From Sulfuricurvum sp. (GTDB taxonomy: Bacteria; Campylobacterota; Campylobacteria; Campylobacterales; Sulfurimonadaceae), in the NCBI RefSeq assembly GCF_022759005.1, contig NZ_JAEMQA010000043.1, positions 1 to 34,582 on the forward strand: DNA of 34,582 nucleotides. Direction: 5' to 3'. The stretch's first letter is position 1. The number at the start of each line of letters is the position of its first letter. The notes beneath the pieces are model-generated. The model was not told the origin of the DNA, made no database searches, and worked only from the letters and a program-made list of their open reading frames with translations. A program made the position numbers and the translations under genes. Of the stretch, positions 1-34,582 are shown in pieces.

Positions 1-590
1 TCGATGGTGACGGAGACCATGATGGGGAGTTTGGTTCCGCGTTCAGTGTTGGCTGCTTCGCAGGCATGGAGCGCGGCTTTGATTTGGAGCGGGTCTTGGC
101 ACGTTTCCAAAAGGAAAATATCGCATCCACCGTCGATGAGACCTAAGCAACACTCCAAATATCCCGCATACATTTCGTCATAATGGATATGTCCGAGAGA
201 GGGGAGTTTCGTCCCCGGTCCGATGGAACCCAAAACGTATCGAGGATGCTCTGCGGTTGTGAATTTATCGCACTCAGTTTTACAGACAGCGGCACCCGCG
301 CGGGAGAGTTCATAGGCGCGATGTCCGATCCCGTATTCATCGAGTACCCAGCTAAACGAGCCGAAGGTATTGGTGGTAATGAGATCGGCACCCGCCGTGA
401 GGTAGGCGTGAAAGATATCACTCATCACCTCAGGACACGTGACGTTGAGGAGCTCATTACACCCCTCCAACCCTTCCCATGCTTCGGTCGGGATGCGCTC
501 AGCACGCTCTTGAAGTTGTGTACCCATAGCTCCGTCGATAATGAGTGGACGGCGGGAGAGTGTCTCAAGAAGTGCTTGTTTGACCGACAT
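1..590 (-). CDS. metH: Methionine synthase MetH, N-terminal part (cut by window edge)
   Basis: Reading leftwards from ATG at 590, 196 codons run off the window edge without a stop, so the gene is partial here. The visible part is the homocysteine-binding (S-methyltransferase) barrel of cobalamin-dependent methionine synthase, which passes a methyl group from methyl-cobalamin to homocysteine. Visible signatures are IIDGAMGTQLQ near residue 18, ITTNTFGS near 75, VLGSIGPGTKLPS near 125 and LLETCQDPLQIKAA near 165; the last two are typical of MetH rather than of stand-alone homocysteine methyltransferases. The zinc-ligand cysteines of the distal barrel and the folate, cobalamin and activation domains lie outside the window. 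AAGG stands about 7 nt before the ATG. A TATAAT box (minus strand, 611-616) lies in the region shared with the divergent kinase gene. Confidence 0.9.
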   Translation of the reverse strand, partial: MSVKQALLETLSRRPLIIDGAMGTQLQERAERIPTEAWEGLEGCNELLNVTCPEVMSDIFHAYLTAGADLITTNTFGSFSWVLDEYGIGHRAYELSRAGAAVCKTECDKFTTAEHPRYVLGSIGPGTKLPSLGHIHYDEMYAGYLECCLGLIDGGCDIFLLETCQDPLQIKAALHACEAANTERGTKLPIMVSVTI

Positions 591-610
591 AATAAACCTT
601 GTTCATCGTA

Positions 611-616
611 ATTATA
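611..616 (-). promoter_or_regulatory. -10 box upstream of metH
   Basis: On the minus strand the sequence reads TATAAT, 21 nt upstream of the metH ATG. No good -35 hexamer lies 17 nt upstream, which is common for sigma70 promoters in Campylobacterota. Assigned by eye. Confidence 0.5.
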
Positions 617-640
617 AGTGCGATTTTATCCAAAAGGAGC

Positions 641-652
641 ATAAGCGCTTAT
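641..652. promoter_or_regulatory. Palindrome in the metH/kinase divergent region
   Basis: ATAAGCGCTTAT is a perfect 12-bp inverted repeat. It lies between the two divergent -10 boxes and just upstream of the kinase gene's TATAAT. The position suits an operator for a dimeric regulator, but it could be a chance palindrome. Confidence 0.3.
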
Positions 653-663
653 AAGTAGCAAAA

Positions 664-669
664 TATAAT
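664..669 (+). promoter_or_regulatory. -10 box upstream of the sensor kinase
   Basis: TATAAT stands 21 nt before the ATG at 691 on the plus strand, preceded by an A-rich tract. There is no convincing -35 at 17 nt spacing. Confidence 0.5.
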
Positions 670-690
670 TCTTTGGATACACTATTAAAC

Positions 691-3249
691 ATGAAAAAAC
701 TTTTTTTATTTTTACTCATTTGGACAGTGTCTTTATCGGCTTCAGAGAGGGTGACGTTGCAGTTACCATGGATGCATCAGTTCCAATTTGCGGGATACTA
801 TGTTGCCAAAGAGAAAGGTTACTACTCTCAAGAGGGGTTGGACGTCACTATTTTAGATGCGGATAAAAAAGAGGCATCCTATAAAAGTGTGATGGAAAAA
901 AAAGCCCAATACGGGGTCGGTCACTCCTCACTGATCGTCAATTACATAAACGGTGCTCCGATCGTTTTGATGGCGGCTATCTATCAATCCTCTCCGATGG
1001 TACTGTTAACGCGCAAAGATGCCAATATCAATGGTGCAAAAGATCTAAAAAACAAACGTGTTATGCTTACTGATGACATGCTTCAATGGGCAGAAATTCA
1101 AGCGATGCTTCGCAGTGTCGGCTTAAGTACGAAAGATTTGAAAGTGCAGTCACATTCGTACGACACCGCTTCACTCGCTCGAAATGAAACGGATGCTATG
1201 GTTGCATATGTTTCGAATGAGCCGTTTGCTTTAAAAAATATGGGTATTGAGCCGCATACTATCAATCCAAAAGAGTACGGGTTTGATTATTACAGTGATT
1301 TTCTTTTTACGACTCAAGAAGAGATTATGGCCCATCCCGAACGGGTTGAAGCATTTTATAACGCATCGATACGAGGATGGTTTTGGGCATTTGATCATAT
1401 CGAAGAGACGGCAGCACTGATTTATCAACATTATAACCCTCAGCATAAATCACTCGAAGCTCTTATCTATGAGGGAAAAGTGCTCAAAGAACTGGCTTTG
1501 CAGCCCAATAAACCTTTTGGATCGATAGATGTGAACCGTCTTGAGTTGATAGCGCAAGGGTATCGACTCATGGGCATTGTCAAATCTGTCCCTTCGTTTG
1601 AACCTCTGATCTACAAACATAACCGATTACAACTCAGCGATGAGGAAAAGGGGTGGCTTGCAGCCCATCCGGTAGTTCGTGTCGGAATTGATCATAACTG
1701 GGCACCGATTGAATCGGTAGATGAGCAAGGTAGACATACCGGGATCAGCGCATCGTATCTGCATCTGCTTGAAAAACGGCTCGGTATCCGTTTTGAAGTG
1801 GATTACAGCCGAAAGCTTTGGAGTGATTCACTGCGGGCATTGAAGACGAAAGATCTTGATATGCTTTCTGCTGCGGCTATCACAGAGCAGCGGCGCGATC
1901 AGATGGTATTTAGCCGCCCTTATGCGAAACAATCGATGGTTATCGTCACCAATTCACGGGTCGGATACGTCAATGACATAAGCGATTTGCGCGGAAAAAA
2001 AATCGCGATTGTTCGATCGTATGCGAGCGAAGAGTTTTTACGAACAAACTATCCGAATATCATCCCTGTTTTGACCGATACGTCACTTGAAGCACTCCAA
2101 AAAGTTGCTTCGGGTGAAGTGTATGGATGTATAGAGGGTCTTGGTGTTGTCAGTTACTTGATTGAGCGATACAATTTAAAAAATGTCAAAGTGGTGGGAG
2201 AGACACCGTTTCGCTACGATATTGCTTTTGCCTTTCGTAAAGATTGGGAGATTATGGGATCAATTACCGATAAAGTACTCGCATCGATCACCCCTGCAGA
2301 GTACGAAGAGATCTATGGGCGGTGGCTTGGGTATCAAAACGAAAAACCGCTTGATTACCGCTTGATATGGGGTGGAGCAGGATTTTTGGTTTTTTTATTC
2401 GGACTAATCGCCTATAAAAATCGCCGGCTCGATGTCTTGGTGCGTCAGCGAACTGCTGAATTGGAGACACTCAATCAACGGCTTCAAGAGGAGATCGAAA
2501 AAGCGGTTGAAAACAATCGTAAGCAAGAGAAGTTGTTGATGCAGCAAGCTAAAATGGCGGAGATCGGTTCAATGCTTGAATCGATTGCTCATCAATGGCG
2601 ACAACCGCTCAATATTTTGGGACTATCGATGACACGCTTGAGTTTAAGTTCTGCGATAGACAGAAAAAGCGAATTGGGCAGGGCGATTGAAATCGCCGAA
2701 GCGCAAATCGAGTATATGTCCCAAACGATTGATGATTTTCGTAATTTTTTCAAACAGGATCGGAGTCAGATTCTCGTCAATATCGATGCATTGGTTAGTG
2801 AAGTCGAGGCGCTTTTGGGACCTTTGCTCTCGCGTAAAAAAATTATCGTCAAGCGTAATATTGACCCCAGTATTGAGGTGTTGGTCTACCCTAATGAGCT
2901 TAAACAGGTTCTAATCAATCTGGTCAATAATGCCCGTGAAGCGATCGAACAGCATCGAGGAGTTGAGAGGTGGATTGAGATTCGCTGCGGTACGGATGAA
3001 CGTTATTGTACGATTGGTATCGAAGATACGGGCGGTGGAATTGACCCATCGATAGTTGATAAAATTTTCGATCCCTATTTTACGACCAAATTTGAGTCTC
3101 AAGGGACAGGAATCGGGTTGTATATGGCCAAAACGATTATTGAAAAGCACTTTTTAGGGAAATTGAGCGTCTATAATACTCTCAAAGGGGCGTGTTTTGA
3201 AATTCGGCTGAATAGGGAGCAAAAAAAAGGTGATGAAGCAGAAGGGTGA
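691..3249 (+). CDS. Sensor histidine kinase with NMT1/THI5-like and SBP_bac_3 sensor domains
   Basis: This 852-residue membrane kinase probably senses a small ligand in the periplasm and phosphorylates an unlinked response regulator. A signal peptide (MKKLFLFLLIWTVSLSAS) is followed by an NMT1/THI5-like solute-binding domain at about 20-310, with the typical start LQLPWMHQFQFAGYYVAKEKG. An SBP_bac_3-type domain follows at about 328-548 (VRVGIDHNWAPIE). A membrane helix lies at about 557-577 and a coiled coil at about 580-622. The kinase core has the H-box with His634 in AHQWRQPL, N-box Asn746/747, G1 with Asp779 in EDTGGGI, F-box FDPYFTTK and G2 GTGIGLYMAK. The ATG at 691 is preferred over the in-frame TTG at 673 because it begins the signal peptide; neither start has a clear Shine-Dalgarno. 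No receiver domain or regulator gene is adjacent. The ligand is unknown. Confidence 0.88.
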   Translation: MKKLFLFLLIWTVSLSASERVTLQLPWMHQFQFAGYYVAKEKGYYSQEGLDVTILDADKKEASYKSVMEKKAQYGVGHSSLIVNYINGAPIVLMAAIYQSSPMVLLTRKDANINGAKDLKNKRVMLTDDMLQWAEIQAMLRSVGLSTKDLKVQSHSYDTASLARNETDAMVAYVSNEPFALKNMGIEPHTINPKEYGFDYYSDFLFTTQEEIMAHPERVEAFYNASIRGWFWAFDHIEETAALIYQHYNPQHKSLEALIYEGKVLKELALQPNKPFGSIDVNRLELIAQGYRLMGIVKSVPSFEPLIYKHNRLQLSDEEKGWLAAHPVVRVGIDHNWAPIESVDEQGRHTGISASYLHLLEKRLGIRFEVDYSRKLWSDSLRALKTKDLDMLSAAAITEQRRDQMVFSRPYAKQSMVIVTNSRVGYVNDISDLRGKKIAIVRSYASEEFLRTNYPNIIPVLTDTSLEALQKVASGEVYGCIEGLGVVSYLIERYNLKNVKVVGETPFRYDIAFAFRKDWEIMGSITDKVLASITPAEYEEIYGRWLGYQNEKPLDYRLIWGGAGFLVFLFGLIAYKNRRLDVLVRQRTAELETLNQRLQEEIEKAVENNRKQEKLLMQQAKMAEIGSMLESIAHQWRQPLNILGLSMTRLSLSSAIDRKSELGRAIEIAEAQIEYMSQTIDDFRNFFKQDRSQILVNIDALVSEVEALLGPLLSRKKIIVKRNIDPSIEVLVYPNELKQVLINLVNNAREAIEQHRGVERWIEIRCGTDERYCTIGIEDTGGGIDPSIVDKIFDPYFTTKFESQGTGIGLYMAKTIIEKHFLGKLSVYNTLKGACFEIRLNREQKKGDEAEG

Positions 3250-3286
3250 ACGCGAGACGGCTCACTGTGAGCACTATCTTAAGATA

Positions 3287-3367
3287 TTAATCAACCATCC
3301 AGCTGGCGCGTTTGGATCGACGAAGTTTTTTAACCAACATTTTTTCAAGCGGTGTCATTTTTTCCAT
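3287..3367 (-). CDS. Small 26-residue basic protein, unknown function
   Basis: A 26-codon ORF reads leftwards from ATG at 3367 to TAA at 3287. It is supported by an unusually good ribosome binding site, AAAGGAG, six nt before the ATG. The peptide starts MEKMTPLEKMLVKKL, continues with an RRSKR-type basic cluster, and ends in WMVD. It would form a basic amphipathic helix with a pI well above 9. I do not recognise the family. It lies in the 264-nt gap between the kinase gene and msrA, convergent with the kinase. It could be a small regulatory or membrane/RNA-associated peptide, or a leader peptide, or chance. Confidence 0.45.
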   Translation of the reverse strand: MEKMTPLEKMLVKKLRRSKRASWMVD

Positions 3368-3401
3368 TTTGGTCTCCTTTGTTTGGTTTATAAACGGTAG
3401 T

Positions 3402-3419
3402 GTAACGGCGAATCGTTAC
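3402..3419. repeat. Small hairpin upstream of msrA and the small ORF
   Basis: GTAACG and CGTTAC form a 6-bp stem with a 6-nt loop in the region between the divergent small ORF and msrA. It may be an operator or simply a chance inverted repeat. Nothing else is seen in this gap. Confidence 0.25.
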
Positions 3420-3513
3420 GGAATGGTAACTTAAAGAAGCAGGGCAATCGTTAGGCTTCAAGACTCTAACAGTGGAAGGGGGAGATAATCGCTTTCAAAA
3501 AGGGATGGTTACG

Positions 3514-4041
3514 ATGGAAAAAGCATTGTTGGGCGGCGGATGTTTTTGGTGTATTGAAGCAATCTATTGCCGTGTAATCGGAGTAGAGAGTGTTATCAGC
3601 GGCTATGCGGGAGGTGCACGTAAAAATCCCAGTTACGAGCAGGTGTGCAGCGGTGCTACAGGGCACGCGGAGGTGGTGGAGATTACCTATGATCCCGCAA
3701 TCATCTCGTATGAAGAGATTTTACAGATTTTTTGGGAGATTCATAATCCGACAACATTGAATGCCCAAGGAGCCGATCGGGGAACACAATACCGTTCTGT
3801 TATCTATTATAGGGATGAGGTTCAAAAAGAAAAAGCACAGCACTCTATTGCCGAAGCACAAAAGCAATGGAACGATCCGATCGTTACCGAACTCTCGCCC
3901 GCTCCCGAGTTTTTTCCTGCCGAAGCGTATCATCAAAATTATTATTCTGAACATCCAACCCAAGGATACTGTTATGCGGTGATTGCACCGAAGATTGAAA
4001 AGTTTATGAAAAAATTTGGAGATAAAGTAAAAAGAGGTTAG
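3514..4041 (+). CDS. msrA: Peptide methionine sulfoxide reductase MsrA
   Basis: This 175-residue protein reduces the S form of methionine sulfoxide in proteins and peptides, in the cytoplasm, using thioredoxin. The catalytic motif GGCFWC is at residues 7-12, with the nucleophilic cysteine first in the CFWC pair. Other family blocks are GYAGG with NPSYEQVCSGATGHAEVVE, the DRGTQYRSVIYY block, and YHQNYYSEHP near the C-terminus, followed by a possible resolving cysteine (GYC). The length matches the usual 160-180 residues and there is no MsrB fusion. The start at 3514 is chosen because family members begin just before GGCFWC, and AAAGGG lies about 10 nt upstream; ATG 3505 and GTG 3472 are in-frame alternatives. 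Its 3' end nearly touches the convergent SRP RNA gene. Confidence 0.92.
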   Translation: MEKALLGGGCFWCIEAIYCRVIGVESVISGYAGGARKNPSYEQVCSGATGHAEVVEITYDPAIISYEEILQIFWEIHNPTTLNAQGADRGTQYRSVIYYRDEVQKEKAQHSIAEAQKQWNDPIVTELSPAPEFFPAEAYHQNYYSEHPTQGYCYAVIAPKIEKFMKKFGDKVKRG

Positions 4042-4045
4042 AAGT

Positions 4046-4148
4046 GGCTCTCCCAGATACCTGCGGCACAAAACATGAACGGGTGTGCTGCTGTATTCCT
4101 ACCCTGACACGTTGTCCGTCCACACCCTTGCACAGGTCTAGAAGAGTT
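4046..4148 (-). ncRNA. ffs: Signal recognition particle RNA (small bacterial 4.5S type)
   Basis: The minus strand holds the domain IV hallmark of SRP RNA: TCAGG, then GTA, the GGAA tetraloop, TAC and AGCAGC. This apical hairpin with its asymmetric loop binds the M domain of Ffh. The outer ends pair as well: CTCTTC-TAGA-CCTG at 4146-4133 pairs with CAGG-TA-TCTG-GGAGAG ending at 4048, with one two-base bulge and a few G-U pairs. Length is close to 100 nt, as for 4.5S RNA. A near-consensus promoter lies just upstream and predicts a 5' end near 4148. The 3' end nearly meets the stop of the convergent msrA gene; minus-strand T-rich sequence follows inside msrA. Exact ends are inferred from pairing. 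Confidence 0.93.
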
Positions 4149-4154
4149 GGTCGA

Positions 4155-4183
4155 ATTATAGCCGTTTAAACCTATAAATGCAA
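4155..4183 (-). promoter_or_regulatory. Sigma70 promoter of the SRP RNA gene
   Basis: On the minus strand TTGCAT (4183-4178) is followed after exactly 17 nt by TATAAT (4160-4155). The predicted start, about 7 nt downstream near 4148, agrees with the base-paired 5' end of the RNA. This is among the best promoters in the window, as expected for a stable RNA. Confidence 0.85.
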
Positions 4184-4202
4184 GATGTCATCTATAGTTA
4201 CA

Positions 4203-4251
4203 CATCCAAATGAGCAAAGCCCATTTGGATGGCAGGGACAGGTTTGTCCCT
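4203..4251. repeat. Two adjacent hairpins, REP/MITE-like
   Basis: A 10-bp perfect stem (CATCCAAATG at 4203-4212 with CATTTGGATG at 4222-4231, 9-nt loop) is followed at once by a second one (AGGGACA at 4234-4240 with TGTCCCT at 4245-4251, loop GGTT). Neither is followed by a T run on either strand, so they do not look like intrinsic terminators. Together they resemble a small intergenic palindromic repeat. Copy number elsewhere in the genome is unknown. Confidence 0.5.
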
Positions 4252-4268
4252 TACAACCCCCTAAAGCT

Positions 4269-4286
4269 TTCCGCAATATTGCGGAA
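4269..4286. promoter_or_regulatory. Perfect 18-bp palindrome, probable operator
   Basis: TTCCGCAATATTGCGGAA is a perfect 18-bp inverted repeat. If the -10 box at 4307-4312 is real and transcription starts near 4319, its centre falls about 41.5 nt upstream of the start, the classical place for an activator that overlaps the -35. I do not recognise a consensus for a named regulator. Confidence 0.4.
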
Positions 4287-4306
4287 GATTATCAACCGCA
4301 TTTTGA

Positions 4307-4312
4307 TACAAT
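4307..4312 (+). promoter_or_regulatory. -10 box; predicted leaderless start for the nucleosidase gene
   Basis: TACAAT ends 6 nt before the ATG at 4319, so transcription would start at or very near the A of the start codon. There is no Shine-Dalgarno in the 20 nt upstream. Both facts fit a leaderless mRNA. There is no recognisable -35; a palindrome occupies that place. Confidence 0.4.
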
Positions 4313-4318
4313 TTAAAA

Positions 4319-5104
4319 ATGATATACATTATTGCTGCACTCGATGCCGAAGCGAGAGCTTTGGTCGATTATTATCAGCTCAAACGCGATAGTGCGCTCC
4401 CCTATACCCTCTACACCAATGAGCGGATAATACTGCTGGTGAGCGGTATGGGCAAGAGCAATGCGCTGATGGCGGTGAGTGCCTTGCTGGGGTGGAAGAT
4501 TCCAAAAAATACGGATATTTTGATCAATATCGGGATTTGCGGTGCACCTGCTGCGTATGAGATAGGAGAAGCGCTGCTGATCCATCAAATACAGGATGAA
4601 ACTCGGCGGTACTACCCCGATATTCTCTATACCCATTCGCTACGCGAAAGTCCCCTCACTTGTGTCGATGAAGCACAATCTGCATTGCATGATGCCCCCG
4701 TCGATATGGAGAGTAGTGCGATTTTTCAGGCTGCATCACGATTTTTCAAACTGCACCAAATGGCATTTGTCAAAATCGTCTCAGATCACTTCGCCCCTGA
4801 AACGGTGAGCAAAGAGGGGGTAGTTGAACTCATCCGATCGAATCTGGATGCGTTGGATGAGGTATGCAGTGCTTTGGAGCACGTGCAGAGTCCCGATACG
4901 TTATATACGGAGGATGAATACAAAGAGGTTGAGAGGCTGAAATCGTATTTTACAAAGGCACAAGGTTCTGCACTCGACGATGCCTTGAACTATTTTCGGC
5001 TCAAACATCCGACAATGCCGTTGCCGGCTTATCCGGATATTCCCGATTCCAAACGTGAAAGGAAGCGAGCGCTTGAAGAACTCATCGCACACCTCACCGC
5101 CTAA
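4319..5104 (+). CDS. MTA/SAH nucleosidase-like protein (PNP/UDP phosphorylase superfamily)
   Basis: This 261-residue cytoplasmic protein resembles nucleosidases that cleave adenine from methylthioadenosine, S-adenosylhomocysteine or 5'-deoxyadenosine. The N-terminus MIYIIAALDAEARAL matches the family start, with Glu11 at the position of the catalytic Glu12 of E. coli MtnN. LVSGMGKSNAL, INIGICGA, the VDMESSAI block and Asp156 in VSDHF, equivalent to the catalytic Asp, are also visible. The N-terminal core is shorter than in MtnN, and a helical C-terminal extension of about 70 residues is unusual. In Campylobacterota such enzymes also serve the futalosine menaquinone route, so the substrate is uncertain. 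It overlaps the next gene, a radical SAM protein whose by-product 5'-deoxyadenosine would be a plausible substrate. No Shine-Dalgarno is seen. Confidence 0.7.
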   Translation: MIYIIAALDAEARALVDYYQLKRDSALPYTLYTNERIILLVSGMGKSNALMAVSALLGWKIPKNTDILINIGICGAPAAYEIGEALLIHQIQDETRRYYPDILYTHSLRESPLTCVDEAQSALHDAPVDMESSAIFQAASRFFKLHQMAFVKIVSDHFAPETVSKEGVVELIRSNLDALDEVCSALEHVQSPDTLYTEDEYKEVERLKSYFTKAQGSALDDALNYFRLKHPTMPLPAYPDIPDSKRERKRALEELIAHLTA

Positions 5105-6092
5105 GCTCTTTTCGCACCTTTATATCGAACGGAGTGTTTTGGATCATCCGCAGACGCAGATGATCCGTGCCAAATTCGGTGAATCGCAGGTGATCGTGAT
5201 CGATCACTACAAAGAGGTGTTTAATCGCCCCTCTCAAAGCTTTGCGGCACAAAGCCGATCCAAAAAACTGATCCTTGCCCGAAAAGAGGGGAAATTTTTG
5301 CATGAGGGGTCACAGTACAGCGACGGGTTTGATCATAAACAGTTTTTTTACGCTTCGAGTGTGATGGGGTGTTTGTACGATTGCGATTATTGCTATTTGC
5401 AGGGGCTGTACCCCTCCGCTAACACGGTGTTATTTGTCAATCTCGAAGAAGCGTTCGTGCAGCTCCTCCCTTATTTAGGGGAAGATACACTGGTGGCGAC
5501 CTCATACGATACCGATACGCTGGCCATCGAATCGCTAACACACCAAACACGCGAGTGGCTTGCGTTTGCCGAAGATCATAAACACCTTCATCTCGAAATC
5601 CGTACCAAAAGTGCCAATATCAAATCACTCAAATCGATTGCCCCCAATCCGAGAGTAACCTTGGCATGGACCCTTTCACCGCAGGAGATCATTGATGTTT
5701 ACGAACACGCTACCCCGAGTTTCGAAAAGCGGCTGAGTGCGGTGGAAGAAGCGATCGCATTAGGGTGGAAAGTACGTCTTTGTGTCGATCCGGTGATTTA
5801 TACCGAACACTTTGACAGCCTTTATCCGAAGCTTATTGATCAGATATTTGAGACGATTGATCCCAATGCGATCGAGCATCTCACGCTGGGAAGTTTTCGA
5901 ATGTCTCAGAACCATTTGCGTGCTTTGAAGAAATTGCGTCGAAGTGATGTTGCTTTCTATCCTTATGCGGTACGCGATGAGATGGTAACTTACCCAGAGC
6001 GCATCGAAAACACTATTTTAGAGACGCTTTTGTCAAAGGCTTTAGTGTATCTACCACAAGAGAGGATTCGAACATGGCAACGGCAGTTGTAA
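5073..6092 (+). CDS. SPL family radical SAM protein (spore photoproduct lyase-like)
   Basis: This 339-residue protein has the radical SAM cluster motif C-X3-C-X2-C at Cys100, Cys104 and Cys107 within GCLYDCDYCYLQGLYP, the arrangement and context of the spore photoproduct lyase family. It also has LHLEIRTKSANI, TLAWTLSPQ and RLCVDPVIYTEHF, consistent with a radical SAM barrel. True SPL uses a cysteine (Cys141 in Bacillus subtilis, from memory) as hydrogen donor; by eye the equivalent place here is Tyr145 in TSYDTDTLAIE, so photoproduct repair cannot be assumed in this non-spore-former. TTG at 5073 is chosen because AAGGA lies 8-9 nt upstream; GTG at 5055 is the alternative. It overlaps the upstream gene by about 30 nt and the downstream gene by 19 nt, which indicates one operon. 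Confidence 0.8.
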   Translation: MKNSSHTSPPKLFSHLYIERSVLDHPQTQMIRAKFGESQVIVIDHYKEVFNRPSQSFAAQSRSKKLILARKEGKFLHEGSQYSDGFDHKQFFYASSVMGCLYDCDYCYLQGLYPSANTVLFVNLEEAFVQLLPYLGEDTLVATSYDTDTLAIESLTHQTREWLAFAEDHKHLHLEIRTKSANIKSLKSIAPNPRVTLAWTLSPQEIIDVYEHATPSFEKRLSAVEEAIALGWKVRLCVDPVIYTEHFDSLYPKLIDQIFETIDPNAIEHLTLGSFRMSQNHLRALKKLRRSDVAFYPYAVRDEMVTYPERIENTILETLLSKALVYLPQERIRTWQRQL

Positions 6093-6760
6093 GCGGGAGT
6101 AGCAGCGGAATCGGAGAAGCAATCGCCCAAGTATTGTTGCAAAACGGATACAGGGTGGTCGGTCTGAGTCGGCGCAGAGGGGAGATAACTCACCCTTCGT
6201 TTGAACATTTGGCGTGCGATTTGAGCGATTTTGGCTCAATCGACAGTCTGCAAAAACAGTTTTCTGAGATCGATGATCTCGAAATTCTCGTGAACGCTGC
6301 GGGATTTGGGCGATTCGAGCCCCATGAGGAATTGAGTACGAAAATAATTACCGATATGATTGCACTCAATCTGAGCGCTCCGATTTTACTAGCAAACGCG
6401 TTACTTCGCCCGCTCAAAAAGTCCAAAGGGATGATCATAAACATCACCTCAATCGAAGCGACCCGACACTCCAAATTTTCCGCCCTTTACAGCGCAACCA
6501 AAGCGGGGCTAAGAGCGTTTGGGTTGACCCTGTTTGAAGAGACGCGTAACAGTGGGGTTAAAGTGGTCACGATCAACCCCGATATGACCGAAACGCCGTT
6601 TTTTGAGGAGTTTCGATTTGGTGTTGGGCAAGAAAATGATACCAAACTGCTCACCTCAGACATCGCCCAAGTGGTTCAAAATTTATTGGATATGCGCGAT
6701 GGGATTTGTGTGACCGAACTGACGATCCGTTCCCAGCGATTTGGAATAACGAAAAAATAG
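6074..6760 (+). CDS. Short-chain dehydrogenase/reductase
   Basis: This is a 228-residue classical SDR of the NAD(P)-binding Rossmann fold. The nucleotide-binding glycine motif SGSSSGIG is at residues 7-14, NAAGFG is near 75, the catalytic serine is in INITSIEA near 124, and the Y-X3-K pair is Tyr139/Lys143 in LYSATKAG. The PDMTETPFF segment corresponds to the usual substrate loop. The substrate cannot be told from sequence. The gene starts inside the last codons of the SPL-like gene (19-nt overlap), so the two are probably translationally coupled. The size is normal for the family and no residue is missing. Confidence 0.88.
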   Translation: MATAVVSGSSSGIGEAIAQVLLQNGYRVVGLSRRRGEITHPSFEHLACDLSDFGSIDSLQKQFSEIDDLEILVNAAGFGRFEPHEELSTKIITDMIALNLSAPILLANALLRPLKKSKGMIINITSIEATRHSKFSALYSATKAGLRAFGLTLFEETRNSGVKVVTINPDMTETPFFEEFRFGVGQENDTKLLTSDIAQVVQNLLDMRDGICVTELTIRSQRFGITKK

Positions 6761-6793
6761 GTGCAGGAACTCTTTTTGCTTAGGGGTACGCAC

Positions 6794-6820
6794 TAAATAG
6801 TTGACCGTTTTGGTCGATAT
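6794..6820 (+). promoter_or_regulatory. Sigma28 (FliA) promoter of fliD
   Basis: TAAATAGT, 11 nt, then GTCGATAT closely matches the flagellar sigma28 consensus TAAAGTTT-N11-GCCGATAA. It lies 30 nt upstream of the fliD ATG at 6851, leaving a leader of about 25 nt. The gene's function supports the assignment. Confidence 0.8.
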
Positions 6821-6850
6821 GGTTTGTAAGATAAAGCAAAAGGATCTGTC

Positions 6851-8260
6851 ATGGCAATCAGTTCACTTGGTGCGGGGTCAGGAGTATTGACATCCGATGT
6901 AATTGATAAACTTAAAGCTGCCGATACTGCTGCTATGGTTACACCTATTGATAAAAAAATTAGTTTGCAACAGCAAAAAGGTACGGCCTTAAATCTCTTA
7001 AGTAGTCTATTAACAAATTTTAAAAGTAGTGCAAACGCCTTAGGTGATAGCTCGTTGTATCAACGGCGTAGTGTTTCAGGGAACACCAGCGCCGTAAGTG
7101 TTGCGGCAGATGCTGGGGTTGCTGTTCAATCTTTCTCTATATCAAATGTTCAAATGGCGCTTAACGATGTTAAAGAATCTGGAAGTTTTAGTTCGACGGG
7201 AAGCACTATCGCAAGTGGTTCGGGGACAATTAACTTGACAGTAGGTGGATTAACGTACAATATAGATTACACGGCATCTACAACATTAGACTCATTGAAA
7301 GAATCTATCAATAATATCAGTGGAGGGAGTATAAAAGCTTCTACTTTACAAGTTGGTACAAATGATTATCGTCTTGTGTTAACATCAAAACAGACTGGGT
7401 CGGCACAGGCGATAACGTTAAGTGACTCGACTGGAGGAGCATTGGATAGTAAATTGCTTGCATATGATGCCACAACGAATCCGGTTGGAATGGAGAGTAT
7501 TCAAGCAGCACGAGATGCTTCATTCAAATATAATGGCATTACAATGACACGTAGCACTAATACTATCACCGACATTACTCCAGGTATGACATTGAACCTT
7601 TTGCAAAATCAAGATAGCAGTAGTACAGCTAATATTTCTATAGCTCAAGACACAGCAGCAATTAGTGATGAGCTCAATACATTTGTGCAGAGTTACAATT
7701 CTCTTACATCGCAAATTACTAGTATGACGACTTCTGATACGGCGGCAGGAACAGTAGGCATTTTTAACGGAGACAATTCGGTTAATTCAATAACGCGTGA
7801 AATAAATCAAATTATTACTTCTATAAGCAATAATGGATTTTCTTTGCCGCAGTTTGGGATTGATTTGAATGAATCAGGAGTAATGAGTTTTAATTCGAGT
7901 GTTTTTACGACGAAGTTTAATTCTGACCCAGCTGCAGCAGAGGCATTTTTGAGTGGGAGTAGGACCGTCGATGCTAATGGAAATGATATAGAAATTGAGG
8001 GTCTTTTTACAACATTAAATACAACGCTTGATGGATATACAAAATCTACTGGTATTATGAAGAGTATGATTACAGGATCGGATGATGCTTTAAAAATGCT
8101 CAATACGAATAAAACGAGAGCCCAAGATTTATTAACAGCACGTTATGATGCTATGACAGCACGCTTTGTTCAATACGATTCGATTATGACGCAACTGACA
8201 AATCAGTTTAGTTCATTGAAACAACAAATTACTATGGCGGTTAACGGTACAGCTAATTAA
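6851..8260 (+). CDS. fliD: Flagellar filament cap / hook-associated protein 2 FliD
   Basis: This 469-residue secreted protein forms the cap at the filament tip and guides flagellin folding. The N-terminal FliD_N region (about 8-105) begins SSLGAGSGVLTSDVIDKLKAAD, which is characteristic. FliD_C covers about 225-460 and ends in a long heptad helix (MTQLTNQFSSLKQQITMAV) that forms the coiled-coil leg. There is no cleavable signal peptide, as expected for flagellar type III export. It is shorter than the FliD I recall for Campylobacter and Helicobacter (about 640-690 residues) and close to the enterobacterial size, so the outer domain is reduced. AAAGGA lies 6 nt before the ATG. A sigma28 promoter precedes it. 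The gene is more AT-rich than its neighbours. The usual partner fliS is not next to it. Confidence 0.93.
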   Translation: MAISSLGAGSGVLTSDVIDKLKAADTAAMVTPIDKKISLQQQKGTALNLLSSLLTNFKSSANALGDSSLYQRRSVSGNTSAVSVAADAGVAVQSFSISNVQMALNDVKESGSFSSTGSTIASGSGTINLTVGGLTYNIDYTASTTLDSLKESINNISGGSIKASTLQVGTNDYRLVLTSKQTGSAQAITLSDSTGGALDSKLLAYDATTNPVGMESIQAARDASFKYNGITMTRSTNTITDITPGMTLNLLQNQDSSSTANISIAQDTAAISDELNTFVQSYNSLTSQITSMTTSDTAAGTVGIFNGDNSVNSITREINQIITSISNNGFSLPQFGIDLNESGVMSFNSSVFTTKFNSDPAAAEAFLSGSRTVDANGNDIEIEGLFTTLNTTLDGYTKSTGIMKSMITGSDDALKMLNTNKTRAQDLLTARYDAMTARFVQYDSIMTQLTNQFSSLKQQITMAVNGTAN

Positions 8261-8264
8261 GTAA

Positions 8265-8282
8265 TTGGTACTGATTTTGCTT
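8265..8282 (+). promoter_or_regulatory. Sigma54-type promoter of the pse operon
   Basis: TTGGTACTGATTTTGCTT has the invariant GG (8267-8268) and GC (8279-8280) exactly 10 nt apart, matching TTGGCACG-N4-TTGCTT well. It starts 4 nt after the fliD stop and 32 nt before pseB. A small hairpin (CTATCA/TGATAG at 8287-8306) lies in the predicted leader just before the Shine-Dalgarno. Confidence 0.7.
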
Positions 8283-8284
8283 AA

Positions 8285-9322
<1,038 letters not shown>

Positions 9323-9324
9323 AG

Positions 9325-10452
9325 ATGATCCCTTACTCCACCCAGCTGATTGAAGAGGATGATATTGCCGCCGTTGTAGAGATCCTAAAAAGCTCTCATC
9401 TTACCCAGGGAGCCAAGGTCGAAGAATTTGAAGAAGCAATTGCCCGTTATGTCGGAGCACGATACTGTGTCACTTTTAATTCGGCAACATCCGCTTTATT
9501 AGGCGCATATGCTGTTGTAGAACTCAAAGAAAACGATGAAATCATTACCACTCCGATCAGTTTTGTCGCAACCTCCAATATGGCGATTGCGCTTGGGGCA
9601 AAACCCGTTTTTTGCGACATAAAAATGGACGGCAATATCGACGAATCGTTGATCGAATCGCTCATCACTCCCCAAACCCGCGCACTCGTCCCCGTTGATT
9701 TCGCCGGAAAACCGGTAGCGATGGAGGCGATCAACGCGATTGCCAAAGATCACAATCTTCTCGTCATCGAAGATGCATCTCATGCGTTGGGGAGTGGTAT
9801 CGGCAATCAAAAAATCGGCTCACTTGCGGATATGACTGTTTTTAGTTTCCATGCGATCAAGCCGATCACGACGGGAGAGGGGGGTGCGGTCGTCACGAAT
9901 GATGAAGCGTTTGCCCAAAAACTCAAACTCTTCCGCTCACACGGCATCATCAAAAAGCAGCTTTGGAATTCCGATATGGTGAGTTTGGGGCATAATTTCC
10001 GCCTCACCGAGTTTGCCGCCGCATTGGGACTTTCACAACTCCATAAGCTGGATCATTTTTTGTCAACGCGCAATAAAATCGCCCGTTATTACGATGAGCG
10101 TTTTGCAGGGCATAAGCTATTTACGACGATTACTATCGATTCGGGTGAACAGAGTGCACGACACCTCTATCCTCTGTTGTTGAGTCCCGCTCTGCATTGT
10201 GCCAAAGAGGATATTTTCGCCGAACTGCAATCCCGCGGACTCGGAGTGCAGGTTCACTATAAGCCGATTTATCAAAACAGTTTTTATAAAGAGCGTTTTG
10301 GCGAACAGCGATTGGCGAATACGGAACACTTTTACAAAAGTGAGCTCTCCATCCCCTGCCATCAAAAGATGAGTATGGAGAATGCACGGATTGTCGCCGA
10401 TACCGTTCTTGACGTGATGGAAAAATACGCCTATCGGGGTTGCAGTTTTTAA
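9325..10452 (+). CDS. pseC: UDP-4-amino-4,6-dideoxy-N-acetyl-beta-L-altrosamine transaminase PseC
   Basis: PseC makes the second pathway intermediate by PLP-dependent amino transfer from glutamate to the 4-keto sugar. The 375-residue protein belongs to the DegT/DnrJ/EryC1 (sensory-box sugar aminotransferase) fold. The Schiff-base lysine is Lys179 in FSFHAIKPITTGEGG, and the VIEDASHALGS block carries the Asp that contacts the pyridine nitrogen. The C-terminal part GVQVHYKPIYQNSFY and LSIPCHQKMS also matches the family. The gene starts two nt after pseB, with AGGA about 9 nt before its ATG inside the end of pseB. The length is typical. Confidence 0.95.
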   Translation: MIPYSTQLIEEDDIAAVVEILKSSHLTQGAKVEEFEEAIARYVGARYCVTFNSATSALLGAYAVVELKENDEIITTPISFVATSNMAIALGAKPVFCDIKMDGNIDESLIESLITPQTRALVPVDFAGKPVAMEAINAIAKDHNLLVIEDASHALGSGIGNQKIGSLADMTVFSFHAIKPITTGEGGAVVTNDEAFAQKLKLFRSHGIIKKQLWNSDMVSLGHNFRLTEFAAALGLSQLHKLDHFLSTRNKIARYYDERFAGHKLFTTITIDSGEQSARHLYPLLLSPALHCAKEDIFAELQSRGLGVQVHYKPIYQNSFYKERFGEQRLANTEHFYKSELSIPCHQKMSMENARIVADTVLDVMEKYAYRGCSF

Positions 10453-10462
10453 AGGAGCATTC

Positions 10463-11152
10463 ATGCGCATCGCCATTATCCCCGCCCGAGGCGGAAGCAA
10501 ACGGATCCCTCGAAAAAATATTAAAACGTTTGCCGGACTTCCGATCATTGCTCACAGCATTAAAGCGGCACAAGAGTGCGGATTATTTGATAAAATCGTT
10601 GTAAGTACGGATGATGATGATATTGCGCAAATTGCTGTCAGTTTTGGTGCTGAGGTTCCGTTTATTCGACCTCGTGAACTTAGTGATGATCACACCGCTA
10701 CCATCCCCGTCATTGCGCATGCCATCCGAGCACTGCAAGAAAGCGGTGAACTCATCGATACTGTATGCTGTATCTATGCCACTGCGCCATTTATCCGAAC
10801 CCAAGACATTATATCGGCCTATAATGCACTTATCGCGCATAACAAACAGTATGCTTTCCCCGTGACAACCTTCCCATTTCCCATATGGCGCGGTGTCAAA
10901 CGCGACGAAGAGGGAAATATCGAAATGTTTTGGCCTGAGCACTTTTCAACACGCAGCCAAGATCTAGAAGAAGCTTATCATGATGCAGGACAATTTTACT
11001 GGGGAACAGCGGATGCGTGGCTGGAGGGAAAACCTATTTTCTCCGATGCAGCGATCACCATTGTCTTACCGCGTCATCTCGTGCAGGACATCGATACGCC
11101 CGAAGATTGGGAAAGAGCCCAGTTGATGCATAAAGCGCTTCAACTCTCATGA
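10463..11152 (+). CDS. pseF: CMP-pseudaminic acid cytidylyltransferase PseF
   Basis: PseF activates pseudaminic acid with CTP, giving the CMP-sugar used by the flagellin transferase. The 229-residue protein has the nucleotide-binding start IAIIPARGGSKRIPRKN shared with NeuA-type CMP-sialate synthetases, followed by VVSTDDDDIAQIA and a C-terminal VQDIDTPEDWERA block that binds metal and sugar. AAAGGAG precedes the ATG by 5 nt. It begins 10 nt after pseC and overlaps pseG by 4 nt (ATGA). Although it performs the last step, it lies third in the operon. Confidence 0.95.
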   Translation: MRIAIIPARGGSKRIPRKNIKTFAGLPIIAHSIKAAQECGLFDKIVVSTDDDDIAQIAVSFGAEVPFIRPRELSDDHTATIPVIAHAIRALQESGELIDTVCCIYATAPFIRTQDIISAYNALIAHNKQYAFPVTTFPFPIWRGVKRDEEGNIEMFWPEHFSTRSQDLEEAYHDAGQFYWGTADAWLEGKPIFSDAAITIVLPRHLVQDIDTPEDWERAQLMHKALQLS

Positions 11153-12012
11153 ATATTCTCATTCGTTCAGACAGCTCAAGCCAAATAGGAGTGGGACATA
11201 TTATGCGCGATCTTGTTTTAGCAACGCAATATCCCAACGATACTATCGCCTTTGCCTGTCAAGATTTAGCAGGTAATGTTATAGATAAAATCCCTTATCC
11301 CGTTCATATCCTTAAATCCAATGATTCATCAGAGCTCATAGAACTTATCCATGCGCAAAATATCGATATGGTAATATTCGACCATTATGATATTGATGCG
11401 GACTACGAGCAGCACATCAAAGAGCAAACCAGCGTTATCATCATGAGTTTAGACGACACGTATGAAAAACACCATTGCGATATTCTTCTTAATCACAATA
11501 TCTCTGCCGATAAAAATCGATATGCCGAGTTGGTTCCACCATATTGTAAACTCCTATGCGGTGGGGAGTATACGTTGATACGCGATGAGTTTAAAATTGA
11601 AAAATCGATTAAGCGGGAAAAAATATACGATGTTTTTATTGCAATGGGGGGAACCGATCCGATTAATGCGACGATGAAAATACTTTCGACCCTAAGCGAT
11701 GATCTGCGTATCTGTATTGTAACGACGTCGGGTAACCCGCATTTGATCGAATTGAAAACTTGTGTATCTGAGCGAAAAAATATTATCTTGGAGATCGATT
11801 CTGCACGGATTGCCCAACTGCTTCATCAAAGCTGTTTGGCGATTATCACCCCCAGCGTCATGGTGCATGAGGTGCTATTTATGGAGGTTCCGTTTATCGC
11901 CGTACAAACTGCCCCGAATCAAGAGGATATGGTTGTCTATTTGCAACAAGAGGGTTATAGTGTATTAAAGGAGTGGGATGCAGGTGCAATTGCTCGATTT
12001 TACAACGCTTGA
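11149..12012 (+). CDS. pseG: UDP-2,4-diacetamido-2,4,6-trideoxy-beta-L-altropyranose hydrolase PseG
   Basis: PseG removes UDP from the diacetamido sugar nucleotide to release 6-deoxy-AltdiNAc, the substrate of PseI. The 287-residue protein shows a GT-B-like (MurG-type) fold. The N-terminus ILIRSDSSSQIGVGHIMRDL carries His17, the position of the catalytic histidine reported for Campylobacter PseG. Later blocks are IFDHYDID, LSLDD-like MSLDDTYEKHHCDILLN, and the nucleotide-binding FIAMGGTDPIN. It overlaps pseF by 4 nt and pseH by 35 nt, so it is translationally coupled on both sides. Confidence 0.94.
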   Translation: MNILIRSDSSSQIGVGHIMRDLVLATQYPNDTIAFACQDLAGNVIDKIPYPVHILKSNDSSELIELIHAQNIDMVIFDHYDIDADYEQHIKEQTSVIIMSLDDTYEKHHCDILLNHNISADKNRYAELVPPYCKLLCGGEYTLIRDEFKIEKSIKREKIYDVFIAMGGTDPINATMKILSTLSDDLRICIVTTSGNPHLIELKTCVSERKNIILEIDSARIAQLLHQSCLAIITPSVMVHEVLFMEVPFIAVQTAPNQEDMVVYLQQEGYSVLKEWDAGAIARFYNA

Positions 12013-12445
12013 TGCACAGCTGCTAATGATGGTGTTAGAGTGGCGTAACCATAGTGACATTCGGCGTTGGATGCTCCATTCTGATGAGATTTCGATGGAA
12101 AACCATATGCAGTTTGTCAAATCCCTAAACAACAGAGTGGATAAACGCTATTTTTTGGTTCAGCGCGAAGATAGTTATATCGGTGTGATCGATTTTACCG
12201 ATATTACGAAGAGCACTGCCGAAATCGGGATTTATGCGAACCCTGAATTACGCGGAGTCGGCGAAGACTTGATGCGTACAGTGATCAAGTACGGTTTTTC
12301 AACACTGAGTGTGAAAACGCTGATAGCTTCGGTGTTTGCCGACAACGAGCGGGCTAAACATTTGTATGAAAAATTCGATTTTATTGAGACAAATCAAACA
12401 GATTATAACGGCAGAAAGATGATCACAATGGAGTTGAAAAAATGA
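11978..12445 (+). CDS. pseH: UDP-4-amino-4,6-dideoxy-beta-L-AltNAc N-acetyltransferase PseH
   Basis: PseH acetylates the 4-amino group made by PseC, with acetyl-CoA. This is a 155-residue GNAT-fold protein. It shows MVLEWRNHSDIRRWM near the N-terminus, which is typical of PseH, then IGVIDFTDI, EIGIYANPELRGVGEDLM (acetyl-CoA loop) and FADNERAKHLYEKFDF. The ATG lies inside the last 35 nt of pseG; AAAGGAG precedes it by 4 nt, which supports this start. It overlaps pseI by 4 nt. The length equals that of Campylobacter PseH. Confidence 0.93.
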   Translation: MQVQLLDFTTLDAQLLMMVLEWRNHSDIRRWMLHSDEISMENHMQFVKSLNNRVDKRYFLVQREDSYIGVIDFTDITKSTAEIGIYANPELRGVGEDLMRTVIKYGFSTLSVKTLIASVFADNERAKHLYEKFDFIETNQTDYNGRKMITMELKK

Positions 12446-13476
12446 ATATTGCCCACCATAACACGGATGAAAAAGTCTTTATTATTGCCGAACTCTCCGC
12501 CAATCATAACGGCTCACTCGATACTGCGTTGCGTACCATTGATGCTATGAAAGAAGCGGGGGCGGATGCGGTGAAACTCCAAACGTATACCCCTGATACG
12601 ATCACCCTTGATTGTGACAGCGAGATGTTCACCATTTCACAGGGGACGCTGTGGGATAAACGGAAGTTTCACGATCTCTACGCCGAGGCGATGACGCCGT
12701 GGGAATGGCATCCTGTTCTTTTCGATCATGCCAAAAGTTTGGGGATGGTGGCATTTTCCTCCCCTTTTGATGTGAGTGCCGTCGATTTTCTCTGCGATCT
12801 CGATGTTCCGGCCTATAAAATCGCTAGTTTTGAGATTACCGATATACCGCTGATCGAGTATACGGCTGCCAAAGGCAAACCGATCATCATCTCGACCGGA
12901 ATCGCGACCCTAAGCGATATTGAAGAGGCGTTGGAAGCGTGCAGACGAGTTGGAAATAGCGACGTCACACTTCTTAAATGCACCTCTGCCTATCCTGCCG
13001 CGTTGGAGGAGATGAATCTCCTTACGATTAGCAACATGAAAGAGCGTTTTGGAGTTAATGTGGGACTCTCCGATCATACAATGAGTTTGGCGGCTCCTGT
13101 TGCCGCCGTTGCGTTGGGCGCACGGGTTATCGAGAAACATTTTATTTTGGGTCGCGGTATGGGGGGAGCGGACAGTGCTTTTAGTTTGGAACCGCACGAA
13201 TTTAAAATGATGGTCGATGCGGTACGTGACACCGAAAAACTTTTGGGGAAAGTGACCTACGAGTTAAGTCCGAAGAGTCTAAAATCGCGCGAGTTTTCTC
13301 GCAGTCTCTTCATCGCCGAAGATGTCAAAGAGGGTGACGTGATTAGTGATAGAAATGTCCGCTCCGTCCGTCCCGGTTTTGGTATGGCTCCTAAATATCT
13401 CCCTGAAATTTTAGGTAAAAAGTTTACAGCGGATTGCCCAAAAGGGACACCCCTTGATTGGAAATATTTAGTGTAA
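12442..13476 (+). CDS. pseI: Pseudaminic acid synthase PseI
   Basis: PseI condenses 6-deoxy-AltdiNAc with phosphoenolpyruvate to give pseudaminic acid. The 344-residue protein has the NeuB TIM barrel at about 8-245: VFIIAELSANHNGSLD, ADAVKLQTYTPDT, FSSPFDVSAVDFL, YKIASFEI, STGIATLSDIEEAL, LLKCTSAYPA, GLSDHT and IEKHFIL. It is followed by a C-terminal SAF (antifreeze-like) domain at about 284-344. It closes the pse operon, overlaps pseH by 4 nt and is convergent with the maf gene, whose stop lies 3 nt beyond its own. All metal and substrate motifs appear intact. Confidence 0.96.
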   Translation: MNIAHHNTDEKVFIIAELSANHNGSLDTALRTIDAMKEAGADAVKLQTYTPDTITLDCDSEMFTISQGTLWDKRKFHDLYAEAMTPWEWHPVLFDHAKSLGMVAFSSPFDVSAVDFLCDLDVPAYKIASFEITDIPLIEYTAAKGKPIIISTGIATLSDIEEALEACRRVGNSDVTLLKCTSAYPAALEEMNLLTISNMKERFGVNVGLSDHTMSLAAPVAAVALGARVIEKHFILGRGMGGADSAFSLEPHEFKMMVDAVRDTEKLLGKVTYELSPKSLKSREFSRSLFIAEDVKEGDVISDRNVRSVRPGFGMAPKYLPEILGKKFTADCPKGTPLDWKYLV

Positions 13477-13479
13477 GGT

Positions 13480-15372
13480 TTAAGCTGCTTTTGATTGGGA
13501 TTCTTCGCCTCTCTCAATAGCAACCAAAACCGCATCGATGATTCCTGCAACACTAAATAGCCATCCTTTATGTGCATACAACCATTCGATCAATTTTGCT
13601 TTTCTACCCTCTTCATTATCAACATAGCGTACTTGGACTGTTGCTAGCTCTAACTCTTGATGTAGAATATACGATTGCATTAAATCAAAAAAGACCTTAT
13701 TAAATACATCATGATCTACTTTTTCTTTGATAAGATCAATTTTATGAATTAATTTTTCTACCTTTTTATAGTTGATTTTTTCTAATTGAGATGCTTTATT
13801 GAGCTCTTCGACTTCGTTCAAAAAAGCGGCGAGTTCTAAAAACACTTTTTCGGTTGATTTTTTGACAGAAAGTCCCACTTTTTTTGCTTGATTTATTTTT
13901 GATGTGATTTTTTTCTGATTGAATTTAATCTCTTTTGCATCGGGCTGCAAAAGGGTAATTTTTTCTTTTTTTTCTTTTTTATCTACAAGAGTCTCTACGA
14001 TATCTTTAAATGGGATTTCTTCAGTGCCGTGAATTCTTGCACCGCCTTCGGTTGCATTGATACTTCGTGAATATCCTGCTTGGTTTACTTCAGCAATATC
14101 TAACTCAAAGAAATTTAAAAACAATTTCCACACCATAGTTGTTTCAACCATTCCATCTCCACCGTATGCTTCGATGGCTCCTATTGATTTATCATTTTTA
14201 ACTTCATCTTTTCCTAAAACATGGTCTGCTGCATGACTATTACCATTTTTACCATAGGATAGATCTTGTCCAATAAAGATGATCTCGTTAAATAATGCCA
14301 TTGCTGCTATTTCATAGGCTAAATTGGCGGCACTCATTCCTCTTCCCAAATAACCCCATTCTTCAAAATCAAAGAAAAATTTATATCCAAATGGACGAGA
14401 TATTAAAACCAATGTTCCCCCGTGAATACTTTCTAATAATTCTTGATGTGCGATACTTGAGACTGCAAAGACAATATCTTTGTGAAACTCATCTGGGGTA
14501 TTTTTATAAAATGTAGAAGTTAGTGCTACACGCTCCAATGAGACAACAACATCGGGTTTGATCTCATGCTTAGCTAAAATTGGAAAGCTGGCATCGATAC
14601 AGATGATGGTTACATATTCTTGAACTTCTTTTAGAAGAGGCAATTGTTTCATCAAAGATGGACCGGTTGAGACGATAACGGCTGTTTTTGTATTTTTAAT
14701 TTTGTGAAGAAACTCTTGTAATTTTGGCGTTTGAATTAATCTTGGTAAATTTGTAATGAAATGTTGAATACCGATCAAAGAATCTTCGACATCATTGCCA
14801 AAAGAGTATACCAGTTGTTCTATTGCTCGAACGATTGAGGCGTTAATCTCCATGATCTTTTCATAATATTTTTCGTAGTAAGGAAGGATAACTAATAGAT
14901 CATATACTTTTGCGAATATTTTTGCATCGTTATCAAATAATCGAAACATAGCATTGTACGTAATGTTATTAGCTTCCAATAGAACAAGTTTTTGTTCCAT
15001 GATCTCATGAGAAAAATCAATTAAATTCAAGACAATATAAATGATTTCTATTTCAGGTTCAAATACAACAATTCGTCGATGGATTTCATTTTGGAATAAC
15101 AATTTATAAATAACTCCGTTCCCTAATCCAAAGAAGTAGAGATAGGGGTATTGTCTATACGGTATTAATTCTTCAACTTTTTTGAATGTTTCTTCAACTG
15201 GAAGAGTTTGATAAAGAGGAGTATTGTTTCTGGTATCTATTAAATTGATGTTTGCAGGGTCTTTGTCTGTAAATACTTCATAAATAGTATTTGTCTTAAT
15301 TGCTCTGAGTGATGCTGCTAAATCTGGATTTACTGTGTAGAGAGCTTCGAGATTATTTTCAAAGGTATTCAT
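13480..15372 (-). CDS. Maf family motility accessory factor (probable flagellin pseudaminyl transferase)
   Basis: This 630-residue cytoplasmic protein belongs to the Maf/DUF115 (MAF_flag10) family, which transfers nonulosonic acids to flagellin in Campylobacter, Helicobacter and Aeromonas. The central Rossmann-like part contains VIVSTGPSLMKQ near residue 237, ICIDASFPIL, VVSLERVALTS and GQDLSYGKNGNSHA, followed by the EGGARIHGTEEIPF block. The C-terminal 150 residues are helical and lysine-rich. ATG at 15372 is used because Maf proteins start close to this place; an upstream in-frame ATG at 15474 would add 34 unlikely residues and overlap the flagellin terminator. A sigma54-type promoter lies about 40 nt upstream. 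The gene is clearly more AT-rich than the pse genes. Its target is inferred from the adjacent flagellins and pse operon. Confidence 0.88.
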   Translation of the reverse strand: MNTFENNLEALYTVNPDLAASLRAIKTNTIYEVFTDKDPANINLIDTRNNTPLYQTLPVEETFKKVEELIPYRQYPYLYFFGLGNGVIYKLLFQNEIHRRIVVFEPEIEIIYIVLNLIDFSHEIMEQKLVLLEANNITYNAMFRLFDNDAKIFAKVYDLLVILPYYEKYYEKIMEINASIVRAIEQLVYSFGNDVEDSLIGIQHFITNLPRLIQTPKLQEFLHKIKNTKTAVIVSTGPSLMKQLPLLKEVQEYVTIICIDASFPILAKHEIKPDVVVSLERVALTSTFYKNTPDEFHKDIVFAVSSIAHQELLESIHGGTLVLISRPFGYKFFFDFEEWGYLGRGMSAANLAYEIAAMALFNEIIFIGQDLSYGKNGNSHAADHVLGKDEVKNDKSIGAIEAYGGDGMVETTMVWKLFLNFFELDIAEVNQAGYSRSINATEGGARIHGTEEIPFKDIVETLVDKKEKKEKITLLQPDAKEIKFNQKKITSKINQAKKVGLSVKKSTEKVFLELAAFLNEVEELNKASQLEKINYKKVEKLIHKIDLIKEKVDHDVFNKVFFDLMQSYILHQELELATVQVRYVDNEEGRKAKLIEWLYAHKGWLFSVAGIIDAVLVAIERGEESQSKAA

Positions 15373-15409
15373 GATTTTCTTTCTATTGTTGTCATTATAA
15401 ATTATTTCA

Positions 15410-15427
15410 AAGCATATAGCATTCCAA
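15410..15427 (-). promoter_or_regulatory. Sigma54-type promoter of the maf gene
   Basis: On the minus strand TTGGAATGCTATATGCTT contains GG and GC separated by exactly 10 nt. It lies about 40 nt upstream of the maf ATG at 15372. The 5' half TTGGAAT is identical to that of the sigma54-type promoter before the nearer flagellin gene. A TATAAT also occurs downstream (15399-15394), so sigma70 use is not excluded. Confidence 0.6.
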
Positions 15428-15450
15428 GTTGAAGAATAAGAACATGTAGA

Positions 15451-15493
15451 AAAATTATTGAGGCTTGAAGGCACTCCTATCCTGAAGTGCCTT
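15451..15493 (-). terminator. Terminator after the sigma54-type flagellin gene
   Basis: On the minus strand AAGGCACT (15493-15486) pairs perfectly with AGTGCCTT (15475-15468), with a 10-nt loop. A T-rich stretch ending in TTTTT follows after about 12 nt. The spacing to the T run is long, so termination may be partial. Confidence 0.6.
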
Positions 15494-15500
15494 GTCTAAC

Positions 15501-16925
15501 TCATTGAAGAAGTTTTAAAACATTTTGTTGCACCGCATTCGCTTGGCTCATCGCATAGCTTCCTGATTGTGCAAGAATATTGAATTTAGAGAAGTTCGCT
15601 GATTCAGCTGCAAAGTCAACATCACGGATTTGTGATTCAGCCGCTTTAACGTTAACTTGAGTCACTGAAATATTGTTGATGGTTGAAATCAACTGGTTTT
15701 GAGTCGAACCGAGATCCGAACGGATACCATCCAACATTTTTTGTGCCGATTGCGCAATGTCCATAACCAACATTGCCCCTTTAAGGGTAGTTACCCCTGT
15801 TCCAAGACCGGTCAATGCTGTTGCACCAGCGATATTCGCTCCTGCAGCACTCGCAGTATCTTTATCAAATTTACCGATAACATCGGTCAAACGTAAGTTT
15901 TTAACCGCTGATGATGATAGCCCCGCACCTGTTCCAGCAACTTGGATATCTCCGGCATTGAGTTTGGTCAATGTCAACCGTCCATAAAACTGAGTAGTAA
16001 GAATTAGTCCTGTCCCTCGAGAAATTTTAACCCCACGACCATCGGATTTAAGGATCAAGTGCCCATCTTTATCGGTTGATGCTTCAACGCCGGTTAGTGT
16101 TTTTTGTGCATTGATCGCATTGACCAAGCGGCCATCGCTGTCGTTTGCTAATATACCACTGATAGTACCGATTTTTACACCGTTGATTGTTAAGCTGATA
16201 GTATCACCTGCTGCAACAGCACCAAAATCTTTTGCAACCGTTGCACTTGCACGTACGCCGAGGGCATCTTGGTTTTTATTGATGATAGTTGCCAATTGTC
16301 CAAGACCGGTACCAGCACTTGTACTGACCGTGACACTCTCAAAACTCACACCATCAATTTTTAAACTGACAGTACCCGCAGCAGTAACCGATTTACCGGT
16401 TTCTGTACGAATGTGCCCGATTTGGTTTGAATTGGTCGCACCGATATTAACTTTAACGGTTTCGTTGGAAAATGCACCAACTTGGAACTCTTTGTTTGTG
16501 AATCCACCATTAAGGAGATTTTGTCCGTTAAAAGAAGTTTGAGACGCGATGTTATTCAAATTCTCCATCAATCGTGCAATATCTTTTTGAAGTGCTTGAC
16601 GAGATTGTGACGTTTGACCATCTTGTGCCGCTTGAGTCGCTTTGGTTTTAATGGTATCAAGAATTTTAAGTTGCTCATCCATCGCTTTATCAGCTGTTTG
16701 GATAATACCTACCCCATCGTTCGCATTTGCGATCGCTTGTCCGAGTGACGAAGCTTGTGAACGAAGAGAATCCGCAATCGCCATCCCTGAAGCATCATCT
16801 GCCGCACTGTTAATACGTAAACCCGATGACAGCTTAGAAAGTGAACTGTCAAGATTACGATTGTTTGCCATCGCATTAGTATGCGCATTCATCGCCGCAA
16901 TGTTTGTGTTAATTCTAAAACCCAT
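15501..16925 (-). CDS. flaB: Flagellin, sigma54-type copy
   Basis: This 474-residue flagellin is a structural subunit of the filament, exported through the flagellar channel. The conserved D0/D1 N-terminus ([35 protein letters not shown]) spans about 1-170, and the C-terminal D1/D0 part from about 385 ends [17 protein letters not shown]. The central domain is Ser/Thr-rich and is the likely glycosylation zone. It is identical to the second flagellin except for Lys versus Arg four residues from the C-terminal Gln (LKLLQ/LRLLQ), and ends in TGA rather than TAG. AGAGGA precedes the ATG by 6 nt. A sigma54-type promoter lies upstream, as for flaB of Campylobacter and Helicobacter; the flaB name is by that analogy. 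A stem-loop follows the stop. Confidence 0.95.
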
Positions 16926-16935
16926 GATAAATCCT
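15515..16935 (-). repeat. Direct repeat unit 1 (flagellin gene)
   Basis: By eye this 1421-bp stretch matches 17099-18519 base for base with no indel. It covers the flagellin coding region except the last five codons and stop, plus the 10 nt before the ATG (AGGATTTATC). The sequences diverge sharply at both ends. Confidence 0.9.
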
Positions 16936-16968
16936 CTTTTTTGGTTTTATTTGTATGATGCTTTCAAA

Positions 16969-16985
16969 AGCAAAATCTATTCCAA
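16969..16985 (-). promoter_or_regulatory. Sigma54-type promoter of the flaB-like flagellin gene
   Basis: On the minus strand TTGGAATAGATTTTGCT has the invariant GG (16983-16982) and GC (16971-16970) exactly 10 nt apart, and TTGCT matches the -12 element fully. It lies 44 nt upstream of the ATG at 16925. No sigma28 motif is seen in the same gap. Confidence 0.8.
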
Positions 16986-17055
16986 AAAGTAAGATTAAAA
17001 TTTTAACGAGTATAGAATGTGGTTTAAGCAGATAGATTATGAAAGTGGAATGAGT

Positions 17056-17078
17056 ATGACCGGGCAATGCCCGATCAT
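17056..17078 (-). terminator. Stem-loop after the sigma28-type flagellin gene
   Basis: On the minus strand ATGATCGGGC pairs with GCCCGGTCAT through a 3-nt loop (10 bp, one G-T), starting 6 nt after the TAG stop. No T run follows, so it may be a weak terminator, an mRNA-stabilising 3' hairpin, or allow read-through into the next flagellin gene. Confidence 0.5.
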
Positions 17079-17084
17079 CAAAAA

Positions 17085-18509
17085 CTATTGAAGAAGTCTT
17101 AAAACATTTTGTTGCACCGCATTCGCTTGGCTCATCGCATAGCTTCCTGATTGTGCAAGAATATTGAATTTAGAGAAGTTCGCTGATTCAGCTGCAAAGT
17201 CAACATCACGGATTTGTGATTCAGCCGCTTTAACGTTAACTTGAGTCACTGAAATATTGTTGATGGTTGAAATCAACTGGTTTTGAGTCGAACCGAGATC
17301 CGAACGGATACCATCCAACATTTTTTGTGCCGATTGCGCAATGTCCATAACCAACATTGCCCCTTTAAGGGTAGTTACCCCTGTTCCAAGACCGGTCAAT
17401 GCTGTTGCACCAGCGATATTCGCTCCTGCAGCACTCGCAGTATCTTTATCAAATTTACCGATAACATCGGTCAAACGTAAGTTTTTAACCGCTGATGATG
17501 ATAGCCCCGCACCTGTTCCAGCAACTTGGATATCTCCGGCATTGAGTTTGGTCAATGTCAACCGTCCATAAAACTGAGTAGTAAGAATTAGTCCTGTCCC
17601 TCGAGAAATTTTAACCCCACGACCATCGGATTTAAGGATCAAGTGCCCATCTTTATCGGTTGATGCTTCAACGCCGGTTAGTGTTTTTTGTGCATTGATC
17701 GCATTGACCAAGCGGCCATCGCTGTCGTTTGCTAATATACCACTGATAGTACCGATTTTTACACCGTTGATTGTTAAGCTGATAGTATCACCTGCTGCAA
17801 CAGCACCAAAATCTTTTGCAACCGTTGCACTTGCACGTACGCCGAGGGCATCTTGGTTTTTATTGATGATAGTTGCCAATTGTCCAAGACCGGTACCAGC
17901 ACTTGTACTGACCGTGACACTCTCAAAACTCACACCATCAATTTTTAAACTGACAGTACCCGCAGCAGTAACCGATTTACCGGTTTCTGTACGAATGTGC
18001 CCGATTTGGTTTGAATTGGTCGCACCGATATTAACTTTAACGGTTTCGTTGGAAAATGCACCAACTTGGAACTCTTTGTTTGTGAATCCACCATTAAGGA
18101 GATTTTGTCCGTTAAAAGAAGTTTGAGACGCGATGTTATTCAAATTCTCCATCAATCGTGCAATATCTTTTTGAAGTGCTTGACGAGATTGTGACGTTTG
18201 ACCATCTTGTGCCGCTTGAGTCGCTTTGGTTTTAATGGTATCAAGAATTTTAAGTTGCTCATCCATCGCTTTATCAGCTGTTTGGATAATACCTACCCCA
18301 TCGTTCGCATTTGCGATCGCTTGTCCGAGTGACGAAGCTTGTGAACGAAGAGAATCCGCAATCGCCATCCCTGAAGCATCATCTGCCGCACTGTTAATAC
18401 GTAAACCCGATGACAGCTTAGAAAGTGAACTGTCAAGATTACGATTGTTTGCCATCGCATTAGTATGCGCATTCATCGCCGCAATGTTTGTGTTAATTCT
18501 AAAACCCAT
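17085..18509 (-). CDS. flaA: Flagellin, sigma28-type copy
   Basis: This second 474-residue flagellin has the same domains as its neighbour and differs only by Arg in place of Lys in the final LRLLQ. Its 5' control region is wholly different: a near-perfect sigma28 promoter, a leader of about 60 nt with two hairpins, and AAAGGA 6 nt before the ATG. Sigma28 control is that of the major flagellin FlaA in Campylobacter and Helicobacter, and the name is given by analogy. The D1 region lacks the basic QRVRELAV-type segment recognised by TLR5 in enterobacteria, as is usual in this phylum. The stop is TAG. The near-identity of two tandem copies suggests recent gene conversion or duplication. Confidence 0.95.
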
Positions 18510-18519
18510 GATAAATCCT
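17099..18519 (-). repeat. Direct repeat unit 2 (flagellin gene)
   Basis: Second copy of the 1421-bp direct repeat, 1584 bp to the right of the first. The spacer between the units is 163 bp. Confidence 0.9.
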
Positions 18520-18544
18520 TTTATCTTAAGAGCTTTTTGCTCTT
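18510..18544 (-). promoter_or_regulatory. Two leader hairpins before the sigma28-type flagellin gene
   Basis: Reading the minus strand, AAGAGC-AAAAA-GCTCTT (18544-18528) is followed by GATAAA-AGGA-TTTATC (18525-18510), which ends one nt before the ATG. The second stem holds the Shine-Dalgarno AGGA as its 4-nt loop. The other flagellin gene lacks both stems. The pairs are A/T-rich, so the second hairpin would be weak. Confidence 0.45.
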
Positions 18545-18578
18545 GTTATTTAGTTCAGCGTCCTTGCTGTTACAAACT

Positions 18579-18605
18579 ATATCGGGTGTTAAACAAAAAA
18601 CTTTA
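18579..18605 (-). promoter_or_regulatory. Sigma28 (FliA) promoter of the flaA-like flagellin gene
   Basis: On the minus strand TAAAGTTT, 11 nt, then CCCGATAT is an almost exact match to TAAAGTTT-N11-GCCGATAA. The predicted start is near 18571, about 60 nt before the ATG at 18509. Confidence 0.88.
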
Positions 18606-18668
18606 ACACTTTCGATAAAAAATTTGTTACACTTTCGCAATTCATCCATATATATAGGATTCACACTT

Positions 18669-20891
18669 TTGAAACTCATTATTGTCGAGTCACCGGCTAA
18701 AGCCAAGACCATTAAAAACTTCCTCTCCAAAGACTACGAGGTTATCGCGTCCAAAGGGCACATTCGAGATCTTCCTAAAAATCGTTTCGGAATCAAAATC
18801 GATAACGAAAAAATCGTTGCCGAGTATCGTATCAGCGAAGACAGTACCGCTACGGTCAAGCAGATCCAAGAACTTGCCAAAAAAAGCGATGAAATATATA
18901 TCGCGACCGACGAAGACCGCGAAGGGGAAGCAATCGGATGGCATATCGCCCATGCGATCAATAAAGATCCCAAATCGTTGCCGCGTATCGTATTCCATGA
19001 GATTACGAAAAATGCGATCATCCATGCTCTTGAAACACCTCGTACGATCGATATGGATCGGGTTGATGCGCAACAGGCACGCCGTTTATTAGACCGTATT
19101 GTGGGATATAAACTCTCGCCGCTTTTGGCCAATAAAATCCAAAAAGGGCTTTCAGCCGGCCGTGTACAATCCTCGACTCTAAAAATTGTTGTCGATCGTG
19201 AGCGGGAGATCCGCGCTTTTGTTCCTGAAGAGTACTGGAGCATCGATACGCTCTTTAAAAAAGATATTGAAGCAACCTTGGTAAGTTTTGAAAACGAGAA
19301 AATCGAAAAACTTACGATCAAAACAAAAGATCAAGCGGCTAAAATTGTTGAAACACTAAAGAAAGAGTCGTTTAAAGTCGGTGAGATCGAAACCAAAGAG
19401 CGAAAAAGCTCTACGCCGCCACCGTTTATGACATCGACATTGCAGCAAAGTGCCTCTTCATCGCTTGGGTTTTCTCCGAAAAAGACGATGATGATCGCCC
19501 AAGCATTGTATGAAGGGGTGAAAACACCTGAAGGGACATCTGGGGTAATCACCTATATGCGTACGGACTCACTTAATCTTGCAACCGAAGCGGTAGAGGC
19601 GGCGCGTGAGCTGATTGTGAATCGTTACGGGAAAGAGTATCTTCCTGCTCAGCCGAAAGTCTATACCAAAAAATCCAAAGGGGCTCAAGAGGCGCACGAA
19701 GCGATCCGTCCGACAATGCTCTCATTCACCCCTGAGGTGGCCGCTACCTATCTCAAACCCGATGAGATTAAGCTCTATCGCCTCATATATAATCGATTTA
19801 TTGCCTGTCAGATGAATGATGCACGCTTTGAACAACAAAGTATCACCTTCGAATCATCAAAAGCAGAATTCCGTGCGACGGGGCGCAAGCTATTGTTTGA
19901 TGGGTTCTACCGCGTTATGGGAAGTGATGATAAGGACAAGCTGCTTCCGACGCTGATTACCGGAGATGCGATCGAGATACAGAGTATTGTGCCTGAACAG
20001 CACTTTACCGAGCCTCCATCACGCTACTCCGAAGCGAGTTTGATCAAAAAACTCGAATCCGAGGGGATCGGTCGTCCATCAACCTATGCGCCGACGATCA
20101 GTACGTTGCAGGCACGTAATTACATCGAAATTGAAAAACGCGCTATTGCCCCGACTGAGATCGCGTTTACCGTCACCGAGATGTTGGAGAACCATTTTAA
20201 TGAAATCGTCGATGCAGGGTTTACGGCAGCTATGGAAGAGACTCTCGATGAGATCAGTGAGAGCGGAAAATCGTGGCACAAAATTTTACTCGATTTTTAT
20301 TATCCGTTTATCGAAAAAATTGAGGCGGGAAAAACCAATATCGCCAGTTTGAAAATGGCGAAACCTCTCGGGCGAAACTGTCCTCAATGCGGCAGTGAGC
20401 TGTTGCTCCGCTCAGGGCGTTTCGGAGAATTTATCGCATGCAGCGGTTTTCCGAAATGCAAATACACCGAACAAACCCAAGAGAATCAAACTGAAAATAC
20501 CGTTGCAATAGATGAAGTGAGCGATGAAGTTTGTGAAAAATGCGGCAGCGCAATGGTAGTCAAAAACGGTCGTAACGGAAAATTCTTGGCATGCAGCGGC
20601 TATCCAAAATGTAAAAATACGAAAACACTGAATCAAGAGATTAAAATCTCCGAGGTTCCGTGTCCTGATTGCGGCGGGAAACTTTTGTGGAGACAATCGC
20701 GACGCGGTCCGTTTTGGGGGTGTGAACATTATCCGAAATGCAAATTTATCTCCAAATTTGAGCCAAGTACGAAAAAATGTCAGGTCGAAGGGTGTGGAGG
20801 TGCTTTGGCGCCGCGAACGTACCGCAATAAAGAGGTGTACGAGTGCGTTAAATGTAAAGACCGAACACCGCGAGACGAGGAAAATGCGTGA
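18669..20891 (+). CDS. topA: DNA topoisomerase I (type IA)
   Basis: TopA relaxes negative supercoils behind polymerases. The 740-residue protein starts with the TOPRIM domain (KLIIVESPAKAKTI with Glu7; Asp81, Asp83 and Glu85 in TDEDREGEAIGWH). The catalytic tyrosine is Tyr296 in GVITYMRTDS. QARRLLDRIVGYKLSPLL and the SGRVQS-type block (SAGRVQSSTLK) are also present. From Cys571 onward there are four C-terminal zinc ribbons, each with C-X2-C (C-X4-C in the last) and a distal cysteine pair. The TTG at 18669 is chosen because the protein family begins exactly at KLIIVE, and AGGA lies 8 nt upstream; the longer reading from 18465 would run through the flagellin promoter. It is divergent from flaA and overlaps the next gene by 4 nt. 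Confidence 0.96.
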   Translation: MKLIIVESPAKAKTIKNFLSKDYEVIASKGHIRDLPKNRFGIKIDNEKIVAEYRISEDSTATVKQIQELAKKSDEIYIATDEDREGEAIGWHIAHAINKDPKSLPRIVFHEITKNAIIHALETPRTIDMDRVDAQQARRLLDRIVGYKLSPLLANKIQKGLSAGRVQSSTLKIVVDREREIRAFVPEEYWSIDTLFKKDIEATLVSFENEKIEKLTIKTKDQAAKIVETLKKESFKVGEIETKERKSSTPPPFMTSTLQQSASSSLGFSPKKTMMIAQALYEGVKTPEGTSGVITYMRTDSLNLATEAVEAARELIVNRYGKEYLPAQPKVYTKKSKGAQEAHEAIRPTMLSFTPEVAATYLKPDEIKLYRLIYNRFIACQMNDARFEQQSITFESSKAEFRATGRKLLFDGFYRVMGSDDKDKLLPTLITGDAIEIQSIVPEQHFTEPPSRYSEASLIKKLESEGIGRPSTYAPTISTLQARNYIEIEKRAIAPTEIAFTVTEMLENHFNEIVDAGFTAAMEETLDEISESGKSWHKILLDFYYPFIEKIEAGKTNIASLKMAKPLGRNCPQCGSELLLRSGRFGEFIACSGFPKCKYTEQTQENQTENTVAIDEVSDEVCEKCGSAMVVKNGRNGKFLACSGYPKCKNTKTLNQEIKISEVPCPDCGGKLLWRQSRRGPFWGCEHYPKCKFISKFEPSTKKCQVEGCGGALAPRTYRNKEVYECVKCKDRTPRDEENA

Positions 20892-21403
20892 AAATCGGGT
20901 TACTCTCCGATACCCATAAAAAAGAGGGGCGCTCACAACGCATTATTGATCACCTAAAAGCCCAAGGGGCTGAATTTTTGATTCATGCGGGAGACATCGT
21001 CAAACCGGAAATGTTGACACAGCTCAAAAATAGCGCTTTGCGCTATGTAGCAGTGTATGGAAACAATGATGCGTCATTGGTTCAATACCATACGCAGTAT
21101 AATCTCGTGCAAGAACCGCACTATTTTAAACTCGGCGGTGTGAGTTTTAAACTGATGCATCTCCCTTTTTATATGAACGGGGATACGGAAGTGGTTATTT
21201 TCGGACATACGCATGTTTTTGAGTGCGATTTTAAAAATCGTACCCTTTTTATCAATCCGGGGGAAGCGTGTGCGAGGGATAAGCCTTTTTCAAGCTGTGC
21301 GATGCTCGAGATTACCGATACATCGTTGATCGTCACTCATTACACCCGTGCCGTAGGAAGCGACCGCTTTGATGAACGGCACTACTCTTTTGAAAGATCC
21401 TAA
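20888..21403 (+). CDS. YfcE/MJ0936-type metallophosphoesterase
   Basis: This 171-residue cytoplasmic protein has the metal-binding motifs of the YfcE-like calcineurin superfamily: Asp8 and His10 in LLSDTHK, HAGD near residue 35, GNND near 57 and FGHTHV near 105. It ends in the NPGEA block usual for this group. Members hydrolyse phosphodiesters, but the natural substrate is unknown. The GTG start overlaps the topA TGA (GTGA), with GAGGA about 8 nt upstream, so it is coupled to topA. One long helix found in larger family members seems reduced, yet all metal ligands are visible. Confidence 0.88.
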   Translation: MKIGLLSDTHKKEGRSQRIIDHLKAQGAEFLIHAGDIVKPEMLTQLKNSALRYVAVYGNNDASLVQYHTQYNLVQEPHYFKLGGVSFKLMHLPFYMNGDTEVVIFGHTHVFECDFKNRTLFINPGEACARDKPFSSCAMLEITDTSLIVTHYTRAVGSDRFDERHYSFERS

Positions 21404-21404
21404 T

Positions 21405-22256
21405 ATGTCTAAAAAAATATTTCTTTGTTCGATTTGTAACATCAATAGCGGAACGTGCAACGAAGATTGCAAGTTTTGCTCCCAAAGTGTCAAATATAAA
21501 GCCGATATTAAACGCTATCGTCAAAAGCCTATGGATCAAATCCTCGAAGAAGCACGTCGTCTTGAAGCGCTGGGCGCATTAGGGTTTTGTCTCGTTACAG
21601 CGCAAAAAGGGCTTGATGATAAAACGCTCGACTTTGTTTGTAATGTTGCGTCCACTCTTAAACGGGAAGTCCCTCGTCTTCGTCTGATCGCCTGTAACGG
21701 TACGGCGACGTTGGAACAACTGAACGAACTCAAACGTGCCGGCGTGAGTGCTTATAATCACAATCTTGAAACCAGTCGTGAATTTTATACTCAAGTATGT
21801 ACAACCCATCCGTGGGAAGAGCGATTTGAGACGTGTGAAAATGTCAATCGTTCAGGACTCAAGCTGATTAGCGGCGGGATATTCGGAATGGGTGAGACAC
21901 ATGAAGATCGTATCAGCATGCTGCACTCTTTGAATGAATTGAACCCTGTCTCTGTGCCACTCAATTTTTATCATCATAACCCGGCATTGCCGTTGCAGCC
22001 CAATCCGTTATCGATTGACGAATCGCTCGAACTTATTTCACTTGCACGGCACATTATTGCCAAGGCCGATCGCATCATGATCGCCGGAGGACGAGAAATC
22101 ACCTTCAAAGAGCGCCAACACGAGATTTTTGAAGCAGGAGCCAACAGCATTGTTATCGGAAATTATCTTACCACAGCTGGGCGAGAAGCCCATGCGGATT
22201 TGATGATGCTGCAAGAGCTTGGATTCGAGATTGCTTTATCACCTGAAGATAAGTAA
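21405..22256 (+). CDS. bioB: Biotin synthase BioB (short epsilon type)
   Basis: BioB is a radical SAM enzyme that inserts sulfur into dethiobiotin. The 283-residue protein has the cluster motif C-X3-C-X2-C at Cys18, Cys22 and Cys25 (CNEDCKFC), then GFCLVTAQ, LIACNGTAT, YNHNLETS, SGGIFGMGET and IAGGREITF. By comparison with E. coli BioB recalled from memory, the auxiliary-cluster ligands Cys97, Cys128 and Arg260 have equivalents, but the place of Cys188 is Ile in LKLISGGI. Two additional cysteines, Cys8 and Cys11, lie before the radical SAM motif. It starts 1 nt after the phosphoesterase stop; its Shine-Dalgarno (GAAAGAT) is weak. It is shorter than the E. coli enzyme (346 residues) at both ends, as in related Campylobacterota. 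Confidence 0.93.
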   Translation: MSKKIFLCSICNINSGTCNEDCKFCSQSVKYKADIKRYRQKPMDQILEEARRLEALGALGFCLVTAQKGLDDKTLDFVCNVASTLKREVPRLRLIACNGTATLEQLNELKRAGVSAYNHNLETSREFYTQVCTTHPWEERFETCENVNRSGLKLISGGIFGMGETHEDRISMLHSLNELNPVSVPLNFYHHNPALPLQPNPLSIDESLELISLARHIIAKADRIMIAGGREITFKERQHEIFEAGANSIVIGNYLTTAGREAHADLMMLQELGFEIALSPEDK

Positions 22257-22299
22257 GCTATAATAACATCATCAGGAACGTTGAAAGGGGTTAATAGGT

Positions 22300-22653
22300 A
22301 TGTCTCAATCGGTCTTATTAACCATAGCTCGTGCGTCTATCGAAGAGGTATTAAAAGCTGAAAATACGATCAACCGACAAGAACTGATAGTGACGTATCC
22401 CCTTTTAGCAGAACCAATGGCAACGCAAATCACCCTTTTTTTGGGAGATAAGGTTAGAGGAATTTCTAAAACGGAAGTTGTGAGCCGCTCGTTACTCGAA
22501 GATATTATTCATAATGCGAAAGCCGCCGCCTTTTTGGACGAAGCATTTGATCCGCTTGTCACCTCAGAATATTTACATACGACGATAGAATTAACGATAT
22601 TTTCTCCCGAAGGGGAGTTGAGCCATCGGAGTGAACCGATATTAAAAGAGTAG
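22300..22653 (+). CDS. AMMECR1-like protein, shortened
   Basis: This 117-residue protein resembles the N-terminal and central part of the AMMECR1 / AmmeMemoRadiSam protein A family: LLTIARASIEEVL, then KVRGISKTEV, SLLEDIIHNAKAAAFLDEAFDPL and TIELTIFSPEGEL. The family motif LRGCIG is changed to VRGISK, so its conserved cysteine is missing. The usual C-terminal region of about 70-80 residues is also absent. The molecular role of AMMECR1 is not settled. AAGGGG lies about 10 nt before the ATG. It follows bioB after 43 nt and is convergent with the oxidoreductase, the stops being one nt apart. The match is by eye and the function remains open. Confidence 0.6.
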   Translation: MSQSVLLTIARASIEEVLKAENTINRQELIVTYPLLAEPMATQITLFLGDKVRGISKTEVVSRSLLEDIIHNAKAAAFLDEAFDPLVTSEYLHTTIELTIFSPEGELSHRSEPILKE

Positions 22654-22654
22654 A

Positions 22655-23602
22655 TTAGTGCGATTTAATATAGTTGGCAATCGCAAACCCATGATTAAGT
22701 CCTAGTGCGATTGAACCGCCTGATTCTTGGGTAATATCTCCCGCTACAAAAAGACCCTCGATATTGGTCTGGTAGTTTTCATCGTGTACAGGTTTCCCCC
22801 CTTCTTCACGGATGCCGCTGCTGGATAAAAAACCGCTGGGGGTTGTTCCGCCGATCGCATAAACGATTCGGTCATATAATTCCGATGAGCCGTCGCTAAA
22901 GAGTACTTTTACTTTCCCGCTTTCGCTTTCCAACCCTGTAATTTCAGTATTAAGCAGTGCTCTTACCGACCCGTTTTGTACAACTCTATCGATATCGGCT
23001 TGATTGGTCGGATTGGCACGTCGGAACGTTCCGCGGCGGTAGCAAATGCTTACTTCATTGCGATCACAGAGTTCAACGGCATATTCGATCGCAGAGTCTC
23101 CTCCTCCGACAACCATGATTTTTTCTCCCGAACCGCATCCGTCGAGAGTATAGTGGATCTGATTTTTGATGGAAGGGGGGATTTTATAATCGGGTTTATT
23201 GGGTTTGCCCATCCGTCCGATGGTGACTACGACGTATTTGGCACGGATAGAGCCTCCGGCGATAAATACTTCGAATCCGTCGGATGTTTTTACGATTTTT
23301 TGCACTTCCGTATGAGTACGTAACTCTAATGACTCATGATCTAACAACTGATCGAAAAAATCAAGGGTTGATTCTTTGGTGCCGTCGACAAAATAGATCG
23401 TCCCGTCAAGTTCAACCTTTTGACCTTTCCAATCTTTGTCTACCCTTTTGTTATCTTTGTAAAATTTACGTATCGTGGCATTATGATTTTCATCTTTTTC
23501 GAGCAAGATAATGTTTCTTAGCCCTACGGCATAACTTTCAATCGCTGTTGCGATCCCTGCCGGACCGGCTCCGATAATGGCTAATTCGTATTGTCGTTCC
23601 AT
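22655..23602 (-). CDS. FAD-dependent NAD(P) oxidoreductase, thioredoxin reductase-like without CxxC
   Basis: This 315-residue flavoprotein has an FAD-binding Rossmann motif AIIGAGPAGIATA at residues 8-20, an NAD(P)-binding GGGDSAIEYA near 170, and the C-terminal FVAGDI motif that contacts FAD. The thioredoxin reductase active site C-X2-C, normally before the NAD(P) glycines, is absent; only single cysteines occur there. It therefore resembles YpdA-type disulfide reductases or ferredoxin-NADP reductases of the TrxB fold, and a specific substrate cannot be given. ATG at 23602 is chosen because GAGGAG stands 5 nt upstream; an upstream ATG at 23626 has no such site. Confidence 0.82.
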   Translation of the reverse strand: MERQYELAIIGAGPAGIATAIESYAVGLRNIILLEKDENHNATIRKFYKDNKRVDKDWKGQKVELDGTIYFVDGTKESTLDFFDQLLDHESLELRTHTEVQKIVKTSDGFEVFIAGGSIRAKYVVVTIGRMGKPNKPDYKIPPSIKNQIHYTLDGCGSGEKIMVVGGGDSAIEYAVELCDRNEVSICYRRGTFRRANPTNQADIDRVVQNGSVRALLNTEITGLESESGKVKVLFSDGSSELYDRIVYAIGGTTPSGFLSSSGIREEGGKPVHDENYQTNIEGLFVAGDITQESGGSIALGLNHGFAIANYIKSH

Positions 23603-23760
23603 GACAGCTCCTCTAAATAGTCCCATACTTTATCACAAAGAGCGATAAAATTCAATTTACGTTATGCTTGCTCTATGCTCAACACAATGGAAGAACAGTT
23701 CGAAATCATTAAAAAAAACAATTAAATCATTTCGGCAACATTTTGTACACATTTCTAAGT

Positions 23761-23766
23761 TATAAT
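23761..23766 (+). promoter_or_regulatory. -10 box upstream of the OmpA-family gene
   Basis: TATAAT stands 42 nt before the ATG at 23809. TTGTAC occurs 12 nt upstream, which is too close to be a normal -35. The 206-nt gap upstream is AT-rich and shows nothing else. Confidence 0.5.
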
Positions 23767-23808
23767 TTACTATTCGAATCTTAATGAAAGTCAAAAGGGG
23801 CTTAGACC

Positions 23809-24921
23809 ATGAAAAAATTACTATATTCCAGCCTGCTCGCCGCAACATTGCTTGGTGCTAGCGAATACAACTATGAGGTTTCCCCGGTTGTCGGGTATCT
23901 TTGGAACAGTACTTCCAATGAAAAAAATGTCAACAACGGCGGAGCTATGGGTGGTGTGGATAATCACATCGTATACGGGGCGGAGGTTCAGATGAACAAC
24001 CTGTGTAATGTAGTTAAACCGGAAATTTCGGTTTTGTACGGACGTGACAAAGTCGCAGGAAAAAGCAAAACAACAGGTGTTCTAACAACGATGTTAAATG
24101 GTGTGTACGAAATGCCGACTGAGGGTAGCGTAACTCCGTTTGCGAAAGCAGGATTTGGTTATGAGTGGTATACCAATACTCATCCAAATGATTATGATGG
24201 ATTGTTGCTTGATGCAGGGCTCGGAATGAAAGCAGAGATTACGAAACAAATCGCTCTCAAACTTGAAGCCCTTTATATGTATAAAATGAATAACAACGGT
24301 ATAGATGGCAGTAACGGCGAAGTTCACAATGTCGCTGCTTTGGCCGGTTTGACGTTTAGTTTTGATGCAAAAGAAGCTCCAGTCGTAGCTGCTGTGGCTG
24401 CACCGGTAGTAGCAGCGGTTGCCGCTCCTGAACCACAGCCTGAACCAAAGCCCGTAGTTGTACCGGCACCACAGCCTGCAAAAGCAGCAGCTCCGGTTGA
24501 CAGTGACAAAGACGGTGTATTCGATCCACAAGATAAATGTCCAGACACTCCGGCAGGGTTTAAAGTCGATACTGATGGATGTCCTGTAAAAGCGACATTG
24601 CATCTTAACTTTGCAACTAACTCGAATAAAATTGATGCGGCTGGAACGGCAAAAGTTGCGGCATTCGCAAGTTTCTTAAAAGATAGCCCTGCGTACAAAG
24701 CGAGCATCGTCGGTCATACAGACAGTACCGCATCCGAAGTGTATAACCAAAAACTTTCAGAAAAACGAGCTGAAATGGTTAAGGAGATGTTGATCAAAGA
24801 CGGTGTGGATGCATCACGTTTGAGTGCTTCAGGTAAAGGGGAATCTCAACCGGTCGCTTCGAATAAAACAAAACAAGGACGTGCTGAAAACCGTCGTATT
24901 GAAGTAGAACTTTCTTACTAA
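23809..24921 (+). CDS. OmpA-family outer membrane protein
   Basis: This 370-residue protein would span the outer membrane and anchor it to peptidoglycan. A signal peptide (MKKLLYSSLLAATLLGAS) is followed by a beta-barrel at about 20-190, with alternating aromatic strands and a terminal LAGLTFSF strand. Next come an Ala/Pro/Val-rich linker with two near-identical APVVAAVA units (about 195-230), a calcium-binding TSP3-type segment DSDKDGVFDPQDKCPDTP, and the C-terminal OmpA domain from about 262. That domain has GHTDSTASEVYNQKLSEKRA and GRAENRRIEVEL, which hold the Asp and Arg that bind diaminopimelate. AAAAGGGG precedes the ATG by about 8 nt. A hairpin follows the stop. Confidence 0.92.
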   Translation: MKKLLYSSLLAATLLGASEYNYEVSPVVGYLWNSTSNEKNVNNGGAMGGVDNHIVYGAEVQMNNLCNVVKPEISVLYGRDKVAGKSKTTGVLTTMLNGVYEMPTEGSVTPFAKAGFGYEWYTNTHPNDYDGLLLDAGLGMKAEITKQIALKLEALYMYKMNNNGIDGSNGEVHNVAALAGLTFSFDAKEAPVVAAVAAPVVAAVAAPEPQPEPKPVVVPAPQPAKAAAPVDSDKDGVFDPQDKCPDTPAGFKVDTDGCPVKATLHLNFATNSNKIDAAGTAKVAAFASFLKDSPAYKASIVGHTDSTASEVYNQKLSEKRAEMVKEMLIKDGVDASRLSASGKGESQPVASNKTKQGRAENRRIEVELSY

Positions 24922-24937
24922 AAAACCTTTTAAAACC

Positions 24938-24956
24938 ATCCCCGTTTTTCGGGGAT
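24938..24956 (+). terminator. Hairpin after the OmpA-family gene
   Basis: ATCCCCG and CGGGGAT form a perfect 7-bp GC-rich stem with a TTTTT loop, 17 nt after the stop. The downstream sequence CCTCTCTAT is only moderately T-rich, so termination strength is uncertain. Confidence 0.6.
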
Positions 24957-25051
24957 CCTCTCTATCACAATTAATCACCATTAATTAACACATAGCGAAT
25001 AAATTACCTGAAAATCAAACAAATTAAGAATAAATTTAACTGATAGTATTT

Positions 25052-25057
25052 TATAAT
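25052..25057 (+). promoter_or_regulatory. -10 box upstream of the HDOD gene
   Basis: TATAAT stands 33 nt before the ATG at 25091 in a very AT-rich gap, with no convincing -35. Confidence 0.4.
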
Positions 25058-25090
25058 CAATGTAAATAGTTTTATCGTGTGGAGAAAGTT

Positions 25091-25903
25091 ATGAGAATAG
25101 AATTGATGGAACAAATCGAAAATGTACCGATGTTGCCCGAAACGGTACAAAAAGTTGAGTTGGTATTTAATGATCCAAATGCGACAATCGCCGATATGGC
25201 TGATGCGATAAAAAATGATCCGATTATTACGGCATATATTCTCAGAACAGCGAACTCACCTATGTACGGATTGAGCCGAACGGTTAATGATATTGCAACA
25301 GCGATATCATTATTGGGGAGAGAGGCTGTTCGTACGTTTACGATTGCCTCGGCTGCAAACTCTTGTATGGAACTTGATCTTTCACCTTACGGGATGAGTA
25401 AAGATGCCTATCTCACACGTTCGCAATTACAAAATGCTCTTGTGAGCCGATGGGTATCCAAAGTGGATCGCTCATTATTGGGTCATCTCTCGTTGGCATC
25501 ATTTCTATTAGAACTTGGGAAAGTGGTGATTAGCCGCTATTTGATCGAATCAAATCAAAGTGCCCTTTTGAGCGAAAATCTGGAAAAAGGGATTTCGATC
25601 AAGCAAGCTGAAATCGTAGCGTGCGGATCCAAATCGGAAGATGTGACGGCAACTCTCTTCTTTAAATGGAATTTTGATCCTGATTTGGTTCATTTGATCC
25701 GTTTTGCCAATGAACCCGAAGATGCCTCTGATCCTGAAACGCAAGAGATGGCAAAATTCCTAAAAGTGGCAAAAGAGGCGATTACTCTCGATGGAAAAAT
25801 CACCGATGAGACCCTCAAAAATGCGCATGAATTGATCGAAGAGTATGGCATGAACCAAAATCTTTTTGATGAAGCGGTCGAAAAAATTCTCACTGCCGCT
25901 TAA
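25091..25903 (+). CDS. HDOD domain signalling protein
   Basis: The 270-residue protein carries an HDOD domain over about 6-200: LMEQIENVPMLPETVQKV, a DPNATIADMADAIKNDPIITAYILRTANS-type block (about 31-60) and ATAISLLGREAVRTF. HDOD proteins are regulatory relatives of HD phosphohydrolases that lack catalytic residues; in bacteria several act in signalling or motility control. No GGDEF, EAL or receiver domain is attached. The last 60 residues are helical and acidic. ATG at 25091 is used because GGAG lies 7 nt upstream; an ATG at 25079 is less likely. Its stop overlaps by 3 nt the stop of a small gene on the other strand. Confidence 0.85.
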   Translation: MRIELMEQIENVPMLPETVQKVELVFNDPNATIADMADAIKNDPIITAYILRTANSPMYGLSRTVNDIATAISLLGREAVRTFTIASAANSCMELDLSPYGMSKDAYLTRSQLQNALVSRWVSKVDRSLLGHLSLASFLLELGKVVISRYLIESNQSALLSENLEKGISIKQAEIVACGSKSEDVTATLFFKWNFDPDLVHLIRFANEPEDASDPETQEMAKFLKVAKEAITLDGKITDETLKNAHELIEEYGMNQNLFDEAVEKILTAA

Positions 25904-26133
25904 TTATCTTCTTTTCTATAACTTCCCGCTTTGCAGCCGTTTGGGCTGCTGGGTGGATTATCCCTCAAATAACATAAATCTTCATAAGTTTGTTTCAGTA
26001 CTTTACTTTCCCGCAATAACGGCAGCATTTTGGCATCTTTTTCATTCTGTGAAAGTGATTGATTGTATAGCAGTGCTTTAACTTCGCTATCTACAGCAGC
26101 AAGAGCAGCTTCGATATGGGTGAGTGAAATCAT
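25900..26133 (-). CDS. Small conserved-looking protein, unknown function
   Basis: This 77-residue protein begins MISLTHIEAALAAVDSEVKALL and is mostly helical, with heptad-like hydrophobic spacing up to residue 58. It then has a flexible Pro/Ser/Gly tail that ends in charged residues. I do not recognise a family. It lies 38 nt downstream of rnhB on the same strand and has its own TATAAT (minus strand, 26159-26154) and GAGA near the start codon. The plus-strand reading of the same region is not protein-like. The stop codons of this gene and the HDOD gene overlap. Confidence 0.55.
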   Translation of the reverse strand: MISLTHIEAALAAVDSEVKALLYNQSLSQNEKDAKMLPLLRESKVLKQTYEDLCYLRDNPPSSPNGCKAGSYRKEDN

Positions 26134-26153
26134 ACGGTCTCTTTTTTTAATCC

Positions 26154-26159
26154 TATTAT
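26154..26159 (-). promoter_or_regulatory. -10 box upstream of the 77-residue protein gene
   Basis: TATAAT on the minus strand, 20 nt before the ATG at 26133, between rnhB and the small gene. There is no clear -35. Confidence 0.4.
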
Positions 26160-26171
26160 AACGATCTAGTT

Positions 26172-26720
26172 CTAAAATAATGAGGGTTGCAACGCTTTTA
26201 ATTTGAAACTTTTACGGTGAATTTCACAATAGCCGTATTGACGGATGGCTTCGATGTGGGATGCACAGCCATACCCCTTGTGTCCTTCAAATCCGTATTG
26301 CGGATAGAGCGGGGCGAGTTCCACCATCTCACGATCCCGTGTCACTTTGGCTAAAATCGAGGCAGCGCTTACTTCGGGGATCGTCGCATCGGCTTTGATC
26401 ATCGTTCGGATTCCGCTCACTCCGAATTTGGAATTACCGTCATAGAGATAGTCGGCTTCTCCTAATGCTTCCATAATTTCTCTAAGCCCTGCTGATAGAC
26501 ATTTTGAAATACCGAGGGTATCTATTTGTTCTGGAGAAAAACGGCTGATATGAAAACGGCTTTTAGAACGTATTTCATCAAAAAGCGCTTCGCGTTTTCT
26601 TTCGCTCAATTTTTTCGAGTCTCCCAAACCTTCGATAACTTCATCGAGAATGACACCCGCAATATATAACGGTCCTGCTAACGGTCCACGTCCTGCTTCA
26701 TCAATTCCACACAATAACAT
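26172..26720 (-). CDS. rnhB: Ribonuclease HII
   Basis: RNase HII removes single ribonucleotides and RNA from RNA-DNA hybrids. The 182-residue protein has the type 2 signature CGIDEAGRGPLAGP with catalytic Asp7 and Glu8, then GLGDSKKLSE, a further acidic residue in LYDGNSKFG and the EVSAASILAKVTRDR block. HKGYGCASHIEAIRQYG near the C-terminus is also typical. ATG at 26720 is chosen because AGGAG stands 5 nt upstream within the end of the preceding gene; an in-frame ATG at 26750 would overlap that gene. It is 2 nt downstream of the ATPase gene, so they are one transcription unit. Confidence 0.96.
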   Translation of the reverse strand: MLLCGIDEAGRGPLAGPLYIAGVILDEVIEGLGDSKKLSERKREALFDEIRSKSRFHISRFSPEQIDTLGISKCLSAGLREIMEALGEADYLYDGNSKFGVSGIRTMIKADATIPEVSAASILAKVTRDREMVELAPLYPQYGFEGHKGYGCASHIEAIRQYGYCEIHRKSFKLKALQPSLF

Positions 26721-26722
26721 GT

Positions 26723-27793
26723 TCACTCCTCTCCCTCGCTTAATGCCCATCGCTCAAACGGAATCATCTCAATGCGTGATACCGGATGAGAGAGGGTGCT
26801 TTCCAAATTCATGGTGACTACGATAACTTCTCGTACCCGATTGGAGACGATAAATGCTTCGAGTGCTTCTACTTTTTTAAAAAGAGCATGTTCGTTGGCA
26901 AAGGGCGATGCGATAATAATCTGCTGTCTTTGCGGAAGGAAAAAATCGATCCCCTCATCATAATAACATTCAATACCGTGTTTATCAAGCTCTGAAAAAA
27001 TAAGATTTTCAAACAATCGCCCGAAATGTTTTTGAAGTACGAGTGCGTGTTTGATGGCTATGTCACACAGGTAGAGTTTTTTGACCGCGCTGGGATGATT
27101 GTATTTGGAGAGGCTTTTAAGGTAACCGCGCTTATACATCGATTCAAGATGCAGATAAAGCTTGTCTTTTGAGATTTTACGTTCCGATTTGAGTCGTTCA
27201 TACAGATTGAAAGCGGAAACTTTTTGGGTCACCATTTTTGAGGCTTGAGAGAGGATGGAAAATTCTATCGGATCCAATGCCCGTTGAAGGGTACTTTGTA
27301 GGTAAAGGACTCTCTCTTCACTAGGGATGCGGTGCATCGCTGGAAAACCGCCGAGCTGAAAAAAGTGGTTCAGTGCGGTAGAATCAAATTTGCTTTCAAA
27401 AGCAAGAAACTCTTCATAATCGAGCAAAGGGAGTTGAAGAGCGCTGAAAGGGAGTTCTAAAAGGACTTCTGAAGTGAGAAGTATTTGCTCAATCTCAAAG
27501 AGCCGTATCGATTCGTGATAGTTATCTAAGGCAAGGATGGAGATCTTGTTTTCACGGCAAAACTGAGGCAGAGTATTATTGAGTTCCTCGATGTTGAGTC
27601 GGATATCTCGACAATCAAGGTAAAGATAGGTTGGTTTTTTGTGAGACAGGAGGTAATTTTTGAGTAGCGAACTTTTCCCTGACTGCGAAATTCCGTAAAT
27701 CAGGGTATTTTCTTCACCGATTGTGAATTTTCGTTCTATAAACCCTGCATTATGCAAATCGTATCGATAGTATTCGTCTAATAAAGTATTCAT
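26723..27793 (-). CDS. P-loop ATPase of the AAA_14/DUF4143 type
   Basis: This 356-residue protein has an N-terminal P-loop domain with Walker A YGISQSGKSSL near residues 33-43. The predicted Walker B strand is ISILALDN, with Asn where most relatives have Glu. A winged-helix-like middle (KISKDKLYLHLESMYKRGYL) follows, and a C-terminal nuclease-like fold (LFENLIFSEL, IDFFL, IIIASPF) is reminiscent of DUF4143 ATPases. Such proteins are widespread and poorly characterised. ATG at 27793 is used; ATG at 27805 would be almost leaderless relative to the predicted promoter. It is transcribed with rnhB. Confidence 0.68.
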   Translation of the reverse strand: MNTLLDEYYRYDLHNAGFIERKFTIGEENTLIYGISQSGKSSLLKNYLLSHKKPTYLYLDCRDIRLNIEELNNTLPQFCRENKISILALDNYHESIRLFEIEQILLTSEVLLELPFSALQLPLLDYEEFLAFESKFDSTALNHFFQLGGFPAMHRIPSEERVLYLQSTLQRALDPIEFSILSQASKMVTQKVSAFNLYERLKSERKISKDKLYLHLESMYKRGYLKSLSKYNHPSAVKKLYLCDIAIKHALVLQKHFGRLFENLIFSELDKHGIECYYDEGIDFFLPQRQQIIIASPFANEHALFKKVEALEAFIVSNRVREVIVVTMNLESTLSHPVSRIEMIPFERWALSEGEE

Positions 27794-27814
27794 ACCCAAA
27801 ATCATACCCTAAAA

Positions 27815-27820
27815 ATTATA
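27815..27820 (-). promoter_or_regulatory. -10 box of the ATPase-rnhB unit
   Basis: TATAAT on the minus strand, with TTACTT 17 nt upstream as a poor -35. The start would fall near 27808. It is divergent from the S10 promoter. Confidence 0.45.
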
Positions 27821-27879
27821 GCTTCCTTATTAAAAGGAAGTAAATTTTACCATGAAACCATTTTTTGCCCCTAAAATCC

Positions 27880-27908
27880 TTGACCCAAGCAATGTATGTC
27901 GGTATAAT
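27880..27908 (+). promoter_or_regulatory. Sigma70 promoter of the S10 ribosomal operon
   Basis: TTGACC (27880-27885), exactly 17 nt, then TATAAT (27903-27908) is nearly a full consensus. It is the strongest sigma70 promoter seen here and gives a leader of about 50 nt before rpsJ. Confidence 0.9.
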
Positions 27909-27924
27909 TTCGCCGCCTTATATA

Positions 27925-27939
27925 GTCAGTTCGACTGAC
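27925..27939 (+). promoter_or_regulatory. Leader hairpin of the S10 operon
   Basis: GTCAGT and ACTGAC form a 6-bp stem with a TCG loop in the short rpsJ leader, 25 nt before the ATG. The leader is too short for the long L4-binding structure known from E. coli. The hairpin could still be regulatory or only protect the 5' end. Confidence 0.4.
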
Positions 27940-27964
27940 GAGTTCTTTTATCTAAGGAAAAATT

Positions 27965-28276
27965 ATGGAAAAAATTCGTTTGAAACTTAGAGCATACGAT
28001 CATCGTGTACTTGATCGTTCAGTTGCCTCTATTGTTGAAGCTGTAAAGCGAACGGGTGCGGAAATCCGCGGACCGATCCCTTTGCCAACCAAGATTCGTA
28101 AATATACGGTTCTTAAATCTCCGCATGTCAACAAAGACTCGCGTGAGCAATTTGAGATCCGCATGCACGCACGTTTGATCGACATCGTGTCGGCTACGCC
28201 AGATACAGTTGATTCGTTGATGAAGCTTGACTTGGCTCCGGAAGTGGACGTAGAAGTTCGCTCTATGGACAAGTAA
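27965..28276 (+). CDS. rpsJ: 30S ribosomal protein S10 (NusE)
   Basis: A 103-residue S10 protein that assembles in the 30S head and also acts with NusB in antitermination. [14 protein letters not shown] at the N-terminus, GPIPLPTKI in the loop that extends into the subunit, and [14 protein letters not shown] are family blocks. The length is normal. AAGGA precedes the ATG by 7 nt. It is the first gene of the S10 operon and follows a consensus promoter and a short leader. Confidence 0.98.
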
Positions 28277-28286
28277 GGAGTAGGGT

Positions 28287-28862
28287 GTGGAATACATTGT
28301 AGAAAAAATCGGCATGAGCCGAACAATCGGTGCTACTAGCAAAGCAGTAACTCTTTTAAAAGTAAAAGAAGCGAAAGTTTGCGAAGTAAACGACGGTGTT
28401 GCTCTTGTAGCATACAGCGAAGGTAAATCGATGAATAAACCGGTTGAAGGTCAACAAAAGAAATACAATCTTTCTGCTGAATTCAACAAATTTGCAACAT
28501 TGGAAGTAGCAAACACCGAAGCCGGTGATTTAGATATGGCTCCTTTGGCAAATGCACAAACGGTTAAATCATCTTTCAATACAAAAGGTCGCGGTTTCAC
28601 CGGTGTTATGAAACGCTGGAACTTCGGTGGGGGTCCTGCAGCGCATGGTCACCGTTTCCACCGTACAAGTGGTTCTATCGGTAACCGTGAATGGCCGGGT
28701 AAAGTCCAAAAAGGGCGTAAAATGTCAGGACAATACGGTAACGAGCAAGTAACCGTTAAAAACGAAGTTATGTCATTTGACGCAGAAAACGGTGTATTGG
28801 TTGTTGTGGGTTCAATCCCAGGAGCAAACGGTGCATTAGGTCGAGTAAAGGTTGTTAAATAA
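28287..28862 (+). CDS. rplC: 50S ribosomal protein L3
   Basis: A 191-residue L3 protein, early assembling and close to the peptidyl transferase centre. The characteristic central segment [20 protein letters not shown] and the following [15 protein letters not shown] block are present. The start is GTG, supported by AAGGAG 6 nt upstream. A slightly shorter N-terminal beta-barrel than in E. coli (209 residues) is visible. Its stop overlaps the rplD start by one base (TAATG), the usual coupling. Confidence 0.97.
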
Positions 28863-29473
28863 TGAGCGCGATTGTACTGAACGAAAAATTCGAAAAAGCC
28901 TCAGAAGCAGCATTGCCGGAGAGCTTTAGTGGTATCAACCCGCATAACCTCTACTTGTACGTTAAATCGTATCAAGCAGGTCTTCGTGCAGATACTGCGT
29001 CAGCTAAAACACGCAGTGAAATGCGCGGTGGTGGTAAAAAACCATGGGCACAAAAAGGTAAAGGTGGAGCGCGTGCTGGTTCACGTCGTTCACCTGTATG
29101 GGTAGGCGGAGCCGTTGTTCACGGTCCAAATACTGGTCGTAACTACGATCAAAAAATCAACAAAAAGCAAAAGAAATTGGCGCTTAAGTGTGCGTTGGAT
29201 GCTTTGGCTCAAGCAGGGAAACTATTCATCGTTGATACGATTGAAGTTCCAAGCGGAAAAACAAAAGATGCAAAAGTATTGTTCGATAACTTGAATGTAC
29301 GTGATGCATTGCTCGTCAAAAAAATTCTTGACGAAAAAACGTATTTGGCATTCCGTAACATCTCTAAAACGTATATCGTTGAAGAGAATGAACTCAACGC
29401 CTTTTTGGCTGCGACATACCGCTCGGTAGTAATCGAAAAAGCGGTATGGGAAAATCTGACTAAAGAGAGCTAA
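28862..29473 (+). CDS. rplD: 50S ribosomal protein L4
   Basis: A 203-residue L4 protein lining the nascent-peptide exit tunnel. The extended tunnel loop is seen in [18 protein letters not shown] and [23 protein letters not shown], followed by the globular domain. In E. coli, L4 also represses the S10 operon; whether it does so here is unknown, because the leader is short. The ATG overlaps the rplC stop by one base. Confidence 0.97.
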
Positions 29474-29474
29474 G

Positions 29475-29756
29475 ATGGCAGATATTACTGATATCAAATC
29501 AATCCTGTATACAGAGAAGACTCTTGGTCTTCAAGAAGAGGGTGTTATTGTTGTTCAAACGTCTCCACGTATGACAAAAAACGCTCTTAAAGAGGTGTTT
29601 AGAGAGTATTTCGGAATCGTTCCGGCTCGCGTTAACTCACTAAACCAAGACGGAAAAGTAAAACGTTTCCGTGGTCTTGCTGGTAAACAAAACGACTTTA
29701 AAAAGTTCTATGTGAAATTGCCAGAAGGCGCACAAATCGATAGTTTGGCGGTGTAA
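29475..29756 (+). CDS. rplW: 50S ribosomal protein L23
   Basis: A 93-residue L23 protein at the tunnel exit, the docking site for trigger factor and SRP. It shows the [11 protein letters not shown] segment near residue 13, [23 protein letters not shown] and a [13 protein letters not shown] strand. The usual order L4-L23-L2 is kept. The gene starts 1 nt after the rplD stop. No special feature. Confidence 0.96.
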
Positions 29757-29757
29757 T

Positions 29758-30603
29758 ATGGCGATCAAAACGTATAAACCAACCACCCCGAGCCGACGTT
29801 TCTATACAAACGTTGACAACTCGGACATCACGGCAAAAGCGTCAGTTCGTTCATTGTTGGTAAAACTTCCTGCAGCTGCTGGACGTAACAACAACGGTCG
29901 TATCACATCACGCCACAAAGAAGCGGGAGCTAAAAAGCTTTACCGTATCATCGATTTCAAACGTAACAAATTCGGTGTAGCCGGAACTGTTGCAGCAATC
30001 GAGTACGATCCGTACCGTAACTGTCGTATCGCATTGATCAACTACGTTGACGGTGACAAACGTTACATTCTCCAACCAAAAGGTTTGGTAGTGGGTGATA
30101 GCGTTATGGCTGCTGAAAGCGGATTGGACATTAAAGCGGGTAACGCAATGAAATTGATGAACATCCCTGTGGGGACAACCGTTCACAATATCGAACTTAA
30201 ACCGGGCAAAGGTGGACAAATCGTTCGTTCAGCTGGTACATCTGCACAAATCATGGGTCGTGAAGGGAAATACGTTTCACTTCGTCTTCCATCAAGTGAA
30301 ATGCGTTATGTATTAGGTGAATGTATGGCGACTGTCGGTACTGTCGGTAACGAAGAGTACATCAACGTCGTATTCGGTAAAGCGGGTCGTACTCGTCATA
30401 TGGGTATCCGTCCTCAAACGCGTGGTTCTGCGATGAACCCTATCGATCACCCACACGGTGGTGGTGAAGGTAAAACAAACTCAGGACGTCACCCGGTTAC
30501 TCCATGGGGTAAACCGACTAAAGGTGCTAAAACACGTAAGAAGAAAGCAAGTGATAAATTGATTATTACTCGCCGTAAACCAAATGCTAAAAGGGTAGGC
30601 TAA
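29758..30603 (+). CDS. rplB: 50S ribosomal protein L2
   Basis: A 281-residue L2 protein, needed for subunit joining and peptidyl transfer. [16 protein letters not shown] opens the protein, [16 protein letters not shown] matches the RNA-binding block, and [14 protein letters not shown] near residue 226 carries the highly conserved histidine. The C-terminus is rich in Lys/Arg. It is about 8 residues longer than in E. coli. It starts 1 nt after the rplW stop. Confidence 0.98.
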
Positions 30604-30605
30604 TC

Positions 30606-30887
30606 ATGGCTAGATCAGTAAAAAAAGGCCCATTTGTTGATGGACACCTTATGAAAAAAGTGATTGCTGCCAAAGAGACGAAAAACACTAAACCAATCAA
30701 AACTTGGTCACGCCGCAGTGTGGTATTGCCAGACATGATCGGTTTGACGTTTAACGTTCACAATGGCCGTCAGTTTGTACCGGTTTTCGTAACGGAAAAC
30801 CACATCGGTTACAAACTTGGTGAATTTGCACCAACACGTACATTTAAGGGCCACAAAGGTTCTGTACAAAAGAAAATCGGGAAATAA
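30606..30887 (+). CDS. rpsS: 30S ribosomal protein S19
   Basis: A 93-residue S19 protein of the 30S head. [35 protein letters not shown] and [18 protein letters not shown] are diagnostic. The length matches the family. It lies between L2 and L22, as in all S10 operons, with only 2 nt between it and rplB. Confidence 0.98.
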
Positions 30888-30896
30888 GGAAGAGAT

Positions 30897-31214
30897 ATGG
30901 CAAGAGCACTATTAAAATTCGTTCGCGTATCTCCGACTAAATCTCGTTTGATCGCTCGCGAAGTTCAAGGAATGAATGCAGAGCAAGCAATGGCAGCATT
31001 GGAGTTCACTCCAAACAAAGCCGCACGTATCATTGCCAAAGTGGTAGCATCAGCAGTTGCTAACAGCGGTATCGACGCTCAAGATTGTGTTATCACGTCT
31101 TGCCGTGTTGATAACGGTCCGGTTTTGAAACGTTTTATGCAACGTGCGCGTGGTACCGCTTCAGGTATCCGTAAACCGACAGCACACATTTTGGTAGAAG
31201 TAGAGGGTAAATAA
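30897..31214 (+). CDS. rplV: 50S ribosomal protein L22
   Basis: A 105-residue L22 protein whose beta-hairpin reaches into the exit tunnel. [17 protein letters not shown] at the N-terminus and [24 protein letters not shown] at the hairpin and C-terminus are conserved. GGAAGAG stands about 5 nt before the ATG. The length is slightly below the E. coli protein (110 residues). Confidence 0.97.
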
Positions 31215-31216
31215 TT

Positions 31217-31927
31217 ATGGGTCATAAAGTTAATCCTATCGGTCTTCGTCTCGGTATCAACCGCAACTGGGAATCACGTTGGTTTCCTAACTTTAAAACA
31301 GCTGCGGTTTCATTGGGCGAAGACCATAAAATCCGTACCTATTTGAAAAAAGAACTCTACTATGCCGGTGTGAGCAATATCGTAATCGAGCGTACTGCGA
31401 AACGTCTTCGCGTTACAATCATTGCGGCTCGTCCGGGTATCATCATCGGTAAGAAAGGTTCTGACATTGAAAAAATCAAAGAATCTCTTCAAAACCTTAT
31501 CGGTAAGCCGGTAGCAGTTAACATCAAAGAAGAGAAAAAAGCACAAGCTTCTGCGCAACTCGTTGCAGAAAACGTTGCGACTCAACTTGAAAAACGTGTA
31601 GCGTTCCGCCGCGCGATGAAAAAAGTTATGCAAAATGCACAACGTGCAGGGGCAAAAGGGATCAAAGTTTCAGTAGCAGGTCGTCTTGGCGGTGCTGAGA
31701 TCGCTCGTACTGAGTGGTACCTTGAAGGTCGCGTACCGTTGCATACACTTCGTGCAAAAATCGATTACGGTTTTGCTGAAGCGCACACCACTTACGGTGT
31801 AATCGGTATTAAAGTTTGGATTTTCAAAGGTGAGGTTCTCACTAAAGGTATCCAACCAGAAGCAAAAGAATCTAAAGAAGAGGGTCGTGAAGAAAAACCA
31901 CGTCGTCCTCGTCGAAAGGCTAACTAA
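31217..31927 (+). CDS. rpsC: 30S ribosomal protein S3
   Basis: A 236-residue S3 protein at the mRNA entry tunnel with helicase-like function. It opens [15 protein letters not shown]. The KH type II domain holds the [16 protein letters not shown] loop near residues 74-89. The C-terminal domain has [13 protein letters not shown] and [15 protein letters not shown] charged tail rich in Glu, Lys and Arg closes the protein. It begins 2 nt after rplV. Confidence 0.98.
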
Positions 31928-31929
31928 TC

Positions 31930-32355
31930 ATGTTAATGCCAAAGCGTACGAAATATCGTAAACAAATGAAAGGGCGTAACCGTGGTTACGCTACGAATGC
32001 CAACAAACTTGATTTCGGTTCTATCGGATTCAAAGCAACGGAAGCGGGACGTATTAACTCTCGCCAAATCGAAGCGGCTCGTATTGCAGCAAACCGTCAT
32101 ATCAAACGTCAAGGTAAAATCTGGATCCGCGTGTTCCCGGCTAAACCATTGACTGCCAAACCACTTGAAGTGCGTATGGGTAAAGGTAAAGGTTCTGTTG
32201 ACCAATGGGTAATGAACATCAAACCAGGCCGTATCATTTTTGAAATGGGTGGCGTTGAAGAGACTCTTGCTCGTGAAGCTTTGTCGCTTGCGATGCAAAA
32301 ACTTCCGTTCAAAACCAAAATTGTAACTGCGGAGATGAGCAATGAAATATACTGA
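31930..32355 (+). CDS. rplP: 50S ribosomal protein L16
   Basis: A 141-residue L16 protein of the central protuberance, involved in A-site tRNA binding. [19 protein letters not shown] is the usual start; ATG 31936 two codons later is an alternative. [25 protein letters not shown] and [12 protein letters not shown] are also conserved. It overlaps rpmC by 14 nt. Confidence 0.97.
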
Positions 32356-32527
32356 TTTGAACGGCAAAACAGCTGCTGAACTTCAAGGGATGCTCAAAGA
32401 GAAAAAAATTGAGCTTTTCACTTTGAAAATTAAGCAAAAAATGATGCAATTGACTAACACGAGCGAACTTCGCGCGGCAAAAAAAGACATTGCACGCATT
32501 AACACTGCTATGAACGCAGTGAAGTAA
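32342..32527 (+). CDS. rpmC: 50S ribosomal protein L29
   Basis: A 61-residue two-helix L29 protein near the tunnel exit. [20 protein letters not shown] and the second helix [16 protein letters not shown] fit the family well. The start lies inside the rplP 3' end (14-nt overlap), with GGAGATGAGC upstream of the ATG giving GGAG at a suitable distance. Confidence 0.95.
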
Positions 32528-32537
32528 GGGCTAAGCT

Positions 32538-32789
32538 ATGACACATAAACGTGAAATTCAAGGTATCGTAGTGACTAAAGCGGGCGACAAAACAGCAACT
32601 ATCGTTGTTGAGCGCCGTGTTATGCATCCACGTTACCACAAAACGGTAAAACGTTTCAAAAAATACATGATTCATGATGAAAACAACCAACTTAACGTTG
32701 GTGACGAAGTGGTTGCGATCGAGTGTCGCCCACTTTCAAAAAGCAAATCGTTCCGTCTTAAAACTCTTGTTAAAGGAGCGAACGCATGA
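32538..32789 (+). CDS. rpsQ: 30S ribosomal protein S17
   Basis: An 83-residue OB-fold S17 protein, one of the first to bind 16S rRNA. It contains [39 protein letters not shown] and [19 protein letters not shown], which are diagnostic. It overlaps rplN by 4 nt (ATGA). Confidence 0.97.
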
Positions 32790-33154
32790 TTCAAAGTTTT
32801 ACTCGTCTTGTTGTAGCCGATAACACAGGGGCTAAAGAGCTTATGTGTATCAAGGTTCTTGGCGGTTCAAAACGTCGTTATGCGACAGTAGGTGATGTTA
32901 TCATCGCTTCTGTTAAAAAAGCGGCTCCAACCGGTAAGATCAAAAAAGGTCAAGTTGTTACAGCGGTAGTTGTTCGTACGAAAAAAGAGGTTCACCGTGA
33001 AAACGGTTCACTTATCCGTTTCGACGAAAATGCAGCCGTAATCCTTGATAAAAAACGTGAGCCGATCGGTACACGTATTTTCGGACCTGTAAGCCGTGAA
33101 GTTCGTTATGCAGGTTTCATGAAAATCGTATCACTTGCTCCAGAGGTTGTATGA
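32786..33154 (+). CDS. rplN: 50S ribosomal protein L14
   Basis: A 122-residue L14 protein at the subunit interface. [19 protein letters not shown] at the N-terminus and [25 protein letters not shown] are conserved signatures. AAAGGAG precedes the ATG by 6 nt. Overlaps with rpsQ (4 nt) and rplX (4 nt) indicate tight coupling. Confidence 0.98.
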
Positions 33155-33384
33155 TGGCAAAATTTAATTTCAAAAAAGGCGACATCGTAGAAGTGATCGC
33201 CGGTGATGATAAAGGTACAAAAGCAGAATTGCTTGCGGTTATGCCTAAGAAAAACAAAGTGATCGTTAAAGGTGTTCGTGTTGCGAAAAAAGCAATCAAG
33301 CCTAGCGAGCAAAATCCACAAGGCGGTTTCTTGAGTAAAGAGATGCCTGTAGATGCATCAAATGTCCGTAAAGTTGAGGCGTAA
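33151..33384 (+). CDS. rplX: 50S ribosomal protein L24
   Basis: A 77-residue L24 protein that begins 50S assembly. The KOW motif is [20 protein letters not shown], and [16 protein letters not shown] and [15 protein letters not shown] follow. It is shorter than in E. coli (104 residues), as in relatives. The start is one of two consecutive ATG codons (33151 or 33154). Confidence 0.96.
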
Positions 33385-33386
33385 TC

Positions 33387-33932
33387 ATGGCACGACTAAA
33401 AGATAAATATTTGGCACTTAAGCCTGAGCTTCAATCATCTCTTGGAATTGCAAATGTAATGCAGGTTCCTGCTTTGGAAAAAGTGATCATTTCTGTTGGT
33501 TGTGGTTTTGCCATGAAAGACAACAAATTGATCCAAAGTATCCAAGATACTATCAGCAACATCGCTGGTCAACGTGCTTCTGTAGTTGTTGCACGTAAAT
33601 CGGTTGCTGGATTTAAAGTACGTGAAGGGATGCCGGTTGGTGTAAAAGTTACACTTCGCGGTGCTAAAATGTACGATTTCATGGATAAATTGATCTCATT
33701 GTCACTTCCACGTGTTAAAGACTTCCGTGGTATTCCACGTAACGGTTTTGATGGACGCGGAAATTACAACTTTGGTATCACTGAACAATTGATCTTCCCT
33801 GAAGTCAATTACGATGATATCATGCAAATCCACGGGATGAATATCACTGTGGTAACGACTGCTACGCAAGACAAAGATGCATTCAAGCTTCTTGAAATGC
33901 TCGGTATGCCGTTTGCTAAAGGGAGAGAATAA
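33387..33932 (+). CDS. rplE: 50S ribosomal protein L5
   Basis: A 181-residue L5 protein that binds 5S rRNA in the central protuberance. [37 protein letters not shown]-type sequence and [24 protein letters not shown] are visible; the last is highly diagnostic. Its stop overlaps the rpsN start by one base. The length is typical. Confidence 0.98.
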
Positions 33933-34117
33933 TGGCTAAGAAGTCTATGATCGCCAAAGCGGCGCGTAAACCTAAATTTGCAGTTCGTGCGTATACACGT
34001 TGTCAGATCTGTGGTCGTCCACACTCTGTCATCAGTGATTTCGGAATTTGTCGCGTTTGCTTCCGTAAAATGGCAAACGAAGGGTTAATCCCAGGCGTTA
34101 GAAAGTCAAGCTGGTAA
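33932..34117 (+). CDS. rpsN: 30S ribosomal protein S14, zinc-binding type
   Basis: A 61-residue S14 of the short zinc-binding (type Z) class. The four ligands are Cys24, Cys27, Cys40 and Cys43 in CQICGRPHS and [19 protein letters not shown] is the usual C-terminus. No zinc-free long paralogue is seen in the window. It overlaps rplE by one base, and a 41-nt gap separates it from rpsH. Confidence 0.97.
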
Positions 34118-34158
34118 TTCCAGTTTGATACTCCTAATGATTAGATAAGGAATATTAA

Positions 34159-34554
34159 ATGATTAATGATTTGATCGCGGATTCGTTGACTCGTATCCGT
34201 AATGCGGCTATGCGTCGTTTGGATTCTACAACATTGATGCATTCAAAAGTTGTAGAAGCGGTAGTTGCCATTTTGGCAGAAAAAGGTTACATTGAGAGCT
34301 TTAACGTGGTTGAAGACGGCGTTAAAAAAACGATCAATGTCGTATTGAAATACGATGAAAAAGGTCGTACGGTAATCAATGAAGTAAAACGTGTTTCTAA
34401 ACCGGGACGTCGTATTTACAAAGGTAAAGATGAACTAAAACGTTTCAAAAACGGTTACGGTACCATCATTGTCAGTAGTTCTAAAGGGGTTCTTCCTAAC
34501 GATAAAGCGTATGAGCTTGGCGTTGGTGGTGAAGTCCTTTGTACAATTTGGTAA
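34159..34554 (+). CDS. rpsH: 30S ribosomal protein S8
   Basis: A 131-residue S8 protein that binds the central domain of 16S r[21 protein letters not shown] and the C-terminal [27 protein letters not shown]-type region with [10 protein letters not shown] are characteristic. AAGGA lies about 8 nt before the ATG. In E. coli S8 also represses the spc operon at the mRNA near rplE; no matching structure was looked for beyond inspection. Confidence 0.97.
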
Positions 34555-34563
34555 GGAGATAAG

Positions 34564-34582
34564 ATGTCACGTATTGGAAAAC
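34564..34582 (+). CDS. rplF: 50S ribosomal protein L6, first codons only
   Basis: ATG at 34564 begins MSRIGK, the usual L6 start, and the window ends after six codons. AAGGAG precedes the ATG by 6 nt. The position after rpsH agrees with the standard spc operon order. Confidence 0.85.

Follow-up and report, generated by a model that had tools for sequence, protein, structure and literature searches.

A biotin synthase of the Campylobacterota with a putatively rearranged set of auxiliary cluster ligands

How biotin synthase (BioB) supplies the sulfur of biotin was for a long time a matter of dispute, and the answer hinges on the way in which the auxiliary cluster is bound. In the Escherichia coli enzyme, the auxiliary cysteines are essential, and changes at Arg260 are tolerated. 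Qu et al. (2024, PMC11099021) give Cys97, Cys128, Cys188, and Arg260 as the ligands of the E. coli [2Fe-2S] cluster, place Ser43 among the residues around it, and describe mycobacterial BioBs without the Cys128 ligand as needing a partner protein, BsaP. BioB enzymes with a [4Fe-5S] cluster are described for obligate anaerobes, and from type II enzymes it is argued that sulfur insertion is well served by a cluster bearing an additional ligated sulfide. Lachowicz et al. 2024 are said to report that cluster coordination in BioB varies unexpectedly, and the solved structures 8vcw (B. obeum) and 8vdw (V. parvula) are probably the type II enzymes of that study, judging from title, release date, and described class.

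We analyzed a stretch of 34,582 nucleotides from Sulfuricurvum sp. (the window), in which an open reading frame at 21405-22256 on the forward strand encodes a protein of 283 amino acids without internal stops. Every model tried annotates the product as biotin synthase: it scores 444 bits against the Campylobacterota-type model NF006308 (cut-off 377) and 301 bits against TIGR00433 (cut-off 225), and it carries the Pfam domains Radical_SAM and BATS. A genome profile search of the assembly (1.74 Mb, 158 contigs) found this gene as the only BioB over the cut-off, and its nearest named relatives, in Sulfuricurvum genomes, are 95% identical. The same genome encodes bioA and bioD, each scoring above its cut-off, and also a bioF-like gene whose 271 bits fall short of the cut-off of 426. 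The window enzyme putatively converts dethiobiotin to biotin. An AlphaFold2 model built from 80 aligned sequences (mean pLDDT 89.3) ranked 8vcw, 8vdw, and the E. coli structure 1r30 at the top in Foldseek, and VIA-align superposed it on them with Z scores of 37.8 (rmsd 2.0, 279 residues), 37.4 (rmsd 1.6, 275 residues), and 35.3 (rmsd 1.9, 275 residues), respectively; the predicted fold is that of BioB throughout.

To describe the lineage, we assembled a census of 168 Campylobacterota-type BioBs (165 distinct sequences), comprising the window gene, 80 named loci, 30 top-scoring loci (L083-L112), and 57 genus loci, a set that is unbalanced in that all 80 named loci are close to the window. The genus loci came from 60 added loci, with few exceptions a single one for each genus of the class, from which 3 were dropped before counting as other kinds (L142 with a type II pattern, L143 and L173 with a type I pattern). 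The radical SAM [4Fe-4S] motif CxxxCxxC (Cys18, Cys22, and Cys25; 21456-21479, forward strand, as are all residues below) aligns with E. coli Cys53, Cys57, and Cys60, and each of its cysteines is present in 168/168 sequences. Cys62 (21588-21590), equivalent to E. coli Cys97, is likewise invariant and is the canonical auxiliary ligand retained. Also present in every sequence are Cys8 (21426-21428), at the position of E. coli Ser43 and a proposed ligand of the auxiliary cluster; Cys97 (21693-21695), at the end of predicted strand 3 (residues 93-97) and a second proposed ligand; Ile95 (21687-21689), at the Cys128 position in a gap-free but debated register; and Met225 (22077-22079), at the position of the ligand Arg260. 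Cys132 (21798-21800), where E. coli has Ile165, is found in 164/168 sequences, with Val in the other 4, and is a possible fourth thiol; Cys144 occurs in 141/168. On the substrate side, the residues that correspond to E. coli Asn151, Asn153, and Asn222 are retained.

An earlier note on this DNA had centered on the loss of the Cys188 equivalent, and that observation holds: phmmer, hmmsearch, MAFFT, and hhalign all place Ile155 (21867-21869) in the E. coli Cys188 column, and proper alignment put no other cysteine there. With 4 alignment methods in agreement, an alignment error as the origin of Ile155 is ruled out, as is a local mutation or an assembly or sequencing fault, since the 80 closest named relatives from one scan, which belong to Sulfuricurvum, Sulfurimonas, and allied groups, all lack Cys at this position (Ile in 76, Leu in 3, and Val in 1). 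By these alignments, the loss is a trait of the lineage. Cys occupies the position in the 30 top-scoring loci, which are Campylobacter- or Helicobacter-like as judged from sequence, and across the 168 sequences it is Cys in 63 and another residue in 105 (Ile 87, Val 13, and Leu 5), with non-Cys residues beyond the window's family in parts of the families coded f2, f3, f6, f7, and f10. On a 93-row tree built by a quick method, the Cys and non-Cys states require at least 7 changes. Because Cys8, Cys62, and Cys97 are invariant and the Cys188 column varies, the canonical third cysteine appears dispensable and the other 3 do not, and emphasis on Cys188 therefore looks misplaced; Ile95 and Met225 never vary either. 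The same note had pointed to 2 extra N-terminal cysteines, Cys8 and Cys11. Both are present, and Cys8 is universal; Cys11 (21435-21437), with Cys in only 88/168 sequences, is not conserved and is an unlikely replacement ligand. Nor is Cys8 a specific compensation for the missing Cys188, as it is invariant also where the Cys188 equivalent is kept. Three features had gone unmentioned: the change of Arg260 to Met225, Ile95 at the Cys128 position with Cys97 2 residues on, and the extra Cys132.

We compared BioB types at 7 positions (window positions 8/62/95/97/132/155/225). The E. coli pattern is S C C T I C R, shared by Azospirillum and Bradyrhizobium apart from positions 132 and 8; Bacilli have N C C C x C R; 2 actinobacteria, one with an adjoining BsaP gene, have E C A S V C R; and type II-like enzymes (8vcw, 8vdw, E. 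eligens, and Fusobacterium) have C S C S C C R, with A at position 62 in Selenomonas. The Campylobacterota type reads C C I C C (C/I/V/L) M, with Val at 132 in 4/168. Among the compared patterns, only the Campylobacterota lineage combines Ile95, Cys97, and Met225, and its residue combination differs from that of type I, that of type II, and that of the actinobacterial BioBs that depend on BsaP.

With type I (E. coli, 1r30), the window enzyme shares the fold, the CxxxCxxC motif, the E. coli Cys97 equivalent, and the Asn residues on the dethiobiotin side; it differs by Ile for Cys188, Met for Arg260, Ile in the Cys128 column (gap-free register), the extra Cys8, Cys97, and Cys132, and an N-terminus shorter by about 35 residues. 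Of the type I ligand set, only Cys62 is therefore a certain equivalent, the Cys128 column holding Ile95 or, in the other register, Cys97. The type II enzymes are the closest in fold and sequence among solved structures and share Cys at positions 8 (in B. obeum, V. parvula, E. eligens, Selenomonas, and Fusobacterium) and 132 as well as His135, but they have Ser or Ala for Cys62, Cys for Ile95, Ser for Cys97, Cys for Ile155, and Arg for Met225; against the type II residue pattern at positions 8/62/95/132/155/225 (Cys, Ser, Cys, Cys, Cys, and Arg, some of them putative ligands), the window has Cys, Cys, Ile, Cys, Ile, and Met. The BsaP-dependent actinobacterial BioB resembles it in having lost a canonical auxiliary ligand and displaced a Cys along strand 3, but has Glu at position 8, keeps Cys188 and Arg260, and relies on a BsaP partner, none of which holds for the window enzyme. 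Within NF006308 (PRK08508), of which the window BioB is a member by score, the counterpart of Cys188 is missing from the Sulfurimonas/Sulfuricurvum family, whereas Campylobacter- and Helicobacter-like members keep it.

From these comparisons, we favor, with roughly even confidence, the reading that the gene encodes a functional BioB of a Campylobacterota-wide subtype, in which the auxiliary cluster would be held by Cys8, Cys62, and Cys97, its fourth site not fixed and a [4Fe]-type cluster likelier. As in other BioBs, SAM would be cleaved at the [4Fe-4S] cluster on Cys18, Cys22, and Cys25 in the standard way, and sulfur would be drawn from a second cluster within the barrel, bound by Cys8 on strand 1, Cys62 on strand 2, and Cys97 on strand 3 in place of E. 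coli Cys97, Cys128, Cys188, and Arg260. The fourth iron site may be open, sulfide-bearing, or occupied by one of the variable cysteines at 132, 155, and 156, and the donor cluster would more likely be [4Fe-4S] or [4Fe-5S] than [2Fe-2S], given 3 invariant cysteines and 2 features common to type II. The ligands, the cluster type, and the activity are inferred here from substitutions that are themselves observed, as is their invariance. The suggestion in the earlier note of another sulfur-donor chemistry thus survives in part, with one certain E. coli ligand kept (Cys97, as Cys62) and Cys8 at the Ser43 position, and without the role it gave to Cys11 and Cys188. Cys132 is nearly as conserved as the triad and could replace one of the 3 as ligand. 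The clade also sits on a long branch (1.21), so invariance may reflect common ancestry, and conservation of 3 columns within a single clade does not amount to 3 separate lines of evidence. The semi-conserved cysteines at 132 and 155 can both be lost, as in 4 sequences (L117, L148, L152, and L167) with Val at 132, Val or Ile at 155, and Cys at 156. As Cys is found in at least one of positions 132, 155, and 156 in 168/168 sequences, a fourth thiol might always be present among them, a weak suggestion because only 4 sequences lack Cys132.

More tentatively, and with somewhat less than even confidence, we propose that BioB of the Campylobacterota, including Campylobacter- and Helicobacter-like members, forms a third structural class in which the donor cluster has shifted inside the barrel onto a unique triad of Cys8, Cys62, and Cys97, without Arg and without an obligatory fourth protein ligand. 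If true, this class would give microaerophiles an arrangement intermediate between the sacrificial [2Fe-2S] cluster of aerobes and the [4Fe-5S] cluster of anaerobes.

The alternative that fares best keeps a [2Fe-2S] cluster: Cys97 would act as Cys128 through a small shift of strand 3, Cys62 as E. coli Cys97, and Cys8 or Cys132 in place of Cys188, with no Arg ligand. The register of strand 3 is where the favored reading is weakest. Here, hmmsearch and hhalign, when run with type I sequences, opened a 2-residue gap that pairs Cys97 with E. coli Cys128, as phmmer did against E. coli, and if this pairing is right, the strand 3 ligand is kept and the rewiring is smaller. Campylobacterota are, moreover, often microaerophilic, while the [4Fe-5S] enzymes are described from obligate anaerobes. 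In the MAFFT alignment, however, and in every alignment to type II or Bacilli sequences, strand 3 runs without a gap and Ile95 falls in the Cys128 column, and we prefer this register because Bacilli BioBs carry Cys both at the Cys128 position and again 2 residues on; Cys at positions 8 and 132 is also common to type II, which speaks against the [2Fe-2S] arrangement. We regard it as possible but unlikely. Both registers leave other residues in place of Cys188 and Arg260. Across several lineages, the ligand on strand 3 seems to shift its position along the strand; among L185, L187-L189, and L193 (Bacilli and Actinobacteria), the actinobacterial sequences carry Ala at the Cys128 position and Cys after it.

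Less probable by a clear step is that the auxiliary site is incomplete and that a partner protein brings the cluster or sulfur, a dependence for which mycobacterial BioBs without the Cys128 ligand, which need BsaP, set a precedent (Qu et al. 2024, PMC11099021). The BsaP model NF052237 had no match in 31/31 genomes of the genus and was positive in the Corynebacterium glutamicum control, so BsaP itself is ruled out as the partner; a single-sequence search with the Tsukamurella BsaP gave no more than an E value of 0.03 in 1 of 11 genomes. A partner protein unrelated to BsaP is possible. Among 4 window neighbors tested, only topA lies near bioB in all 3 locus sets (79/80 named, 16/30 top-scoring, and 36/60 other loci), and a phosphoesterase gene is near it in 80/80, 0/30, and 27/60, respectively; neither gene suggests a cluster partner. 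Immediately 3' of bioB, at 22300-22653 on the forward strand, lies an AMMECR1/AmmeMemoRadiSam A-like gene of 117 amino acids (model length 175) that scores below the model cut-off and has counterparts within the flanks of 48/80 named bioB loci.

It is very improbable that this radical SAM protein has degenerated or been repurposed and has ceased to make biotin. Only the canonical-ligand loss itself favors such a view, and against it stand the single BioB over the cut-off in this genome, the occurrence of bioD in 31/31 and bioA in 29/31 genus genomes (all over the cut-off), a match to the BioB family at E ≤ 0.001 in 389 of the 397 genomes of the class, with 367 scoring above the cut-off, and the carriage instead of type I BioBs by 2 genera and mostly type II BioBs by one, as expected if the step must stay.

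We surveyed these replacements in 27 genomes picked for a weak, near-cut-off, or missing BioB match. The type II pattern was found in 8 genomes of the genus coded g21, the type I pattern in 6 of g43 and 2 of g47, and the Campylobacterota pattern in 2 of g38, and the other 9 genomes had no match over the cut-off; in 7 type I rows, position 8 lies beyond the matched stretch. The type II replacements are L142, L196, L202, and L204-L209 (g21), and those of type I are L143, L173, L195, L197-L201, L203, and L210 (g43 and g47). As the lineage-specific BioB can be displaced by either known type, the survey suggests that all 3 do the same job, and the replacements offer a natural test of whether enzyme type tracks oxygen lifestyle.

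A literature search, with Lachowicz et al. 2024 outside its reach, found no cluster variant for the BioB of Campylobacterota; the kind of enzyme is known and the ligand set is apparently undescribed, and the lineage may already figure in that study. A lineage that swaps nearly all ligands and in which the Cys188 position is variable amounts to a natural set of mutants for the study of sulfur transfer and cluster renewal, and it speaks against transferring a [2Fe-2S] annotation to Campylobacterota BioBs. A search of viral contigs found no relative, and a search of the phylum returned solely genomes of the window's own order, family, or genus. Elsewhere in the window, 2 adjacent flagellin genes on the reverse strand (15501-16925 and 17085-18509) encode proteins of 474 amino acids each that are identical at 473/474 positions, probably through a recent duplication or gene conversion, and the pair adjoins a gene for a Maf-type flagellin glycosyltransferase.
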